In this document: in pieces, positions 1 to 61,999 of the stretch
How the letters are laid out: each line of letters starts with the position of its first letter
How positions within the stretch are numbered: position 1 is the stretch's first letter
Virus record (IMG/VR): IMGVR_UViG_3300008448_000076
Location: 1-61,999 of that record
Direction: 5' to 3' (one strand)
Source: a virus
DNA length: 61,999 bases
Notes under the pieces: generated by a model
The model's database searches: none
The model's input: only the letters and a program-made list of their open reading frames with translations
What the model was told of the DNA's origin: nothing
Made by a program: the position numbers and the translations under genes

Positions 1-529
1 CGCCTGCCCCACCGCCACCACCTAAATTTGATTGTGCTGAAGGAACTGTTCCTCCACCAGCAATTCCACCATTTGCACCAGCCGTGCCTTGCGTTGAACC
101 AGAAGCATTGCCGCCAACGCCTGCTTCTCCAGCGCCGCCGCCGCCTGCTGAGTTAGAGGCAGAGCCACCAGAACCACCGCCTCCACCATACCCCGTCTGC
201 ACAGTGGTCATGACATTGCCGCCGAAGGTAGAGTTACCGCCACCGCCGCCGTTGCCGCCACCTGAGCCTGTGCCTGCCGTGCCGACAGTGCCGCCCGCTG
301 CTACGGAATAAGGTTCGGTCGTACCAAGGTCCGAAGCAAGATAGATGCGCTCAATGCGGGAAGCCCCACCGCCACCGCCACCGCCAGAGCCCGTTGTCCC
401 AACTGGGGATGCTTCGCCACCGCCTCCACCTCCACCTCCGCCAATCGTGATGACACGGACAAGGGTTGCACCGGACGGTTTTGTCCAGTTGCCGGATCCG
501 GATGTATATACTTTTACGTCCAGTGCCAT
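1..529 (-). CDS. Glycine-rich tail fibre/adhesin-like protein, N-terminal part (continues at 61999)
   Basis: The ATG at 529-527 opens a frame that runs off base 1. The N-terminus (Val-Tyr-Thr-Ser-Gly-Ser-Gly-Asn-Trp-Thr-Lys-Pro, then LVRVITIGGGG) matches the starts of the three neighbouring glycine-rich paralogs. The rest is Gly/Ala/Ser-rich low complexity. If the 13-bp repeat shared by the two window ends is collapsed, the frame continues without a break into 61999-61622 and gives a 297-aa protein, close to the 295-aa paralog at 1548-2435. The likely role is receptor binding at the tail tip, inferred from position and from glycine-rich adhesins of other phages. It is broken only because the window is linear. 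Confidence 0.8.
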   Translation of the reverse strand, partial: MALDVKVYTSGSGNWTKPSGATLVRVITIGGGGGGGGGEASPVGTTGSGGGGGGGASRIERIYLASDLGTTEPYSVAAGGTVGTAGTGSGGGNGGGGGNSTFGGNVMTTVQTGYGGGGGSGGSASNSAGGGGAGEAGVGGNASGSTQGTAGANGGIAGGGTVPSAQSNLGGGGGAG

Positions 530-540
530 TTTATTGCCCG

Positions 541-1551
541 TTAAATTACCGAGATCGAAACGATCTCTGATGGGTTTTCATAACTGATAACCCAAATTTC
601 GCCTCTGGCTCCTGCGCCGCCGTTGCCGCCGTCTGCTACACCACTTGTTCCTGCACCGCCGCCTCCTCCGCCTCCTCCGGGAGTGCCGCCATTGCCTCCG
701 TTACCGGCTTTGGTTACGGAATTGGAACCATCAGTACCACCCCCACCGCCTCCTCCTGACCCGGGTGCGGCGGCAAAACTATTTAAACCAGCGCCACCTT
801 GAATAGTTGTAGATGTTCCATTTCCTGTTCCTGCAGATCCGCCCGCAATGTAACGAGATGCACCACCAATACCACCACCTCCTATGAGGTTAACAGAAGA
901 CCGTCCGCCACCACTTGCTCCCGCACCAGCACCAAAAGGCGATGATCCACCGTTATATCCAACCTGCCCAAATGTATTTGATGTCCCACTTGCTCCTGCT
1001 CCACCCCCTTGAATCGATGTGGAGTTAGATGCGGCTGTTGTTCCTGCGCTTCCTGCAGAACCATTGTTGGCCCCCGCAGACCCCGCTGTTGCAGTTGTTG
1101 ATGAGCCTCCTGCCCCAGATAAACCAGCCCCACCTCCTCCACCAGAAGATCTAAAAACAGTTCCCCCTGCACCTCCTCCACCGCCATAAGCAATAAGCGT
1201 GGTGGTCCCAGAATTTGTTGTAAATGTTGTATTATTTCCTCCGGAGCCGTCTATACCACTGCCGCCGTTTGCAGTAGCTCCGCTTCCACCTAAAACAGAA
1301 GCTGCGACTGAATAAGATTCAGTAGCCCCAAATTGTGAAGCCGCAAGCGTTATATCAACAACACCCGCTCCGCCCCCACCAGCTCCACCGCCTCCGTAAC
1401 CTCCAGATCCCGTATTTGTTTTTGACCCCCCGCCTGCAGACCCACCCCCGCCGATCAGCACGAGACGGATGTATTGCGCCCATGGTTCTTTGGTCCATGT
1501 GCCGGAGCCGGATGTGAATTTTTCGACTTTAACCTGAGAAATGCTACTCAT
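541..1551 (-). CDS. Glycine-rich tail fibre/adhesin-like protein (336 aa)
   Basis: The start motif KVEKFTSGSGTWTKEPWAQY (residues 7-26) leads into RLVLIGGGG and then about 280 residues of Gly/Ala/Ser-rich sequence with scattered aromatic positions. It ends with GARGEIWVISY and a short tail. It is the second of four tandem paralogs and overlaps the upstream paralog by the ATGA at 1548-1551. Runs of GGGGG resemble the polyglycine helix bundles of some phage adhesins. Receptor binding is inferred, not shown. The dense GGN codons produce long spurious ORFs on the other strand. Confidence 0.8.
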   Translation of the reverse strand: MSSISQVKVEKFTSGSGTWTKEPWAQYIRLVLIGGGGSAGGGSKTNTGSGGYGGGGAGGGGAGVVDITLAASQFGATESYSVAASVLGGSGATANGGSGIDGSGGNNTTFTTNSGTTTLIAYGGGGGAGGTVFRSSGGGGGAGLSGAGGSSTTATAGSAGANNGSAGSAGTTAASNSTSIQGGGAGASGTSNTFGQVGYNGGSSPFGAGAGASGGGRSSVNLIGGGGIGGASRYIAGGSAGTGNGTSTTIQGGAGLNSFAAAPGSGGGGGGGTDGSNSVTKAGNGGNGGTPGGGGGGGGAGTSGVADGGNGGAGARGEIWVISYENPSEIVSISVI

Positions 1552-2435
1552 TCTGAGACCACAATGACAACGCCATCGCCCCCTGCGCCGCCAGCGCCTG
1601 CTGTGCTACCTGTAATCGTCCCGCCGCCACCGCCGCCGCCGCCTCCAAACAAGCCTCCTGCGCCCCCGCTTGCAGAACCTCCCGGAAAAGAAGTTCCGCC
1701 GCCTCCACCGGAACCGGCAAAAGTCATGTTTCCACGACCCCCGACAAAAGTTGCTGCGGCTGCATCAAGAATAGCTGTGCGGTTTTGACCTCCTACCCCA
1801 CCGCCTGTGTATATTGTGCCTGCCGTTTTAGAGCCGCCACCACCTCCGCCACCTGCTCCTAAAATAGAAGCTCCACCCAAAGAACCAGTAGAATTGCTAA
1901 CAGTTCCCCCACCGCCACCGCCGCCCAAGTTTGATTGAGCTGGAACAGGATTGTTTGTTGTCCCCGCAATCCCTCCGTTTGCGCCTGCTGCACCGACTGT
2001 TGCAACACCTCCGTTTCCACCAGCACCTGATAATCCAGCGCCACCGCCGCCTCCGGATGTGTTGGTTGTTCCCCCAGCTCCCCCGCCGCCGCCGTAAGCG
2101 TATTGCACAGTCGTCAGCACATTACCGCCAAACGACGATGTGCCGCCAATACCACCTGTGCCGCCTCCGGCTCCTGTTCCTGCGGTTCCAGCCGCTCCAC
2201 CTGCACCGACAGAATATGGCTCGGTAGAGCCAAGAGAAGATGCAAGATAAGTAGCACGGGTAAGAGCCGCTCCGCCTCCTCCACCTCCACCAGATGCTAA
2301 AGTTGTTGAAGCCCGCGTATCACCTCCGCCACCTCCGCCCCCGCCGCCAATGCAGGTGACCGTCACGAGTTTGGCCCATGACGGTTTGGTCCAGTTACCC
2401 GAACCTGACGTGAAGATTTGTACGTCTATGCTCAT
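1548..2435 (-). CDS. Glycine-rich tail fibre/adhesin-like protein (295 aa)
   Basis: This is the paralog most like the gene that wraps around the window ends. Both share the start VQIFTSGSGNWTKPSWAKLV (here from residue 5), the middle SNLGGGGGGG...GGASILG, and the C-terminal GGDGVVIV. It overlaps the next gene by ATGA and follows the 98-aa gene with a TAATG overlap, so the block is probably one transcript. Multiple near-copies side by side suggest duplication and diversification of a receptor-binding module (inference). Confidence 0.8.
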   Translation of the reverse strand: MSIDVQIFTSGSGNWTKPSWAKLVTVTCIGGGGGGGGGDTRASTTLASGGGGGGGAALTRATYLASSLGSTEPYSVGAGGAAGTAGTGAGGGTGGIGGTSSFGGNVLTTVQYAYGGGGGAGGTTNTSGGGGGAGLSGAGGNGGVATVGAAGANGGIAGTTNNPVPAQSNLGGGGGGGTVSNSTGSLGGASILGAGGGGGGGSKTAGTIYTGGGVGGQNRTAILDAAAATFVGGRGNMTFAGSGGGGGTSFPGGSASGGAGGLFGGGGGGGGGTITGSTAGAGGAGGDGVVIVVSE

Positions 2436-2731
2436 TATTCCTCCGGCGGAGGATCAGGCTGCGGAGCAGGTGTAACGTGTCCTGTAGCAAGGTCCATTGT
2501 GTCACCAATGTTCATCTGTGCATCGGGACGAACAGCCAGATAGGTAAACTCACGCGGAGGCGGCTTGATCTCGTAGTTGGCCGGAGGCGTTGGGTCAGGT
2601 TCACCATACTCACACGTGATGTATCGGCCATAGCCCGGCCAATAGGTCTGCGGATACGGATTATCCACTAAGATGCCATTCAATTTCACGCCGTTCTCAT
2701 CGAGCACAGCGTAACGCAATGCTTCTGTCAT
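2435..2731 (-). CDS. Small phage protein upstream of the glycine-rich fibres
   Basis: A 98-aa protein that starts MTEALRYAVLDENGVKLNGI and ends in a Pro/Glu-rich tail (PDPPPEE). I do not recognise a catalytic motif. It overlaps the start of the 295-aa glycine-rich protein by one base (TAATG), so translation is probably coupled. Small genes next to fibres are often assembly factors or hinge proteins, but nothing here proves that. Confidence 0.7.
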   Translation of the reverse strand: MTEALRYAVLDENGVKLNGILVDNPYPQTYWPGYGRYITCEYGEPDPTPPANYEIKPPPREFTYLAVRPDAQMNIGDTMDLATGHVTPAPQPDPPPEE

Positions 2732-2748
2732 GACTCAACACTCCAGCG

Positions 2749-3207
2749 TTAAGCAATCCGGATGAGCGCGTTAGACGCATCTGCTGTCGGGAAGATAATG
2801 GTGAACGTACCCGAAGAGACCGTCTTGTCCGAACCGAAGTCCAGAACACAAACAGCCGGATCCGTAAGACCCAGACCGCTTGTCGGAGTTGAGTTGTAAA
2901 TCAACGCGCCGCGGGCAGTGAACGATGCCGAGGTCCACGAAACGTCAGCAAAATCCGTGAAGGCTGTCGTGCCGCTGCTTGTCGGATTGACATTTGTGAG
3001 CGTCTCGCCACCGGCAACATACGCCGAACCTGACGTATTGGTGATTTCGTTCGACGAAGAATAGGCCGTTGTCGATGCGTTCAGCGTGGCCGAATCCGTA
3101 TACAAGGCGATCTTGAACGTATCGCCGCCGCTACGAAAATCATGCGCGGCTTGCATAAGCTGCGTCTTGAAAGACGTAGTCATGTAGTTACCCGAGAATG
3201 CCATCAA
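2749..3207 (-). CDS. Conserved phage virion-type protein (152 aa)
   Basis: The frame starts MMAFSGNYMTTSFKTQLMQA and has a Ser/Thr-rich beta-type composition with FKIALYTDSATLNASTTAY and a closing VSSGTFTIIFPT. This pattern recurs as a conserved structural-region protein in environmental podoviruses (family recognition from memory). The two ATGs at 3207 and 3204 both fit; the ATGATG overlaps the stop of the 95-aa gene, so the second is equally likely. The function is unknown, probably a tail or decoration component. Confidence 0.75.
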   Translation of the reverse strand: MMAFSGNYMTTSFKTQLMQAAHDFRSGGDTFKIALYTDSATLNASTTAYSSSNEITNTSGSAYVAGGETLTNVNPTSSGTTAFTDFADVSWTSASFTARGALIYNSTPTSGLGLTDPAVCVLDFGSDKTVSSGTFTIIFPTADASNALIRIA

Positions 3208-3491
3208 ACTCTCCTAACAAAATCGGCAAGATGCCCGTTACCTGTTTCAACTAAGCTATTGACTAACATAGAATTGTTGTCCTTGATAGCTTCTTTGATG
3301 TAATACAGGATCATTGCTTCAATCTGATTCCTGTATGCAAGCGCCTGTTCCTTGATGAACGGCGGAGCTGTTTCGGAAACAGACACGATTTTACTCGTAG
3401 CCAGCTTCGCCCAAAACTCCGGGTTGTGACCACCACCTTCGGAGGTTGCCACATCCACGCTAATCTGTCCCATTCCAAGAGCATTAAACAT
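3204..3491 (-). CDS. Unknown small structural-region protein (95 aa)
   Basis: It begins MFNALGMGQISVDVATSEGG and continues as a mostly helical segment (FIKEQALAYRNQIEAMILYY). No known motif was recognised. It overlaps both neighbours by a few bases, as do most genes of this cassette. It lies between the adaptor-like protein and the 152-aa protein, so a role in tail assembly is possible. Confidence 0.7.
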   Translation of the reverse strand: MFNALGMGQISVDVATSEGGGHNPEFWAKLATSKIVSVSETAPPFIKEQALAYRNQIEAMILYYIKEAIKDNNSMLVNSLVETGNGHLADFVRRV

Positions 3492-4126
3492 CAGTTCGCC
3501 TGTACCCTAATGAGGCCGTCGCGATAAGCATCGTCATTTTCGCGGCCTTCGCCATAGTTCTTGAGACGTGCCAGAGATTCATTGAACCGCTGGTTATAAA
3601 GATTAAGCAGATCAGGCTCACCCTTCATGAAGGTATAAGCCTCGACCAAGCAGCCATAGAGCAGTGCCTGTTGAGCATTGTCGCCAAGCCACGAAGTACC
3701 AGACGTGACAATGCTCGGTGGGCGATAATAATAATGGAGTTCTACCGAATAATTTCCAGCGGGAGTTGGTGCAATAAGGAAGTTGTCCACGTCAAAAAGC
3801 GCGTAATACTTCGGAACACCTGTCGCACCTGTCGGATTATACTCTTGCAGATACTCAACATCCTTCATCAAAAGGAAATTTGTCGAGCCATTTACCGTAA
3901 CACTAAGGCTGAACGGAGCAAGATAATCCCCCGGAACCGTCAGATACTTGTTGCCGGTGCTCATGCTTCCGGTCTGGTTCTTACGAAAAACTTCGAGATC
4001 GACAGCATAGAGCAGCCTTTCCTCAGCGTTCTGGATGAACGTGTCGATGTTATCGTTAAATGTTGTCTCGTCGTACTGAGTGAAGTCCTTGATGGCCTGC
4101 ACCAGCGTTGCATAAGTCCATGCCAT
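3491..4126 (-). CDS. Head-tail adaptor-like protein (SU10 adaptor type)
   Basis: A 211-aa protein with the start MAWTYATLVQAIKDFTQYDE, then FIQNAEERLLYAVDLEVFRK, a central beta part (YLTVPGDYLAPFSL) and VELHYYYRPP. This is the layout of the phage adaptor family that sits under the portal in SU10/P22-like tails: helical N-terminus, beta region and helical C-terminus. It lies next to a second adaptor-like gene at 4431-5117. The family assignment is by recognition of the pattern; the exact position in the tail is inferred. Confidence 0.7.
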   Translation of the reverse strand: MAWTYATLVQAIKDFTQYDETTFNDNIDTFIQNAEERLLYAVDLEVFRKNQTGSMSTGNKYLTVPGDYLAPFSLSVTVNGSTNFLLMKDVEYLQEYNPTGATGVPKYYALFDVDNFLIAPTPAGNYSVELHYYYRPPSIVTSGTSWLGDNAQQALLYGCLVEAYTFMKGEPDLLNLYNQRFNESLARLKNYGEGRENDDAYRDGLIRVQAN

Positions 4127-4431
4127 TAGGTGATCTCCACTCTAACTACACCCAACTGGGTCACTCCCTGTAGGAGATTGTTTTGCACAAATGGGAAAAT
4201 ATCATATCCGACCGGAACATCCATAGGTTCTTTACGATCCGGGCGTGGATAAAGCAGAGCCTGCGGTTCGGTCGGCGGGTAGATCGGATCAAGCTGCGGC
4301 TGCTTTGCTTCCCAGCATTCCGGGCAAGTGCGAAGTCCGTTCCACTCTTGACGCAACTGCAGGTAGTCATACTGGAACCCGCAACGGTCACAGATGGCCT
4401 GAGATCTTGCGCCTACAGCAAACCGCGTCAT
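4126..4431 (-). CDS. Zinc-ribbon-like small phage protein (101 aa)
   Basis: Two CxxC knuckles (C14/C17 and C36/C39, separated by 18 residues) predict one structural zinc site. A Pro-rich stretch and a beta-type C-terminus (QGVTQLGVVRVEIT) follow. It overlaps the stop and start codons of the two adaptor-like genes on either side, so it probably belongs to the tail connector set. The precise role is unknown. Confidence 0.7.
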   Translation of the reverse strand: MTRFAVGARSQAICDRCGFQYDYLQLRQEWNGLRTCPECWEAKQPQLDPIYPPTEPQALLYPRPDRKEPMDVPVGYDIFPFVQNNLLQGVTQLGVVRVEIT

Positions 4432-5117
4432 CAGATCACCCTATACGAAGAACGCCCCGGTGTCAGGTTCAACGAAGCACGATCACGATCCTCAGCTGCG
4501 GCACGAATAAACTCTTCATCGTACATGGCCTTTAGCATCTGAGTACGCTCAGGAGCCTTCTTCATCGAGATATAGTAGGCAAGACCTGCAGCAAGGCACG
4601 GATAGAAACGGAACGGGATCTCCAGCGTATTCACGCCAGCCGATGCATCGTCCATTCGCACCAGCTTATTGACGACGAGATAATATGTCTGGTCCGGTGT
4701 CGGCCAGACCTTGATCACCGGAGTAATCTGACGATCCACGAAGTACTGGACAGGGCGCCCCTGTGTCAGCTTGTTCGGGATGTTGAGGTAGTATTCCCGG
4801 CTGATGCGATCCACAGTCAGGTCAGACTGGCTTGACGTACCAACCCCGTTGGCATTTCTGACAACAGCTTCGATCACATCAATGTCAGATGTTGCCAGTG
4901 TGTAGTCACTGACCCCGGCAGTCAAAGTAATGCTCTGCTCCTCAATCGTCCACTGATTGAGACCGCGATTGGCCCAGTCGGCAAGCAAAAGGTTCAGGCT
5001 ACGACGCGATGTGCGCTGGTCGTAACCCGTCTTGATCTCAAGGCCGCAGCGTTCCCACGCTTCTTCGATATACTCTGCGACATCAAGTTCAAACGATTTG
5101 GTGCCAGAAAGGGCCAT
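4431..5117 (-). CDS. Tail connector/adaptor-like protein (228 aa)
   Basis: The sequence shows DVAEYIEEAWERCGLEI, TSRRSLNLLLADWANRGLNQW and TLTAGVSDYTL, then IKVWPTPDQTYYLVVNKLVR and a helical tail ending SSYRVI. This organisation is common in genes just downstream of head genes in podoviruses and is usually annotated as a tail or head-tail connector protein. It may form a second ring together with the 211-aa adaptor. The functional call is inferred from position and architecture. Confidence 0.65.
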   Translation of the reverse strand: MALSGTKSFELDVAEYIEEAWERCGLEIKTGYDQRTSRRSLNLLLADWANRGLNQWTIEEQSITLTAGVSDYTLATSDIDVIEAVVRNANGVGTSSQSDLTVDRISREYYLNIPNKLTQGRPVQYFVDRQITPVIKVWPTPDQTYYLVVNKLVRMDDASAGVNTLEIPFRFYPCLAAGLAYYISMKKAPERTQMLKAMYDEEFIRAAAEDRDRASLNLTPGRSSYRVI

Positions 5118-5125
5118 TACTTACC

Positions 5126-5563
5126 TCAATAAATTTTGCAGGGTTTGGATCGTGCGCCAGCTTTCCCGCTATTTGGTGTCACAGCAGAACGTGATCCTTT
5201 TGATGCCGACTTCGACACCATGCCGCCTTTTTTAAAGCCAAGGGCCGAACGTGCTCCACTCTGGGTCATCGGGGGAGGCGGAGCTCCACCTGAAAGCATC
5301 CCGACTGGGGGTACGCTAGGGCCAGAGGAAGAAGGCATGTTTGCAGGCATCGGAGGAGTTTGAGACGCCAGTTTACCTGCCATAACTGACAAGTTCGGCG
5401 GAGGAGCGGCGTTCTGAGGCATAACAGGCGTTATTACATCTGGACGACCAATACCCGGACGAACGGCCATCGGACCGCGACCGCGAAAGCCTTCGCGATT
5501 GTAGCCGCGATCCATTGAAGCACGGGGGCCTTGCATCTGTTTACCCATACCGGAGCGCATCAT
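5126..5563 (-). CDS. Pro/Met/Gly-rich basic protein with KKGGM motif (145 aa)
   Basis: A low-complexity protein rich in Pro, Met, Gly, Arg and Lys. It ends with GFKKGGMVSKSASKGSRSA and a Lys/Arg-rich tail. The KKGGM motif recurs in the small genes at 5560-5703 and 6301-6507, and as KGGM at 5705-5977. The start ATGATG overlaps the stop of the 47-aa gene upstream. Function unknown; the charge suggests nucleic-acid or capsid-interior binding (inference). Confidence 0.65.
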   Translation of the reverse strand: MMRSGMGKQMQGPRASMDRGYNREGFRGRGPMAVRPGIGRPDVITPVMPQNAAPPPNLSVMAGKLASQTPPMPANMPSSSGPSVPPVGMLSGGAPPPPMTQSGARSALGFKKGGMVSKSASKGSRSAVTPNSGKAGARSKPCKIY

Positions 5564-5703
5564 TTGCGTTTTCCTTTTGCCATGCCGCCCTTTTTCATGG
5601 CGACGGGTTTCATCATTTTCTTGTCTGTCTTGGCTTGTTTCTTCGGCTTCTTTGAAGCCTTGTTAAACATTCCAAGAGCGAGCATTCCACTTGCGCCAGC
5701 CAT
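5560..5703 (-). CDS. 47-aa basic KKGGM protein
   Basis: Read by hand on the minus strand: ATG at 5703-5701, TGA at 5562-5560. The protein starts MAGASGMLALGMFNKASKKP and ends PVAMKKGGMAKGKRK. It has a short hydrophobic start and a strongly basic tail carrying the KKGGM motif shared with its neighbours. It is too short for most ORF cut-offs, but it fills the gap between two overlapping genes without a break. Function unknown. Confidence 0.65.
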   Translation of the reverse strand: MAGASGMLALGMFNKASKKPKKQAKTDKKMMKPVAMKKGGMAKGKRK

Positions 5704-5704
5704 A

Positions 5705-5977
5705 TCAGTACATCTTTCCTTTGCCCTTGCCTTTTACGGCCTTGCCACAACCACGGACCATGCCGCCTTTGGCATAGCCTTCAAACGGACTCTTCAGGTA
5801 AGGTCTGCCCTTCCTCTTTATCTTTTCAAGCTTTTCGACCCCTTCAAAATGTTTTTGAAGTCCTTTTATCCGACGTAGTTCTCTCAGTTTAGCCTCTTCA
5901 CGACCCTCAAAAGTATCCTCATACCTTTTATCGGTATCGCCAGATCCAATTTTACTGAAATCGATATCGTCTGCCAT
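5705..5977 (-). CDS. Basic KGGM-tail protein (90 aa)
   Basis: The acidic start MADDIDFSKIGSGDTDKRYE is followed by a charged helix (REEAKLRELRRIKGLQKHFE) and a Lys/Gly tail (YAKGGMVRGCGKAVKGKGKG). The tail is the same type as in the adjacent 47-, 68- and 145-aa proteins. The family looks like a set of modules sharing one C-terminal peptide. Function unknown. Confidence 0.65.
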   Translation of the reverse strand: MADDIDFSKIGSGDTDKRYEDTFEGREEAKLRELRRIKGLQKHFEGVEKLEKIKRKGRPYLKSPFEGYAKGGMVRGCGKAVKGKGKGKMY

Positions 5978-5978
5978 G

Positions 5979-6149
5979 TCACTTACCCTTCTTCTTGGGC
6001 TTGCTCATGCCAGCTTCTGACAGAGCGATTGCGATAGCTTGCTTAGGGTTCTTTACCACAGGACCCTTCTTACCGGAATGCAGGGTGCCGGACTTATATT
6101 CCCGCATCACCTTGCCAATCTTCTTCTGTGTCTTCGTAGGTTTCTTCAT
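5979..6149 (-). CDS. DUF6496-like small phage protein (56 aa)
   Basis: Read by hand from the ATG at 6149-6147 to the TGA at 5981-5979. The protein carries KKIGKVMREYKSGTLHSGKK, then VVKNPKQAIAIALSEAGMSK and a Lys-rich tail. This pattern is a very common small phage protein that I associate with DUF6496; the number is from memory. It overlaps the stop of the 52-aa gene (ATGA). No function is established. Confidence 0.75.
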   Translation of the reverse strand: MKKPTKTQKKIGKVMREYKSGTLHSGKKGPVVKNPKQAIAIALSEAGMSKPKKKGK

Positions 6150-6304
6150 TTCGACCTCGCAGCACGCATGTTATCGACGAGATTCGGGTAGGGACGACCG
6201 GCCTTTGCTGCCGCAGCTTTGGCCTTTGCCTTCTGGGCAGGGGTCAAAGACTTCGGCTTACCGAGTTTGGCAGGACGCTTTTTGTCCCAGACTGGCTTCT
6301 TCAT
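6146..6304 (-). CDS. Lys/Ala-rich small protein (52 aa)
   Basis: Read by hand from the ATG at 6304 to the TGA at 6148-6146. It starts MKKPVWDKKRPAKLGKPKSL, continues TPAQKAKAKAAAAKAGRPYP and ends NLVDNMRAARSK. It is highly basic, like the other members of this cluster, and overlaps both neighbours by four bases. Nucleic-acid binding is a guess based on charge. Confidence 0.65.
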   Translation of the reverse strand: MKKPVWDKKRPAKLGKPKSLTPAQKAKAKAAAAKAGRPYPNLVDNMRAARSK

Positions 6305-6507
6305 TTGCCGCGGCCCTTTGGTTTGCCGATAGCAATCATGATAGCGACGCCCGGCTTCTTAGCCATGCCGCCCTTCTTCATACCCATCATCGGCTTCATG
6401 CCTTTCGACGGAGCCATGCCACCCATAGGCATCGAGGAGCCCATCTTCTTCGGCATCTTGGCCTTGTTCTTTGCAACACGGCCTTTGATTGTTGATTTCT
6501 TCATCAT
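6301..6507 (-). CDS. Met/Lys-rich KKGGM protein (68 aa)
   Basis: It starts MMKKSTIKGRVAKNKAKMPK and carries MGMKKGGMAKKPGVAIMIAI. The KKGGM motif matches those of the proteins at 5126 and 5560. The start overlaps the stop of the membrane-protein gene upstream (ATGATG). Function unknown. Confidence 0.65.
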   Translation of the reverse strand: MMKKSTIKGRVAKNKAKMPKKMGSSMPMGGMAPSKGMKPMMGMKKGGMAKKPGVAIMIAIGKPKGRGK

Positions 6508-6782
6508 GGTTTCATTCCTGCGATGCGGTCGATCTTCTCTTCCAAGCGATCAAAACGGGTGATCAACTGGTTCTGCGTATTCTGAAGATCTATCTTTGTG
6601 ACATAGGTCTTCGGAACATCTTCACGGTGCTCAGCCATCGACTTCCAGATCCTTTCAATCGATGCGCTGCTCGACTCCGCAATAGATGTAATGCGGTTAT
6701 TAAGGTACACCAAAATCCAGAAAAGGGGAATAAGAACAAGCGACAGAAGGCCGTTCCAAATGAGTTCAAAGGGGATGTTCAT
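6504..6782 (-). CDS. Membrane-anchored coiled-coil protein (92 aa)
   Basis: I choose the ATG at 6782-6780 because it overlaps the stop of the upstream gene as ATGA; a longer frame would begin at 6794. Residues 1-28 (MNIPFELIWNGLLSLVLIPL...) form one transmembrane helix. A charged helix with heptad-like spacing follows (NTQNQLITRFDRLEEKIDRI). One N-terminal helix plus a coiled coil recalls phage spanin/Rz- or holin-accessory-type proteins, but no diagnostic motif is present. Confidence 0.65.
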   Translation of the reverse strand: MNIPFELIWNGLLSLVLIPLFWILVYLNNRITSIAESSSASIERIWKSMAEHREDVPKTYVTKIDLQNTQNQLITRFDRLEEKIDRIAGMKP

Positions 6783-7066
6783 TTGCACCTCCAACGCTTA
6801 CGTGCTTGCCGGAGGCGGCTGTTCGGATCCTTGGCTGCCTCAGGGAATTGTTTCATCTGGCCCTCAGACCGAGCACAGAAGGACTTACGGCGCTTTGCCC
6901 GGTCACCAGTAGGATTTGACTCGGTAACAGCGGTCTGAAGTTTTGATCCCGGATTGGCTTTCCGGTAAGCTTTGACACCTTTCTCCGTCATGCCAGCACC
7001 CTGCTTGGTCGGACGGAAGTTGCCTGATTTGACTGAGGTACGGATACCCATGCCCTTCTTAGCCAT
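6779..7066 (-). CDS. Conserved basic phage protein (DUF6321-like, 95 aa)
   Basis: It carries GAGMTEKGVKAYRKANPGSK, then LQTAVTESNP and AKRRKSFCARSEGQM. This signature belongs to a widespread phage protein that I believe is DUF6321. It is very basic, with a tail of Arg/Lys/Trp (RQARKRWRCK). It sits in the small basic protein row and overlaps both neighbours. Function not established. Confidence 0.75.
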   Translation of the reverse strand: MAKKGMGIRTSVKSGNFRPTKQGAGMTEKGVKAYRKANPGSKLQTAVTESNPTGDRAKRRKSFCARSEGQMKQFPEAAKDPNSRLRQARKRWRCK

Positions 7067-7854
7067 TATGGTGTCCCCGCATCGTTCTTGATGAGAACAA
7101 AGTCGAACATGCTTGAGCAGGCATTGTTTGTTCCGGTGCCGATAGCTTGGGCCTCCATCGTTGTCTTCTCAGGAACGACAATTGGAAACTCAAACTTATA
7201 GTCAGCTGTGCCATTATTAACCGTTGTGACGGCAGCAGTGCGTCGAATATCACTTTCGTCGCGGGTCATCAGACGGCCCGTCACAGGGCCTGAGCCTGAA
7301 GACTGACCTGAAGAAAATAAGCCCTCTGTCAGATAAGCAGTGTACCCGGCAGGAACTGTAAAGCTGCCTGTAACACGAGAGTTATAATCGTACTGGATAA
7401 TATCATAAACCGTGGCCGGTACACCGGCAGTCACGACACCTGTTCCAAAGTAGATATTTCCGGCAGCGGAGTTTAGCGACCCGGCAGAAACAACGTAGCA
7501 GTTGTTTATGTGAATGTAGGACTTCGTCGTTGTGACTGCTGTCTGCCCGTTTAGGGTTACAATCTCAGAGATAACTTTGTGGTTGCTGTCCAATCCCTCA
7601 AGGTACACTGTCCTTGCACCTGTTCCAGCAGACGTGTCATTGACACTATCAGAACTTACCGAAAGTTGGATGGCGTTTGAGGGAAAGGTCAGAATGCCGC
7701 CATACGGCCACACCGTCTCAAGAGACGTATCAACATCGGAGTTATATCCGAAAACAACGTAACTTTGATGCCACGGGATTTGACCACGGCCTACCTGTAG
7801 CTCAAATGGCTCGTAAGCTCCGGTACGTGTAACTGAGGACGGGGCTCCGGCCAT
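7066..7854 (-). CDS. Virion structural protein (262 aa)
   Basis: A beta-rich, Ser/Thr/Gly-rich protein beginning MAGAPSSVTRTGAYEPFELQ and ending PIVVPEKTTMEAQAIGTG plus a short tail. Similar proteins occur in podovirus structural regions as virion, fibre or whisker components. It overlaps the downstream basic protein by one base. The exact role is unknown. Confidence 0.65.
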   Translation of the reverse strand: MAGAPSSVTRTGAYEPFELQVGRGQIPWHQSYVVFGYNSDVDTSLETVWPYGGILTFPSNAIQLSVSSDSVNDTSAGTGARTVYLEGLDSNHKVISEIVTLNGQTAVTTTKSYIHINNCYVVSAGSLNSAAGNIYFGTGVVTAGVPATVYDIIQYDYNSRVTGSFTVPAGYTAYLTEGLFSSGQSSGSGPVTGRLMTRDESDIRRTAAVTTVNNGTADYKFEFPIVVPEKTTMEAQAIGTGTNNACSSMFDFVLIKNDAGTP

Positions 7855-7866
7855 GGGTCAAAGGTC

Positions 7867-8124
7867 CTATTCGACTGGTGCTTCGTTCACTAACACGAGG
7901 CCATTTGTCCAGAGTTCTGAACCGAAATGAACCTGCTTAGGTATATCCGAATTTACGATTGTGTCCAAGACATCATTGTCGAAGGCACCGGACGAGATGT
8001 AATTTGTCACCGGAGGGTTGCCATCTGGCGAATAACCCGCCGTGAAGTATCCGTCCCCGACGAGGGCCTGCATGGCGGCCTGATCCGCAGCGGCAATGAT
8101 GACTGATGCGAAAGTGTAATCCAT
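7867..8124 (-). CDS. Small structural-region protein (85 aa)
   Basis: The protein MDYTFASVIIAAADQAAMQA... has an alpha/beta composition and no recognised motif. It lies one base from the end of the large spike-like gene upstream and 12 bases before the 262-aa virion gene. It may be a chaperone or minor tail component. Function unknown. Confidence 0.6.
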   Translation of the reverse strand: MDYTFASVIIAAADQAAMQALVGDGYFTAGYSPDGNPPVTNYISSGAFDNDVLDTIVNSDIPKQVHFGSELWTNGLVLVNEAPVE

Positions 8125-8125
8125 G

Positions 8126-10111
8126 TCAGTAAGCCTTCGTTTTGCCGTTCATCCACGTTTCCGTGTTGGTGATTTGGGTGTTGTCGAGGTTTGCGCCGAA
8201 GCGGATAATTGCGCCGTAAAGTCTGCCGTTGTAAGGGAGTGTACTTCCGCCACGACGACCGATGTAGAGTGTTTGCGCATTGAAATTACCGGAACCTTGG
8301 TCGGAGGTACGAGATGCGGCTTGAACACCATCCAATCTCAAAATCATGGTATCCGTTGAAATAGCAAAAATAGACGACATGACTTTTGTACTTGGAGCAA
8401 GAATAACAGATGAGGACGCTCCAGAAGCGACGGAAGCGGTGCCTCTTGAGTAGCAAGCAAAGTCTCCCGACGCCCCTGTATTGTTAGGCGCAAGAAGCAC
8501 AAACGCACCAGCATTTGTTCCTGAATTTGTACCAAGCTCAGTCAACACTCCAGTTGTTGCATCACTCAACTTCCGCACACCCGCAAACACCTGTGCCTTG
8601 TCGGTGCCTGGCGTGATCGTTCCCGTGAGCATGTAATCGTCCGAGCCGTCGAAGCGGAGGTACATTGGGAAGTTGGTGGTGTCGTAGTCGGTCGAAGTGT
8701 TGACGCGTTGGTAGACTGGGAGCGCAACGCCGTCGTTGGCTACACGGAGGTCTGCGCCCCAGATGTAGATGCCTGATGTATTATCGCCTGTATAGGTATT
8801 AAAGTTCCCCATCCCCGCAGGCAAAAGCATTCCAACGCTATTTGCAGTTGAGGAATTAGTTGCATCTGCGGTCACTGTAATAGAACAACGATACCAGTCA
8901 TTACCAACAGATGTGATTGATGCTGTTACGCCGCTTTGAACTTGTGTCGTTTGATTACTTAAATCAAACCAAGCAGTTCGGCCACTATCGGGGAACGCCT
9001 GCGTTTGATAATACATCGCAACGACATTTCTTCCTGCGCTTTTTATGTAACAACTTGCTGTGTATGCTGCCCCAGAGGTGAACGATATTGCCGTGTTAAA
9101 ATAAATCGTTGGCAAAACCGTGCCTGCGTTTTCTTTTAGTTTGTCGGCTGTTGTTGTTCCGTCAGGCGCGGTGGCGTCATTTGCAATTACCGTGCTAGTA
9201 GGAGTGCCGCCTTGGTTCCAAACCGCATCATCAAACTGCTCAGTCTTCGTCAGCAAATTATAACGCGCCGACAACACGGGGCGGGAGGCTGTGGCAGCGG
9301 ACGGGGTGTAGGCGTGGTTGCCTGCTTGGACGTTGTACCAAGTGTCAGTAACAGGCTGGTAGGTTGGAGACACGTTGGCATCCGCAGCGAGGCGGAGGTC
9401 TGCGCCCCAGATTAAAATCCCGTCTGTGCCATTTCCTGTCCAAGCCGAGACGTTACCGTTTGTTTGATCGCATGCTATATACAAACCACGCTGGCTTACT
9501 GATCCACCAGTAAACGTGAGGTCGCATTTATACCAACCATTTCCAACACTTGTGATTGTAGTTGTTGTGCCCGCAGTTTTATTTCCGGTAGTTCCGTTTG
9601 ACAGATTAAAATATCCATACGCGGAACCATATGCTTCGCCAATAAAAACAAAATTGTAACCATCAGCTTTTGCATAAACAGAGGCTGTGTAACTTCCTGA
9701 AGCATATGTTTGAGGTTGTTCTACATAATGCGTCCCGCTGACTGCGGTTGGAATCAACTTTTCAGCCGTTGTAGTTCCGTTTGGTGCAACAGCAGCATTT
9801 TGAGTGATGTTTACTCGAAACTTTGACCAAGCCGCATTATCAAACTCTTGAGTTCGCGTCAGCAAATTCAGACGACGCGTACCGTTCGTTCCAACGCCAT
9901 TCTTTGACTTATCGAGGATTACGGAGACAGGCTGTTCCACAGCGGAGACGGGTGTCGCTCCGTTGAAGTCCTGAAACATCGTGGACATATCGCTCGGATC
10001 GTACCACGCGCCGGGTTCGCTGGCCGAGAACAAGGAAAGCGGCGTGAAGGCAGAAAGGCCCGTATCAAAGAACGGGCTACGAAGCGCGATCTGATTAAAC
10101 GGGCTTTCCAT
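8126..10111 (-). CDS. Tail spike/fibre protein with repeated lectin-like domains (661 aa)
   Basis: I take the ATG at 10111 (MESPFNQIALRSP); an 8-residue longer frame needs a TTG start at 10135. Two related domains begin NLLTRTQEFDNAAWSK and NLLTKTEQFDDAVWNQGG. Each is followed by a YTASVYAKADG/YTASCYIKSAG strand and a WYKCDLTF/WYRCSITV strand, the pattern of phage spike carbohydrate-binding repeats. The C-terminal part (FDGSDDYMLTG ... TLYIGRRGG ... RLYGAIIRFG) looks like a concanavalin/LamG fold. Surface glycan binding is the natural inference. Confidence 0.75.
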   Translation of the reverse strand: MESPFNQIALRSPFFDTGLSAFTPLSLFSASEPGAWYDPSDMSTMFQDFNGATPVSAVEQPVSVILDKSKNGVGTNGTRRLNLLTRTQEFDNAAWSKFRVNITQNAAVAPNGTTTAEKLIPTAVSGTHYVEQPQTYASGSYTASVYAKADGYNFVFIGEAYGSAYGYFNLSNGTTGNKTAGTTTTITSVGNGWYKCDLTFTGGSVSQRGLYIACDQTNGNVSAWTGNGTDGILIWGADLRLAADANVSPTYQPVTDTWYNVQAGNHAYTPSAATASRPVLSARYNLLTKTEQFDDAVWNQGGTPTSTVIANDATAPDGTTTADKLKENAGTVLPTIYFNTAISFTSGAAYTASCYIKSAGRNVVAMYYQTQAFPDSGRTAWFDLSNQTTQVQSGVTASITSVGNDWYRCSITVTADATNSSTANSVGMLLPAGMGNFNTYTGDNTSGIYIWGADLRVANDGVALPVYQRVNTSTDYDTTNFPMYLRFDGSDDYMLTGTITPGTDKAQVFAGVRKLSDATTGVLTELGTNSGTNAGAFVLLAPNNTGASGDFACYSRGTASVASGASSSVILAPSTKVMSSIFAISTDTMILRLDGVQAASRTSDQGSGNFNAQTLYIGRRGGSTLPYNGRLYGAIIRFGANLDNTQITNTETWMNGKTKAY

Positions 10112-10112
10112 A

Positions 10113-10397
10113 TTAGTCAGTATCCACGTACACAACTGCGCGGCGACCGCCGACAGGCTTTGCCCAGACGCGCTTTGCGCCCGACAAGGATGTCAAATCG
10201 GCCATGGCCTTTTGCAACTCACCAAGACCTTCAGGATATTCAATCCCGCGAGCCGCAGTTGGAGTCGTTGTATCAGTTGTGAACCGGACATAGATGTCCG
10301 AGGTCTGAACCTGAAAGGTGATTTCAGTGGCATCAGCATTGGTCAGCTGAGTCCAGACATTCGGTTCGCAATAAACAGTTGCTTGGTTCTGAGCCAT
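10113..10397 (-). CDS. Small virion-region protein (94 aa)
   Basis: A beta-type protein beginning MAQNQATVYCEPNVWTQLTN and ending KRVWAKPVGGRRAVVYVDTD. It is separated from the upstream 157-aa gene by a 62-base gap holding a strong hairpin (10419-10443). No motif recognised; probably structural. Confidence 0.6.
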   Translation of the reverse strand: MAQNQATVYCEPNVWTQLTNADATEITFQVQTSDIYVRFTTDTTTPTAARGIEYPEGLGELQKAMADLTSLSGAKRVWAKPVGGRRAVVYVDTD

Positions 10398-10418
10398 ATC
10401 TAACCCCTGTGCTTAGAC

Positions 10419-10443
10419 AGAGGTAGCCTGTGAGGCTACCTCT
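10419..10443 (-). terminator. Perfect 10-bp hairpin between late genes
   Basis: AGAGGTAGCC and GGCTACCTCT pair perfectly around a TGTGA loop. It lies in the gap after the 157-aa virion gene on the minus strand. There is no T-tract after it on either strand, so it may be a weak terminator, an RNA processing site or an mRNA-stabilising end rather than a classic intrinsic terminator. Confidence 0.5.
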
Positions 10444-10459
10444 ATCAAGATACATTCAA

Positions 10460-10933
10460 TCAAGGATTGATTGAACCGGGTTGGACATACGTCACAACGA
10501 GTGTACCAGCACCAGAGCCCGTGTTCGACGAGGTCACAACGATGCGGTTATCCGCTGTTCCGACGTTGACGAAGGCTGCGGTGCGCGTAGCGTCCGTGCC
10601 CGGGCCTACACTGACATCACCAATTGTGCCGCCAGCAACTGCACCAGCTGCCGTGAATTTCGTGGCAAGTGCTGTCGTGCCGATGCCGAGAGTCGAGGCT
10701 GCACCGGTCCATGCTGTCGTGACATAGAGCTTGATATCTGTGATGAGGCTGCCAGCCGGAACCACGATGCTCGTCGTGTAAACGCCAGCAACCGAACCGT
10801 TGGTTGCCTGTGTAATTGCTTCGGACTGAACTGTAGCAACCGTGCCGACGTTGGCAACATCTTGGCCGAGTGTCGTGCCGGTCGTGAACTTGATTGGGCC
10901 AGCTTTAATTGGTCCCGTGAACGTAGAAGCCAT
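10460..10933 (-). CDS. Virion/head-decoration-like protein (157 aa)
   Basis: The protein MASTFTGPIKAGPIKFTTGT... is Gly/Ala/Thr/Val-rich and predicted all beta, ending GTLVVTYVQPGSINP. It is the first gene after the major capsid gene, from which it is separated by about 120 bases with two hairpins. Position and composition suggest a head decoration or minor capsid protein, but no family was proven. Confidence 0.6.
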   Translation of the reverse strand: MASTFTGPIKAGPIKFTTGTTLGQDVANVGTVATVQSEAITQATNGSVAGVYTTSIVVPAGSLITDIKLYVTTAWTGAASTLGIGTTALATKFTAAGAVAGGTIGDVSVGPGTDATRTAAFVNVGTADNRIVVTSSNTGSGAGTLVVTYVQPGSINP

Positions 10934-11001
10934 TGTAATGTTCCTTATGCAGAAGTTTGGCCCTGTAGTCTCTGCATCGTCTGCCGGGACAGTCTACAAA
11001 G

Positions 11002-11048
11002 CCGGGTTGACCCGGATAGAGGAGAGACCGGAGTTGCCCCCGGTCTCT
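11002..11048 (-). terminator. Tandem hairpins just after the capsid gene
   Basis: AGAGACCGG (11023-11031) pairs with CCGGTCTCT (11040-11048). A second palindrome, CCGGGTTGACCCGG, sits at 11002-11015. Both lie immediately 3' of the capsid stop codon on the minus strand. There is no strong T-tract, although CTTTG follows the second. They could partly terminate transcription or protect the capsid mRNA end. Confidence 0.5.
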
Positions 11049-11056
11049 TAGTCTTA

Positions 11057-11965
11057 TTAAGCGCCCTGCGAGCCGTAGATCGCGCGAGGATCCGACCAAC
11101 CGAACGAGTAACGCTCACGCGCCTTGTAGCGCACGTTGCCCGTTTCGAAGTCGCCTTCCATCGCCGTCTTGAGCGGCGAACGCACGAAGTGCTTGAGGCC
11201 ATTCGGTGCATCCGTCTTAACGAACCACGCATCAGGGTCAGTCAGGAAGTGATTGACCGCGAAGCCCTGCGGCAGGTAGCCGCCGGTCTTGATTGCGTTG
11301 ATGTCGTTATCTGATGTCGAAACGCGCTGTTCCGACTTCAGGATACGCTCTGCAGTGAACTGAAGTGCAGGCGGAATGATAAGCTTCATGCCGCGGGTTG
11401 CAATCTTCAGACCACGCTCGTCGATGAAGGCAGCAATATCAATGAGCGCCTGTTCAAGAGACGTTTCATTGAGGTCGGCCTGCGTAGCAAGCGTGTTCGA
11501 CCAGTTGCCACCACCCGTCGTCGGGTGAGCAGAGTTGATCAACGACACATTGTCGCCGCCCTTGTAGGACGAAGAGAACGCATTGTTGAGGACAGAGGCA
11601 GCCTTGACCTGCTTCGTGTTCGCCATAGAACGTGCGAGAGCACGGGTATAGCGAGCCGAGAGCTTGTCGTAGAGGTTGTCTTCAACCGCTTCTTCAGTGA
11701 TGGCGAATGCAAGAGCAATCGTCTCATGGGTGTAGCGAGCGGTGAAAGCTTCACCTGCCGTGTCATAAGCGATGGCAGAACCTTCGCCTTTGGTCGGAGC
11801 TTGGCCGAAGCCGGAGAGCATCACTTCTTCTTCGAATGCACGATCCGAGTTCTCCGTATCGAAGATCTCAGCGTGTTCGTTGTCGTAGCGATCATACTCC
11901 ATGCCGAACAAAGCGTTCAGACCGGGCTCAAGTTCCTTGAGGAGCTGTGAACGAGTAATAGCCAT
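11057..11965 (-). CDS. Major capsid protein, HK97 fold (Mu gpT-like)
   Basis: A 302-aa protein beginning MAITRSQLLKELEPGLNALF. Diagnostic stretches are EEVMLSGFGQAPTKGEGSAI, HETIALAFAITEEAVEDNLY and ARALARSMANTKQV-like helices (here RALARSMANTKQVKAASVLN), then GLKIATRGMKLIIPPAL and the C-terminal RYSFGWSDPRAIYGS. This matches HK97-fold capsids of the Mu gpT type. The ribosome site AAGGAG lies a few bases before the ATG. Flanking scaffold-like, decoration-like and co-chaperonin genes support the call. No protease-type N-terminal delta domain is evident. Confidence 0.85.
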   Translation of the reverse strand: MAITRSQLLKELEPGLNALFGMEYDRYDNEHAEIFDTENSDRAFEEEVMLSGFGQAPTKGEGSAIAYDTAGEAFTARYTHETIALAFAITEEAVEDNLYDKLSARYTRALARSMANTKQVKAASVLNNAFSSSYKGGDNVSLINSAHPTTGGGNWSNTLATQADLNETSLEQALIDIAAFIDERGLKIATRGMKLIIPPALQFTAERILKSEQRVSTSDNDINAIKTGGYLPQGFAVNHFLTDPDAWFVKTDAPNGLKHFVRSPLKTAMEGDFETGNVRYKARERYSFGWSDPRAIYGSQGA

Positions 11966-11978
11966 GGTTCATTACTCC

Positions 11979-12596
11979 TTAGACGCCAGCACCGGTGCCG
12001 TTAGCACCGTAGCGATAGAAGTGGTTGTTAAGCATAACAATCGCCAAACGACCAGCCGCCGCTGCATCCGAGTTCGCAGGAGTATCCTCGAAGCCGATGA
12101 TGCGGAGGTTGAGACTGTTTGTCGTGTTTGCCGTCGAAACAGCGAGTTCACCAGACGAGAGACCCGACACTGTGCTACCGCTGGTAGCTGTGGCGAAGTT
12201 TGCGTTTGCATGAACAAGCGCGTCAGCCGCTGCCGCATCGCAGTTGATGAGGAAGAGCTGATCTGGATGCGCAGCAATCTCTGCTGTTGCAACCGTGTTA
12301 GCCATAACCGAGGCTGTGCCCGGCCAGTACGGCGACCACTTGGGCTTGCCGGAAAGGTCGATGTAGTTGCAGCCGAGGAATGCGCCAAGGAGCGGAACAG
12401 TACCACCGTTGGCATTGCCGACGATATCAATCATACCGTTTGCGAGCGGAATAACAGGGGTGCCCTGATAAATTACGCTCGACGTGCCTGCCGTAGCAGC
12501 GGTCTGAATGGTATACGTTGCGTTACCATTGGTGTTAGCACCGGCTCCAAGCATGTTATACGGACGGAGTCCGAAAGCGGCATCAATATTTGCCAT
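11979..12596 (-). CDS. Head-associated structural protein (205 aa)
   Basis: It begins MANIDAAFGLRPYNMLGAGA, is Ala/Gly/Thr/Asn-rich, and contains GCNYIDLSGKPKWSPYWPGT. Proteins of this type are usually encoded directly before the capsid gene in related phages and are annotated as head or decoration proteins. It lies 13 bases upstream of the capsid gene in the same transcript. The function is inferred from position. Confidence 0.65.
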   Translation of the reverse strand: MANIDAAFGLRPYNMLGAGANTNGNATYTIQTAATAGTSSVIYQGTPVIPLANGMIDIVGNANGGTVPLLGAFLGCNYIDLSGKPKWSPYWPGTASVMANTVATAEIAAHPDQLFLINCDAAAADALVHANANFATATSGSTVSGLSSGELAVSTANTTNSLNLRIIGFEDTPANSDAAAAGRLAIVMLNNHFYRYGANGTGAGV

Positions 12597-12611
12597 TGCT
12601 TAGATCCTTAA

Positions 12612-13073
12612 TTATTCGGAGGAACGATTTCCACCGAAGGTGACACGGGATTGCCGTTCAGGTTTAATGATCGGCATAACTGGATTTTGATCTCTCATAA
12701 GATCGTTATCAACAGCAGCAAGCTGGTCATTTGTCTGCGTACGGTAGTACGCATTTCGTTGTTTTACCAACTCTTCCGGTATGCGGGCTAATACAAGACC
12801 CCCAACCGCAATGACACCGGCATGCTTGCCGTCGTTAATCGTAGGCAGATCATCACGATCTGGGTATTCATCTGCGCGAACAAGTTCAAAGCCCTCGCGT
12901 AGGCGTGCGGAGAGATTCTTCCGGTCGTCCATGCCACCAGATTCCATACGGATCCAGCGGTGTACAAATCCCGCCGGGGGCGGGGGTGCATCCAACGTAG
13001 ATGGTGGTTTCCATGCTACTGGACGGGTAGTCGTGTTGCGTGTCGAAGCAGCGCGTGGTGAGCGATCAACCAT
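12612..13073 (-). CDS. Conserved head-cassette protein (153 aa)
   Basis: A polar, Arg-rich N-terminus (MVDRSPRAASTRNTTTRPVA) precedes GFVHRWIRMESGGMDDRKNL and FELVRADEYPDRDDLPTIND. The region IAVGGLVLARIPEELVKQRN is followed by an acidic helix. The pattern is conserved between scaffold and capsid genes of podoviruses. It overlaps the scaffold-like gene by one base. Probable head-assembly factor; function unknown. Confidence 0.65.
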   Translation of the reverse strand: MVDRSPRAASTRNTTTRPVAWKPPSTLDAPPPPAGFVHRWIRMESGGMDDRKNLSARLREGFELVRADEYPDRDDLPTINDGKHAGVIAVGGLVLARIPEELVKQRNAYYRTQTNDQLAAVDNDLMRDQNPVMPIIKPERQSRVTFGGNRSSE

Positions 13074-13984
13074 TATTCGGCCCTCTCTCTAGCGAGCTTC
13101 AACTGACGTTTGTAATCATCATAGCTTACGCCAAGACGACGTGCAATACTTTTCTGAGATTCCGTCAGTTCAGCATCAGTAGATGCTTTCTTAACCTGAG
13201 TAGGACGCCCAGAAGCGACAGCAGAAGCGGGTTTCTTTTGCACGATTTCCTTAAACTTGTTTGGAAACTCTTTACGCATACGCATGTCGAGTTCCTTGTA
13301 GTAATCATCAGCAGCACCATCGTACCCCTCGTTCATGAGATCATTGTGGATCTCATAAGCCGTGAAGGTCATGGCACGGTCTGAACCAAACCACTGGTTC
13401 CGATTTGCCCAGTCCTGAGCCTTTTTGTCAGGTCGAGGAGGGGGAGCGGGTGGAGTAACCGGGTTTTGTGGGACAGCCGTTTCCTGCTGTTCACGATAAA
13501 CCTTGTAGTTTCGCAGGCGCTCACGCTCAATTGCAAGCTGGGCAAGCGTCTGCTGGGCCTCGACCTGCTTATCAACATCACCGCTGTCAACGGCGAGCTT
13601 AAACTGGTCTTTCAGAAGCTGTTCTTGGGCCTTAAGGCGAACTTCCGCCTCAGTCTCAAGGTTCTTGCTGAGTTGCTGTTCACGTTTCTTGAGCGTGTCC
13701 AGCTCAGACTTTACGGCTTTCGCATACTCAAGAGCTTCTAATTCACGGCGCTCAAGTTCGCGAGACTTCGCTGTCAAACGGCCAATACGGCGTTGAACAG
13801 ACTTACTATATTGAGCAAGATCGTCGTCTTCGGACTCGTCAAAATCGTCTTCCGAGTCGTCATCCTTGTCATCTTCTACAGCAGATGCTTTGGTTTCCTT
13901 CTCACCGGACTCTTCTTCCGTTTCAAGTTCTTCCGTAACTTCAGTCTCTTTAACCTCTTCTTCAGAGGTGTCTTTATCAAGCAT
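13073..13984 (-). CDS. Scaffolding-like protein (303 aa)
   Basis: The first about 90 residues are extremely acidic (EEEVKETEVTEELETEEESG and a DDKDDDSEDDFDESEDDD run). A long charged coiled coil follows (RRIGRLTAKSRELERRELEA onward), then a Pro-rich linker (PVTPPAPPPRP) and a basic helical C-terminus (SIARRLGVSYDDYKRQLKLA). Acidic N-terminus, coiled coil and basic capsid-binding tail are typical of phage scaffolds, as is the place just before the head genes. Assignment is by architecture. Confidence 0.7.
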   Translation of the reverse strand: MLDKDTSEEEVKETEVTEELETEEESGEKETKASAVEDDKDDDSEDDFDESEDDDLAQYSKSVQRRIGRLTAKSRELERRELEALEYAKAVKSELDTLKKREQQLSKNLETEAEVRLKAQEQLLKDQFKLAVDSGDVDKQVEAQQTLAQLAIERERLRNYKVYREQQETAVPQNPVTPPAPPPRPDKKAQDWANRNQWFGSDRAMTFTAYEIHNDLMNEGYDGAADDYYKELDMRMRKEFPNKFKEIVQKKPASAVASGRPTQVKKASTDAELTESQKSIARRLGVSYDDYKRQLKLARERAE

Positions 13985-14014
13985 GGCTCATCTCCATGTG
14001 TTTGCGCGACGGCC

Positions 14015-14515
14015 TCAAACGCTGAGGACATCTGCGGGGTCAACGATGGTAGCGATAACTTCATCGTCATTAATAATCCGTACTTCTCCGCCCTCAATCC
14101 GGAAACGAGTTCCAGCATAGCGGCCAATCATGACCCAATCGCCCTTCTTGCACCACGGACCAGTAGGAAACTTTTCCTTATCCGCGTATGCTTCCGGGCC
14201 GACAGCGAGGACATAACCCACAACTGTGGCAAGAGAATTACGTTCGATGGTTTCGTCTGCCATGAGAACACCACCTTTTGTCTTACCCGTCCCTTTGTAA
14301 GGAAGGATAAGAATGCGCCAGCCTGTTGGCTGTGGCATGCGCTCCAAAGCTGATTGTGGCAGCTTTGACGGGTCCAAAGAACGTTCCTGTTCGGGAACAT
14401 AGGCTGAAGAAACGTCAATTGCTTCTGACTTCTCTTCGGTGCCCTCTTTGCTTTCTTCGACTTTCTTGGCCTTGATGGCCCTAGCAACGTGTTCTGGTAG
14501 AATGAGATTACTCAT
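14015..14515 (-). CDS. GroES-like co-chaperonin
   Basis: The C-terminal about 95 residues read as a Cpn10 fold: PTGWRILILPYKGTGKTKGG (mobile-loop region), VLMADETIERNSLATVVGYV, VLAVGPEAY and WCKKGDWVMIGRYAGTRFRI, ending DDEVIATIVDPADVL. About 65 extra N-terminal residues are acidic. Phage co-chaperonins (T4 gp31 type) replace host GroES so that GroEL can fold the capsid protein. Its place beside the scaffold and capsid genes fits that job. The shortened mobile-loop sequence should be compared with host GroES. Confidence 0.85.
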   Translation of the reverse strand: MSNLILPEHVARAIKAKKVEESKEGTEEKSEAIDVSSAYVPEQERSLDPSKLPQSALERMPQPTGWRILILPYKGTGKTKGGVLMADETIERNSLATVVGYVLAVGPEAYADKEKFPTGPWCKKGDWVMIGRYAGTRFRIEGGEVRIINDDEVIATIVDPADVLSV

Positions 14516-14705
14516 CTTCCATACCTATCCTTTTAAGCAGAGAACGAATTTCAGATTCCATTGAAACCCAAGCTTCGTATTGGGAACGAAGTTTTAAGTA
14601 AGCATTGAAATCCGGAACAGATCCCTCTGTCATCTGTCCCACGAGGACCGAAGTCCTCTCCCGCACGAACTTAAGAATATTGTCGGCAATGTAAATACCG
14701 TCCAC
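14508..14705 (-). CDS. Small helical protein (65 aa, GTG start)
   Basis: It starts with GTG at 14705-14703 behind a good GGAGAAA ribosome site. The sequence (LKFVRERTSVLVGQMTEGSV, then YEAWVSMESEIRSLLKRIGM) is helical and resembles small head-region proteins found between lysis and head genes. It overlaps the co-chaperonin start by eight bases. Function unknown. Confidence 0.65.
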   Translation of the reverse strand: MDGIYIADNILKFVRERTSVLVGQMTEGSVPDFNAYLKLRSQYEAWVSMESEIRSLLKRIGMEDE

Positions 14706-14723
14706 GCACTTTCTCCACGTAAA

Positions 14724-15248
14724 TTACTTCATTGGGGTAGAATTATAGAGCAGCATGTCCTTGTTTTGGCTGCTGTTTGACGAGCCAAAGTAGAAAGAAA
14801 TGACCTGTTCAGCTTTTGCGGAAAGATATCCTATCAAGGTTCCGGCAAGAACAGAATCAACTTTTGTGTATCCGAGAAGTGTAGCCACAGTTACTGCTAC
14901 GAATGAGCAGAGGATGAAGATAGCCATGCTCGGAACAAGGTTTGTCCGAAGCGCCATCTGCATTTCACGGGCACTTTTGCGGTCGGCAACAACCAAAGCT
15001 TCAAGATCGATATCAAGCTGCTTCATCTTGATCTGAAAGTCAGAATCGATCCGCTTGATCTCTGTCACCTGATCGGGTGTTGCTGCGGCAAGGACTGCTG
15101 CAAGATCATCCGCCGTGCCGTCTTCACGGCCAAGCAGGCCGATAGACAGCGCACGAACAGCCATCCCGGCAACTGGACCGCCAAGAGCGGTCGCAATCGT
15201 CGGAGCAATCTGCCGAAGTAACGGGCCAAATGTCCCGAGGAGATTCAT
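14724..15248 (-). CDS. Holin, GTA-type 3-TM family
   Basis: A 174-aa membrane protein. A hydrophobic N-terminal segment (PTIATALGGPVAGMAVRALS) is followed by a polar helical part (VTEIKRIDSDFQIKMKQLDI), then two close transmembrane helices (VPSMAIFILCSFVAVTVATL and SVLAGTLIGYLSAKAEQVIS). It ends with the characteristic SFYFGSSNSSQNKD. This is the layout of the three-TM holin family of gene transfer agents and phages. It would form the membrane lesion that releases the endolysin. It is far from the endolysin gene at 46886-47344. Confidence 0.8.
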   Translation of the reverse strand: MNLLGTFGPLLRQIAPTIATALGGPVAGMAVRALSIGLLGREDGTADDLAAVLAAATPDQVTEIKRIDSDFQIKMKQLDIDLEALVVADRKSAREMQMALRTNLVPSMAIFILCSFVAVTVATLLGYTKVDSVLAGTLIGYLSAKAEQVISFYFGSSNSSQNKDMLLYNSTPMK

Positions 15249-15421
15249 TAGCGCACCACAAACTTCTGCGGGCGCATCATAGCCCCAAAGCCGCGAGCAG
15301 CTTGCTCACCGCGAGGTGCGGAAGGGACGCCAACAGATACTTCCTGCGCAAGCGGCACAGAACCTTGGTTCACAATTGTCTGCGAGGTTTCAACTGCAGG
15401 CATCTTGGACGGCTTCTTCAT
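15248..15421 (-). CDS. 57-aa protein upstream of the holin
   Basis: Read by hand from the ATG at 15421-15419 (ribosome site AAGGAG seven bases upstream) to the TAA that overlaps the holin ATG (TAATG). It starts MKKPSKMPAVETSQTIVNQG and ends GEQAARGFGAMMRPQKFVVR. No motif is known. Translational coupling with the holin is likely. Confidence 0.65.
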   Translation of the reverse strand: MKKPSKMPAVETSQTIVNQGSVPLAQEVSVGVPSAPRGEQAARGFGAMMRPQKFVVR

Positions 15422-15431
15422 CGGTAACTCC

Positions 15432-18347
15432 TTATGGATAGGCAGGGCTTAAAGTTTCGGTAGATAGACGAGGCGTGTAAGCACGACGCGTCAGATCCAT
15501 TCCGGTAGTATACACCGGAGGAGCGGGTTGCTCCACCTTCGGCTCTTTTTTAGAACCTGATGGAGCGCGGTATCTGTCAGCGGCATCTCGGCCACCGCCG
15601 CCGGTAGACAAAACCGGCATATCTCCCTCAAGAACATTCAAAGCGGATGGCGCTGCAGTAGCGACAGGAAGATCCGCGGTACCTTCTATCGCATCGATCT
15701 GCTCCTCGGTGTGACCGAGTGCCCGGAGCACGTCTCTGTAACCGGTCAAAGGTTCTTGAGGAGCGTTGTAGTTCTCACCCAAAACTTCGCTGCGAAGTCC
15801 GTTGAACGTGTAGTCGAGAAGATTTGAAAGCTTGCCTTCTCGTACCGCGGCCTGAGTTGCTTCTGGGGAGGTTACGCCCTTTGTCTGCGCCACCTGTGTT
15901 ACGCCAGCAGGAAGACCCCAGAGAGCCGCCTGCTTTTCTGTGAGACCTGTTTCCCAGCTTCCGCCAAGAGGTCTGTTACCACCAATGCGACGATCCATAA
16001 CATCGAGCGCACCGTAGACACCTTTTGGACCAGAGAAGTAGCCGCCCCAGTAATACTTGTCCGTGATCTCCGGATAGATCTGCTTCTGTATCTCGCGACC
16101 AACCATGGCTGGCTGCTCGTAGTTCGAGAAGAACACGGGGTTCTGATAGTTCGGAAGACGCTGGCCATCTGCAGTCATGATCGCCACGTCGAGCGCACGG
16201 CCTGTGGAGTGAACGCCAGTGTCTGCCGGGCGAACACCGGAAGTGAACTCGTAGTATTGACCAGCAGGAAGCGAAACAGATTCCTTCCGAGCAATATCAA
16301 GCAGACGAGGATCTACACCACGAGTTACTGCGGCATTTTCACGGACCTTAAATGGCCCTGTCCTGCTTTCCAAAGTACGACGTTGGCGTTCCGTCTCATC
16401 CAGAATGTTGTAGATCTGATCGGTGGACATGTTTGCAAGCGCACCGCTGATCTGTGCCGGGGTAGAATTAGCACTGATACCGGCAGCTTCAATGAACGCA
16501 GGGAGACCTGTTGGAGCAGGTGGCTGATACTGTCCCTCATACTGCATGGCAGCAGGCGTTTCCGGAAACGCTTTTGGTGACCCGGTTGGAACCTGAGCGA
16601 AAGTCGGAAGATTAACAGCGGCAGGCTGCTCAGGAGCAGTAATGCCGCGAGTGGTTGGAGCAGGAGGCGCATAACCGTACCCGCCAGATAAAATTTCGCT
16701 GCGGAGACCGGAAGGTTGCGGGCCTTCAACAAGGCTTGCCGATTTAGTTAAGTTTTCAAACTCTGCATCAAGAGATCGCGCAACATTCTGCGCAGCTTCA
16801 CTGCGGAAGCCCGGAGGACCAGCAACTTCGACTGGGGCTGGGGCTTCGGCTCCACGCTCAGGAGGCAGAGGGACAGGGCGCACATCAACAAACTGACGTG
16901 GGTCCAGTGTCATTTGGCCTGTAGAACCTTCCGGCATCTTTGATTGCGGGACGATGTATTGTCTGGCCGAAAGTTCAGCAACCTTTGCCATTTGTTCACC
17001 AGACGGCATACCGCCTTCTGTTGTCACAATGGACCCGTCTTCCGCAACCCTTAACCCGGCTAAGGGGAGATTTTTCATTATGCTCTGTGCAACCTGAGCA
17101 TCCGTTTGGTAATAATTTGTCGCTGGATTATCCGGTGTAAAGTACGCGGGATCGTTCGCGTATTTTGCAGGATTAACGTTAAATGTCGCCCCAAAAACTT
17201 TTGCGGGGACAGTAATGTCATTAAGAGCCTGACGGTACTGTTGGATAGCGGTCTGCATATCAAACGTACCGATGCGGCCCGGCGGCAAACCTTCCAGACT
17301 TAAGGCCGGAGCAGGAGCATTCATGGCTTCTTGCGCCGCTTCACTACGGAAGCCCGGGACATTAAACGAGGTTGTCGGCTGGATAGTAAGACCTATCGGC
17401 GTTACGACCTGATTACCAGTCTGTTCGACGGAAACAGGCGTACCATATTGGTCCTGAAACCGCTCGCGCTGCATTTCATTAAACATCTGCACTTCAGCAG
17501 GAGATACCATGCGGCCAGAGCCGCCCGGGTCAAGATACGCTGGTGTTGCAGGGGCAGTAGGGGTGAAATCATAGCCGCCTGTAGCAGCCTCACTGCGGAA
17601 ACCCGGTGTGCTCGGAGCCACTTGTTGTGGGGCAGAAAGCATGTCCCGAAGGGATACAATGCCGCGTCCTGCGAGATCGCCAAGTTGAGCAGCAGACGGA
17701 AGTTCCGGGGCAGATGGAATCATGCTTCCAAAATACTGCGATGGGTTCGCCATCATCTGGCGATACTGGCCGGTGCTGTAGTCACTGAAATCCAACAGAC
17801 CTTGGCCCGCAGATTGCGCAACATTCGACACAGACTGCATCGTGTTCGCAACAATCGTCGGAACACCGAGGCTTTGCATAAAGTTTGAAGAGTTGCCGCC
17901 ACCCATAGGCGCAAAACTGCCGCCACCAGAGCTGATCATAGTCGGTGTGCCTGCAGTAAGCATGCCACCGCCGCCACCACCTGTGTAAGATGGGCTCTGA
18001 TTGCTGCTGGATGAGTCTCGGCCACCACCGCTGGTATAGTAGCTCCCGCCCCCACCGCCACCAACAGAAGGGTTTGTAGCACCACTGCTACTTACTCCAC
18101 CGGGAGACGAGGACCCGCCGCCAAAGCCGCTTAGGCCCGGGCTAACGCTGTTGGAGGGTGCATCATACGCGCCCATGCCGGGGTTATCGAACTCAAGAAG
18201 TCCTGTTGCCGGGTTCACCGTCCCGCTGCCGCCCATGCGTTTAAGCATAGCTGCTTCTTCAGGCATGATGTGGGCGAGGATCTTATCTCCCCCACGCCCT
18301 TGGGCCTGAAGTTGCTGGGCAATAGCGCGGATGCCGGTGTTTTTCAT
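15432..18347 (-). CDS. Large Pro/Gly-rich virion protein with peptidase-M15-like domain (971 aa)
   Basis: The N-terminus carries a LAH(I)MPEEAAMLKRMGGSGT motif followed by NPATGLLEF, which is also found in the 457-aa protein at 55245. A long Gly/Ser/Pro-rich region has repeated FRSEAA/LRSE peptides. Residues about 695-800 look like a peptidase M15 domain: SGVRPADTGVHSTGRALDVA with H713 and D720 placed as in SxHxxGxAxD. The third zinc-ligand His expected in a 'LMHFD'-type strand appears as Asp (VMDRRIGG, D785), so activity is doubtful. Placement after the portal suggests a virion-associated lysin or ejection protein (inference). Confidence 0.7.
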   Translation of the reverse strand: MKNTGIRAIAQQLQAQGRGGDKILAHIMPEEAAMLKRMGGSGTVNPATGLLEFDNPGMGAYDAPSNSVSPGLSGFGGGSSSPGGVSSSGATNPSVGGGGGGSYYTSGGGRDSSSSNQSPSYTGGGGGGMLTAGTPTMISSGGGSFAPMGGGNSSNFMQSLGVPTIVANTMQSVSNVAQSAGQGLLDFSDYSTGQYRQMMANPSQYFGSMIPSAPELPSAAQLGDLAGRGIVSLRDMLSAPQQVAPSTPGFRSEAATGGYDFTPTAPATPAYLDPGGSGRMVSPAEVQMFNEMQRERFQDQYGTPVSVEQTGNQVVTPIGLTIQPTTSFNVPGFRSEAAQEAMNAPAPALSLEGLPPGRIGTFDMQTAIQQYRQALNDITVPAKVFGATFNVNPAKYANDPAYFTPDNPATNYYQTDAQVAQSIMKNLPLAGLRVAEDGSIVTTEGGMPSGEQMAKVAELSARQYIVPQSKMPEGSTGQMTLDPRQFVDVRPVPLPPERGAEAPAPVEVAGPPGFRSEAAQNVARSLDAEFENLTKSASLVEGPQPSGLRSEILSGGYGYAPPAPTTRGITAPEQPAAVNLPTFAQVPTGSPKAFPETPAAMQYEGQYQPPAPTGLPAFIEAAGISANSTPAQISGALANMSTDQIYNILDETERQRRTLESRTGPFKVRENAAVTRGVDPRLLDIARKESVSLPAGQYYEFTSGVRPADTGVHSTGRALDVAIMTADGQRLPNYQNPVFFSNYEQPAMVGREIQKQIYPEITDKYYWGGYFSGPKGVYGALDVMDRRIGGNRPLGGSWETGLTEKQAALWGLPAGVTQVAQTKGVTSPEATQAAVREGKLSNLLDYTFNGLRSEVLGENYNAPQEPLTGYRDVLRALGHTEEQIDAIEGTADLPVATAAPSALNVLEGDMPVLSTGGGGRDAADRYRAPSGSKKEPKVEQPAPPVYTTGMDLTRRAYTPRLSTETLSPAYP

Positions 18348-20698
18348 TACTGCCTCTTTGTGGCTGCAACACGAGCCAATGCAACATTGGCACGAAGCTG
18401 GGCGATGTCCTCAAGCGACTGGGTCTTCTCACGATCCATCGCAATCTTCTGACGAGCCTTCTCGGCATCAAACTGCAGACGTTGCGCATCATTTTGCGAC
18501 TTCATCTGGAGTTCTTGTGCCTTCAACTGGAGGTTCTGCTGTTGGAGTTGGACCAACGGATCACCTTGTTGCGGCGGAGCAAGGCGCTGCATCAACTGCT
18601 GCATCATTGCTGCTTCAGCCTTTGCGACTTCAACCTGCATCTGATCCGCACTCAACGGTATCATGATACCGGCTTGCTGCATTTGCAGGACGACTTGCTG
18701 CTGTGCTGCAAGAGACATGTGCTCAAGGACGTGCGACATCAGAACGCCGTAAACAGGTGGCGACATCTGGACCAACGGCAACTGCATAAACATCAGATGC
18801 GTTTCCATATGCGCCAGATGATCCTGTTCAGGGAAAACCTTCAACGGTTGTCCACCGGACGGGATCACCATCGACCGCGCATTCTCCAGAGCAGGGCTTT
18901 CCGGCTGAGGCTGAGGAGGGGGCGGAAGAATAAGGTCAACATCCGTGACACCAAGCGCATTATACATGCGCCGATAGGCCTCATAGAGGTTGTGCATCTG
19001 CGGCGCTTGCTGTGCCAGTTGCAATTGCTGCTGGGCAAGCGTCACACGCTGCGTCATCGAGAAGATGTTCGGGTCGCTGACCGGAACGATGTCAATTCTG
19101 TCATCAAAATCCGCAGATTTGATGACACTCTCGCCACCAGACACCTCATACGGGTACTCAGGCGGCAGATATTCTGCAATAACCTTCGCAATAAGCTTGA
19201 GTTCCTGCATTTGTGCGTAGTGCAGGCGCTTGTGGACCGCCGACATGATGCGGCTGCCACGTTCAAGCATAGCCATTGCGGTGCCGACCGGCATTTCTTG
19301 GTTGGAATCACCCATTCCAAGGTCAGTCGTACCAATAAACTTCTGCGTAGCGTCGATACAGAAGCCCAAAAGCTGGAAAAGAGTACCTGACGGCTCCTTA
19401 TACGGCAGCGGAAGCAGACTCTGGGCCAAATCACCACCCGGAGCATCGACATCTCGCCACTCGCCCGGCTGAATAGGACTTTGGTCCTCTACTCGCAGGC
19501 CCTTTGCCTTGAAGCCAGCTGGCAAATTCGACAAAGTACCGGCATCAATCAGCTGACGGAGGATAGAAGTAGCCGAACGGGACAGGTTTCCAAGCAAATG
19601 GACGAGGCCGAAGCCATAAAAGCCCATGCCCGGCAGGAATTTGTAGTGAACGAAGTACTGTTTCTTCCGCTTCTGGGGGTCTGTTGGGTTCCAATTGCGG
19701 CGGATCGACAGAACTTTGTTCGATTTTGTCTCAAAAGTGACGATATACGGCAGCATAAGCCCCGTTTCCTCGTCATTTTCGTCCTTGTCCTCAAAGCCTT
19801 CGAGATCCAAGAAGCAATGGCACTCGTAAATCGTGTAGTCGTCCGGCTCTGCAGAGGGTTCTACCCCCTGAATTTTGTCCATCTTCTGCTGAATTGTGTC
19901 GGTATCAGAATAGGACGGCTTTCCTATATCGATATCGCGATAAAAACCGCTGAACTGGAGACGCTTCAACTCTGCCGGGCTATAATGCAGGACGTGTGTA
20001 ACACGCTCTGTGGTCATCAGATCACGGGCAGAGTACGGGACGATCAAGTCTTTGGGCAGAATATAGGGTGACGTTGCCCGGCCAAGGTAGCCGTCATACG
20101 AAACCTTCTTGAATGCCGAGCCGCCGTAGCCGACGAAGTACAGCATCTGATCGAAATCAGGGTCATACTCTTCCATGACCTGAGTGATCTGGTAATTCAT
20201 GAACGTCTTGACGCGTTCGGCCTGCGCTTCCTTCTCAGGGGTCACCTTGCCAAGGATCTGGGTACGAACAGGGCCGCCCGGCGGCAGCAGTTCCTTGTAG
20301 GACTGCGCCTGAAACTGGTTCACAGCCTCGTTCAGGATAGGATGTGTAACGCCCGTTGCGCCATCGAACGGCTCAGTGCGGTCATCATAGGTCAGACCGA
20401 GGAGATCCATCCCCTGCTCATAGACCTTTTCCCACTCTGCCCGGCTTGTCAGGTCATCTTCGATGAAGCCCTGAAGGTCCTTTGCCAGTTTGCCCAGCTT
20501 CCCGTCGTCAATGTACTCAGCAAGGTTGGCTTCAAAAGGAATGTTTGCCATCTCAAGGGCATCTTCCTCTTCCTCCGAAAGTTCGTAGGCTTCCTCTTCG
20601 GATTCCATGGACGCTTCTTCGTCCGTCAACTCATCCATATTTTCTTCTGGATCCGCATAAATCGGAGAGACGACGTTGTTAATCGGAGTTCTAGCCAT
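18347..20698 (-). CDS. Portal protein (783 aa)
   Basis: An acidic start (NMDELTDEEASMESEEEAYE) precedes the portal body. The body has LLGLTYDDRTEPFDGATGVT, HPILNEAVNQFQAQSYKELL, LYFVGYGGSAFKKVSYD and IRRNWNPTDPQKRKKQYFVH. The GFKAKGLRVEDQSPIQPGEW region and the FIGTTDLGMGDSNQEMPVGT crown region follow. The last about 130 residues are a Gln-rich helical barrel. Portals of this size and pattern occur in P22-like and environmental podoviruses. The twelve-fold ring is the DNA channel and binds terminase, encoded directly upstream with a one-base overlap. Confidence 0.85.
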   Translation of the reverse strand: MARTPINNVVSPIYADPEENMDELTDEEASMESEEEAYELSEEEEDALEMANIPFEANLAEYIDDGKLGKLAKDLQGFIEDDLTSRAEWEKVYEQGMDLLGLTYDDRTEPFDGATGVTHPILNEAVNQFQAQSYKELLPPGGPVRTQILGKVTPEKEAQAERVKTFMNYQITQVMEEYDPDFDQMLYFVGYGGSAFKKVSYDGYLGRATSPYILPKDLIVPYSARDLMTTERVTHVLHYSPAELKRLQFSGFYRDIDIGKPSYSDTDTIQQKMDKIQGVEPSAEPDDYTIYECHCFLDLEGFEDKDENDEETGLMLPYIVTFETKSNKVLSIRRNWNPTDPQKRKKQYFVHYKFLPGMGFYGFGLVHLLGNLSRSATSILRQLIDAGTLSNLPAGFKAKGLRVEDQSPIQPGEWRDVDAPGGDLAQSLLPLPYKEPSGTLFQLLGFCIDATQKFIGTTDLGMGDSNQEMPVGTAMAMLERGSRIMSAVHKRLHYAQMQELKLIAKVIAEYLPPEYPYEVSGGESVIKSADFDDRIDIVPVSDPNIFSMTQRVTLAQQQLQLAQQAPQMHNLYEAYRRMYNALGVTDVDLILPPPPQPQPESPALENARSMVIPSGGQPLKVFPEQDHLAHMETHLMFMQLPLVQMSPPVYGVLMSHVLEHMSLAAQQQVVLQMQQAGIMIPLSADQMQVEVAKAEAAMMQQLMQRLAPPQQGDPLVQLQQQNLQLKAQELQMKSQNDAQRLQFDAEKARQKIAMDREKTQSLEDIAQLRANVALARVAATKRQ

Positions 20699-22182
20699 CA
20701 GTAATAAACCCTTCTTCCGACCTTCTCGACGCGCTCGACTTCAAAGTCATCCGGATGCGTCAAGAACCCGCCCTGCCTGAAACGCATAAGTGCCTGTGTC
20801 GCGGCGTCACAATGGTCATCATGCTCCGCATAAGGGAAAGATGCCATCTCTTCAATGACCTCTTCCGCCCAACTCGTTTCAGGATACCACACAAGACCCG
20901 CTTCAAACAATGGGGCAACGGAGTTCATGCGGCTAAACTTGTCGTTCCCGCGGCTCGGGGTAAAGTTCACGACCGGGATGCCCGTTGACCGGAGTTCCTG
21001 AGACAGTGGCAGACCGGCAGCCTTCGCTTCGATCAGGACCGTTTCCGGATCCCAGTATTTGTACTCTTCATATGCAATGCGCTTCAGGTCCGGGAACTCC
21101 CATCGCCCCTTCTTGGCATCCAGCAAAATCACATTCGGGGGACTGTCCTCTGTGGGATAGAACACGCCCCATGTGTGGATCGCACTGAAGTCGGCCCGGT
21201 TGCTTTTCAAGAAAGCCGTATCGTAGCTTTGCATGACATAGTGCAGACGAGGGACATCCGTTTTGTCCCACTTCTTCCACCAGTCACGTTTAATAATCGA
21301 CGCCGAGTCCGATGTCGGCGTTTGCATGTATTGGGCGTTCCACTTCGAGAGCGGAATCGAAGCCCTGACTTTTTCCAGTTCCTCAAGCTTCCAGTACTCA
21401 GGCCACAGCGGCTTGCCGCTCGGCAGGATGGCCGGGAACTCAATGATCTCCCACTGGTCAGCCTTCGGATCCTGAGCAGATTGTTTCAGCAGACGGGCGG
21501 TCAAATCATTGTCGCCCCATCGCGTCATAACAAGGATAATAGCACCACCGGGCTGAAGACGCTGACGAGGACCAGCAGTATACCAATCCCAAGCGTTTTC
21601 AAGCGCAGTGGGGGACTGGGCGTCTTGTTCGGAGTGGGGGTCATCGACAATAAAGAGATCAGCACCGCGACCAGCAATGTTGCCTCCGACACCTGAAGCG
21701 TAATATTCACCACCGCCATCCGTTTCCCAGCGATACGCTGCTTTACTGTCTGAACGAAGCTTGACCCCGAAAACCTCCTGGTAGTCTTCCTGCTCCATAA
21801 GGTTCTTCACCTTACGACCGAAACGCACGGACAGATCAGCGGTGTGGGTTGCCTGCATGATCTTCAACTCAGGCCTGCGCCCGATCATCCACGCCGGAAA
21901 CAGGAAACTTGCGAACTCTGACTTCGTATGACGAGGAGGGAGGTTAATGATCACGCGCTTCAACTCACCGCGGGCAATCGCCTCAAACTTCTCGGCGATC
22001 ATCTTGTGATGTGCGCCAGCAATAAAGTTCGGCCACACAAACTTCACGAAATCCAAGAAGCTGTCGCGAGCCTTCTCTTCCTTCGTCTTGACGACAGCGT
22101 AGTCCAAAAGATTCGCAAATTTCTTCAAGACCTCTTCAGGCACAGAAGAAAGGTCAGAGGTCAAAGGAGAGATGTCAGTCAT
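20698..22182 (-). CDS. Terminase large subunit
   Basis: A 494-aa protein with an ATPase and a nuclease domain. Walker-A-like PPRHTKSE is at residues 82-89 and Walker B LFIVDD at 176-181, with MTRWGDND coupling residues near 219-226. The RNase-H-like nuclease has acidic positions D321 (QSYDTAF), E385 (LIEAKAAG) and D456/D459 (HDDHCDA). It packages DNA into the prohead through the portal. The presumed small subunit is not adjacent; a candidate is at 26301-26891. It overlaps both neighbours by one base. Confidence 0.93.
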   Translation of the reverse strand: MTDISPLTSDLSSVPEEVLKKFANLLDYAVVKTKEEKARDSFLDFVKFVWPNFIAGAHHKMIAEKFEAIARGELKRVIINLPPRHTKSEFASFLFPAWMIGRRPELKIMQATHTADLSVRFGRKVKNLMEQEDYQEVFGVKLRSDSKAAYRWETDGGGEYYASGVGGNIAGRGADLFIVDDPHSEQDAQSPTALENAWDWYTAGPRQRLQPGGAIILVMTRWGDNDLTARLLKQSAQDPKADQWEIIEFPAILPSGKPLWPEYWKLEELEKVRASIPLSKWNAQYMQTPTSDSASIIKRDWWKKWDKTDVPRLHYVMQSYDTAFLKSNRADFSAIHTWGVFYPTEDSPPNVILLDAKKGRWEFPDLKRIAYEEYKYWDPETVLIEAKAAGLPLSQELRSTGIPVVNFTPSRGNDKFSRMNSVAPLFEAGLVWYPETSWAEEVIEEMASFPYAEHDDHCDAATQALMRFRQGGFLTHPDDFEVERVEKVGRRVYY

Positions 22183-22910
22183 TAACGAGGACCCATCGGA
22201 CGACCACGGCGCTTTAACTCTTCAGCTGCCATTCTCTCAAGCTCATTCAGGAAATCCATATTTTCCATGAGATAGACCGTACCCTGATTGATCTGTGTCG
22301 GGTCACCTTTCAGCTCACCCTCACTCTCAATGTCGCCGTAATACTTCTGCATTAAAGCGCGAACTGCAATCTCATTCTCGGAGTAATTCTTTCTTGCGTT
22401 AATGCGCTCAAGCTTCTTTGCTTTCTCGGGGTCGTAGTCAGAATATATCAGCTCATCAATGCCACGGTGAATCCCTTCATGGGTGGGCGTCGAGCCAGAG
22501 TTACGCGGGTCACGCTTGCTGTAAGTATAGTCCCCAAGGTAGAACCCGGCTGTGTTAACCAGAGGAGGGGTTTTACCAACGTCTTCCGAAAGAACCGTCT
22601 TGCTGGGCTCAAAGCCAAGGGCTGCAATACCGCTGCGTCGGGACGCAATGTAGTTCCGCATCAGATATTCGCGGCGCTGTTCATCCATAGGTTTCCTACG
22701 GATCTCTGCTTCCAGCAAAGCCTTTATCCGACGTTTCTCGTCATCCGTCTGGGCAACGTCAAACGCCAACTCTTTCGCCGACATTTGAAGCATCGATGCT
22801 GTGGGGCTATCCGCTCCTCGACGAAGTTCTCCTGCGGCATCCATTCCATAAGTCGCGTCATACTTGTCCCAAAGAGCGACATCTTCTTTTGTCGGGAAAT
22901 CACTTGCCAT
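22182..22910 (-). CDS. HExxH zincin-like protein before the large terminase (242 aa)
   Basis: I choose the ATG at 22910; a four-residue longer frame would need a TTG. The centre contains STPTHEGIHRGIDELIYSDY with HEGIH at residues 144-148. An ENEIAVRALMQKYYGD helix that could give the third ligand lies about 40 residues later. The rest is charged and helical. I do not recognise a named family. It is the first gene of the late transcript and directly precedes terminase, so it may act in head maturation (inference). Confidence 0.7.
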   Translation of the reverse strand: MASDFPTKEDVALWDKYDATYGMDAAGELRRGADSPTASMLQMSAKELAFDVAQTDDEKRRIKALLEAEIRRKPMDEQRREYLMRNYIASRRSGIAALGFEPSKTVLSEDVGKTPPLVNTAGFYLGDYTYSKRDPRNSGSTPTHEGIHRGIDELIYSDYDPEKAKKLERINARKNYSENEIAVRALMQKYYGDIESEGELKGDPTQINQGTVYLMENMDFLNELERMAAEELKRRGRPMGPR

Positions 22911-22948
22911 AGGTGTGTCCAAGGTCAGAGGGCAAAGGATAGTGGTTG

Positions 22949-22979
22949 ATTATCAGCATAACATATGGATAAGTTTCAA
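22949..22979 (-). promoter_or_regulatory. Candidate late promoter
   Basis: On the minus strand TTGAAA (22979-22974) and GATAAT (22954-22949) are 19 bases apart (18 to the overlapping TGATAA). They lie about 40 bases before the first late gene and overlap the start of the divergent HNH gene. The match is imperfect, so this is only a candidate driver of the 38-kb late transcript. Confidence 0.3.
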
Positions 22980-23468
22980 GCCATGCGTATTGATCTTTAC
23001 GACATTGCACGGTTCTTTTCCAGAGTGGAAGTGAAAAAGCAGCCGAACTGCTGGGTGTACAAAGGTTCCGTCAAGTACGACGGATACCCGTCCTTCAGTC
23101 TCAACGGGGGAAGTATCGGCGGTCATCGGTTCTGTTACATGGTGTTCCATGGACCAATTCCAGAGGATATGGTCGTTCGACATCGGTGCGACAATCCGCG
23201 GTGCGTTAACCCCTATCATCTGGAGACTGGCACCCAACAAGATAACATGATGGACAAATTTGTCCGGGGACGTACCGCAAAAGGTACACGGAACGGGAAT
23301 GCAAAGCTGACTGAGGCTGACGTTAGAAAGATAGTCGAGGACAAGCGATACTACTGGGAGATCGCCAAGGACTACGGTGTCTGCCCAGACTCAGTCAAGA
23401 ACATAAAGTCCGGGAAGAACTGGTCACATGTAACCGGGATCAAGCCGAAGAAGATTCGCAAAAAATAA
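22965..23468 (+). CDS. HNH homing-type endonuclease (167 aa)
   Basis: The HNH_3-type core reads GHRFCYMVFHGPIPEDMVVR, then HRCDNPRCVNPYHLETGTQQ with DNM. The two Cys in CDNPRC and the HRC/NPYHL histidines form the usual fold. The C-terminus (AKLTEADVRKIVEDKRYYWE ... IAKDYGVCPDSVKNIKSGKN) is a helix-turn-helix DNA-binding tail. Such free-standing nucleases often act as mobile homing elements or assist terminase cleavage. It is divergent from the late operon and shares the 55-base promoter gap. No ribosome site is evident before either ATG (22965 or 22983). Confidence 0.85.
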   Translation: MDKFQAMRIDLYDIARFFSRVEVKKQPNCWVYKGSVKYDGYPSFSLNGGSIGGHRFCYMVFHGPIPEDMVVRHRCDNPRCVNPYHLETGTQQDNMMDKFVRGRTAKGTRNGNAKLTEADVRKIVEDKRYYWEIAKDYGVCPDSVKNIKSGKNWSHVTGIKPKKIRKK

Positions 23469-23842
23469 TATACCCCCGGGGGTGGGGGACCCTTGTCGGC
23501 TTCACCGTTTTAGGGGGTCGGCATAATTTTGGTTTTTGCTCATAATCCGTGAAAAATCGGGTATACAGTGGGCGACGTATCAATGGGGGGTCGATTAGGG
23601 GGGTCGTGGTCTGTTCGGCTGCCGAAACCGAAACCGAGAGCGGGGATAGGGACCCGTGGCAGTGGGCAGGGCGCGACGCGGCAGGGACCGAAGGCAGTGG
23701 GCAGTGCACAGCGTATGATGCGCAGGGAGCATTGCGTTATGCGCACAGCAGACATGCGCAATATAAGTTGATTTATTTTTGACAATATGATTACATGATC
23801 ATGCCGAGACCAAATCAGTCCGGCTGATAGGGAGCAATAACA
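23469..23842. other. 374-bp noncoding region with GC palindrome, heptad repeats and promoter
   Basis: After the HNH gene a perfect CCCCCGGGGG palindrome occurs at 23473-23482. A degenerate 7-base periodicity follows from 23658 to about 23748, with units GGCAGTG (23658, 23693, 23700), GGCAGGG (23665), CGCAGGG (23721) and CGCACAG (23742). An AT-rich promoter-like stretch precedes the 23843 gene. Short ORFs here are read-through of the repeat and are not supported. Confidence 0.5.
23768..23796 (+). promoter_or_regulatory. Candidate sigma70-type promoter
   Basis: TTGATT and TTACAT are separated by 17 bases; an overlapping TTGACA lies at 23779-23784. It is about 45 bases before the 112-aa gene and at the same relative place as the better promoters at 25027 and 27799. 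Confidence 0.4.
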
Positions 23843-24181
23843 ATGTCTGATTTTGAATTCGAAGAAGAGACTGAAGTTGATGAACGCCCATACATCGGGC
23901 CATGGGTTGTGTGCATGTTCTTAGTTGACATGGCCTATGGTGGCGGAGAGGAGGGCGGGTGGTGGTACACGTACGGGGATCCCGTGCTTACATCGCATAT
24001 GCGAGTATTCACTGATCACGCCGAGGCCATGGCCTATGTTCAAGGCCTTGACGCTGAACTTGACCGGATGAACGAAAAACGTCCAAAGATTACCAGTACC
24101 AAATCCATTGGTCGGTTTGAGGCTCGGATCTGCGAGGGGTGGCCCAAAGCTTTCCCTAGCCGGATCCCGCGTTACTCTTAA
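23843..24181 (+). CDS. Unknown early protein (112 aa)
   Basis: It starts MSDFEFEEETEVDERPYIGP after GGGAGCAATAACA. An acidic N-terminus is followed by VVCMFLVDMAYGGGEEGGWW and YTYGDPVLTSHMRVFTDHAE. No family recognised. It is the first gene of the early cluster of small ORFs whose leaders carry a repeated hairpin. Confidence 0.65.
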   Translation: MSDFEFEEETEVDERPYIGPWVVCMFLVDMAYGGGEEGGWWYTYGDPVLTSHMRVFTDHAEAMAYVQGLDAELDRMNEKRPKITSTKSIGRFEARICEGWPKAFPSRIPRYS

Positions 24182-24192
24182 AGTTTAGAATA

Positions 24193-24217
24193 CAGGCGCG
24201 GCATGGTGTCGCGCCTG
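24193..24217 (+). repeat. Leader hairpin, copy 1 (GC stem, 9-base loop)
   Basis: CAGGCGCG and CGCGCCTG form a perfect 8-bp stem around GCATGGTGT. It sits between a stop codon and the GGAGAAAG ribosome site of the next gene. Copies 2 and 3 have the same loop pattern (GCAtagTGT, GCAcaaTGT). Confidence 0.65.
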
Positions 24218-24242
24218 CCCATTGTCCAGAGGAGAAAGAGCA

Positions 24243-24440
24243 ATGGACACTTTCACAGCATGCATGATCGTCGAAGGCGTAGAAGAAGCAGAAGAGTATG
24301 AGATCATTAACGCGTGGCAATATCTGATCGACACTGGCGTCGTTTGGACTTTGCAGGGGTTCTATGGTCGCATGGCTCGGGATCTGATCGAGCGTGGGAT
24401 CTGCTACCTTAACAATGCAGAAGAAGAAGCTTTTGCTTAA
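24243..24440 (+). CDS. Unknown small acidic protein (65 aa)
   Basis: The ATG at 24243 follows GGAGAAAGAGCA, so I reject a longer TTG start. It begins MDTFTACMIVEGVEEAEEYE and continues with helical VVWTLQGFYGRMARDLIERG. No family recognised. It is preceded by leader hairpin copy 1. Confidence 0.65.
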   Translation: MDTFTACMIVEGVEEAEEYEIINAWQYLIDTGVVWTLQGFYGRMARDLIERGICYLNNAEEEAFA

Positions 24441-24441
24441 C

Positions 24442-24479
24442 AATTGCCACTTATCCGGCGCGGCATAGTGTCGCGTCGG
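24442..24479 (+). repeat. Leader repeat copy 2: AATTGCC box plus hairpin
   Basis: It starts with a 23-bp sequence (24442-24464) that recurs exactly at 24730 and 24957. CCGGCGCG pairs with CGCGTCGG (one G-T) around GCATAGTGT. The hairpin ends about 10 bases before a GGGAGAAA ribosome site. Confidence 0.7.
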
Positions 24480-24500
24480 TTTATCACAGGGAGAAATAAG

Positions 24501-24728
24501 ATGCGTCCTATCTATGAAATAGCACATGAGATTAGCAGGGACTGGAAAAAGCCCTACTTCGGCGCAGTGCCATATCTTGACGCAATGCGTTCATTAAACA
24601 GCGTGACCGATAGCTTCTATCAGGACAGCGCAAAGTCAGTTGTGCTTTACTTTCTGTCCAATGCGAACACATGGCGCGGCGAGACTGCTAAACGCGTGAA
24701 GGCCGAACTCAAGGCAATGGTGAAATAA
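24501..24728 (+). CDS. Unknown small basic protein (75 aa)
   Basis: The ATG at 24501 follows GGGAGAAATAAG. The protein begins MRPIYEIAHEISRDWKKPYF and contains AMRSLNSVTDSFYQDSAKSV, a mostly helical sequence. Similar short proteins appear in phages as unknowns. No function assigned. Confidence 0.65.
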   Translation: MRPIYEIAHEISRDWKKPYFGAVPYLDAMRSLNSVTDSFYQDSAKSVVLYFLSNANTWRGETAKRVKAELKAMVK

Positions 24729-24729
24729 T

Positions 24730-24767
24730 AATTGCCACTTATCCGGCGCGGCACAATGTCGCGTCGG
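24730..24767 (+). repeat. Leader repeat copy 3: AATTGCC box plus hairpin
   Basis: This is an exact copy of the 23-bp box (24730-24752), followed by the same stem-loop: CCGGCGCG / CGCGTCGG around GCACAATGT. Base changes are confined to the loop centre, which suggests that the stem and the loop ends are conserved. Confidence 0.7.
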
Positions 24768-24790
24768 ATTTGTTTTTAGGGAGAAAGAAC

Positions 24791-24955
24791 ATGGCGTGGG
24801 TTATCGTGAATACAGAAGAACCTGACTTATGCTGGTCTAATACCGATGGATGGGTCGAAGATAACTATGACACATTCAGTGACGAAGAACGCGAGATACT
24901 GCACTTGCCAATAGGCGGTGCATGGGAGCGCGTTCCTTGGCAAAAGAAAGATTAA
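24791..24955 (+). CDS. Unknown small acidic protein (54 aa)
   Basis: The ATG at 24791 follows GGGAGAAAGAAC. It begins MAWVIVNTEEPDLCWSNTDG and contains a clustered acidic stretch (YDTFSDEEREILHLPIGG). No family recognised. Confidence 0.6.
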   Translation: MAWVIVNTEEPDLCWSNTDGWVEDNYDTFSDEEREILHLPIGGAWERVPWQKKD

Positions 24956-24956
24956 T

Positions 24957-25009
24957 AATTGCCACTTATCCGGCGCGGCCCGTGCTTTGTCGGCGCGGGT
25001 CGCATTTAA
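24957..25009 (+). repeat. Leader repeat copy 4 with longer hairpin
   Basis: This is a third exact copy of the 23-bp box (24957-24979). GCGGCCCG pairs with CGGGTCGC (one G-T) around a 13-base loop. It lies just before the promoter of the Gp88-like gene and could end the preceding small-gene transcript. Confidence 0.6.
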
Positions 25010-25010
25010 T

Positions 25011-25055
25011 GCATACCTGCTATGATTTGATTTTTATTTGACCATTTCCTATATT
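25011..25055 (+). promoter_or_regulatory. Sigma70-type promoter with upstream motif
   Basis: TTGATT (25027-25032), 17-base spacer, TATATT (25050-25055). The upstream 20-mer GCATACCTGCTATGATTTGA is repeated with two changes at 27783-27802 in front of the other early promoter, which suggests a shared operator or activator site. Confidence 0.6.
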
Positions 25056-25089
25056 CCATTTTGTCATGTCCAATAGAAAGGGAGAAAAC

Positions 25090-25737
25090 ATGATCACTTT
25101 GAAAGAAGCACATGAGGCAGGAAAAGTCTCAGTATCCAATGGCAAAATGCCAGGGTCCACTTTTGCGATATCTGCCCGGGCTTGCAATGTCGGGGGGAAA
25201 CTTGCCGAACTCAAGGGTTCAGTTTGCCACAAATGCTATGCCCTGAAATTGCAGAACTTGAGACCTTCAGTAAATACCGGCTGGACTGGAAACTTAGATA
25301 AGGCCGTCCGCATGATCAATTCTGATCCGGCGCGATGGGTCGCGTTCATGGCCTTTCAAATAAACAAGGCCTATGAAAAAACCGGCGAGGCCTTCCATCG
25401 GTGGTTTGACAGTGGAGACCTGCAATCTGTCCAGATGCTAGACGCGATATGCGAAGTGGCCCGCGCTACCCCGCAGATCAAGCATTGGCTCCCGACGCGT
25501 GAGGGCAAAATTCTAAAGGCCTTTACCGGCTCACTGCCCGACAATCTCGTGATCCGCGTATCAAGTCCCATGATCGACGACAAGCCCATGGCGGGTTACA
25601 TCTGGACAAGCACAGTCCACAAGCACAGTGAGCCAGAAGGCCATGTGTGCCCTGCCCGTCATCAAGGCAATTCATGCGGATCCTGCCGCGCTTGCTGGTC
25701 AGACGCTGTTCGCAATATTTCCTATCCCCTCCACTAG
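25090..25737 (+). CDS. Gp88-like phage protein (215 aa)
   Basis: The ATG at 25090 follows GGGAGAAAAC; an earlier in-frame ATG at 25066 lacks a ribosome site. The sequence has VSNGKMPGSTFAISARACNV, CHKCYALKLQ, WTGNLDKAVRMINSDP, FHRWFDSGDLQSVQMLDAIC and a C-terminal CPARHQGNSCGSCRACW cluster. This is the gene-product-88 family of phage proteins, which has a Cys-rich, probably metal- or Fe-S-binding end. The biochemical function is not established. It ends just before an intrinsic terminator. Confidence 0.8.
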   Translation: MITLKEAHEAGKVSVSNGKMPGSTFAISARACNVGGKLAELKGSVCHKCYALKLQNLRPSVNTGWTGNLDKAVRMINSDPARWVAFMAFQINKAYEKTGEAFHRWFDSGDLQSVQMLDAICEVARATPQIKHWLPTREGKILKAFTGSLPDNLVIRVSSPMIDDKPMAGYIWTSTVHKHSEPEGHVCPARHQGNSCGSCRACWSDAVRNISYPLH

Positions 25738-25816
25738 GGGATAGGTTATAACAGTTTCCGGCGCGTTGATGCGTGGCAACCCTCCCTTGCCTTCTATCGC
25801 TCCGCGCCCACCTTGG

Positions 25817-25851
25817 CCCCGTGTTGGTTTTACCGGCACGGGGTCTTTTTT
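25817..25851 (+). terminator. Intrinsic terminator
   Basis: CCCCGTG (25817-25823) pairs with CACGGGG (25837-25843), 13-base loop, followed by TCTTTTTT. It is the best Rho-independent terminator in the window. It ends the first early transcript and shields the parS region from read-through. Confidence 0.85.
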
Positions 25852-26029
25852 ATTGCCACTTGACCGGCGCAGATTCTGCTTATCCGGCGCGATGTTTCAC
25901 GTGAAACAATTCCTACTTGACCGGCGCGTCAGTCATCAAGATCCTACTTGACCGGCGCGTCAGTCATTACCGGCTCTCAAACCACAGTTTTAAATGGTCA
26001 AATAACAAATGCCACTTGACCGGCGCAGA
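25852..26029 (+). repeat. CTT(AT/GA)CCGGCGC direct-repeat array
   Basis: Twelve-base cores in one orientation begin at 25859, 25879, 25916, 25947 and 26015; three more start at 24450, 24738 and 24965 in the leader boxes. A 26-bp perfect repeat is at 25911-25936 and 25942-25967 (period 31). A 20-bp repeat TGCCACTTGACCGGCGCAGA is at 25854 and 26010. The parS site sits between the second and third core. The layout resembles plasmid iterons or partition-site arrays. Confidence 0.8.
25893..25908. other. parS: Canonical chromosomal-type parS site
   Basis: TGTTTCACGTGAAACA is a perfect 16-bp palindrome, identical to the consensus bound by chromosomal ParB (Spo0J). The chance expectation in a 62-kb random sequence is far below one (about 62,000/4^16). 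It lies in the only convergent intergenic gap of the early region, surrounded by direct repeats. No ParA or ParB gene was seen, so host ParB would be the binder (inference). Confidence 0.9.
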
Positions 26030-26353
26030 TAAGACCAATTCCGGCTGACAACTGCCCTTTGTCGCCAGTTCAAGCAGAGATTTGCATGAATAAATTTCTA
26101 CGGTTTGAGCCCGTGGACGGCTAACCAAGTTCCAGACGTTCGGGAAAATTAACGATCTCCTTGTTTGCCATGCAATCTGCGCAGGTCGCCATAAAGATAT
26201 GTCTATATCATTGTTGGTCTTGCATACCTTGTTTTCGAGCCAAAACTCTCCGAATTCCGCGGCCCCGTTCACGTCCGGCATGCCCGCTCCGGCCCATGCT
26301 TCAACTCTCGTCCAGTGGACCTCTAGCGGGCTCGATTTCAAGGACTGCCACAT
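25967..26353 (-). CDS. PD-(D/E)XK nuclease-like protein (128 aa)
   Basis: The order WTRVEAWAGAGMPDVNG ... EFWLENK gives D27, E40 and K42 of a PD-(D/E)XK site. RPAQIAWQTRRS is a conserved following motif in phage VRR-NUC/resolvase-like proteins. The ATG at 26353 overlaps the upstream terminase-like gene by 53 bases; a TTG at 26341 is an alternative. The last about 25 codons run through the repeat copy at 26010-26029, so the C-terminus is probably repeat-derived. Likely a DNA-junction or end-processing nuclease. Confidence 0.7.
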   Translation of the reverse strand: MWQSLKSSPLEVHWTRVEAWAGAGMPDVNGAAEFGEFWLENKVCKTNNDIDISLWRPAQIAWQTRRSLIFPNVWNLVSRPRAQTVEIYSCKSLLELATKGSCQPELVLSAPVKWHLLFDHLKLWFESR

Positions 26354-26891
26354 CTTCTTTTCGGTCTGAAACAGGGTTGATCTCCTTCATCTTGGCGAGG
26401 TTGGCAAGTGCAGGGAATTCCTGCGTAAGCTTCTGGATCTCTCGAAGCACCTCATCTTTGCTCATCTGGTCGATCCGGCCCACAAGGATCTCGGAGCGGG
26501 AGATGTACAGGCCCGCCGCCATGCCTCGCTGTTTCTCCGCGGCCACTGCCGCCGCTGTCTGCCCGTTCTGCAATGCGATGTCGCGGATCTTGGCAAGTTC
26601 CGTAATGTGGTTGTCGTATGTGACTTCGTACTTCTTCGCCAGTTCTGCTTTGATCTCGCGGATGCGGGCGACGATGTTCGGGTGGTCTCGGCCATTCAAA
26701 AACTTAGAGGCTTGTGTGGCCGCGTCCACGTATCCGGCGAGCCGTGCCGCCTCGGTCTGGGTCACGTTCTGGGTCGCGTAGATCTGGCAGAATTTCTCCT
26801 GCATCTCCGTGATCCCGTAATCCAAAAGAGGAATTGCTGAGGGATCTGAAGTACTTACCTTAACTTTGTGCGTTCGCTTTCTATCCGTCAC
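26301..26891 (-). CDS. Terminase small-subunit-like protein (196 aa)
   Basis: I choose the GTG at 26891-26889, preceded by GGAAAGGAA; a TTG at 26945 would add 18 residues. The N-terminal part reads LDYGITEMQEKFCQIYATQN, then VTQTEAARLAGYVDAATQAS as a helix-turn-helix. KFLNGRDHPNIVARIREIKA and AKKYEVTYDNHITELAKIRD follow. This is the layout of phage small terminases (Terminase_2-like). It lies about 3.4 kb from the large subunit and in a separate minus-strand unit with the nuclease gene. Confidence 0.75.
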   Translation of the reverse strand: MTDRKRTHKVKVSTSDPSAIPLLDYGITEMQEKFCQIYATQNVTQTEAARLAGYVDAATQASKFLNGRDHPNIVARIREIKAELAKKYEVTYDNHITELAKIRDIALQNGQTAAAVAAEKQRGMAAGLYISRSEILVGRIDQMSKDEVLREIQKLTQEFPALANLAKMKEINPVSDRKEDVAVLEIEPARGPLDES

Positions 26892-26964
26892 AGAGGATTC
26901 CTTTCCTACACAGGACTGCTGTCCTATTTCCAGTATTAAGGCCAAAAACCAAATGGAAAAAAAA

Positions 26965-26992
26965 TTTATATCGGAACAAAAAATGATGTCGG
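26965..26992 (-). promoter_or_regulatory. Candidate promoter for the small terminase gene
   Basis: Minus-strand CCGACA (26992-26987) and TATAAA (26970-26965) with a 16-base spacer, about 75 bases before the chosen start. The -35 box is weak. The iterons begin just upstream and could regulate it. Confidence 0.3.
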
Positions 26993-27014
26993 TCGGGCGG
27001 ATCAGATGGTTTGT

Positions 27015-27213
27015 GGTATCAAAGGTATCAAACTGGTATCAAAAAATATAGCGATATTATCCTTATATATCAATAGGGTATCAAAATATACGGAGTATAT
27101 TCTGTATAGAGAATATCCCTATAAAAAATCTCCATTTGGGCCCTTGTCAAGCCATGGTTTGGGTATCAAAACGTGTTTTCTGGAAATCAGAATATATTTG
27201 ATACTTTGATACC
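27015..27213. repeat. GGTATCAAA iterons in an AT-rich block (candidate replication origin)
   Basis: Direct copies of GGTATCAAA start at 27015, 27024, 27035, 27077 and 27162, with an inverted copy at 27205-27213 and a near copy at 27197. The distances 42, 85 and 43 between the later copies are close to 4, 8 and 4 helical turns. The DNA between is very AT-rich, including an ATATTC/GAATAT inverted repeat near 27096. This could be an iteron origin or a multi-site operator for the divergent genes. Confidence 0.65.
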
Positions 27214-27295
27214 GTCTCAATGATTTCAATGACTTAGGACATAAAAGCTTATTGAAAGTTTGATGTCTTATATGGATTTGAAAAATATACCCCGT

Positions 27296-27316
27296 GGCAG
27301 TGGACAAAGGACAACT
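27296..27316 (+). repeat. Heptad repeat (GNCANNN units)
   Basis: GGCAGTG, GACAAAG and GACAACT follow each other directly, with GACCCTC and GACATCC continuing the phase. The same 7-base pattern occurs at 23658 and in front of many early genes. Confidence 0.5.
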
Positions 27317-27400
27317 GACCCTCGACATCCCCCATCGATCACACTACCTTGATCCCTGCTTGAGACATTCGGGATAATGAACCAAGCTTCCACACCTGAG

Positions 27401-27435
27401 CGGGCCATCTTCACGGGTGGCCCGTTTCTCTTTCT
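27401..27435 (+). terminator. Intrinsic terminator in a gene-free region
   Basis: CGGGCCA (27401-27407) pairs with TGGCCCG (27418-27424), followed by TTTCTCTTTCT. No supported gene lies immediately upstream on this strand, so it may end a short RNA that starts in or near the iteron block. Confidence 0.65.
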
Positions 27436-27787
27436 GTTATCCGCAAAACCCTGTTTTGGGCATACGTCATTGGCGTATAGTCCCGCGAGCCGAAGCCCGC
27501 GGGGATCGCCGACGCATCGAACGATGTTGATGTGGGTGGTCGGTCTGACGCTGTTCTGCTTCGACCGACCCAGATCCGGAAACAGCAAAAACGGATCGCC
27601 CCGCCAACAATAAAGCATATTTTTTGGCGGCCTCCAATTGTCAGGCCCCTATAAATTTTGCTTTATTGAAATCTGACAGTTGCCCGACATTGCCAGTTTC
27701 TGTTGGGCAAGGCTTTTTGGAAAACTGGCAGTCTAAAAACTTGCTCTGACTTTTTAGACTAAATGGTAGTTATGCAAAAAACGCATA
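27436..27787. ncRNA. Hairpin-dense noncoding region, possible structured RNA
   Basis: Plus-strand pairings include CCCGCG/CGCGGG (27482, 27498), GCGGGG/CCCCGC (27499, 27599, closing a domain), GGTCGG/CCGACC (27538, 27565) and GATCCG/CGGATC (27573, 27592). Further down come TTGCCCGAC/GTTGGGCAA followed by GGCTTTTT (27680-27718), GCCAGTTT/AAACTGGC (27692, 27722) and a perfect AGTCTAAAAA/TTTTTAGACT (27730-27760). The 27680 and 27692 stems are mutually exclusive. No protein-coding frame here has a credible start. Confidence 0.45.
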
Positions 27788-27827
27788 CCAGCCATGATTT
27801 GACATCTTAATCACATCCCACTATGTT
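27783..27827 (+). promoter_or_regulatory. Strong sigma70-type early promoter
   Basis: TTGACA (27799-27804), 17-base spacer, TATGTT (27822-27827). The upstream GCATACCAGCCATGATTTGA matches 18 of 20 bases of the motif before the promoter at 25027. It would drive the long run of small genes from 27882 onward. Confidence 0.7.
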
Positions 27828-27881
27828 CTCGATGTTGGCAGGGAGAAAGTGCCAAGGACAAATGACATTGGAGAAAGAACA

Positions 27882-28091
27882 ATGCGTTATGCGATCTACA
27901 TCAACACATACGTCGAGAACGAAACAGCGATGTATGAGTTCTCTGAAAGTTTTGCGGATTTGGCTCAGGCCGAGAAAAAGGCCGACTACATCAACCGCAT
28001 GACAATTCTTGACGCGATCATCATTCCCGTCTTTTCGGAAGGCCAGACGGTTGACCTGTTTGTAGGCACAAAGCTTGTTGAGGCCGCCTGA
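27882..28091 (+). CDS. Unknown small early protein (69 aa)
   Basis: The ATG at 27882 follows GGAGAAAGAACA. It begins MRYAIYINTYVENETAMYEF and contains SFADLAQAEKKADYINRMTI. An alpha/beta layout is likely. It is the first gene behind the strong promoter, a typical place for a host take-over protein, but no homology is recognised. Confidence 0.7.
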   Translation: MRYAIYINTYVENETAMYEFSESFADLAQAEKKADYINRMTILDAIIIPVFSEGQTVDLFVGTKLVEAA

Positions 28092-28112
28092 ACGGATAAT
28101 GCACCAGTAATC

Positions 28113-28134
28113 GCGGGGGGCTTCGGCTCCCCGC
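28113..28134 (+). repeat. UUCG-tetraloop hairpin between genes
   Basis: GCGGGGGGC and GCTCCCCGC form a 9-bp stem (one G-T) closed by TTCG, a very stable tetraloop. No T-run follows; the next gene's GGAGAAAG site starts about 10 bases later. It resembles the leader hairpins at 24.2-25.0 kb in position but not in sequence. Confidence 0.65.
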
Positions 28135-28155
28135 CCATTCCATAGGAGAAAGATT

Positions 28156-28575
28156 ATGGGACTCGATATGTATCTGTATGCGCGTAAGCATTTCTGGCGC
28201 GATGAAGACAAGCCAAAGGTTAACGACATCCCAGAGGGCTATGAACCGTGGTCTGTCGATGTGAAGGTTTTGTATTGGCGGAAGGCAAATGCCATTCACC
28301 AGTGGTTCGTGGACAACGTGCAGGACGGCATCGACAACTGCCAAGAGTACTATGTCCGGCGTGAACAGTTAGAGTCTCTCCGGAACCTTTGTATTGAGGT
28401 TTTGGACGGGGCTCCCCCAGAGGATCGCTTGCCCACAAAATCCGGTTTCTTCTTCGGTTCGACCGAATACGATCAGGGTTATCGGGACGACCTGCACCAG
28501 ACAGTGATTGGTATTGATCGGGCTTTGACGGATTTCAACGACGAGTGGGAATTCCGGTATTCATCATCGTGGTAA
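28156..28575 (+). CDS. Conserved phage protein, MGLDMYL family (139 aa)
   Basis: The start MGLDMYLYARKHFW, the middle DVKVLYWRKANAIHQWFVDN and QEYYVRREQLESLRNLCIEV, and the late SGFFFGSTEYDQGYRDDL are hallmarks of a widespread phage protein of unknown function. It follows a GGAGAAAG ribosome site. No catalytic motif is known. Confidence 0.8.
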   Translation: MGLDMYLYARKHFWRDEDKPKVNDIPEGYEPWSVDVKVLYWRKANAIHQWFVDNVQDGIDNCQEYYVRREQLESLRNLCIEVLDGAPPEDRLPTKSGFFFGSTEYDQGYRDDLHQTVIGIDRALTDFNDEWEFRYSSSW

Positions 28576-28589
28576 AGGACAAAGAGCAA

Positions 28590-28835
28590 ATGACAGAGGA
28601 CATTGCAAAGTTATGGTCTGACAAGGTCGCCAAGGCACTGGTGGGCAAGACCATCGTGAAGGTTGACTACATCACCAACCTCGATGCCAAGGCTATGGGA
28701 TGGCGTGGGCGTAGTATCGCCCTGATCCTGAATGATGGCTCGGTGCTGTACCCCAGTGCCGACGACGAGGGCAACGAGGCAGGGGCGTTGTTCACGACGA
28801 TCCCCGACCTCGAAACGATTCCAGTGATTGGCTGA
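28590..28835 (+). CDS. Conserved phage protein (81 aa)
   Basis: The ATG at 28590 lies inside heptad-like repeats (GACAAAG AGCAAAT GACAGAG). The protein has MGWRGRSIALILNDGSVLYP and SADDEGNEAGALFTTIPDLE, a signature of a common small phage protein. Unknown function. Confidence 0.75.
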   Translation: MTEDIAKLWSDKVAKALVGKTIVKVDYITNLDAKAMGWRGRSIALILNDGSVLYPSADDEGNEAGALFTTIPDLETIPVIG

Positions 28836-28848
28836 GGAGAATATAGCA

Positions 28849-29103
28849 ATGGCACGTAAAGCAGTGAAGAAGCCCGTAAAGCGGGCGGTCGTGAAGAAAC
28901 AGTATGTTGTTGGTTACAGTGGTCGTTTTTCGAGCAGTGACCAAATTGAATTTATCAATGGCGTGTATGACACGCTCGACAAGGCCAAGAGAGAAGCGGA
29001 AGAGAGTTACGACGACGGCGACAAGTTCTTTATCTTCGAGGCGAAGCGCGTGTTGCAGTCAGAAGATCCCGTTCCTTCGAAACTGAATTGGAAGAGCAAA
29101 TGA
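28849..29103 (+). CDS. Unknown basic-start protein (84 aa)
   Basis: The start MARKAVKKPVKRAVVKKQYV is strongly basic. VVGYSGRFSSSDQIEFINGV and an acidic helix (AKREAEESYDDGDKFFIFEA) follow. The ribosome site GAGGAGAATATAGCA precedes it. No family recognised. Confidence 0.65.
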   Translation: MARKAVKKPVKRAVVKKQYVVGYSGRFSSSDQIEFINGVYDTLDKAKREAEESYDDGDKFFIFEAKRVLQSEDPVPSKLNWKSK

Positions 29104-29177
29104 CAATGGACACCTATATTTTGGCATTCATGGCCGGAGTCCTTCTCGTTATGGCCGCGAACAGTGGGGGACGTTAA
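29100..29177 (+). CDS. 25-aa single-pass membrane peptide
   Basis: Read by hand: ATG at 29100 overlapping the previous stop (ATGA), TAA at 29175-29177 touching the next ATG. The peptide is MTMDTYILAFMAGVLLVMAA and NSGGR, one hydrophobic helix. Tight packing between genes supports it, but so short an ORF remains tentative. Confidence 0.45.
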   Translation: MTMDTYILAFMAGVLLVMAANSGGR

Positions 29178-29474
29178 ATGACAGAGGTCAGAGTTCAAAC
29201 CATCGAGGTCCGTAATGGCGACGAGTGGCGACCGGAGTATCAGGTCGGCGAGTTCAGGGACGGGAACCCAGATAACTACGAGAAGGGTAACTTCTACTGG
29301 AAGACGGTTGTCTGGGCCATCGAGGACAAATGGTCTCGTGCCAATGCTCACGACAGGGTGTTGCACACAAACGGTGGACACTTCAATATCTATAAGTTCC
29401 GCTTTGTCGAGATGCCCTTCGATCCAGAGAAGCATCACCTTCAAGAACCACCAAGAGAGTACCGTGGGGTTTAA
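29178..29474 (+). CDS. Unknown early protein (98 aa)
   Basis: It begins MTEVRVQTIEVRNGDEWRPE and contains FYWKTVVWAIEDKWSRANAH, with a charged, aromatic composition. The start codon falls in a heptad pattern (TGACAGA GGTCAGA). No family recognised. Confidence 0.65.
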   Translation: MTEVRVQTIEVRNGDEWRPEYQVGEFRDGNPDNYEKGNFYWKTVVWAIEDKWSRANAHDRVLHTNGGHFNIYKFRFVEMPFDPEKHHLQEPPREYRGV

Positions 29475-29475
29475 G

Positions 29476-29706
29476 ATGACAAAGGTCATTGATTACAAGG
29501 AGCAGTACAAAGCCCAGAGTTTTGTTGTCAAACATCTGGTGTCGGTCGTGGAGGAGCAGAAGAAGGAGATCGAAAAATTGTCTGAGACTGTTCGACAGCA
29601 AGACAAGGCGATCTTCAATCTCAAGTCAGAGATAGAAAGCATCGACCCGCTTCCGTACCCACAGCACTACTTGGTAATTCGTGGAGAAGATCATGGAACA
29701 CTTTGA
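29476..29706 (+). CDS. Coiled-coil early protein (76 aa)
   Basis: The ATG at 29476 follows the previous stop by one base. KHLVSVVEEQKKEIEKLSET and VRQQDKAIFNLKSEIESI show heptad leucine/isoleucine spacing, so a coiled coil is expected. The last 14 bases overlap the next gene. Unknown role. Confidence 0.65.
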   Translation: MTKVIDYKEQYKAQSFVVKHLVSVVEEQKKEIEKLSETVRQQDKAIFNLKSEIESIDPLPYPQHYLVIRGEDHGTL

Positions 29707-29980
29707 AGTACAGCACTACACACTGGTTGATGGTTGGGTGAATTGTTGGACGACGATTGATGCAGAAGGCAACGAAAGCCCGACGACCTACGAGACCTTC
29801 AACGCCGCGATCTTCGATCTCGACGATATGTTTGACGAGCAGGACTACGAGGTTAAGGCAAAGATCATGGAACCAGAGCACCGCCACTCTGAAGACGAGT
29901 ATCGGATCGTGCGAATTGAGGACGGTGCTGTGAGAGATATCTACCCGTATCAATGGTTAAGAAAGGCAGAGGACAAATGA
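29693..29980 (+). CDS. Unknown acidic early protein (95 aa)
   Basis: The ATG at 29693 follows GTGGAGAAGATC. It begins MEHFEVQHYTLVDGWVNCWT and contains FNAAIFDLDDMFDEQDYEVK. It is acidic with aromatic clusters, as are many phage inhibitors, but no function can be named. Confidence 0.65.
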   Translation: MEHFEVQHYTLVDGWVNCWTTIDAEGNESPTTYETFNAAIFDLDDMFDEQDYEVKAKIMEPEHRHSEDEYRIVRIEDGAVRDIYPYQWLRKAEDK

Positions 29981-30258
29981 CATACGGCATGAGCATCGAG
30001 GACAAGCTTGATAACTGGGCGAAGTATTCGACAGCCGGACAGAAGGCCGTGCTTGAAGAGGCTTCGTGGACGATCAGGAAATTGCGTCGTCTCAACAAGA
30101 CGAATAATGATTGGGGAATAACGCTTTTTCAGGCCTTGGAGAATTTGTACAACGACTACGCATCGTACTATCCAAGCGCGATTGAAAACAGTCCGGCAAT
30201 GAAGGCCGCGTATGAACTGATCAACGAGGACATCGAGGAAGAGATGCAGGGGAATTGA
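29977..30258 (+). CDS. Unknown early protein (93 aa)
   Basis: The ATG at 29977 overlaps the previous stop, inside AGGCAGA GGACAAA TGACATA heptads. The protein MTYGMSIEDKLDNWAKYSTA... is helical with RKLRRLNKTNNDWGITLFQA. No family recognised. Confidence 0.65.
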   Translation: MTYGMSIEDKLDNWAKYSTAGQKAVLEEASWTIRKLRRLNKTNNDWGITLFQALENLYNDYASYYPSAIENSPAMKAAYELINEDIEEEMQGN

Positions 30259-30261
30259 GCG

Positions 30262-30519
30262 ATGGATATCAACGAAGGATACTATCGACAGGCTTTGTAT
30301 GGCAACGATGTCAGAGATCCGAGGATCAAGAGCCTTGAAAAAGAAATGGAACGGTTGCGGGAGGCGTTGAAGATATTTGCTATTTACGCAGATTATCTTG
30401 ACGAAAATTATGGAGACCACCCTGACCATTATGTCTCTAAGGGGTTTAGAGGTGAAATAATTACGTTTGGAGATTTTCGCAAAGCCCGTTCCGCCCTTCA
30501 ACAAAAGGAGAGTGAGTGA
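30262..30519 (+). CDS. Unknown helical protein with LREAL motif (85 aa)
   Basis: It begins MDINEGYYRQALYGNDVRDP. RIKSLEKEMERLREALKIFA is a coiled coil, and it ends with KARSALQQKESE. The next gene (30519) shares the ERLREAL core and the ALLQQKETE tail, so the two are probably duplicates. Confidence 0.65.
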   Translation: MDINEGYYRQALYGNDVRDPRIKSLEKEMERLREALKIFAIYADYLDENYGDHPDHYVSKGFRGEIITFGDFRKARSALQQKESE

Positions 30520-30710
30520 TGGATATGACGCGTCACTACCATGATTTGTATGGCGATGAATCAAAAGATCAGAAGATCAAACGTCTGTATGCCGAGAATG
30601 AGCGGTTGCGGGAGGCGTTGAAAGAAACGCTTGCGGTGGCAAGACGCAATGAAATCGGAGATTACATTCAGCGGGCAGAAGCCCTTCTTCAACAAAAGGA
30701 AACTGAGTGA
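30519..30710 (+). CDS. Paralog of the preceding helical protein (63 aa)
   Basis: The ATG at 30519 follows AAAGGAGAGTGAGTG. It reads MDMTRHYHDLYGDESKDQKI, ENERLREALKETLAVARR and AEALLQQKETE. The pattern matches the 85-aa protein with an internal deletion. Unknown function. Confidence 0.65.
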   Translation: MDMTRHYHDLYGDESKDQKIKRLYAENERLREALKETLAVARRNEIGDYIQRAEALLQQKETE

Positions 30711-31156
30711 TGGACATTAATCTTTTGATAACGGCTGAACGGACGTTCAACGATCTGCTCCGTGAGTACATTGATTACCGCTACCCGAAGCCTTTGCTGA
30801 GAAAGCCCAAGAAGAACGAGGACACCCCGCAGATGCGAGAACTTCTCCGGTATCAGCATGAAAGGTCAATGGACCTATGGCAGAAGACAGTGGACGATGT
30901 CCTCCGCCAGACGATGATCAATGATTTGACGATAGAAGGCATCTACGGGGCCATTGATCGCACTATACGGATGATAAAGGACGCTGAGTATCTGGCAACG
31001 GACGTGACAGAACTGGTCAAGCGCAGGAGATTGTTTGAGCAGATCAAATCCATTATCCACATCAGCCCTGCCTATCCGAAGGATGCGGCGCGGAGACTGG
31101 TTAACCTGAACAAGAAACTCGTAGCAGAGCCTCGCTCTTACGCATATGGAGATTAA
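30710..31156 (+). CDS. Unknown helical early protein (148 aa)
   Basis: It begins MDINLLITAERTFNDLLREY and contains RYQHERSMDLWQKTVDDVLR and RTIRMIKDAEYLATDVTELV. It is rich in charged helices. The leader AAAGGAAACTGAGTG matches that of the two genes before it. No family recognised. Confidence 0.65.
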   Translation: MDINLLITAERTFNDLLREYIDYRYPKPLLRKPKKNEDTPQMRELLRYQHERSMDLWQKTVDDVLRQTMINDLTIEGIYGAIDRTIRMIKDAEYLATDVTELVKRRRLFEQIKSIIHISPAYPKDAARRLVNLNKKLVAEPRSYAYGD

Positions 31157-31157
31157 G

Positions 31158-31424
31158 ATGAGTTGGAAGCACACAGATTCTTTTGATTACGTTGGCCCAA
31201 GGACAAAGGGCACACAGTTTGCGAAGCTTGTTTACGACCAAGTGTCGGGGGAAGCAGACGTGATGGCAAACGAGGCTTACAGGGATATGCCAGATGCCAT
31301 GAAGCTTGATGTGCTGGGCGATGCTATTGGGATGTTGCAACGGGAACGCAACTACATCGTGTCAAAAATGGCACGTTCGCATATCAGCTATGCAAAAATG
31401 TCAGATGACAAAGGTCAACAATAG
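31158..31424 (+). CDS. Unknown early protein (88 aa)
   Basis: I choose the ATG at 31158 (GGAG eight bases upstream); an in-frame ATG at 31146 would add four residues and overlap the previous gene. It begins MSWKHTDSFDYVGPRTKGTQ and continues YDQVSGEADVMANEAYRDMP. Unknown function. Confidence 0.65.
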   Translation: MSWKHTDSFDYVGPRTKGTQFAKLVYDQVSGEADVMANEAYRDMPDAMKLDVLGDAIGMLQRERNYIVSKMARSHISYAKMSDDKGQQ

Positions 31425-31551
31425 GTTTACATCTACCACATATCCGGTGGGTGTCCTGTGCCGTCCACGATTGCGGCAACCAGTGTGCTTGCTAGACACT
31501 CCGTAAGCCTCCGTGGTGGGCCGGATAGATGACCAACAGAAAGGGTCAGTC
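31425..31551 (+). promoter_or_regulatory. Structured leader RNA upstream of the 63-aa gene
   Basis: Co-linear nested pairs: TATCCGG (31441) with CCGGATA (31521), CCACG (31465) with CGTGG (31512), TTGCGG (31471) with CCGTAA (31501, one wobble) and AGTGT (31482) with ACACT (31496) around a 9-base loop. The rod ends about 20 bases before the start codon region. It could be a regulatory 5' UTR; no known riboswitch class is recognised. Confidence 0.5.
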
Positions 31552-31743
31552 ATGGAAAGATTAATGTCGCATATCGTCGATCTTCGTGATCGGCTGAGGG
31601 AAGTAGATGCGCGGGACCAAGAAGAGTCTGATGCTATTGCCCGTGAGGTCTGGGACGATTGGGTCGAGGCCTTGTGGTGGGACTTGCAGGAAGAAGTTCA
31701 GGATTATCTGAAGAAGAGAAACGAAAATGTCTCATCGCTTTAA
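31552..31743 (+). CDS. Unknown acidic helical protein (63 aa)
   Basis: The ATG at 31552 follows AAAGGGTCAGTC. MERLMSHIVDLRDRLREVDA and WVEALWWDLQEEVQDYLKKR form charged helices with clustered Trp. Unknown function. The structured leader precedes it. Confidence 0.65.
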   Translation: MERLMSHIVDLRDRLREVDARDQEESDAIAREVWDDWVEALWWDLQEEVQDYLKKRNENVSSL

Positions 31744-32005
31744 ACAAATGGAGTCTGGTGCGATTGATGTGCGGGATCAAGATGCTACGTACATCATCTC
31801 GCATTACGATGCTGAGATTATTGTGTTGGCTCTCGGTAACTATAGAAGACTCCTTGAAAAAAGATGGGACGATAACCCGAACCACAGCCTGACAAGGAAG
31901 ATCGAGGATCTGGAGTATATCTACGAGGCTTTCACTGAGATCGTAGGTACAAAGAATACCATTCAAGATATCGCTCGCAAGAAAATCAAACTGAAGGAAG
32001 TGTAA
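31727..32005 (+). CDS. Unknown early protein (92 aa)
   Basis: It overlaps the previous gene by 17 bases. MSHRFKQMESGAIDVRDQDA and IISHYDAEIIVLALGNYRRL are seen, with a charged C-terminal helix. No family recognised. Confidence 0.65.
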   Translation: MSHRFKQMESGAIDVRDQDATYIISHYDAEIIVLALGNYRRLLEKRWDDNPNHSLTRKIEDLEYIYEAFTEIVGTKNTIQDIARKKIKLKEV

Positions 32006-32006
32006 A

Positions 32007-32219
32007 ATGACAAAGGACAGTGAAAAGAAATCAGAGCGCGTCGTGATGAACGTGCTTCAGCTTACGCCATCCGACTCGGCATTCATTGCAATGGTGTTGG
32101 AGATGTACGCAAAGGAGATGGAGCGAGCGATTGAAAAGCTTAGCCCGTCGAATGCAATTGGCAAAGGTATCATCAGCCGTGACATCGCTGATGCAAAGCG
32201 TCTCGTGGAGATCCTATGA
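32007..32219 (+). CDS. Unknown early protein (70 aa)
   Basis: The protein MTKDSEKKSERVVMNVLQLT... contains SAFIAMVLEMYAKEMERAIE. Its start lies in TGACAAA GGACAGT heptads one base after the previous stop. No family recognised. Confidence 0.65.
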   Translation: MTKDSEKKSERVVMNVLQLTPSDSAFIAMVLEMYAKEMERAIEKLSPSNAIGKGIISRDIADAKRLVEIL

Positions 32220-32226
32220 GGTTATT

Positions 32227-32448
32227 ATGGAAACAATAGCAGTTTGGTTTTCTTGCGGGGCCGCCAGTGCGGTAGCCGCAAAAAGGACAGTAGAAAAGTA
32301 CGGCTCGACACATAAAATAAGGGTTTTGAACAACCCTATTTTAGAGGAAGATGAGGACAATCAAAGATTTTTAAAGGATGTGGAAAAATGGGTTGGTATT
32401 GAAGTAGAAACCGTGGTCTCAAAAAATACCCGTCTCAATCCGCAGTAG
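32227..32448 (+). CDS. PAPS-reductase-like protein, N-terminal frame (frameshifted)
   Basis: The frame starts METIAVWFSCGAASAVAAKR; SCGAAS is the PP-loop (SGGxxS-like) nucleotide-binding motif of the PAPS reductase/adenine-nucleotide alpha-hydrolase group. It continues with LEEDEDNQRFLKDVEKWVGI and stops at 32446-32448. The rest of the domain follows in the next frame (to 32966). At A-AAA-AAT (32421-32427) a -1 slip or one extra A would join the two and give a 246-aa protein of normal family length. This is either programmed frameshifting, a true deletion or a sequencing error. Confidence 0.75.
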   Translation: METIAVWFSCGAASAVAAKRTVEKYGSTHKIRVLNNPILEEDEDNQRFLKDVEKWVGIEVETVVSKNTRLNPQ

Positions 32449-32966
32449 AGGTGTGGGACAGAAGAAAATTTATGAGCGGTCCTTCCGGAGCTCCCTGTAC
32501 ACTGGAGTTAAAAAAGTATGCGCGTCAAGAATGGGAAAAAAATAACGAGGTTGACTGGCACGTTCTTGGGTTTACAGCTGATGAAGTAAAAAGACATGAA
32601 CGATTTGTGCTCACAGAAAGATCTAATGTTCTCCCTATCTTGATTGAGGACAACATAACAAAATCCGATTGCTACACCATACTTCGGGAGAACGGGCTGT
32701 TACTGCCTCGTATTTATTCTATGGGGTATCCGAATGCAAACTGCATCGGTTGTGTAAAGGCAACCTCCCCCACTTATTGGTCCCACGTAAGAAATGTTCA
32801 CCCAGAGGTGTTTGAAAAGAGATCCACTCAATCAAGAGAAATAGGGGCTAGACTTGTTCGCTATAAGGGAAAAAGAATTTTTTTAGACGAGTTGCCAGAA
32901 GGTGCAACAGGCAGATCTATGAAAAACATGGACTTTGAATGCGGTGTTTTTTGTGAGGAAAAGTGA
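32429..32966 (+). CDS. PAPS-reductase-like protein, C-terminal frame
   Basis: This frame holds the family's remaining motifs: VWDRRKFMSGPSGAPCTLEL, FTADEVKRHERFVLTERSNV, GYPNANCIGCVKATSPTYWS and RIFLDELPEGATGRSMK. The two Cys of CIGC are typical of phage members. No good start codon exists at its beginning, which supports a single protein made through the shift at 32421-32427. The substrate (sulfonucleotide or a DNA-modification thiolation) is not known. Confidence 0.75.
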
Positions 32967-32975
32967 GGAGATCCT

Positions 32976-33332
32976 ATGATCATGCAAGCTTATCTTATTG
33001 ATCCAAAGGCTCGAACTGTCGAGTCATGTGATTACAGCAATGACTGGAAAGACATTGCAGGTTTGATCGAGTGCAACACATTCGATGTTGCAGGGACGGA
33101 TAAACTCTCGGTGTATGTCGATGACGAAGGTTTGTTTGCACCGGAGCGTCACTTCTTCATGGTCGATGGGTTTCCTCAACCGTTGTGTAACAAGGGTTTG
33201 TTGCTCGGTCCTGTGGACTACGACACAGGCGAAACTCTTGAGGCTCCGTGGACATTGGAACAGGCACAGGCACTTGTGAAGTTCGTGTCCCTCGAAGAGG
33301 CTTTGGTAATTGCGAAAGGATTACGCGAGTGA
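32976..33332 (+). CDS. DUF3846-like protein (118 aa)
   Basis: It follows GAGGAGATCCT. MIMQAYLIDPKARTVESCDY, IAGLIECNTFDV, LSVYVDDEGLFAPERHFFMV and CNKGLLLGPVDYDTGE match the pattern of a common small phage/plasmid protein that I associate with DUF3846. Its function is not established. Confidence 0.65.
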   Translation: MIMQAYLIDPKARTVESCDYSNDWKDIAGLIECNTFDVAGTDKLSVYVDDEGLFAPERHFFMVDGFPQPLCNKGLLLGPVDYDTGETLEAPWTLEQAQALVKFVSLEEALVIAKGLRE

Positions 33333-33334
33333 CA

Positions 33335-33508
33335 ATGGGCCACAAGGAAAAGTTAAAGGGCGGTGATGAGTACGACTTCCTGACAAGGGCTCGTCGTTAC
33401 TACCATCACAAGGCCGGACAGATCCGAAAGGTCAAGCGTAAGTTCTGGAAGAGACAAAGGGCAGAGGTCAGAGATCATATGAAAGGGGACAACAATGAGG
33501 AAGATTAG
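33335..33508 (+). CDS. Basic small protein (57 aa)
   Basis: The start is ATG at 33335, or GTG at 33329 overlapping the previous stop. MGHKEKLKGGDEYDFLTRAR and YYHHKAGQIRKVKRKFWKRQ are strongly basic, which suggests nucleic-acid contact. No family recognised. Confidence 0.6.
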   Translation: MGHKEKLKGGDEYDFLTRARRYYHHKAGQIRKVKRKFWKRQRAEVRDHMKGDNNEED

Positions 33509-33659
33509 ACTGTGGATTTTCTTGAGCGCGATCTGGGTTGCAAAGAAGGCTTGCTACAATGGTCTTTGCTACGACGACCTTAACGAGGCTAAGAAGACAG
33601 AGTGGCAACACTATAATTGGATACGTGAAGATGACGACTATTACGATCCAACCATCTAA
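33495..33659 (+). CDS. Small Trp/Tyr-rich protein with hydrophobic start (54 aa)
   Basis: Read by hand from the ATG at 33495 to the TAA at 33657. MRKIRLWIFLSAIWVAKKAC could be a membrane or signal segment. An acidic tail follows (WIREDDDYYDPTI). It overlaps the starts and stops of both neighbours. The call depends on packing and the good ATG. Confidence 0.5.
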   Translation: MRKIRLWIFLSAIWVAKKACYNGLCYDDLNEAKKTEWQHYNWIREDDDYYDPTI

Positions 33660-34080
33660 GTGGGACAAGAGGTTCATCGAACTGGCAGAGTTCATTGGGC
33701 AGTGGTCAAAGGATCCATCGACGCAGGTCGGTGCGGTGATTGTCCGACCGGACAAGACGATTGCTTCGGTCGGATACAATGGCTTCCCTCGTGGCACGGA
33801 TGACGGTGCTCATCTCTACGAGGAGAAGGAAGTAAAGTACGCACGGATTGTTCATGCGGAGATTAACGCTTTGATCTCCGCACAGAATGCGGATTTTAAA
33901 GGATGCACTATCTACGTGTCGCCTCTGTACCCATGCCCACAATGTGCGGCGGCATTGATACAGGCGGGGATCACACGGGTTGTTGCTCGATTGAGCAACA
34001 GACCAGACTGGAAGGATCGTTTCGCTATCTCGAAGCAGTTGATGCGGGAAGCGGGTGTTGAATTTGTAACGGTGGGGTGA
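33631..34080 (+). CDS. Deoxycytidylate (dCMP) deaminase
   Basis: I choose the ATG at 33631 (MTTITIQPSKWDKRFIELAE) because the longer frame has no ribosome site. The zinc site is H75-A-E77 (RIVHAEINA) and C102-P-Q-C105 (PCPQC). PSTQVGAVIVRP and GYNGFPRG are standard for dCMP deaminases. The enzyme converts dCMP to dUMP and feeds dTTP synthesis during phage replication. No thymidylate synthase was seen. Confidence 0.92.
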   Translation: MTTITIQPSKWDKRFIELAEFIGQWSKDPSTQVGAVIVRPDKTIASVGYNGFPRGTDDGAHLYEEKEVKYARIVHAEINALISAQNADFKGCTIYVSPLYPCPQCAAALIQAGITRVVARLSNRPDWKDRFAISKQLMREAGVEFVTVG

Positions 34081-34083
34081 GCG

Positions 34084-34230
34084 ATGAACGAGCGAATCAA
34101 GAAGGCAATGAGAGATGCATTTGAAGATCTTTTCCTACCAGTGTTCATGGTCACATGGGCAGTCGGCCTCGGGGTTGTGTCATTTTTGCTAATGATATCA
34201 ACGCTTTGGACGGTGTTCAGCTTCTTTTGA
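34084..34230 (+). CDS. Small membrane protein (48 aa)
   Basis: Read by hand from the ATG at 34084 to the TGA at 34228. MNERIKKAMRDAFEDLFLPV is followed by one long hydrophobic helix, TWAVGLGVVSFLLMISTLWT. It lies between the deaminase and the transglycosylase. It could be a small holin-like or anchor protein, but no motif supports that. Confidence 0.55.
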   Translation: MNERIKKAMRDAFEDLFLPVFMVTWAVGLGVVSFLLMISTLWTVFSFF

Positions 34231-34284
34231 TTGACTCAGGCGGTGTCTTCAACGACACTGCCTGCCCCGAAACGGCAGAAGGAC

Positions 34285-34692
34285 ATGAGGATGAGAGCCC
34301 TAGCAATCATCGCAGTGGCATTTGCTTTCCCTGCAATAGCAGGAACATCAGTTGATCAAATGTTAAATGATGCCGCAGACAGGCACGGGATCCCAAGGGA
34401 CATCGTACACGCTGTGGCAATGGTTGAAAGTACGAAGCGGTGCGGAGCCAGAAACGGACCACACCGAGGTATACTACAAGTCTCTCGTGGCGCGGTCGAG
34501 GAAGTCGGAATGCAATGGCCCCCTCGAAGTTGTTACGAAGAGATCGAGGCCGGAGTTCGCTACCTTAAGAAAGCAATAGACAGAGGTGGACTCGGATGCA
34601 AAGGTGTTACTCTCTACAACACCGGAATATATGCAAAACCCCACTGCTCTGCATACGGCAGAAAGGTAATGCGTAAAAGGACTGAGGCATGA
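34285..34692 (+). CDS. Lytic transglycosylase-like protein (135 aa)
   Basis: The ATG at 34285 opens a clear signal peptide (MRMRALAIIAVAFAFPAIAG), so I prefer it to the upstream start at 34231. The body has LNDAADRHGIPRDIVHAVAM, VEST with the probable catalytic E48, RGILQVSRGAVEEVG and an AGVRYLKKAI helix, the SLT goose-type layout. It should act on peptidoglycan in the periplasm. An early-region position suggests entry or superinfection roles rather than final lysis. Confidence 0.8.
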   Translation: MRMRALAIIAVAFAFPAIAGTSVDQMLNDAADRHGIPRDIVHAVAMVESTKRCGARNGPHRGILQVSRGAVEEVGMQWPPRSCYEEIEAGVRYLKKAIDRGGLGCKGVTLYNTGIYAKPHCSAYGRKVMRKRTEA

Positions 34693-34889
34693 ACAGAGAG
34701 CAGCTGATAGATGCCCTTGTTTGTATCGGCATTGATCAAGTCCGACAGATGGAAACCCATCAATGGCTTGGTGTTATCAGAACTCTTATGAATCTCGTGT
34801 TTAGTTCAATGACTGATGAAGAATTATTGGCGCATTACAAAGATGCAATGGAGAAAGAAGATGACAACGGACAACCAACTGCCAGCTGA
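34689..34889 (+). CDS. Unknown early protein (66 aa)
   Basis: It overlaps the transglycosylase stop by ATGA. MNREQLIDALVCIGIDQVRQ and WLGVIRTLMNLVFSSMTDEE are helical, with an acidic end. No family recognised. Confidence 0.65.
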   Translation: MNREQLIDALVCIGIDQVRQMETHQWLGVIRTLMNLVFSSMTDEELLAHYKDAMEKEDDNGQPTAS

Positions 34890-35133
34890 AGACGACCTTC
34901 AAAACATAAGTGATAAATTGTTTCATGCTTATGTCGATCTGACATACACTTCGATGAAGGAACTTGCTGAAAAGTACAGTGGTCATGTGGCAATGAGCAT
35001 TGTGCTTATGACAGCAGCAAACTTTGCAGTGCAGTCACACCTCGCTGCAGGCATGACGAAGGACATGGTTCTCGATCTTATCAAAGGTGCTATCGACGAT
35101 GCCGAAGACGAAAAAGAAGTTGCGCCACACTAA
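34861..35133 (+). CDS. Unknown early protein (90 aa)
   Basis: The ATG at 34861 follows GGAGAAAGAAG inside the previous gene. MTTDNQLPAEDDLQNISDKL precedes a helical middle (SIVLMTAANFAVQSHLAAGM) and an acidic end (AIDDAEDEKEVAPH). No family recognised. Confidence 0.65.
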   Translation: MTTDNQLPAEDDLQNISDKLFHAYVDLTYTSMKELAEKYSGHVAMSIVLMTAANFAVQSHLAAGMTKDMVLDLIKGAIDDAEDEKEVAPH

Positions 35134-35173
35134 AAGTTGATATAGTCTTTACCGCAGAAAGGGCAGAGGACAA

Positions 35174-35488
35174 ATGACAGAAGTCATTCAAGGTGAGTTC
35201 GCATATCCTTTTGAGGTTGATCTTAAGGAGCCGCGTCCAATCAATGTATCTGGCACAGCTGTTATCAAGTACGAGGCTGAACGGTACAGCAAAGAGGACG
35301 GTTGGTTTATTGAGGATATCTCCGTTTCAGAAATGACAATTGATGAGGCTTACAATGAAGAAGGTGATGCAACAGGTGTGGGCTCGGACGAAGTCCTTAT
35401 CCTTGCGAATTATATTAGCACTCAAAGCTACGATGACTTGGTTTATCGGGCTATTGAAGACTCTCATGAGAGGTCTTTCTACGGTTAG
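35174..35488 (+). CDS. Unknown acidic early protein (104 aa)
   Basis: The start lies in GGGCAGA GGACAAA TGACAGA heptads. MTEVIQGEFAYPFEVDLKEP and AVIKYEAERYSKEDGWFIED suggest an alpha/beta fold. No family recognised. Confidence 0.65.
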   Translation: MTEVIQGEFAYPFEVDLKEPRPINVSGTAVIKYEAERYSKEDGWFIEDISVSEMTIDEAYNEEGDATGVGSDEVLILANYISTQSYDDLVYRAIEDSHERSFYG

Positions 35489-35744
35489 TTTATCCTACAT
35501 TCGTCGTAGCATTGGCGAGACCTTTGTGTATGTCGGCAACAAGATCTCCGGTCGCAGCCGTTACATGGAACCTGTGATCGATCTTGTGTTCAAAGATGAG
35601 AGCAAGGAAGAGTTTGCTTACAGGGTTTCGTTAACAACAAGGCGGTACGATATCGAGGTCGGCGTCTTCGATACTTACGAAGAGGCTGGTCAGATATGCG
35701 ACAACATCGAGAAGACAGTGAAGGAATTGAACAATGCAAACTGA
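35466..35744 (+). CDS. Unknown early protein (92 aa)
   Basis: The ATG at 35466 lies within the previous gene's end (23-base overlap). MRGLSTVSLSYIRRSIGETF, YMEPVIDLVFKDESKEEFAY and RYDIEVGVFDTYEEAGQICD are seen. No family recognised. Confidence 0.6.
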   Translation: MRGLSTVSLSYIRRSIGETFVYVGNKISGRSRYMEPVIDLVFKDESKEEFAYRVSLTTRRYDIEVGVFDTYEEAGQICDNIEKTVKELNNAN

Positions 35745-35943
35745 CATGTTTGATAAACCTATAGCCGAGTTACGTGTTGTGCAGGTCGTGAACAGACAGA
35801 CGGGCGATGCACTCAGTTGGTCTCTGGAGTTTCGATTTATGTCAGAGGACAGATGGCATCCGGTAAAGGTCGAAGTTTTCGGTGCCACTTTAGTAGAGAA
35901 TAGTAATGAACCAGATTCACCAGTTACAGAAGAAGATCGATAA
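35734..35943 (+). CDS. Unknown early protein (69 aa)
   Basis: MQTDMFDKPIAELRVVQVVN and SWSLEFRFMSEDRWHPVKVE suggest a small beta-type domain with an acidic tail. It overlaps both neighbours. No family recognised. Confidence 0.65.
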   Translation: MQTDMFDKPIAELRVVQVVNRQTGDALSWSLEFRFMSEDRWHPVKVEVFGATLVENSNEPDSPVTEEDR

Positions 35944-36274
35944 GCTAGAGAAAGAACTTCTCCACTACAGGGCTTTGTTTGAAAGAGGCGGAAATGATGC
36001 TCGTTTCTCTCTGGCTTTCAAGGCTCCGGCGCAATTGGCCGCGGTGATCAAGGCTCTCTATATGTTTCCGATTGTCGGATACGATTCATTGATCGCCATT
36101 GCTGATAGCCATGGTCACACGAAGGATCACGATCACACCTATGTGCGGATGATGATCTATCGTACTCGAAGAATTCTAGAGAAGCATAAGATAGAGATCG
36201 AATCTCGACCGCTGTTTGGCTACTCGATTGATGCAAAAGGTAAGGCAAAAATTAAGGAGATGATCGGTGAATGA
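35906..36274 (+). CDS. Putative winged-helix DNA-binding protein (122 aa)
   Basis: An N-terminal coiled coil (QLQKKIDKLEKELLHYRALF) is followed by a region like a C-terminal response-regulator winged helix: IVGYDSLIAIADSHGHTKDH, YVRMMIYRTRRILEKHKIEI and SRPLFGYSIDAKGKAKIKEM. In that family the last helix contacts DNA and the hairpin reads GxGYxL-like; GYSID fits. It may be a middle-gene or replication regulator, next to the DnaA-like gene. Confidence 0.6.
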   Translation: MNQIHQLQKKIDKLEKELLHYRALFERGGNDARFSLAFKAPAQLAAVIKALYMFPIVGYDSLIAIADSHGHTKDHDHTYVRMMIYRTRRILEKHKIEIESRPLFGYSIDAKGKAKIKEMIGE

Positions 36275-36782
36275 TCTTGCGTTTGTTGAAAACTACAAGA
36301 GGATTCGTAATCGGTTTAACCAACCCCAAAAGAAAGTTGTCGCTGTAAAACCCGTCGAGGAAACAGTCCCGACTGTCGAGTCTCCGTCTTACCGACCGCC
36401 GGAAAACATAACCACCTTAAAGGTTATGCAGGATCCGGAACTGCGAGGGTACCTTCGCAAGATCGTGCTTCTGGAGGAAGGGATAACATATCGACAGGCT
36501 CTCCTGAAAGGTGCGGAAGATGTCCCGAAGCGGATCAAGCTTGCCGTGCTTCCTATTCTCGAAGAGACGAACTTCAGTTGGGGTGAGTTGTTCGGGAAGG
36601 ACAAGGAGACCAAGCGAAATGCTCGGTGTACCGAGGCTGTTCAGGTGAAGTGGCAGATCTTCAAGGAACTGCACCACATTCACGGGATAGGCCCGACCCA
36701 GATCGCAAGCTGGTGCAAGATGGATCATACGTCAGTCCTGTATGGGCTGGGTAAATTGAAGAAGAGGGTAAAGAGCAAATGA
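36267..36782 (+). CDS. DnaA domain-IV-like DNA-binding protein (171 aa)
   Basis: The C-terminal 35 residues (HIHGIGPTQIASWCKMDHTS, VLYGLGKLKKR) match the helix-turn-helix of DnaA domain IV, including the DHTSVLYG version of the DHTTVLHA signature. The N-terminal half is a Pro/Lys linker and a helical part with no AAA+ Walker motifs. It could bind DnaA boxes or phage origin iterons and recruit or block host initiation. It overlaps both neighbours by a few bases. Confidence 0.7.
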   Translation: MNDLAFVENYKRIRNRFNQPQKKVVAVKPVEETVPTVESPSYRPPENITTLKVMQDPELRGYLRKIVLLEEGITYRQALLKGAEDVPKRIKLAVLPILEETNFSWGELFGKDKETKRNARCTEAVQVKWQIFKELHHIHGIGPTQIASWCKMDHTSVLYGLGKLKKRVKSK

Positions 36783-37039
36783 CAGAGGTCAACGAACTGC
36801 TATCAGAACGTGAGAAGACACACGGTAGATTTGCCGATGTCTCGTATATAGCCCAAGAATTAAAGGATACTCTTCGGAGATCCCCTAACTGGAAGAACAT
36901 AAAGTCCAGACAGAGAGAAGCCCTTGACATGATCTGCAATAAGATGGGACGTTTACTATCTGGTAACCCCAACTTCGAGGATCACTCGGACGACATTGTT
37001 GGGTACGCGGTACTTTTGCGGAGGGCTTTAGATGATTGA
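36779..37039 (+). CDS. Conserved phage protein (DUF6378-like, 86 aa)
   Basis: LLSEREKTHGRFADVSYIAQ, RQREALDMICNKMGRLLSGN and DHSDDIVGYAVLLRR are the signature of a widespread phage protein that I associate with DUF6378. Its start lies in GAGCAAA TGACAGA GGTCAAC heptads. No enzymatic function is established. Confidence 0.8.
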   Translation: MTEVNELLSEREKTHGRFADVSYIAQELKDTLRRSPNWKNIKSRQREALDMICNKMGRLLSGNPNFEDHSDDIVGYAVLLRRALDD

Positions 37040-37211
37040 AAGAGTAATGGCTTTCTTCGTGTTTCTGCCTGTGGCCCTGTCACTTATTGTACTGTCGTTC
37101 AACATCAGGAGGGAGTTCTTGTATGGCACGGATCACGATGTGTTCCGGAGAGACTTGTTCTCTGGCAAAAACCTGTCACAGATCTCCCTTGAGCGGGACA
37201 CCGATAAGTGA
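37032..37211 (+). CDS. Small membrane protein (59 aa)
   Basis: Read by hand from the ATG at 37032, overlapping the previous stop. MIERVMAFFVFLPVALSLIV is one transmembrane helix. A charged cytoplasmic tail follows (DHDVFRRDLFSGKNLSQISL). Its second half overlaps the Cys-rich gene at 37123 in another frame. Confidence 0.55.
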   Translation: MIERVMAFFVFLPVALSLIVLSFNIRREFLYGTDHDVFRRDLFSGKNLSQISLERDTDK

Positions 37212-37413
37212 AAATCAGGAGTGGTTCATAGAGGAACCATATTGGCGAGATGGAACAGCAAACCCCACAATCTGCGACGAATACTGGCCCAAAAAAGAAG
37301 CGGGCTGCGCCCCGTTACCTTACTCGTACGTGGATCGAGGGGTCGCAGCTGATCCTTTGCACCAACGAGCAACAGTTCAAGAGGGTTCTCAAGAAGACTG
37401 GGCAGAAGGATGA
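37123..37413 (+). CDS. Cys-rich small protein, possible metal binder (96 aa)
   Basis: The ATG at 37123 follows CAGGAGGGAGTTCTTGT. MARITMCSGETCSLAKTCHR and QEWFIEEPYW...CDEYWPKK resemble a small phage Cys-rich protein. The last about 55 codons (37250-37413) overlap the HEAVH gene in another frame and look like run-on sequence, so the family part may end near 37295. Confidence 0.6.
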   Translation: MARITMCSGETCSLAKTCHRSPLSGTPISENQEWFIEEPYWRDGTANPTICDEYWPKKEAGCAPLPYSYVDRGVAADPLHQRATVQEGSQEDWAEG

Positions 37414-37699
37414 TCTGTTCTTGGATGAGGGAGCCCTCGCCATGACGCATAGCTTCAAGCACAACAATGATTCGTTATGCATTGTGTGCATGCCTATCTA
37501 CAATGACATGGATGCTGCCGACGTGATCGGCTTACTTGTACATGAAGCTGTACATGTTTGGCAGTATCACTGCGAGTACATCGGGGAAACAAAGCCCGGG
37601 GAAGAGCAGGAAGCGTACTGTATCCAAGCGATTACGACCTTCCTTTTTAGGGATTATCTCAGACAAAAGGGGATCGAGGACGATGGAAAGACACGCTGA
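37250..37699 (+). CDS. HExxH zincin-like protein (149 aa)
   Basis: A basic start (GPKKKRAAPRYLTRTWIEGS) precedes FKRVLKKTGQKDDLFLDEG and the zinc motif in DVIGLLVHEAVHVWQYHCEY (HEAVH at residues 98-102). KPGEEQEAYCIQAITTFLF follows about 15 residues later and offers a Glu third ligand. Phages often carry such minimal metallopeptidase-like proteins of unknown target. Confidence 0.75.
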   Translation: MEQQTPQSATNTGPKKKRAAPRYLTRTWIEGSQLILCTNEQQFKRVLKKTGQKDDLFLDEGALAMTHSFKHNNDSLCIVCMPIYNDMDAADVIGLLVHEAVHVWQYHCEYIGETKPGEEQEAYCIQAITTFLFRDYLRQKGIEDDGKTR

Positions 37700-37892
37700 C
37701 TCAGAAACAATCGATCACATTATTGCACTGCGAAAAGAGATTGAGCAGTTGCAAAAAGAAAACCAGAACTACAGGAACTACGTCTCGATGGTGTACAATA
37801 CCCTGATCGAGATCCGTTTAATCATTCGGCATTGCGACGACCCGAATCAGGCCGTACTCGATGCTATCAAAGATGCTATCAAGAGGCTGTGA
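37683..37892 (+). CDS. Coiled-coil protein (69 aa)
   Basis: The ATG at 37683 lies 17 bases before the end of the zincin gene. IALRKEIEQLQKENQNYRNY is a coiled coil, followed by VYNTLIEIRLIIRHCDDP and a helical tail. No family recognised. Confidence 0.65.
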   Translation: MERHADSETIDHIIALRKEIEQLQKENQNYRNYVSMVYNTLIEIRLIIRHCDDPNQAVLDAIKDAIKRL

Positions 37893-37966
37893 TGGAAGTT
37901 TTATTGGTTTGGCTGGCGGTCTTCGGATTATGTGCTATCCTCTACTGGTCAGCCCTGTACCCGTAG
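37892..37966 (+). CDS. 24-aa single-pass membrane peptide
   Basis: Read by hand: ATG at 37892 overlapping the previous stop, TAG at 37964-37966. The peptide MEVLLVWLAVFGLCAILYWS plus ALYP is one hydrophobic helix. Support is packing only, so it stays tentative. Confidence 0.4.
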   Translation: MEVLLVWLAVFGLCAILYWSALYP

Positions 37967-37975
37967 GAGGGAACA

Positions 37976-38197
37976 ATGTTCGTCATGGTCTTGGTTGCCG
38001 TGTATTATATCGGCGAAGCTGATCCTCCGATTGCGGCCATCACAAGATCGACGATAGAACATTACCCCACGATGGAAGCGTGTGGCGCAGATGCTGAGAA
38101 GCAGATGAAGAAGTTCGCGAACGGAGTGCCTCCGAAGGCAATTGGTTTCGCGGCGAAGTGTGTAGAAGTAACAGGTCCGGCAGGACAAAAGGCATAG
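37976..38197 (+). CDS. Small protein with hydrophobic start (73 aa)
   Basis: A GGAGGGAAC ribosome site precedes it. MFVMVLVAVYYIGEADPPIA may be a membrane anchor or signal segment. TMEACGADAEKQMKKFANGV and a conserved-looking CVEV follow; the two Cys (C36, C62) could pair in the periplasm. No family recognised. Confidence 0.6.
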   Translation: MFVMVLVAVYYIGEADPPIAAITRSTIEHYPTMEACGADAEKQMKKFANGVPPKAIGFAAKCVEVTGPAGQKA

Positions 38198-38201
38198 GTC
38201 A

Positions 38202-38330
38202 ATGGTTAGAAAGCAAGGAACACTCGTGCGCTTTGAGTACGAGGACAACAATGTGACGGCACTTTGGCAGGACAGCGACGGCAATCGTTGGTATGAGATC
38301 ATTGTCAAGAACGGGATTGTTCAATTCTAA
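38202..38330 (+). CDS. 42-aa beta-type protein
   Basis: Read by hand from the ATG at 38202 to the TAA at 38328. MVRKQGTLVRFEYEDNNVTA and LWQDSDGNRWYEIIVKNG suggest a small beta sheet. Its start lies in GGACAAA AGGCATA GGTCAAT heptads. A promoter follows it directly. Confidence 0.5.
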   Translation: MVRKQGTLVRFEYEDNNVTALWQDSDGNRWYEIIVKNGIVQF

Positions 38331-38331
38331 C

Positions 38332-38360
38332 TTGACAGAATAACCACGGGCTCCTAGCTT
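38332..38360 (+). promoter_or_regulatory. Sigma70-type promoter of the replication block
   Basis: TTGACA (38332-38337), 17-base spacer, TAGCTT (38355-38360), immediately after a stop codon and about 27 bases before the 38387 gene. It would start the transcript for the 38387-46889 replication genes. Confidence 0.6.
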
Positions 38361-38386
38361 GTGGCCTCATACGGAGAAAGAAAGCC

Positions 38387-38701
38387 GTGACGGTTTATAT
38401 TACGCAGGAAGTTCGAGGACGTGATCTGTCCGATGCTTTAGAGTTCGGTGATCTCGAAGTCATTATCCCTGCAAAGGATCAGATCAGTTTGTCTGCCATG
38501 CCTACGGTTCGGCGCATGCAGAGGAAGCTGGCTAAGTTTAATGACGACGATTTCTTGGTGCTTGCCGGAGATCCAGTCTGCATCGGTATTGCTTGCGCTC
38601 TTGCGGCATCAGCCAATAGAGGTAAGTTTAAAGTTCTGAAGTGGGACAGAATAGATAACAAGTATTATCCCATTCAAGTAAGTCTCTATGGAAAGGAGTA
38701 G
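38387..38701 (+). CDS. Unknown protein heading the replication block (104 aa)
   Basis: It starts with GTG behind GGAGAAAGAAAGCC. MTVYITQEVRGRDLSDALEF, EVIIPAKDQISLSAMPTVRR and DDFLVLAGDPVCIGIACALA are seen. Similar proteins occur before replication genes in podoviruses. Unknown function. Confidence 0.7.
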   Translation: MTVYITQEVRGRDLSDALEFGDLEVIIPAKDQISLSAMPTVRRMQRKLAKFNDDDFLVLAGDPVCIGIACALAASANRGKFKVLKWDRIDNKYYPIQVSLYGKE

Positions 38702-38704
38702 AAA

Positions 38705-39262
38705 GTGTCCTTGCTAGATAGTCTTGAACAATATGCAACGGATGTTGCAGGAATGAATGAGAGCGGGCTGTCTCGTGTATCATCTTTGGTACGTAAACAG
38801 ATTGCTCTTGAGAAGCGCGTCGAGGATCTTGAAGAAGAGCTGAAGGCTGCGAAGGAAGACCTCCGCACAGTTGCTGAACAAGATCTTCCGAATGCGTTGC
38901 ATGAGATGGGCATGAAGGAAGTGAAGATGGAAGACGGCAGTGTCGTATCTGTCTCGAACTTCTATAATGTCTCGATCCCCAAGGACAAAACAGATCAGGC
39001 CTTTGATTGGCTTCGGACCAACGGTCACGGGGATCTGGTAAAGAATGTTGTCTCGGCGACCTTCGGTCGTGCAGAGGATAACGTAGCAAAAGACTTGATC
39101 GGGAAGCTTTCCGATGAAGGTTATAATGTATCCCAAAAGCAGTGGGTTGAGCCAATGACACTCAAGGCTTTTGCAAAGGAACAGGTCGAGCAGGGAACAG
39201 ATATCCCTACCGAATTGTTTGGTTTGTACATTGGCGAAAAAGCAAAGATCCGGAGAAAGTAA
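38705..39262 (+). CDS. Conserved replication-region protein (185 aa)
   Basis: GTG start. A coiled coil (LEKRVEDLEEELKAAKEDLR) is followed by LHEMGMKEVKMEDGSVVSVS, AFDWLRTNGHGDLVKNVVSA and LYIGEKAKIRRK. Pairs of this protein with the next one are common before phage primase genes. The role is probably accessory to replication or recombination; no enzyme motif is visible. Confidence 0.65.
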   Translation: MSLLDSLEQYATDVAGMNESGLSRVSSLVRKQIALEKRVEDLEEELKAAKEDLRTVAEQDLPNALHEMGMKEVKMEDGSVVSVSNFYNVSIPKDKTDQAFDWLRTNGHGDLVKNVVSATFGRAEDNVAKDLIGKLSDEGYNVSQKQWVEPMTLKAFAKEQVEQGTDIPTELFGLYIGEKAKIRRK

Positions 39263-40063
39263 ATGGCTAAGACAGCTGTTGCAGTAGCAGAACCAAAGGC
39301 AAACGGCCTTTCGGTAATCGGTGGAATTGATCTCGAACAGTTCGCAGGTGCGGGCTTGCAGGAAGTGAAGGCTACGGATCTTGCGATCCCGTTCCTCCGC
39401 ATTCTTGCGCAGCTTTCACCGCAAGTGAACAAGCGCGATGGCGCATATGTTCAGGGTGCAGAAGCAGGTGACATCTACCACACCGTTTCGAACACTGTGT
39501 TCAAGGGTGCAGATGGTATCACGGTTGTTCCGTGTTACTTCCAACACCGCTTTCTTGAGTGGAAGCCGCGTGAAAAGGGTGGCGGCTTCGTCGGCACACA
39601 TCGTGCGGATGACCCTATCGTGAAGACAACGCGCCGCGATGATCGTGGCAATGATGTTCTTCCGAATGGAAACTACCTCGTCAACACATACCAGTTCTTC
39701 GTTCTTTTGCTGACTGAAGAAGGGCCTCAGCGTTGCATGATTGCGATGTCAAGCTCGCAGGTCACGAAGGCAAAGAAGTGGCTGACCGTTATGGAGAGCC
39801 AGACTTTCCGTAGCTCGACGGGTAATCTTCTGACGTACCCGATGTTCTACAACAGGTATAAGCTTGTGACTGTACCACAGCAGAACGACAAAGGCTCGTG
39901 GTATGGATGGGAGATCCAGAAGATCGGACCTCTCGGAGAGAGTGAAGCGCACATCTTCCAGATGGGTGCGCAGTTTATGAAGGCAATCAGTGCAGGTGAT
40001 GTTGTGGTCCGAGAGGATCACGAAGAACATGCTGCGCCGTCTTCACATAACGACATCCTTTAA
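39263..40063 (+). CDS. Conserved phage protein, possible ssDNA-binding role (266 aa)
   Basis: LAIPFLRILAQLSPQVNKRD, GAEAGDIYHTVSNTVFKGAD, GITVVPCYFQHRFLEWKPRE and the later KKWLTVMESQTFRSSTGNLL are typical of a conserved protein found before primase genes in environmental phages. The acidic tail (REDHEEHAAPSSHNDIL) recalls the acidic ends of ssDNA-binding proteins. No OB-fold motif was proven, so the call is tentative. Confidence 0.55.
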   Translation: MAKTAVAVAEPKANGLSVIGGIDLEQFAGAGLQEVKATDLAIPFLRILAQLSPQVNKRDGAYVQGAEAGDIYHTVSNTVFKGADGITVVPCYFQHRFLEWKPREKGGGFVGTHRADDPIVKTTRRDDRGNDVLPNGNYLVNTYQFFVLLLTEEGPQRCMIAMSSSQVTKAKKWLTVMESQTFRSSTGNLLTYPMFYNRYKLVTVPQQNDKGSWYGWEIQKIGPLGESEAHIFQMGAQFMKAISAGDVVVREDHEEHAAPSSHNDIL

Positions 40064-40110
40064 TCAGGGACGGGGGAGGATCCAACCTCCCCCACATCTG
40101 GAGCCTAACA

Positions 40111-41640
40111 GTGGATCTCAGCCAAGAATTTTTTGATCTCTTTACTGGGAGCGACATTGCTCACGGTACGTTCGAGATCAACTCAGAAAGAATGACAGAT
40201 GGCAAACGACAAGGAACCGCTCGCGTCCTTCGCGAGGCTACCACTTTGGATCATTGGCGCAGCCACCTCGACGGCAAAGTTGGCCTCGGAATTATTCCTA
40301 TCAACAGTCAGAACACTGTACGGTGGTGCGCCATCGACGTTGACGTATACAGTCTCGACCACGCGTCGCTCGCGCGGAAACTCACCTCGCTCAAAATCAA
40401 AAGCGTCCTCTGCCGGAGCAAGTCCGGAGGCGGTCACCTTTACTTTTTCCTCGCTGAACCAATTGCAGCGGGAGATGCCATGGCAAAACTTGGAGCCATT
40501 GCCTCACTCCTCGGTTACGGTAACTGTGAAATTTTCCCCAAGCAGTCATCCCTTCTTCTTGAGCGAGGAGATACTGGCAACTTCCTCAACATGCCCTACT
40601 TCGCCAGTGGCCGAAGCACCCGCTACGCCTTCGACGGAACAGGCGCAAGCTTAAGCGCAGAAGAGTTTATCTCCTTTGCCAAGTCTCAGGTGATGACACC
40701 TGACGAGTTTTTTGCCGTCAAGACACGCGACGACACCTACGACCAGAACCTTCCGGAAGGACCGCCGTGCTTACAGCATCTGGCATCCCAAGGATTTGGC
40801 GAAGGCAGTCGCAACAATGCTCTGTTCAACCTCGGTGTCTATGCTCGACAGGCTAACCCAGAAGGCTGGGAAGAGCAGGTCAAGAAGATGAACGAGAAGA
40901 TGGTTGTCCCTCCGCTCGAAGCGCGTGAGGTCGAGGCCGTCATCAAGCAGCTGAAGAAGAAAGAATATTTCTACAAGTGCAGTGATCAACCTATCGCTCC
41001 GTTCTGCAACAAAGAGATTTGCAAGACGCGCAAGTTTGGCGTGGGCGAAGGCAATGCAACAGTGGACATTGGATCACTGACAAAGATCAACGGTGATCCG
41101 CCAATCTGGATCATGACCGTTGATGGTGATCGCCTTGAACTCAGCACGGATTCATTGCATTCGCAGACCATGTTCCAGAAAGCATGTATCTCGCAGATCA
41201 ATAAGTTCCCTCCGATGATGAGTGCTCCGGCATGGCAACGTCGTGTGTCTGCACTTCTCTCGACAGCAACCATTGTTGAAGTCCCGCCAGATACGACGAT
41301 GCGCGGGGAGTTCGAAGATCTGTTCACGTCCTTCTGCTGTGATCGTGCTCGTGGCAATGAGCGTCCGGAAATCTTGCAGGGCATCGCCGTGTGGATGGAA
41401 GGTCGCGTCTACTTCCAGATCAAGGATCTTAAAAAACATCTGACGGTCAACGGGTTTAGTTCCTACTCTTCAAACAAAATCGGTTTGATCATCAAGGAAA
41501 TTGATGGTGCCGACAAAACATTCTGGAAGATCCGCAACAAAGGCGTTCATGTGTGGAGCGTTCCGGAGAAGTACTTTGGGGAAATGGTGAACACACCTGT
41601 CCGTGAATTGCCCAAGATGCGTGGCGAGGATCTCCTCTGA
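40111..41640 (+). CDS. Archaeo-eukaryotic-type primase (509 aa)
   Basis: GTG start. WCAIDVDVY (DVD, residues 76-78) and RSKSGGGHLYFFL (about 103-114) are the metal and nucleotide motifs of AEP primases of the TOTE/PrimPol type. CEIFPKQSSLLLERGDTGNF is the third block. A helical PriCT-like part (GSRNNALFNLGVYARQA) and a Cys-containing FCNKEICKTRKFG follow. The C-terminal about 170 residues are a separate domain without helicase motifs. It would make primers for the family-A polymerase. The stop overlaps the next start (TGATG). Confidence 0.8.
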   Translation: MDLSQEFFDLFTGSDIAHGTFEINSERMTDGKRQGTARVLREATTLDHWRSHLDGKVGLGIIPINSQNTVRWCAIDVDVYSLDHASLARKLTSLKIKSVLCRSKSGGGHLYFFLAEPIAAGDAMAKLGAIASLLGYGNCEIFPKQSSLLLERGDTGNFLNMPYFASGRSTRYAFDGTGASLSAEEFISFAKSQVMTPDEFFAVKTRDDTYDQNLPEGPPCLQHLASQGFGEGSRNNALFNLGVYARQANPEGWEEQVKKMNEKMVVPPLEAREVEAVIKQLKKKEYFYKCSDQPIAPFCNKEICKTRKFGVGEGNATVDIGSLTKINGDPPIWIMTVDGDRLELSTDSLHSQTMFQKACISQINKFPPMMSAPAWQRRVSALLSTATIVEVPPDTTMRGEFEDLFTSFCCDRARGNERPEILQGIAVWMEGRVYFQIKDLKKHLTVNGFSSYSSNKIGLIIKEIDGADKTFWKIRNKGVHVWSVPEKYFGEMVNTPVRELPKMRGEDLL

Positions 41641-43142
41641 TGCACATCATTCTCGGTCCCCCGGGGACAGGCAAAACAACAAAGCTTCTGACACTGGTCG
41701 AAGGATATCTGGAAGCAGGTGTCCCACCAGATCGCATTGGGTATTTCGCATTCTCTCGTCGCGCCGCGCACGAGGCAGTGACCCGTGCATCTGCACGTTT
41801 CAAGATGGGGACAAGCGAGTTCCCATTCTTTCGGACGCTGCATTCTCTTGCGTTCCGTCAGATGCAGATCTCTCCGCGGAACATCATGACCCGCAATCAC
41901 TACGATGAGGTTGCGAACTGGTTGAAGATCCCTCCGTTCCATGGATACGAGGTGGAGGACGGGCCCTTCATCGACTTCGGTATGGGCGACAAGTATCTTG
42001 AAGTCATCGACATGGCTCGCATCTGCTGCATCCCTTTGCAGGAAGCGTATCTTCGTTCTGGTGCAAACAAACGTGTTGACTGGTCGATGATCGAGATGGT
42101 TGATCGGGCTCTTCGCAAGTTCAAGAAAGAAAAGCAGCTGTTCGATTACACCGATATGCTTGAGCAATTCGTTGCGCATGACCTTGCGCCCAGTCTTGAT
42201 GTTGCATTCATCGACGAGGCGCAGGATCTGTCTCCGCTCCAATGGAAGATGGCAGATCTCATCGAGAAGAGTTCAGGCGAAACGTACATTGCAGGTGACG
42301 ATGACCAAGCAATCTACCGTTGGGCCGGAGCCGATGTCGAATACTTCATCCGCCTCGACGGCAAGATCGAGGTCTTAAACCAAAGCTATCGTATCCCGCA
42401 AAAGCACCACGAGATCTCGCAGAACCTGATCAACCGCGTGTCTTCTCGCCGCACCAAAGTCTTCCGCCCCCGTGATGAGACAGGCGTTGTGATGTGGCAC
42501 CCGAACAGCGACTCCGTTGATTTGTCAGAGGGCAACTGGCTTCTGCTTGCCCGCACTAAACAGTTGGTCAAGCATCTCGAAGCAGAGGTTCAGACCAAGG
42601 GTCATCTCTACACCAGTAAACTCAACAGCAACACGACATCTGATATCATGCAAGCGATTGAAATCTGGGAAGACCTACGCTCCGGAGGATCTCGCATCGC
42701 TGCTGATGTGCGTATCGCCTACAAGTACATGGGTCTTAAAACACAGGTGGCACATGGCTATAAGACATTACCGAATGTGGACGAAGAAAGATTTCTTTCT
42801 ATCCAAGATCTCCGCACAGAGTTCGGTCTTCTCCACGAAGAGCCGTGGACTACGGGCCTCTCCCGTATCCCGTCCGAGCAACGTCAGTATCTTGAAGCTT
42901 GCATCAAGAAAGGGGAGAAGATCGGGGGCAAACCTCGTATCCACATCTCTACGATCCATGGGGCCAAAGGGGCCGAGGCAGACAATGTCCTTCTTCTGAC
43001 AGACTATTCCCCGCCCTCCAAGGCCCTGCAAGAAAAACATCACGCTGACGATGAAAAGCGTGTATTCTATGTCGGCCTGACGAGAGCGAAGCAGAATCTT
43101 CACCTCGTTCATCCAATGTTCACAGCGGGGTTCAAGATATGA
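41640..43142 (+). CDS. UvrD/Rep-like superfamily 1 helicase
   Basis: Walker A GPPGTGKT (residues 6-13), FAFSRRAAHEAVTRA (motif Ia), FIDEAQDLSPLQWK (motif II, DEAQ 192-195), AGDDDQAIYRWAGAD (motif III), LNQSYRIP (IV), ISTIHGAKGAEADNVLLL (V) and VFYVGLTRAKQNLHLV (VI). It should translocate 3'-5' on ssDNA. No DnaB-type replicative helicase was seen, so this may be the fork helicase or a recombination factor. Confidence 0.92.
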   Translation: MHIILGPPGTGKTTKLLTLVEGYLEAGVPPDRIGYFAFSRRAAHEAVTRASARFKMGTSEFPFFRTLHSLAFRQMQISPRNIMTRNHYDEVANWLKIPPFHGYEVEDGPFIDFGMGDKYLEVIDMARICCIPLQEAYLRSGANKRVDWSMIEMVDRALRKFKKEKQLFDYTDMLEQFVAHDLAPSLDVAFIDEAQDLSPLQWKMADLIEKSSGETYIAGDDDQAIYRWAGADVEYFIRLDGKIEVLNQSYRIPQKHHEISQNLINRVSSRRTKVFRPRDETGVVMWHPNSDSVDLSEGNWLLLARTKQLVKHLEAEVQTKGHLYTSKLNSNTTSDIMQAIEIWEDLRSGGSRIAADVRIAYKYMGLKTQVAHGYKTLPNVDEERFLSIQDLRTEFGLLHEEPWTTGLSRIPSEQRQYLEACIKKGEKIGGKPRIHISTIHGAKGAEADNVLLLTDYSPPSKALQEKHHADDEKRVFYVGLTRAKQNLHLVHPMFTAGFKI

Positions 43143-43432
43143 TCGACGTAGGTATGGATCCGGAGCGGGTCGAAGCTCAGTTTAAAATCCAGATGCTGAT
43201 GAACGCTATGATGCAGTCCTTGGTAGATCGCGTTCTGGATGCAGCGGAGGAGAACTTTGCAGATGTCATGGAGGAAGAAGAGGTCGATGTCATTATCGCT
43301 CTGTCATTTATTCGTGCAGCTTCCGAGATTGCAGTCTTTGGGGAAATCGAGAAGGAAGACTTCATGAGCATGTGCGAACAGATCTACGATACTGTAAGCC
43401 TAAACTTAAGCATTCCGGCTGGGAACGCATGA
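43139..43432 (+). CDS. Unknown acidic helical protein (97 aa)
   Basis: It overlaps the helicase stop by ATGA. FKIQMLMNAMMQSLVDRVLD and EENFADVMEEEEVDVIIALS are helical and acidic. No family recognised. Confidence 0.65.
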   Translation: MIDVGMDPERVEAQFKIQMLMNAMMQSLVDRVLDAAEENFADVMEEEEVDVIIALSFIRAASEIAVFGEIEKEDFMSMCEQIYDTVSLNLSIPAGNA

Positions 43433-43656
43433 TAACGGCAGTATGTGAGTGCAAGAAAGAAACACTAGAATTTACAACTGAGCAGCTCTCAAACAGGTGG
43501 CCTACCTGTGCGTGTGGGCAATTTATGAAGGTGACTAAGAATGAATTGGTTCGTGAAACCGCCAGAGACAGAATGGGTAATGCCAACAGAGATTCCAGAT
43601 CTCAGCGGAGCGACGACAATCTGCATCGACCTCGAAACATACGACCCAGATCTTAA
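43429..43656 (+). CDS. Small zinc-ribbon-like protein overlapping the polymerase gene (75 aa)
   Basis: The ATG at 43429 overlaps the previous stop as ATGA. Cys pairs in AVCECKK and TCACGQF suggest one zinc site. The frame runs 116 bases into the polymerase gene; the Arg-rich end may be a shadow, so the real protein could be only its first about 40 residues. Confidence 0.5.
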   Translation: MITAVCECKKETLEFTTEQLSNRWPTCACGQFMKVTKNELVRETARDRMGNANRDSRSQRSDDNLHRPRNIRPRS

Positions 43657-45421
43657 GACAAAGGGCAGTGGATGGCCGACAAAGACCGGTCATGTCGTTG
43701 GCTTTGCTATCGCTGTCGATGGTCTGTCGATCTATCTGCCTGTTCGCCACGGCATCGGTGACAACTTACCTTTGTCCATGGTCAAGAACTACATGAAGGA
43801 TCTCTGCTCAAACCCTGACGCAGTGTATGTGTTCCACAACGCATCGTATGACGTGGGTTGGTTGAGGGCAGAGGGCATCGAGGTAAAGGGCCGCATCGTC
43901 GATACGATGGTCGCCGCTCCTTTGCTCGACGAGAACCGCTACAGCTACTCGCTCAACAATCTCGGCAAGGATTACTTGTTCGAGAAGAAGGACGAGCGTC
44001 TGTTGAAAGATGCGGCCAAAGAGTTTGGTCTCGATCCGAAAGCAGAACTGCACAAGCTTCCGGCAATGTATGTCGGCAAGTATGCCGAGCAGGATGCGGC
44101 ATTGACGCTTCGTCTTTGGCATCACTTCAAAGGCATGATCGAGAACGAAGGTATCGAAGACATCCTCGATCTTGAACTTGACGTGTTGAAGATCACCATC
44201 GAGATGCGAAGCAAGGGCGTTCGCATCGATCTTGAAGGTGCGGAGAATGCTGGTAAGTCTTTGATAAAGCAGGAGAAAGAAGTTCTCCATGCGGTGAAGA
44301 AAGAGTACGGCGTTGACGTGGACATCTGGGCGGCAGCCTCTGTTGCCAAGGCCTTCGACAAGGTCGGTCTGGAATATCCGCGTACCGCAAAAGGTGCGCC
44401 AAGCTTTACGAAGGACTTCTTGAAGACCCATGTGCATCCGATGGCTCAGTCTATCGTGAAGGCTCGTGAGTTGAACAAGGCTCACTCGACATTCATCGAA
44501 ACAATTATGCGCCACCAACACAATGGCCGCATTCATCCTGACATCCACTCACTTCGCAGTGATGATGGGGGCACAGTCACGGGGCGCTTCAGCTATTCGA
44601 ACCCGAACCTTCAGCAGATTCCATCGCGTGACGAAAACATCTCGTCGATGATCCGCTCTCTGTTCCTGCCGGAAGAAGGTGATCGTTGGGGCTCGTTCGA
44701 CTACTCGTCACAAGAGCCGCGTCTCGTTGTGCATTACGCATATGGTCTCAACATTTATGGTGCTGAGAACTTTGTCGAAGCGTTTAACGAAGATCCGCGC
44801 ACTGACTTCCATCAGATGGCCGCTGACCTCATGAAGATTTCTCGTAAAGATGCAAAGACAGTTGGTCTTGGTATCATCTACGGCATGGGCGTGAACAAGC
44901 TTTCACATCAGCTTGGTGTATCAGTGGATGAAGCACGAGACACAATGAAGCTGTACCATGCGAAGGTTCCATTCTTGAAGGAACTCAGCAACATGTGCAT
45001 GAACCGTGCGAGCAGTGCGCCTTACTATGTTCGTACCATCTTGCACCGCCGTTGCCGGTTCCCACTTTGGGAACCGAAGTGGACAGCGAACAGCGAGTCT
45101 AGCCGCACACCGTTCCCTCGCACGAAGGCCGCGGAAGAGTATGGTGAGAACAACATCAAGGTTGCCTACACCTACAAGGCTTTGAACCGTGTGATCCAAG
45201 GCAGTGCCGCAGATCAAACGAAGAAGGCAATGGTTGAGTTGTATAAAGAAGGTCTGCTACCACTCATCCAGATCCACGACGAACTTGCGATGTCTGTTCC
45301 AGACAAAGCAACGGCAGACAAAATCGAAACGATCATGCAGGAATGCGTCAAGCTGCATGTTCCCTCCGTAGTTGACGCTGAGTTCGGACCAAACTGGGGA
45401 CACTTGAAAACCGGTTGGTAA
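43541..45421 (+). CDS. DNA polymerase, family A, with 3'-5' exonuclease
   Basis: Exonuclease: CIDLETYD (D30, E32), VFHNASYDVGW (D104) and YAEQDAALTL (Y181, D185). Polymerase: motif A WGSFDYSSQEPR (D387), motif B RKDAKTVGLGIIYGMG (R435 to G448) and motif C IQIHDELAM (H579-D580-E581). At the position equivalent to E. coli Phe762 it has Leu443. There is no 5'-3' exonuclease domain. Length (626 aa) is normal for phage PolA. It replicates the genome with the primase and helicases around it. Confidence 0.95.
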   Translation: MNWFVKPPETEWVMPTEIPDLSGATTICIDLETYDPDLKTKGSGWPTKTGHVVGFAIAVDGLSIYLPVRHGIGDNLPLSMVKNYMKDLCSNPDAVYVFHNASYDVGWLRAEGIEVKGRIVDTMVAAPLLDENRYSYSLNNLGKDYLFEKKDERLLKDAAKEFGLDPKAELHKLPAMYVGKYAEQDAALTLRLWHHFKGMIENEGIEDILDLELDVLKITIEMRSKGVRIDLEGAENAGKSLIKQEKEVLHAVKKEYGVDVDIWAAASVAKAFDKVGLEYPRTAKGAPSFTKDFLKTHVHPMAQSIVKARELNKAHSTFIETIMRHQHNGRIHPDIHSLRSDDGGTVTGRFSYSNPNLQQIPSRDENISSMIRSLFLPEEGDRWGSFDYSSQEPRLVVHYAYGLNIYGAENFVEAFNEDPRTDFHQMAADLMKISRKDAKTVGLGIIYGMGVNKLSHQLGVSVDEARDTMKLYHAKVPFLKELSNMCMNRASSAPYYVRTILHRRCRFPLWEPKWTANSESSRTPFPRTKAAEEYGENNIKVAYTYKALNRVIQGSAADQTKKAMVELYKEGLLPLIQIHDELAMSVPDKATADKIETIMQECVKLHVPSVVDAEFGPNWGHLKTGW

Positions 45422-45449
45422 TCTTGCCGTAAGAAAGGGCAAAGGTCAG

Positions 45450-46889
45450 ATGTTAAGGTACAAGTTTAAGCACAAGCCGTATGCACACCAGCTTACAGCA
45501 CTTGAGAAATGTTGGGACAAGGAAGAGTACGCGCTCTTCTGCGAGATGGGTACTGGTAAATCCAAGATCCTGATCGACAACTTCTCGATGCTGTATGATC
45601 AGGGAAAGATTGACGCTGTCCTCGTTGTTGCGCCGAAGGGCGTGTACAAGAACTGGCAGAAGAAAGAAATCCCGCAGCATCTGCCGGATCATATCGTTGC
45701 AGATATCATCGTGTGGTCACCCAATCACACAAAGAAGCAGCTTGAGCATCTCGACCTTGCCTTCAAGGACGACGATAACCTGAAGGTTCTTGTCATGAAT
45801 GTTGAAGCATTCTCGACAGAGAAGGGTGTCCAGTTCGCGATGAAGTTTATGTCTCGTAAGAAGTGCTTCATGGCAATCGACGAAAGCACGACGATCAAGA
45901 ACCGTGGCGCAAAAAGGACAAAGAACATCGTGAAGGCTGGCAGTCTTGCGAAGTTCCGTCGTATTGCGACAGGCTCTCCGATTACAAAGACACCGATGGA
46001 TCTCTATTCACAGTGCGACTTTCTTGACCCGCACTTGCTGGGCTTCGGATCCTTCTTCACGTTTCAGTCTCGCTACTGCAAGATCTGGAGAAGGTCAGTT
46101 GGCACACACTCATTCAACCAAGTTGTTGGATACCAGAACCTCGACGAACTCACCGAAAAGCTTGACCGGTTTAGTTACCGTATCTTGAAGAAAGACTGTC
46201 TCGATCTGCCCGAAAAAATCTACATCAAGCGTATCGTTGAACTCACGCCCGAACAGCGTCGTGTCTACGAACAACTCAAAGCAATCGCACTGGCCGTGCT
46301 CCAAGAGGGGGTTGTCACGGCGGCAAATGCACTTACTCAAATCTTGCGGCTTCAACAGGTCTGCTCCGGCTTTGTTAAAACTGACGATGGGAAGATGCAG
46401 ATCCTCCCGTCAGAGAAGCTTACAGAACTGATGGAAGTTTTGGAAGAGGTCGATGGCAAAGTTATTATCTGGGCGAACTACACCCACGACATCGAAGCCA
46501 TCACGAAGGAACTTGCAAAGAAGTACGGCGCTGAAACTGTTCGGTCCTACTACGGAGACACAAAGGCAGATGACAGACAGCAGATTGTAACGGACTTCCA
46601 AGATCCGGATAACCCGCTACGATTCTTTGTCGGTCAACCAAGGACAGGTGGCTATGGTCTGACACTGACTGAGGCTAAAACTGTCATATATTACAGCAAT
46701 AGTTATGACTTAGAAGTCAGACTTCAATCTGAGGACCGCGCTCACCGCATAGGTCAGAAGAACAACGTGACATACATCGACATCGTCACTGAAGGAACGG
46801 TCGATGAAAAGATCCTTCATGCACTGCGCGACAAGATTGATGTTGCCGCGACAGTGTTGAAGGAAGGTTACAAGCAGTGGATTGTTTAG
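45450..46889 (+). CDS. SNF2-like superfamily 2 helicase (479 aa)
   Basis: Walker A CEMGTGKSKI (32-38), VVAPKGVYKNWQKK (Ia), MAIDESTTIKNRG (DEST 144-147), RRIATGSPITKTPMDLYSQC (III), and a C-terminal lobe ending SEDRAHRIGQKNNVTYIDIV. The DExx/HRIGQ pattern is SWI2/SNF2. Such phage proteins act in replication fork remodelling or recombination. It is the last plus-strand gene and overlaps the convergent endolysin stop by four bases. Confidence 0.9.
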   Translation: MLRYKFKHKPYAHQLTALEKCWDKEEYALFCEMGTGKSKILIDNFSMLYDQGKIDAVLVVAPKGVYKNWQKKEIPQHLPDHIVADIIVWSPNHTKKQLEHLDLAFKDDDNLKVLVMNVEAFSTEKGVQFAMKFMSRKKCFMAIDESTTIKNRGAKRTKNIVKAGSLAKFRRIATGSPITKTPMDLYSQCDFLDPHLLGFGSFFTFQSRYCKIWRRSVGTHSFNQVVGYQNLDELTEKLDRFSYRILKKDCLDLPEKIYIKRIVELTPEQRRVYEQLKAIALAVLQEGVVTAANALTQILRLQQVCSGFVKTDDGKMQILPSEKLTELMEVLEEVDGKVIIWANYTHDIEAITKELAKKYGAETVRSYYGDTKADDRQQIVTDFQDPDNPLRFFVGQPRTGGYGLTLTEAKTVIYYSNSYDLEVRLQSEDRAHRIGQKNNVTYIDIVTEGTVDEKILHALRDKIDVAATVLKEGYKQWIV

Positions 46890-47344
46890 ACTGGATAGTC
46901 ACGCCACGTCAGCTGGAAGTGAGGACCATCCGCGAACTTCGGAAGGTCCACTTCTACCACCGGTCCATTGCCATTTAACAAGCGCCAGAGGCCGCCCCAT
47001 TCAACGGGGACTTCAAGCTGTTCTGCAGCCTGACGGAAAGCCTCTGCGATCTTGAAGTAAAAAGGCCAGTCCCAACGAACAGCTTCGTTGGGATCCTTCA
47101 TGTTATCGCCGTCAAGATCAATATATGCAGCCACATCGACAGCATGCCCCGTAAGATGGCGGGACTTCAGTGTCTTTGATGCACCGGCAGCAAGCAATTG
47201 CTTCTGGCGTTCAAGTGTGCGCAGTCCTTCCGTGATAATAAACGGAACAGGGCAAAGCTGAAGGGCGATCTGAGCCACTTCAACAAGGTCATCATGCACA
47301 CCAACGAGGCGGCTCTTCGAGCGAGCGTCAAACTCTTTCATCAT
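46886..47344 (-). CDS. Endolysin, peptidase M15 family (152 aa)
   Basis: SRHLTGHAVDVA supplies H63 and D70. VEWGG gives E115, the probable catalytic Glu, and DGPHFQL gives H142, so the zinc site is complete. This is the L-alanyl-D-glutamate/D,D-peptidase type of phage lysin. No signal peptide is seen, so it needs the holin (14724-15248), encoded far away in the same late transcript. The ATGA overlaps the stop of the 1798-aa gene. Confidence 0.9.
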   Translation of the reverse strand: MMKEFDARSKSRLVGVHDDLVEVAQIALQLCPVPFIITEGLRTLERQKQLLAAGASKTLKSRHLTGHAVDVAAYIDLDGDNMKDPNEAVRWDWPFYFKIAEAFRQAAEQLEVPVEWGGLWRLLNGNGPVVEVDLPKFADGPHFQLTWRDYPV

Positions 47345-50300
47345 TCATATCCGTATTGACGACCGAACTTGAAGGCTTGTTCTGCCGTTTGGTTTTTAAC
47401 ATTGCGAAGAGCGGTAAGGCGCTTGGACTTCTCGTCACCAGAAAGATTCGGATCCAAGCGAATGGACTTCATCTGCTTGTTGATCTCTGTAATCTGGTTC
47501 TCAGCCTTGTTCAAGACCTTGTAGACAGCCTCAGCTGCAGGATCATCCTTCAGCTTTTCCTTCAAGATTTCGAAGTTATTGGTGACACCGGCATCATCGA
47601 TGGACGTAACAACCTGCGTCACGGAAGACTTCATGTCGTAGAAGTCCTTGACGAAGCGGTTTCGCATCAACTCCGGATCCTTGACAAAGCGGCTAAGACC
47701 CGTGGCATTCGCCCCGATGCCGACGAGAGATGTCGGATCTCCGAAGTAGCCGGAAGGACGGGTGCCTGCGCCAGAGAAGATGCCGTCTACCATCGAGGCA
47801 AAGACTGAGCCCATCGTTCCGAAGTAACCGCGGAGCAAAACGTCTGCCTGTTTCGGAGAGATCACAGGGACAACGTAGTTTGCGAGAGCCTTCGCAATCT
47901 CTGTAGTGTTCTCGTCAGCGCGTTCTTCCTGCGGGCGACGCTTGTCAGCGATGGTTTCGATGTCTTGCCAAGTGAACATGTCCTTGTTCACCACGACTTC
48001 TGCGATGGGCTTCACCGCTTGCGGGATCGGGTTGAACAGGAACGTCGAGGACATAATCTGAAGAAGGCCGTCAGTGAACTGAGCGCCTTCTTTTTCACGG
48101 ATCGAGTCCATCATGAGCGCAGGAATAGCGCCAAAGACAGAACCAATTTCGAATGCTCGCGGCGCTGCAATGACTGTGTCACCAACACGAAAGTAGTTGT
48201 TTGCAATCTTGTCTTCGACCGACAGCTTCTTATACCAATCGTCGTCGCCGTAGATCATGTTGAGGGCAAGTTCGATTGCGGTGAGTTGAAGGCCGCGGAT
48301 AACGAGCGCCTTCGGGATACCAATGGTGCCCTTTGCAAGCCAAGATTCTGGAGCGCCTGCTGTGCCACGCTCGATCAAACGATAGAGACCTTGAACACGG
48401 GCATTCAAGAATGGGATCATCGGGATAAGGTGCATAAGGATGTTACCTGCAACACCACCACCGGCACCAGAACGATTGAAGTTTGTCAGGTTGACAGCTT
48501 CATACGCAGCCGTTGTCGGATCCATCCCCTTCTTCTTGACGAGATAGTCAAAGTACGTGACGCGTGAAGCCATTTCGGTTGCTTCACCGATGTGCTCCAA
48601 CTTGTCGAGGGCCTTCATCGCAAGACCCCAAGGCTTGGAGATATCAGCAGACGTGTACGCACGACGCATGAACTCTGCCTGATCACGGAAGCCTGCACCG
48701 TATCCGTAACCACCGAAACCTGTCGCAGCAAGAATCGCCTGATACGATGGGCCTTTGCGGTACACTTCACGGAAGTTTCTGAATGTGCCAGCGATCAAGT
48801 CCGTGATCGGCATACCTGTCTTGACGTATGTATCGATGATACCGCGCCACAAGTTTGCGATCTGGAACGGAGGCGCAATCGTAACACCTGTACGCAGGAC
48901 GTTTGCAACCTTCGACGCAGCCTCAACAGCCGCACCAAGTTGCTTCGGAGACATCGCCGACAATGCTTGGAACATCGGCACGTCGTTGATCTTAAGGAAC
49001 TGATCGCCGCCGTTTACCCGGTATGTGATGACGCCATCAGCACCCGGCTTGCCGACCTTCTGCGCAATGCTGGGATCGCCGTAAGCAATGGCTGCCTCAG
49101 CCACCTTGTTGTAGGCAATGTTCTTAAGGCCTGCCGCAACAATGCTGCTGTAGTTGCGCAGTGTGTTGTCGTAGAATCCTTGCTCAATTGCACCACCCGC
49201 TGACACGGCTTGGTTGAAAGCCGTGATGTTGCGGGGATTGTCCAAGGCTTTTGTGATCGCAGGATGCAACGTACCGTTCGGATCACCCTTTTCTTGGGCA
49301 CGATAGAACGGGGTGTAGAACATCGACATGAAGCGTTCGCCGAGTTCTTGCGGGATCAGGCCGCTGTTGATTGCAAACTGAACCATGCCTTTGTTGAAGG
49401 CTTGGAACTCATCAGCGACTTCTTTGAAGTGAGCGGGAGCAGACCGAACAATCTCTTCAAGTTCAGCGTCGGTGAAAGGTTTCCCCGTCACAGGATTCTT
49501 GTAGCCGAAGCCGGAGTAACCAGCCTTCCTGCGCAGATCAAGTTCACGTCGAGCAATGGCGTACTGCTGGAAAGCGTTTTCGTCTCTTGTACCAATGCGG
49601 TCGAATATCTTGATCAAACCACCGTTTGTATTATCAAAGCGCATGTCGCCCGTCTTCTTGTCGTAGACAAGAAAGCCGCTGTTCAAAAGACCAGCAACGC
49701 GGCCTTGTACGTTTTGCATGCGCTCAAGTGTTTGACCCACACCTTCGAAACCAGCACGGTTCATGAACGGAATTGCAGATGCCACACTGTTTCTGAAGAT
49801 GGCTTGAGCATGAGACTCACCTTCTTCACGACCAGTGATTGCATCGAACAAGCGGCCCCACACACCCTTTTGTTTAGTGGCAGTGGTGAACTGACCGAGT
49901 TGCTGGATCTCAACAGGGACATCATTGCCGATAAGAGCAGGGTTGACACCGAGATCTTTGACATCTGCCTCTGTGAGAGGATGCGCTTCGCTCACAAGAC
50001 GGTCGCCGGTAGAAGTGTAGCCGGGTTCGACACGCGTAACGATAGCGCCTTCTGGTGTAGTAGCTTCCTGTGCAGTATCTACAGCGCTAGAGAGAGGTGT
50101 CCTCTTGCCCGCCTTCGCAGCAGCCTTTGCTTTAGCCTTGGCTGACGGTGTTGCACCATAGGTCACACCCTTCAAAGGAACTCCCGCAGCAGTGGCTTCC
50201 TTCTGGGCATCAAAAACATTCGCATATCTACGCGTGATATTCTTCTCAGGGGTAGCCTCGACATTACCCCACATCTCGGAGAGCAGCTGCTCGAACGCAC

Positions 50301-52737
50301 CTTGCGATGGCTCGACCCCGAAGAACTTCGAGATCTCGTAGTAGAGAGTACGGAGATTGTCGTAGAGTTTCTTGAACGCCGAGTCCAACTTGCTGTCTAC
50401 TTTACGAGCAGATCCAGCAACCCACTCAGCGCCCTTCTCTGCGATCCATTCGCTGAAGCCAAAGTAATACTCAGCATCTTTTGCTTTGGTAAGATCCCAG
50501 CCCGTACCACCGGCTTGAGTCGGATCTTTAAACCGCACTTCACCGTTCTTCACGACAAAGTGTTTCTTTAGATAAGCCGCAGGATTTTTCATCATGTCCT
50601 TAGACATGGTGCCCTGATTGATGGCGGATTGAATCTTTGTTTGAGCAATACGGCGTGATGCTGAAGGTACAGATTCTTTCACGTACTGCTGGATGATAGC
50701 GTTAAGCTGATCCTTCGGAAGATCTGTCAGCCACGTAAACTCCATGACGTGAAACATTTCATGGAACAGTGTACGTACAGCCTTCTCTGGACTTTTAAGT
50801 GCGCCAAGAGAGAAGTTCAACGCGAAGGTTTTCTTCCCAGCGTACTGCGTAGGATGCATGTATCCATAGCTGTCAGGATCTTCTTTCGCAGAGACCATAA
50901 AAGTCAGTCCCGGGAACAGTCTTTCCTGCACCGTGCGAAGAACATCAGAGAACCCGGGGAAAGCAGTTTCGATTTTCTGCTTTGCGTTACCGACGTAGTT
51001 TGTCTTTGTGTCAGCGATGATCTTGTCCAGCTTCGCCCGTTGCTGGGGATCTGTAGTGTTGACATCGATACCGGCAATCTTGTTTATCTCAAGTTTGGCG
51101 GGGAATGTTGCAACAGTTGCTCTGCCAGACACATCCGGAGCAATGATGCGCTCAGTAGCGCCACGCTTTGTTTGACCAACATCTTCCTTTACTCGGGCAA
51201 GATACTCGTCAACCTTTGTCTCGACCTCTTTGCTCTTCGCATCAATCTCGTCTTGTGCCATGCCAAGACCCTGCGTCAGATACTCCTTCGCAAGATTAAC
51301 ATCTTCAGGGTTTGCGTTTTTGGCAATCGCATACAAAGCCTTATCAACCATGTTTGCGAATGTCGCCGGTGCCTTTAATCCTTCGCGGTAATCGTAGTCT
51401 TGAGCGGTCTGCAGGAGACCTTGTTCTTCCTGCGGATCGGCAACCTTAAAGATTGTGGCGGCCTGATCTGTTTTAAGATTGACCGTGTCAGGGACATCAA
51501 CAAAGCGGATTGTCTGTGCGCCAGCCTGTGCAAGAGCAGCAGGATCCTTATTGTACGTGAATGTTCCATCCGCTTCTGCTGTAGACGGATCATAGAACAG
51601 GCGCATTTTTCCGGTCTCTACCTTCGGTGGCAGAGTGCCCTGTGCCTCAGTAACCTGAGTTTGAATTGGCGTTTCATTAAACGCCTGAAGTCTTTCGCGA
51701 TTGGCTTTGACCCAATCGTTCTCTGCCAAAGGTTCATCCGACGTGATCGGCGGAACAACAGGCGGTGTGCCCGGCTGCACGGGAGGTGTGCCCGGCTGTG
51801 TCGGCGGAGTTCCGGGTTGTGTCGGAGGTGTGCCCGGTTGCGGGGTAGGGGTTGTCGGTGTCGTCGGAGCAGGAGGAGTTTCTTGCTGCTTGTTTGTTGC
51901 ACCGCCAACAGCACCAAAGCCTGCGCCAAGAATACCACCGGCAACGGCTGCCTCAAGAAGTTCAGAGCGAACTTCAGGCGAAAACTCAAGAAGCTTTTCA
52001 GGATCTGCTTGCGCAATCTCGAGTGCCTGCTGCGCACTTTCAGTCAACGCTTCTGTTCTGCCGCCGCGGAGACCTTGAGTCACCGTGCGTTTAAGCAATG
52101 AGCCTGTCGTAGCACGGCCAAGACCCGGGATATAACGAGTGATGATTGCATCAAGAGCGGCCTGTGGAACAGCAACAGCCGTAGCCTTTGTCAGGCTGGC
52201 GCTCTCAAGAGTTTCACCTTCTTGGATCTGCCGCTCAATATTTGAACCTGCGAATGTTGGAACACCCGCTACTGTGGCACCAACACCTGCGCCAACAGGA
52301 CCGCCGACAATACCGCCGACGATTGCACCGGCAACAGGGGCAGCCATGTACGGAATACTTTCGGCAGCCTTCTCGTAGGCATAACGAGCAGCACTCGAAG
52401 GACCGGTAATATCTGTGAACGACGGAACTTCAGGCTTGTAGCGTTGAGCAATGTCTTCTTGGCGAGCCTGTGCTGCAGCAAGTTGTTCTTTTGCAGCGTC
52501 CTCAAAACCAAGACGCTCAAGACCTGCGGCACCGAGAGTTTGCAGAGACGACTTGAGACCGGCAACGCCAGTCTCAAAAGGAGTTGCCCTTTCACCTTTG
52601 CCAAAAAGGCGGAGCATGTAGTCAAACCTGTCCTGATCCTTACCGAACTTTTTATACAAGGCTTCGGCCAAGGCATCGTCGGATACGCTGTCGTATTCCG
52701 GATATGCCTCACGGATCGTTTGGAATGGGGTAGCCAT
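47341..52737 (-). CDS. Large polyvalent internal virion protein with HExxH domain (1798 aa)
   Basis: The N-terminus reads TIREAYPEYDSVSDDALAEA, LYKKFGKDQDRFDYML, a common start of phage ejection/polyvalent proteins. Glycine-rich hydrophobic stretches follow (VAGAIVGGIVGGPVGAGVGA). A TPP(T/V)QPG linker repeat lies near residues 296-330. A zincin motif, LFHEMFHVMEF, is at 659-663. Much later VLRTGVTIAPPFQIANLWRG resembles the LPD38 region of polyvalent proteins. It probably enters the cell with the DNA and may form part of an ejection channel. Confidence 0.75.
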   Translation of the reverse strand: MATPFQTIREAYPEYDSVSDDALAEALYKKFGKDQDRFDYMLRLFGKGERATPFETGVAGLKSSLQTLGAAGLERLGFEDAAKEQLAAAQARQEDIAQRYKPEVPSFTDITGPSSAARYAYEKAAESIPYMAAPVAGAIVGGIVGGPVGAGVGATVAGVPTFAGSNIERQIQEGETLESASLTKATAVAVPQAALDAIITRYIPGLGRATTGSLLKRTVTQGLRGGRTEALTESAQQALEIAQADPEKLLEFSPEVRSELLEAAVAGGILGAGFGAVGGATNKQQETPPAPTTPTTPTPQPGTPPTQPGTPPTQPGTPPVQPGTPPVVPPITSDEPLAENDWVKANRERLQAFNETPIQTQVTEAQGTLPPKVETGKMRLFYDPSTAEADGTFTYNKDPAALAQAGAQTIRFVDVPDTVNLKTDQAATIFKVADPQEEQGLLQTAQDYDYREGLKAPATFANMVDKALYAIAKNANPEDVNLAKEYLTQGLGMAQDEIDAKSKEVETKVDEYLARVKEDVGQTKRGATERIIAPDVSGRATVATFPAKLEINKIAGIDVNTTDPQQRAKLDKIIADTKTNYVGNAKQKIETAFPGFSDVLRTVQERLFPGLTFMVSAKEDPDSYGYMHPTQYAGKKTFALNFSLGALKSPEKAVRTLFHEMFHVMEFTWLTDLPKDQLNAIIQQYVKESVPSASRRIAQTKIQSAINQGTMSKDMMKNPAAYLKKHFVVKNGEVRFKDPTQAGGTGWDLTKAKDAEYYFGFSEWIAEKGAEWVAGSARKVDSKLDSAFKKLYDNLRTLYYEISKFFGVEPSQGAFEQLLSEMWGNVEATPEKNITRRYANVFDAQKEATAAGVPLKGVTYGATPSAKAKAKAAAKAGKRTPLSSAVDTAQEATTPEGAIVTRVEPGYTSTGDRLVSEAHPLTEADVKDLGVNPALIGNDVPVEIQQLGQFTTATKQKGVWGRLFDAITGREEGESHAQAIFRNSVASAIPFMNRAGFEGVGQTLERMQNVQGRVAGLLNSGFLVYDKKTGDMRFDNTNGGLIKIFDRIGTRDENAFQQYAIARRELDLRRKAGYSGFGYKNPVTGKPFTDAELEEIVRSAPAHFKEVADEFQAFNKGMVQFAINSGLIPQELGERFMSMFYTPFYRAQEKGDPNGTLHPAITKALDNPRNITAFNQAVSAGGAIEQGFYDNTLRNYSSIVAAGLKNIAYNKVAEAAIAYGDPSIAQKVGKPGADGVITYRVNGGDQFLKINDVPMFQALSAMSPKQLGAAVEAASKVANVLRTGVTIAPPFQIANLWRGIIDTYVKTGMPITDLIAGTFRNFREVYRKGPSYQAILAATGFGGYGYGAGFRDQAEFMRRAYTSADISKPWGLAMKALDKLEHIGEATEMASRVTYFDYLVKKKGMDPTTAAYEAVNLTNFNRSGAGGGVAGNILMHLIPMIPFLNARVQGLYRLIERGTAGAPESWLAKGTIGIPKALVIRGLQLTAIELALNMIYGDDDWYKKLSVEDKIANNYFRVGDTVIAAPRAFEIGSVFGAIPALMMDSIREKEGAQFTDGLLQIMSSTFLFNPIPQAVKPIAEVVVNKDMFTWQDIETIADKRRPQEERADENTTEIAKALANYVVPVISPKQADVLLRGYFGTMGSVFASMVDGIFSGAGTRPSGYFGDPTSLVGIGANATGLSRFVKDPELMRNRFVKDFYDMKSSVTQVVTSIDDAGVTNNFEILKEKLKDDPAAEAVYKVLNKAENQITEINKQMKSIRLDPNLSGDEKSKRLTALRNVKNQTAEQAFKFGRQYGYE

Positions 52738-52752
52738 ATGTACTTACTCCGC

Positions 52753-54300
52753 TTACTCGCCAAACAAAGATAGCGGGTCAGATGATCCAGAGCCAGAGCC
52801 TAATGTGTAATCGTTAAAGAAAACCCGGGTAAACTGATCTTCCAGTTTTCTCTTATAGGCCATCCTCTCTTCAGGAAGAGCCATGCTTCCTTCTTGAGTT
52901 TCAAGCCACTTTGCGTAGGCCTTCTCGGCCTCAATTGCACCCTTCTGCTTTGCGGCAGAAAGAGACTGAGCAAGACGTGCCTTACGTTGTTCGTCGGCAT
53001 CCTTCAATTTGCTTTCCATGATGCCGTAGTACTTTTCCTTCGCAGCCAACTCACGCTCTGCAAGATCAGATGTGCGGCGATCTTTTTGCAGTGCGCTGAA
53101 TGCCTGAAGACCGGAGATGCCACCGGCAGCAATGTTCTTCAAAGCGTTGGGGCTTTCACCGGCAGCCATCGCAAGACCTGCCTGCAAGAGAGCCATGTTA
53201 ATGTCGTCTTGGCGATCTGTCTCACGCTGACGCTTGATGTCATTCAATGTTGTAGCAATTCCCTTCGGAGCAGCAGCGTCTGCGGTAGGGGTTTTCGGAG
53301 CAGCCTGAGATTTTGCAGGTGCCTCATAGACATCGCGGGCAGCAGCACGAGCACGAGCAAATCCTGCCAGTGAACCAATGCCTTCTTGAGCAGAGGCAGT
53401 GAATTGAGGCTCACTTGATTTTTCTTCAATAGCTTTTAACGCAGCCTTTTGTTCTTCCTGTTGACGGGCCCGTTCCTCCGCTGGAATCTCAGTGAAGATA
53501 CTTGCTACAGGGTTTTCCTTGATCGCCTTACTACGTTCCTCTTCCTCTTTGAAAAACTGTTCACGTTCTTGCTTACCACGAGCGTAATCGCGAGCTTGAT
53601 CGCGGCGAAGCTTAAGATCCGCAGCAATTTCTTCTTTGCTCGGCTCGACCCGAAATGGATTTAAGGATTGAAGGCCACGACCAATAGGTGTTTTAGCAGT
53701 AGACTCTTTGTATCTACCTGATTCAGTCAAGAAAATTGTTTCTGCCAACCGTTCAAGTTCAGCATCTGACATTGTTTCAATCGGCGGCATTTCCTCATAC
53801 GGAGAACGTTCCCGGGCAGGGCTTAGGTCACGCGCTGTCGGACCATAATCAATTGCCGATGTTCCTGTGCCGCCGATGCGGAGGCCAATGTCAGGCATTG
53901 TGTAGATAGCGTTTTCACCCGCCGCAATTGTAGGACGAACAGGAGTAACACCTTGTGGTCCAGTGCCTTCTGCAAAGCGTTGCACATACCCACCGTCAGC
54001 CATGCCAACAGGACGGAAACCCATGGCCTGCATCTGAGCCATCTGCTGCTGAGTGTTTGGCTGCGGCGCTTGCGGCTGCCCTGTTGCAACGGGACGGAAC
54101 ACGCCCGGGCGGCTTTGCTCAGACAATGTCTTGTAGTTTTCCGGGTTCTGCCGTTCCTTCGCAGCAGCCAGCATTTCCATTGCTTGCTTCTTACGGCGCT
54201 CGTAATCCGATTCACCTTTTACAAGCGAGACAACGCCTTCCGATGGAGGCGCTGCTTCAACCTTACGAAACATATCACGGTCAAGAACGGGATCACGCAT
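52753..54300 (-). CDS. Internal virion-type protein (515 aa)
   Basis: A Gln/Ala/Glu/Lys-rich protein with RRKKQAMEMLAAAKERQNPE near the N-terminus and long charged helices later (KAEIEAEKAYAKWLE-like region, here GAIEAEKAYAKWLETQEGSM). FRPVGMADGGYVQRFAEGTG is an MADGGYV/FAxG peptide common to such proteins. The central NDIKRQRETDRQDDINMALL, QAGLAMAAGESPNALKNIAA also recurs. Likely an ejection protein, inferred from position and composition. Confidence 0.65.
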   Translation of the reverse strand: MRDPVLDRDMFRKVEAAPPSEGVVSLVKGESDYERRKKQAMEMLAAAKERQNPENYKTLSEQSRPGVFRPVATGQPQAPQPNTQQQMAQMQAMGFRPVGMADGGYVQRFAEGTGPQGVTPVRPTIAAGENAIYTMPDIGLRIGGTGTSAIDYGPTARDLSPARERSPYEEMPPIETMSDAELERLAETIFLTESGRYKESTAKTPIGRGLQSLNPFRVEPSKEEIAADLKLRRDQARDYARGKQEREQFFKEEEERSKAIKENPVASIFTEIPAEERARQQEEQKAALKAIEEKSSEPQFTASAQEGIGSLAGFARARAAARDVYEAPAKSQAAPKTPTADAAAPKGIATTLNDIKRQRETDRQDDINMALLQAGLAMAAGESPNALKNIAAGGISGLQAFSALQKDRRTSDLAERELAAKEKYYGIMESKLKDADEQRKARLAQSLSAAKQKGAIEAEKAYAKWLETQEGSMALPEERMAYKRKLEDQFTRVFFNDYTLGSGSGSSDPLSLFGE

Positions 54301-54309
54301 TGCGAAACC

Positions 54310-55242
54310 TTACTTATTAAACATGTTGTACGCGCCAAGACCTGCAAGACCAACGCCTGCAATCTGCGAGAACGGCGACGGAGATGGGGCAGATGTCTGT
54401 GTCGTCGTACTCTGGCCCGATGGAGTACGGTTAAGAATATCACCGTAATAAGACAGACGCTGATAAGGCTCTTGGTTGTAGAGCATCTGGTTCATGCGCT
54501 GCGCTTCCAACTCACGCTGGTTCTGCTGCTGCACGTTCTGACCGAGGTTATACTGGAACGAGGCTTCGCCTTGTCCAAGGGCAGAGGTCATCTGACCGAG
54601 GTTGGCGTATTGCTGTCCGAGGCCAGCGATCCCCTGACCAGCGTTCATTGCCATTGCACCAGCATTCTGCATACGAGCCTGCTGGTTTTGGAATGCTGAC
54701 ATTGCAGCCTGCTGCGCCTGCGAATAGTTCTGTGCGTAGTCTTGGAAGATCCGTTGAGATTGGACATCTGCCAGATTACGACCGAGTTCTGCCTGTTGAA
54801 CACCGTAGCGTGAACCGCCGAAGGCTCCGCCACGAACAGCCTGAGCTGCAACGCCCTGCCGCTGAATAGCAGCCTGACGGTTCATTTCTTCAAGAGCCTT
54901 CTGGGTAACGGCTTCTTGGTACGGGTTCATATATGAGCCAGCAGAGTACGGGTTGTACTCACTAGCACCCATCATGCCGAGACCGGCACCTGTTTGATAA
55001 GCACCTGCCGCCTGACCATATGCGCCACCTGCCTGTTGCAAATAAGGTTGGTATGCACCGATGCCCTGCCGGGCAAGTTGAAGAGCAGTAACTTGCTCGG
55101 GAGCAAAACCTGCAACCTGATACTCGGCTACCGGGACAGCTGTTTTGGTTACGTCACGAACATCTTCGATGAGACCTTTTCGATAGGCCTCCATCCATTC
55201 TGGTTCGCGAACAATCTGTTCCTGTGTCGTAACTTCAGCCAT
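54310..55242 (-). CDS. Internal virion-type protein (310 aa)
   Basis: SYMNPYQEAVTQKALEEMNR, QAAIQRQGVAAQAVRGGAFG and GSRYGVQQAELGRNLADVQS are typical of a Gln/Ala-rich internal virion protein of environmental podoviruses. It ends with a short hydrophobic segment (FSQIAGVGLAGLGAYNMF). Probable component of the DNA ejection machinery. Confidence 0.7.
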   Translation of the reverse strand: MAEVTTQEQIVREPEWMEAYRKGLIEDVRDVTKTAVPVAEYQVAGFAPEQVTALQLARQGIGAYQPYLQQAGGAYGQAAGAYQTGAGLGMMGASEYNPYSAGSYMNPYQEAVTQKALEEMNRQAAIQRQGVAAQAVRGGAFGGSRYGVQQAELGRNLADVQSQRIFQDYAQNYSQAQQAAMSAFQNQQARMQNAGAMAMNAGQGIAGLGQQYANLGQMTSALGQGEASFQYNLGQNVQQQNQRELEAQRMNQMLYNQEPYQRLSYYGDILNRTPSGQSTTTQTSAPSPSPFSQIAGVGLAGLGAYNMFNK

Positions 55243-55244
55243 TG

Positions 55245-56618
55245 TCAGGCCCTCTTCTCAAATTTATGCATCATGTCGTACATGCGTTTGGCACCCTTCA
55301 TTCGGCTGCCACCACCTGCACCACGAACAGCCTTTGCAGTCATCACAAATTCACCGTCAGAAAGACGGGCTGGAATGCTGTCGCTTGTCCCTGTGCCCGG
55401 CCCGCTCAAATGACCGCCACGGCGAGCATCGATCTCACCGCCCTGTGCAGCATATGCCGGAGAATAGGTCGGGACAACGTTAACCTTTGGTGCCTGATAG
55501 ACTTGGAATGTTCCGGGGGCGAAACGTATGCCCTCAACATTCCGCTCTTCTATCTTGGCCTGCTTTTCTTCCGGCGTCATGGCCGACGCCAGAGCAAGGC
55601 CAGCAAGGCCTGCGCCGCCGACAGCGTACATTGGGTTCTTGGCAATCCAATCCTTTGCGGCTTGGAACATACCCGGGGATGACGGGGCCGCGGCAGTTCC
55701 GGCAGCAGCGGCTGGCGCTGTCCCAGAAGCCGCAACAGAACTTGGGATGTCGCTGAAGTAAGATCCAGACGGGGTAACTGCGGGAGCACCTGCCGCTGGG
55801 GTTGCGAACATCGCCTGCATGCCGGTAGGCAATCCGCCAATAACCCCCTGCATAAAGCCTTTATTTTGTAGCCAGCTTTGAGCGCCACTGAACAAGGCAC
55901 CGCCAGCACCGCCGACGAGGCCTGCAGTCAAAGCTTGGGCAGGACTTGCACCGTTAATCAGGGCTGCAACTCCAGACCCAACGGCACCGCCAATGATTGG
56001 GCCAAATGGAATACTCAAAGCAATAGGGAGAACAACGCCCGCAGCCTTTTTCAAAAAGCCGCCGATGCTTTTAAAGATACCGCCGAGGAAGTATTCTTTG
56101 AGGCCAGTTTCTGGGTTTGTGGTACCAGAGCCGCCCATCGAACGCAAAGTTTCTGCACTCTTCGGGCTGAGATGCGCCAGCATCGTGTCGCCTTTACGCC
56201 CTGCCTTTGCAAGACGCTTGGCTTTACGGTTCAAAGAAGCAATGCCGCCGCGAGCAAATTGCTGCGGGGCACCGCCGGACATAGCATCATCAACCATGCT
56301 GGACAGGATGCTAAAAAATACGGGGTCATAATCAGGGGGCAAATCACCCGGCTCAACCAAGCCCTGACGAATGACGGCCTGAACGGCTGCGTCATACTGG
56401 TCACTACGGCGATTCAAGAAGTCAATGACCTGTTTCAGGGCGGTCAGTTCTTCTTGGCTCATTTCCCGGAGATCATCAGCAAGTTCACGAAGAGACTCAA
56501 TCTCTTCCTCGGAAAGGTTATTAAACGCCTGTCCGAGCTGTTGAACAGCTTCTTGTGGATACTGAGAGGCGGGATCTTCCCGACCAGAAGCCTGAAGTGA
56601 TTCTATGCCTTGCACCAT
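55245..56618 (-). CDS. Internal virion-type protein with LAH/GGSGT motif (457 aa)
   Basis: An acidic helical N-terminus (EEEIESLRELADDLREMSQE) is followed by GDTMLAHLSPKSAETLRSMG and GSGTTNPETGLKEYF, the motif shared with the 971-aa protein. Glycine-zipper membrane-like segments come next (VVLPIALSIPFGPIIGGAVG), then PAPAAAAG linkers. The end, GTSDSIPARLSDGEFVMTAK, is a common C-terminal module. Probably ejected or located inside the capsid. Confidence 0.7.
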   Translation of the reverse strand: MVQGIESLQASGREDPASQYPQEAVQQLGQAFNNLSEEEIESLRELADDLREMSQEELTALKQVIDFLNRRSDQYDAAVQAVIRQGLVEPGDLPPDYDPVFFSILSSMVDDAMSGGAPQQFARGGIASLNRKAKRLAKAGRKGDTMLAHLSPKSAETLRSMGGSGTTNPETGLKEYFLGGIFKSIGGFLKKAAGVVLPIALSIPFGPIIGGAVGSGVAALINGASPAQALTAGLVGGAGGALFSGAQSWLQNKGFMQGVIGGLPTGMQAMFATPAAGAPAVTPSGSYFSDIPSSVAASGTAPAAAAGTAAAPSSPGMFQAAKDWIAKNPMYAVGGAGLAGLALASAMTPEEKQAKIEERNVEGIRFAPGTFQVYQAPKVNVVPTYSPAYAAQGGEIDARRGGHLSGPGTGTSDSIPARLSDGEFVMTAKAVRGAGGGSRMKGAKRMYDMMHKFEKRA

Positions 56619-56646
56619 GGATATACCCTTGGATGTTAATCTTTAT

Positions 56647-56679
56647 GCAGGGGGCCAAACCTGTAGCAAAGGCTCCTGC
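56647..56679 (-). terminator. Intergenic hairpin
   Basis: GCAGGAGCC pairs with GGCCCCCTGC (one bulge) on the minus strand, in the 93-base gap between the 98-aa and 457-aa genes. ATAAAGATTAAC follows, without a clear T-run. Weak terminator or processing site. Confidence 0.4.
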
Positions 56680-56711
56680 AAGATACCGTTTTACCTACAA
56701 AATTACAAGTC

Positions 56712-57008
56712 TTAGACCGTTGTTACCGTGACCGACCCCACAGATCCGGAAGCAGATACTCCGCTCAAGTACGGAGCATTAAGAAGAGACACCCTTAAAA
56801 CCCCGCCTACAACAAAGATCGTGCCCGGCTCAAGACCGTAATCAGCCGTCGCAAGATTGGTCAGAACTATTGTCGTATTACGACCTTCGCCCGGAGCCCT
56901 TAACAGAGTCATGAGCTGATCGAGTTTACGTGTTAGATCGTCAAAGTACGCTCGACTATACTCGTTAGGAGCATTACCAAAAACAGGTAGATTAAGCCTG
57001 CGGTCCAT
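56712..57008 (-). CDS. Small tail-region protein (98 aa)
   Basis: MDRRLNLPVFGNAPNEYSRA, YFDDLTRKLDQLMTLLRAPG and the beta-type end TIFVVGGVLRVSLL fit a conserved small protein encoded next to the beta-propeller tail gene in podoviruses. It overlaps that gene by one base. Role unknown. Confidence 0.7.
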   Translation of the reverse strand: MDRRLNLPVFGNAPNEYSRAYFDDLTRKLDQLMTLLRAPGEGRNTTIVLTNLATADYGLEPGTIFVVGGVLRVSLLNAPYLSGVSASGSVGSVTVTTV

Positions 57009-58876
57009 TATCGCTTCCCGTCCGGCTGAATCTCAATGCGTGGTGTGCCGAGCGTCCAGAACGTACCTTCTGTATTGCTACTGATTTTAAACGACAGCTG
57101 CCTACCGCGAAGACGAACAAAAGCCTGATCTGTAAACTGCTCAATCGGAATTGTTGCAGTCTGAGAGATCGCAGAGTTTGTGGTGTCCTGATAGTTTGCG
57201 CCCGGGAAATTCTGGGTCTTGAGTGTCATCGTGACATGAGGTGCCGCAGACGTTGAATCATAGAACCCGATGTCAGGTATGATGCGCTTGATAAAGGCAA
57301 AGCGGTCACCGCTCTCGATTTCAATCGGAGAGCTTTCAATGTGCGTAAGAAGCGGGGAGGGCGGGTTTGTGCTTCCGTCATCAAGACCAATTTCATGGTT
57401 GTACAAATAACTGTCAGCACTTGCAGCAATTGGGTACGGCTCAGATCCGCTATCCACCCAAGCAGTTCGTGACAAGGTGCCGTATGTCCATGCCTTCTCA
57501 GCGTAGTTATATGTGACATAAACATCGTTTTCAAAAGAATTGGCAGACGGATAGAACCAAGTCACCTCATTAAACTTGCTGTTCACTGCCGCATGTAACT
57601 TGTCGGACTGTTCATAATTAAAGTTATTGAACACGTACTTGCTTACGGGACACGGCAACTCGCTTGTTCTGCCGTCATACACGTAGAACTTTCCATTGCC
57701 CATCCAGAAGACAACATCATCGACGTTTGCAAAGGAGTTGAAGCCCAGAACCGTTGTGTTTGAGGCAAGCTGGTTAATGCCGTAGGTATAGGGAGGGCCC
57801 AAATACTGCATCGAGTACATAGCCACGTCTGTCCAAATCAGGATCTCACGTTTTGTTTCCACGGCATGGACAATTTTTGTACCGGCACCGAGACGCAGAT
57901 CACCCGCAGTGTTTGTGGCTGACGGGGACCAAACAGTATAGTCTTCCTGAGTGCTCCACTTGACCAGAAGCGGATCTTGGGCACTGTTGATTGTCCCGTC
58001 ATTGTTATAATAATTGTTGCCGCCGAACACGATAACGTGACGATCTTGATCAGATGTTCGAACAAGAGTTGCGACTGTCGGACAGGCTGGATCGGTTGAC
58101 AGAGAGTCAAGATCAACGCCTCTCGCTCCACCGCCATAAGTCGGAGACCAGTAGTAGATACCGCCGTTTCTTACGTTGAATATAAGGTCCTGACCAAAGT
58201 TGTCCGAAGACCAAAGTCGCAATGAGTTACCGGTACTGACTGTTCTGGCTGTACCCCATGTGCCTGCGCCCCATGTGCCTGCGCCCCAACCGACACCACC
58301 AACCTGCGTATCAAGACCAATGTTGATTTGATAAGCAGCTGTCACGGTTCCGCCACCTCCGGTGTCAGAGGAGTTTGCTGTTACGGAGAGAGTGATTGTG
58401 TAGCTATCTGCATCAATAACGGAGCTGATCTGGTACTCTTTGTTTAAAACCGCAGCAGTAACATTTCCCCCGAGAGAGGTCGCTCCTGAAAAAGTTACAA
58501 AGTCCCCGTCAACACAACCATGATTAACGTCCGTTACAACCAGATCAGAACTTCCATCTGTGGCTGAGAATGGGTCAGTCAATGTCGCTGTTTCACGTAA
58601 AGGTGTAATGTCTACGAGAGACCCGCCATCTTCAAGATAGTACTTGGTGGTTGTCCCGATCCCGATATACTCTTTCCCGTCAAGACCAATCCACGTAATC
58701 AGATCACGGCATGTCCCGTTAAATTGTGAATCAAGAAACTTTTGCCATCCGCCAATTGGTTGAGGAAATCCGTTCTTGAAGCGAACAAGATTGCAGTCAT
58801 ACCACCCGCCAGAGCTTGTGTAGGCAGGGACATCTCGGATAATGCCGGGCCGAAACTGGAGTTTTTGAAGCGGCAC
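57008..58876 (-). CDS. Tail nozzle/stabilisation-like beta-propeller protein (622 aa)
   Basis: MPLQKLQFRPGIIRDVPAYT, WYDCNLVRFKNGFPQPIGGW and later repeated WT/YW strands (WSTQEDYTVWSPSATN, MQYLGPPYTYGINQL) suggest a beta propeller as in P22 gp10-like and nozzle proteins. An inserted Ig-like segment (GDFVTFSGATSLGGNVTAAV) is present. It would close the portal-tail channel. Homology to P22 gp10 is inferred from layout. Confidence 0.7.
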   Translation of the reverse strand: MPLQKLQFRPGIIRDVPAYTSSGGWYDCNLVRFKNGFPQPIGGWQKFLDSQFNGTCRDLITWIGLDGKEYIGIGTTTKYYLEDGGSLVDITPLRETATLTDPFSATDGSSDLVVTDVNHGCVDGDFVTFSGATSLGGNVTAAVLNKEYQISSVIDADSYTITLSVTANSSDTGGGGTVTAAYQINIGLDTQVGGVGWGAGTWGAGTWGTARTVSTGNSLRLWSSDNFGQDLIFNVRNGGIYYWSPTYGGGARGVDLDSLSTDPACPTVATLVRTSDQDRHVIVFGGNNYYNNDGTINSAQDPLLVKWSTQEDYTVWSPSATNTAGDLRLGAGTKIVHAVETKREILIWTDVAMYSMQYLGPPYTYGINQLASNTTVLGFNSFANVDDVVFWMGNGKFYVYDGRTSELPCPVSKYVFNNFNYEQSDKLHAAVNSKFNEVTWFYPSANSFENDVYVTYNYAEKAWTYGTLSRTAWVDSGSEPYPIAASADSYLYNHEIGLDDGSTNPPSPLLTHIESSPIEIESGDRFAFIKRIIPDIGFYDSTSAAPHVTMTLKTQNFPGANYQDTTNSAISQTATIPIEQFTDQAFVRLRGRQLSFKISSNTEGTFWTLGTPRIEIQPDGKR

Positions 58877-58891
58877 GTTACCTACTCGCTA

Positions 58892-60226
58892 TTAAGGAAT
58901 ACCAAACAAGGTTACTTGGATACCAGAACTTGTGGATCCCATAGAAAATTGTACAGCATCGATGACCCCAGTAATAACAGACTCTGTCCCAACTGTTGTA
59001 TAAACCCCATTTAAATCAAGGACGGCTGGAGTAATTGTTTTATTTCCAACGACGTTCGTACCAGAAATCGTTACAGATCCTGTGTATGGTTCATACGTTA
59101 CGTCTTGGTTGTTACTGATATTAATAGGCGAGCCGTAAGACGAGCCGTTGTCAGAACTCAAAGCAACACGAAGTCTTTGGTTTGTCCCTGTGTTGATACG
59201 AACACTTACAATAGCAAGAAGTGACGAAAAGCTCGGTATGTTAGTAAACGTCACGTTGCCGTTGTATGCAGCACCTATTCCAATAAGTACAGCGCGGGAA
59301 AGAGAAGAGCTGCTCCAAGTCGTGCCGTTTGAAGTCAAGACATTTCCGGAAGTTCCCGGTGCGACGACCTGCACAGCAGATGTGCCGTTCCCGAGAAGAA
59401 CATTGTTTGCTGTGAGTGATGTCGCTCCCGTGCCACCGTTTGCAACAGGCAGAGTTCCGGACACATCATCCGCAAGACGAACGGTCAGGGTATTGTTTGC
59501 ACCGTTGATCGTTTTGTTTGTCAGCGTGTCCGTTGTCGCACGGCCAACAAGTGTATCTGTCGATGTCGGAAGCGTGAGTGTTCCGGTGTTAGCAATCGTA
59601 GCGATGACAGGAGCAGTCAGTGTTTTGTTGGTCAGGGTCTGACTGTCGCTTGTTCCAACAACTGCGCCGGTCGGAATAGCCTTCTGAGAAGCCGCACCGT
59701 CGATGTTCCCGGAGCCATTCGAAAGAACAAAACTCGATGCAGCAATTCCGCTGATCGTATTGTTGTCTACGCTGATTGTTTTATTCGTAAGTGTTTGCGT
59801 CGCTGTTTCTGTCACGGGGGCATTAGCCACCTCGATGACATCTGTACCGTTATTGTAGACAACTGCCTTTTTGCCATTGGCAACTGTGACGCCTGTCTGG
59901 CCCGAGACCTTTACGGTAACAGAATACCCGCCAGTTGTGTTGTTGTAGATTATGTAAGGCTTTTGGATTGCTGGAACAATGAGGTTTCTGTTTGCAGAAA
60001 GAAGACCCGTCAACTCAAGCACGTAGTTACGTGCCGTGGAACTGACGCCATCAGCAATAGTCAATACGGTATCTGATCCGTCCGTAATGGTTTGGGTCGC
60101 ATACCCGACGACTGCCTGTTCCAACAAGGTTCCCAAATTGGTGTTGGTCTTGGTGCCCCATGTACCGGAGTTCTCACCCGTAGTCATGAGTTCCAGTTTT
60201 AAGTTGGTTGAATAGGTACTCGGCAT
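58892..60226 (-). CDS. Tail fibre with TLTNKT repeats (444 aa)
   Basis: The N-terminus reads STNLKLELMTTGENSGTWGT, a common fibre start. The shaft has repeated (Q/D)TLTNKT(I/L) units (at least four) and ADDVSGTLPVANGGTGATSL, the NGGTG shaft motif. A beta-type head domain ends it. It should attach to the tail and bind the cell surface. Confidence 0.8.
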   Translation of the reverse strand: MPSTYSTNLKLELMTTGENSGTWGTKTNTNLGTLLEQAVVGYATQTITDGSDTVLTIADGVSSTARNYVLELTGLLSANRNLIVPAIQKPYIIYNNTTGGYSVTVKVSGQTGVTVANGKKAVVYNNGTDVIEVANAPVTETATQTLTNKTISVDNNTISGIAASSFVLSNGSGNIDGAASQKAIPTGAVVGTSDSQTLTNKTLTAPVIATIANTGTLTLPTSTDTLVGRATTDTLTNKTINGANNTLTVRLADDVSGTLPVANGGTGATSLTANNVLLGNGTSAVQVVAPGTSGNVLTSNGTTWSSSSLSRAVLIGIGAAYNGNVTFTNIPSFSSLLAIVSVRINTGTNQRLRVALSSDNGSSYGSPINISNNQDVTYEPYTGSVTISGTNVVGNKTITPAVLDLNGVYTTVGTESVITGVIDAVQFSMGSTSSGIQVTLFGIP

Positions 60227-60236
60227 GGGTAAACCT

Positions 60237-61625
60237 CTAGATGCTTATCGGTGTCCAGCCCGGAGACTGGTTCGGGTTTATATCTGTCCAATTCGGTGTT
60301 TGAGAAGGAATAATTTGACCCCAAACCAACGGTGAACTGACATATCCTGTTGCAGTAACGCCTGTCACTAGGAATACCATATCATAGGCAGTAAGAACAG
60401 AGCCGACTGATGCAGTAGCAAAGAGTCCGGTGACAGATGCGCTCGCTGAAACAGCCCCTACGACTGAGCCAACGGACGCTGTAGCCTCGACACCTGTGAC
60501 AGGAACATCCGCACCAATGGAAAGGGCCACGGTGCCTATTAGACCAGTAGCCTCGACACCTGTGACATCATTCGTCGAGTCGAAGAAGACTTCAATGGAA
60601 CCTAAGGCAGATGTTCCTTCGACACCGGACACGGTGACATCTGCCCCGAGGCCAATGGACACGGAACCAACAGACGTTGTTCCGACAACACCTACATTTT
60701 CAGGCTGGGATGCGTATTCAATAATCCAAAGTTCGCCGCGAGCACCTGCGCCGCCCGTACCAGCTGCACCTCCGGTTACTACTGTTCCCCCGCCTCCTCC
60801 ACCGCCGCCGGGAGTACCGCCGCTGCCGCCGTTTCCAGCCGCAACAGCGTTTCCAGCACCGCCTCCACCTCCAGAACCCGGAGCAGCGGATTTGCTGTCA
60901 GTGCCTGCTGTACCATTTAATGTCCCGCCTACGATGCCGCCTGCGCCGCCAGCAATATCACGAGAGGCACCACCTGTGCCGCCATTAAAATATACGTTAG
61001 GTGTAGCCGAACTTTTACCGCCACCCGAAGCGCCGCCGCCTGCACCAAATGGTGAAGAACCGCCAACAAGACCTGAGCCGCCGCTTGCCCCACCCGCCCC
61101 ACTTCCACCGCCACCTTGTATAGAAGTGCTAGTAGCGCCAACAGCCCCAGTTGAACTAGATGCTCCGTTGTTTTCGCCCCCAGCCCCCCCAGAAGCAAGA
61201 TTTGCTGATTGACCTGATCCAGATAACCCGGCTCCGCCGCCGCCACGGACGTTGGCTGTCGTTCCCGTGCTGCCGCCGCCGCCGCCATAAGCAGTTAGCG
61301 TCGCAGCACCGTTATTGATTGTAAATGTCGTAGAATTGCCTTGTGAGCCGTTTACGTTTGCAGCGCCTCCACTTACAGGGGCTGCTACAGAATAGGTTTC
61401 AGTATTTCCTAACTGACTGGCGGCTAAAGTAATATCTACAACGCCTGCTCCACCGCCGCCTCCACCTCCACTCAATCCATTTGCGGCACTCCCAACAGTT
61501 CCACCACCACCACTTCCCCCACCACCGATGAGGATCAGGCGCACATATTGCGTCCAAGATTCCTTGGAGAATGTCGAAGAGCCAGAGGTTAGTTTTGTGA
61601 CTTTTACTTTGGATTGGGAGATCAT
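60237..61625 (-). CDS. Glycine-rich adhesin with C-terminal repeat domain (462 aa)
   Basis: The start KVKVTKLTSGSSTFSKESWT matches the other three glycine-rich paralogs, followed by about 280 Gly/Ser/Ala residues. Unlike them it carries about 150 residues of repeats of the type VTGVEATASVGSV (five or six units). It ends with IPSQTPNWTDINPNQSPGWT. It is the largest and first member of the tandem set and overlaps the next by ATGA. Confidence 0.8.
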   Translation of the reverse strand: MISQSKVKVTKLTSGSSTFSKESWTQYVRLILIGGGGSGGGGTVGSAANGLSGGGGGGGAGVVDITLAASQLGNTETYSVAAPVSGGAANVNGSQGNSTTFTINNGAATLTAYGGGGGSTGTTANVRGGGGAGLSGSGQSANLASGGAGGENNGASSSTGAVGATSTSIQGGGGSGAGGASGGSGLVGGSSPFGAGGGASGGGKSSATPNVYFNGGTGGASRDIAGGAGGIVGGTLNGTAGTDSKSAAPGSGGGGGAGNAVAAGNGGSGGTPGGGGGGGGTVVTGGAAGTGGAGARGELWIIEYASQPENVGVVGTTSVGSVSIGLGADVTVSGVEGTSALGSIEVFFDSTNDVTGVEATGLIGTVALSIGADVPVTGVEATASVGSVVGAVSASASVTGLFATASVGSVLTAYDMVFLVTGVTATGYVSSPLVWGQIIPSQTPNWTDINPNQSPGWTPISI

Positions 61626-61999
61626 ACGCTAATCACGATGACCACGCCATCGCCTCCCTTGCCACCGCTACCTGCTGTTCCTGTGTTTAAAGAACCGCCG
61701 CCACCACCACCACCGCCGCCCGGAAAGCCACCTGCGCCGCCTGCTGAAGCTACCGTAGCAGAGGCAGCGCCACCTCCACCGCCTGCTCCACAAAATCCGA
61801 GCATGGCCGTGCTGCCAGCAAATGTTGCAGCAGGAGCGTCAAGCATAGATGCACGGGATTGGCCTCCAATTCCGCCGCCAAAATAAAGTGGCGTTGGGCT
61901 ATTAGCAGATTTTCCGCCGCCGCCGCCGCCGCCACTACCCCCTAAAATAGATGCGCCTCCAGCTTGGCCAGAAGTTGTTGCGCTCCCGCCTGCCCCACC
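61622..61999 (-). CDS. Glycine-rich tail fibre/adhesin-like protein, C-terminal part (continues at 529-1)
   Basis: The frame is open to the window end and reads GGASILGGSGGGGGGGKSAN, then FGGGIGGQSRASMLDAPAAT and the terminal GGDGVVIVISV. The same order occurs in the 295-aa paralog. The 13-bp sequence at 61987-61999 is identical to bases 1-13. With one copy removed, this part joins the 1-529 part in frame. See the entry at 1-529. Confidence 0.8.
   Translation of the reverse strand, partial: GGAGGSATTSGQAGGASILGGSGGGGGGGKSANSPTPLYFGGGIGGQSRASMLDAPAATFAGSTAMLGFCGAGGGGGAASATVASAGGAGGFPGGGGGGGGGSLNTGTAGSGGKGGDGVVIVISV
61987..61999. repeat. 13-bp direct repeat of the window start (circular junction)
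   Basis: CGCCTGCCCCACC occurs at 1-13 and 61987-61999. Overlapping the two copies restores one open reading frame across the junction, so the window is probably a circularly closed assembly with a short overlap. Confidence 0.75.

Follow-up and report, generated by a model that had tools for sequence, protein, structure and literature searches.

Several phages carry a centromere site. P1, N15 and the extrachromosomal prophages of actinobacteriophages encode their own ParA and ParB, which have sites of their own, and persist as plasmids. The chromosomal ParABS-SMC systems of bacteria use parS. Those of Caulobacter, Hyphomonas, Bacillus and SAR11, for example, have one 16-bp palindrome in common, in which a T/C:A/G change at positions 5/12 is tolerated. 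ParB, a CTP clamp, is loaded at parS and from there slides onto the neighbouring DNA (PMC12704722), and bacterial SMC is recruited at parS (PMC10197239). A clamp-loading site near promoters can also lower transcription: the chromosomal ParB of Pseudomonas aeruginosa represses the promoters adjoining parS3 and parS4 (PMC5521831), and KorB, the ParB-type clamp that acts from OB in plasmid RK2, silences promoters at distances of up to 1.5 kb (PMC11790492).

We analysed an entire virus record of 61,999 bases (hereafter the window), which carries an exact chromosomal parS. It is likewise a phage genome with a centromere site; unlike the P1- and N15-type phages, it gave no match in a Pfam search to ParB_N (PF02195), to ParA-type ATPases (AAA_31, PF13614) or to the tyrosine integrase (PF00589). 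The site differs from chromosomal parS in standing without parA or parB and, in most of the family, in lying at the terminase locus and not at the origin. Unlike the KorB and P. aeruginosa cases, the clamp here would be the chromosomal ParB of the host acting on phage DNA. We found no report of natural parS sites in phages lacking ParB in the literature searched (subscription papers and preprints lay outside its scope).

The parS site and its surroundings

The site of the window, TGTTTCACGTGAAACA at 25893..25908 (a perfect palindrome, no strand assigned), meets the chromosomal-type consensus tGTTNCACGTGNAACa exactly. It is the sole parS-like site found in the window by a scan tolerating up to 3 mismatches, a tolerance at which 0.44 sites are expected. 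The same 16-mer is contained in the 20-bp duplex crystallised with ParB (PMC7383237) and is identical to the published consensus of the alphaproteobacterium Hyphomonas (PMC7022226). It lies in a convergent intergenic gap of 229 bp (25738..25966, no strand assigned), bordered by the stop codons of two facing ORFs: a GP88-family gene (PF17338; 25066..25737, + strand), convergent to the terS side and ending at 25737, and a small gene with a phrog_2165 match (25967..26353, - strand), whose stop is at 25967. A terminator-like hairpin of 14 pairs followed by T6 (25815..25845, + strand) is found 3' of the GP88 gene.

The gap is also part of a repeat array. The motif ACTTNNCCGGCGC occurs eight times in the window, always on the same strand, with starts from 24449 to 26014. 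Five copies form a cluster at 25858..26026 (+ strand; starts 25858, 25878, 25915, 25946 and 26014), with parS between the second and the third, and three further copies (24449..24976, + strand; starts 24449, 24737 and 24964) occupy gaps between small genes. The copy at 24737 forms part of a terminator-like hairpin (24741-24769), and the array (24449-26026) is also present in the relatives L237 (10 copies) and L238 (6 copies). These repeats may act as terminators or, next to terS, as a binding array. The original prediction described a perfect chromosomal parS in a gene-free convergent gap, behind a terminator and inside a repeat array, in a phage where no partition gene was found, and all these features are present as described.

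The terminase small subunit is encoded at 26301..26945 (terS, - strand; phrog_51, PF03592) and the large subunit at 20698..22182 (terL, - strand; phrog_38, PF17289), which places parS 0.4 kb past the terS stop and 3.7 kb upstream of the terL start. A SU10-type portal protein (18347..20698, - strand), a family-A DNA polymerase, a primase and helicases are also encoded in the record. ParB_N was matched in none of 24 family records, as judged by one Pfam model, integrase in none of 19 and the ParA-type ATPase in none of 16.

By TerL, the cultured phages closest to the window are Pelagibacter phage HTVC027P (62%), 023Pt_psg01 (60%), DSL-LC04 (57%) and HTVC023P (57%). HTVC023P-type pelagiphages resemble the window not only in this related TerL (HTVC027P 62%, HTVC023P 57%), as their terS and terL are also kilobases apart. 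SAR11 itself would be disfavoured as the host of the window phage because the G+C content of the window is 51%. HTVC027P infects SAR11 and has been described as lytic (PMC12753301). Between its terS and terL it carries CGTTTCACGTGAAACA; this is only a lead, because it has one mismatch and lies within a possible unannotated ORF. No such parS-like site was found between terS and terL in HTVC023P and 023Pt_psg01.

Selection on a host-type site

The exact 16-mer TGTTTCACGTGAAACA was found in at least 120 stretches of IMG/VR, and the second known parS form, TGTTCCACGTGGAACA (TGTTCC), also in at least 120. The TGTTTCACGTGAAACA palindrome read backwards occurred once in IMG/VR, and a further palindrome of matched composition, centred on ACGT, did not occur. 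These two composition-matched controls (1 and 0 versus at least 120) exclude a chance match, which the original prediction had already held to be very unlikely.

The lineage of the window itself shows how the site changes. In L237/L203, the nearest informative relative, whose GP88 and TerS are 84% and 83% identical to those of the window, the orthologous gap carries TGTTCCACGTGGAACA between the same two repeats, a placement read directly from the sequences since the MAFFT alignment misplaced the gap around parS. This site differs from that of the window by a mirror-symmetric pair of changes, which gives the other known form of parS. By simple arithmetic, 1080 double substitutions are possible in 16 bp, of which 24 keep the palindrome and 1 gives the TGTTCCACGTGGAACA form. 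Tandem sites, one TGTTTC and one TGTTCC, are present in L555 and L556, and their order is swapped between the two loci. Paired, symmetry-preserving switches between the two known forms argue that the site is kept palindromic by selection. The scan of close relatives did not find parS absent from all of them: L237/L203 has the site, L238 is without parS in the orthologous gap, and in a third relative, L205, the contig end is too near the site to inform.

No ParB_N match was found in 46 of the 50 parS-bearing viral records tested (45 of the 50 being pattern matches of at least 18 kb), in a search that was positive in the controls Caulobacter, Bacillus and others. Viral contigs thus commonly have parS and lack ParB, and this count alone proves little on phage use, because some contigs may hold host DNA. 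For the TerL family of the window, host contamination of IMG/VR is excluded, since parS adjoins TerL in contigs fetched by TerL alone. One contig labelled viral, L087 (65% G+C), has twelve TGTTTCACGTG(A/G)AACA sites within 5 kb (8906-13878); it resembles a chromosomal origin region and may well be host DNA.

Exact parS sites were also seen elsewhere among viral contigs. They lie near a rep gene (PF23343) in the microvirus-sized contigs L006 (3842-3857) and L076 (2536-2551), which are probably small single-stranded DNA phages of a group unrelated to the window phage. The phi29-like contig L010 has three (at 5525, 5551 and 12130), two of these lying a short way upstream of its tail knob gene.

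On the host side, 7 of 15 SAR11 genomes, all fragmented, have exactly one consensus site. It is always TGTTTCACGTGAAACA, and lies inside gidB beside parA in both genomes inspected. The enrichment over the controls, the compensated change in the relative, the swapped tandem forms, the identity with the SAR11 site and the lack of a phage ParB together make a selected host-ParB site a well-supported reading of these sequences. The window site is very probably a real one, to which host ParB is predicted to bind.

Position at the terminase locus

The TerL family of the window was encoded in 37 of the 120 parS stretches among the matches listed (TerL profile search), and in 14 of these 37, again among the matches listed, parS was 18-151 nt upstream of terL. 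An independent TGTTCC scan gave a weaker picture, with the TerL family in 17 of 119 loci among the matches listed and the sites again upstream of terL. Because all these loci had been picked by parS, the test was repeated on loci picked by TerL only. Around the TerL relatives of the window, all nine consensus sites (9/9) were within 2 kb upstream of terL (binomial, 1e-7 if the sites were independent, which those of related contigs are not). Among 80 loci fetched by similarity to the TerL of L119, which are related and therefore not independent events, and most of which come from fragmentary records, 60 had parS. All of their 70 sites were within 1.2 kb upstream of terL, usually beside the promoter of the terminase operon; the remaining 533 kb contained none, and the reversed-palindrome control gave no site in the same 80 loci. 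The window parS is at the same terminase locus as in these relatives, in a different micro-position. This location in related phages, often directly upstream of the terminase-operon promoter, is the strongest clue, and the original prediction had missed it.

The distribution of parS on the TerL tree requires 8 changes, of which well-supported branches force at least 6, and the site was therefore gained or lost several times. It is also dispensable, since several TerL clades (e.g., L529-L539 and L156-L199) are without it. In L017, L044 and L053, close to a divergent branch of this TerL family, exact parS sites are clustered, with three to five of them within ~0.7-0.9 kb. In L078, parS (1048-1063) directly precedes a terminase of another family (Terminase_3), which suggests that the link with terminases is wider than this TerL family. 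L078 was the sole clear case at loci without this TerL, where a Pfam scan of 144 flanking genes gave few packaging or portal families, and we do not claim a rule that parS lies beside any terminase.

The leader of the marine clade runs as follows: a conserved GGGCCATGTTT block beginning ~42 nt before parS, parS itself, ~30 nt, TTGTTA-N17-CATATT, GGGGCCCC and the start codon. TTGTTA-N17-CATATT is a plausible -35/-10 promoter pair, and parS either ends ~30 nt upstream of the -35 or sits just downstream of a -10, as do the two copies 7-8 bp apart in L555, L556 and L563. The GCCATGTTT block, nearly unique in the ~10-kb loci, marks this leader. Where terS precedes terL (L511-L516), the whole block is upstream of terS. 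In a sister clade (L529, L531, L533 and others), the block and the promoter are kept and parS is missing together with ~30 bp of its right flank. The spacing between parS and the promoter differs between clades. When 29 non-redundant sites were aligned on the exact TGTTTC form, the flanking columns dropped to 0.15-0.9 bits; the 2 bits of the site itself in that alignment are not evidence, because exact matches were selected.

Other arrangements were noted in the family. In L492-L570, a conserved block, GGGCCATGTTTCTCACAAATAAT, nearly unique per locus, precedes terL, or the terS-terL pair, by ~150 nt, and GGGGCCCC stands just before the start codon; the two are possibly a promoter or a packaging signal of this clade. 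In L133-L137 and L146, parS overlaps the start codon of an HNH gene, and where these relatives have parS, L138 (977-992) and L139 (1407-1422) have the palindrome TGTTTCATATGAAACA, likewise symmetric and at the HNH start codon. The CACGTG core of parS is conserved, and TGTTTCATATGAAACA breaks this ParB core, so ParB is not expected to bind it.

A proposed role of host ParB at the packaging locus

The explanation that we prefer, tentatively and at somewhat under an even chance, is that the packaging locus of the phage serves as a loading site for host ParB clamps, which locally tune the terminase genes. Under this explanation, parS is a genuine host-ParB site, kept under selection and placed at the terminase locus, and host ParB-CTP clamps would load there on incoming and replicating phage DNA. 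The clamps would slide across the neighbouring terS-terL region and, near the terminase promoters, may restrain or otherwise tune the expression of packaging genes early in infection. The effect would wane once phage copies exceed host ParB, and packaging would thereby wait for replication.

The terminase position speaks for a local role of parS more than for simple partition or titration, which would work from any position, and the place of the site beside the terminase promoter in the marine clade favours local control of the packaging genes. Local control of the terminase genes through parS is, taken on its own, a possibility that we put slightly below an even chance. This regulatory reading is weaker for the window phage than for the marine clade because the window site, in its convergent gap, has no promoter beside it; upstream of terS, the nearest promoter-like sequences are ~1.1 kb off, weak and no commoner than in shuffles. 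The varying spacing between parS and promoter, unlike that of a fixed operator, counts against local control, and the TerL clades without parS, L238, also without the site, and L138 and L139, with TGTTTCATATGAAACA, count against the preferred explanation.

In the main rival reading, parS may recruit host ParB and, through it, SMC-ScpAB or ParA, and so help to compact, disentangle or position the phage DNA as it replicates near the start of packaging; the site would then be at the terminase locus because packaging starts there. SMC is indeed recruited at parS in bacteria (PMC10197239), the position of the site varies around the terminase genes with no single promoter geometry, and L017, L044 and L053 have groups of 3 to 5 sites that resemble chromosomal centromere clusters. 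The marine-clade site, however, travels with the promoter block and not with terL itself, and we regard this alternative as doubtful. Organisation or positioning of DNA through ParB/SMC or ParA, taken as an effect in its own right, is likewise rather unlikely, and we would give only a minor share of the probability to effects other than terminase control and DNA organisation or positioning.

Plasmid-like segregation, raised by the original prediction, is improbable. Here, parS would let host ParAB share a plasmid-like or carrier-state phage genome between daughter cells; a lone parS is what a replicon needs to exploit host ParAB, and slow-growing marine hosts might divide during infection. Yet the window gave no integrase or partition gene, the family records gave 0/19 integrases and 0/16 ParA-type ATPases, the relative HTVC027P has been described as lytic (PMC12753301) and the terminase position is left unexplained. 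The original prediction is partly supported: a selected site for host ParB is well supported, and the plasmid-like form is not favoured.

Reading of the palindrome by a phage protein (e.g., a regulator or the terminase small subunit), with the parS match due to convergence, is very unlikely. Such a reader would fit the palindromes overlapping the HNH start codon in L133-L139, one variant of which is symmetric with a broken ParB core. It would not account for identical sites in unrelated viruses (the microvirus-like L006 and L076, the phi29-like L010 and L078 with its other terminase) or beside parA in SAR11 chromosomes, nor for the use of both known forms, TGTTTC and TGTTCC. Least likely is titration, also put forward originally, in which many phage copies of parS would strip ParB from the host origin and disturb segregation: site number would climb with phage replication, but there is usually one site per genome at one place, whereas a decoy would be multiplied and its place irrelevant.

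To return to the preferred explanation, tuning of the terminase genes by host ParB, a broader version of it is conceivable, if on the unlikely side. In a large group of marine and freshwater lytic phages, host ParB might serve as a trans-acting factor at the terminase locus; packaging, or the packaging genes, would be coupled to ParB occupancy and freed once phage copies outgrow the supply of ParB, which would make a viral copy-number sensor out of the host centromere. The parS observation spans many viral records and carries a warning, as parS in metagenomic contigs is not a safe marker of a chromosome or an origin. If the explanation is true, viruses would exploit the bacterial centromere machinery, encoding none of it themselves, at the gene that starts DNA packaging, and chromosome segregation proteins would be tied to phage development.
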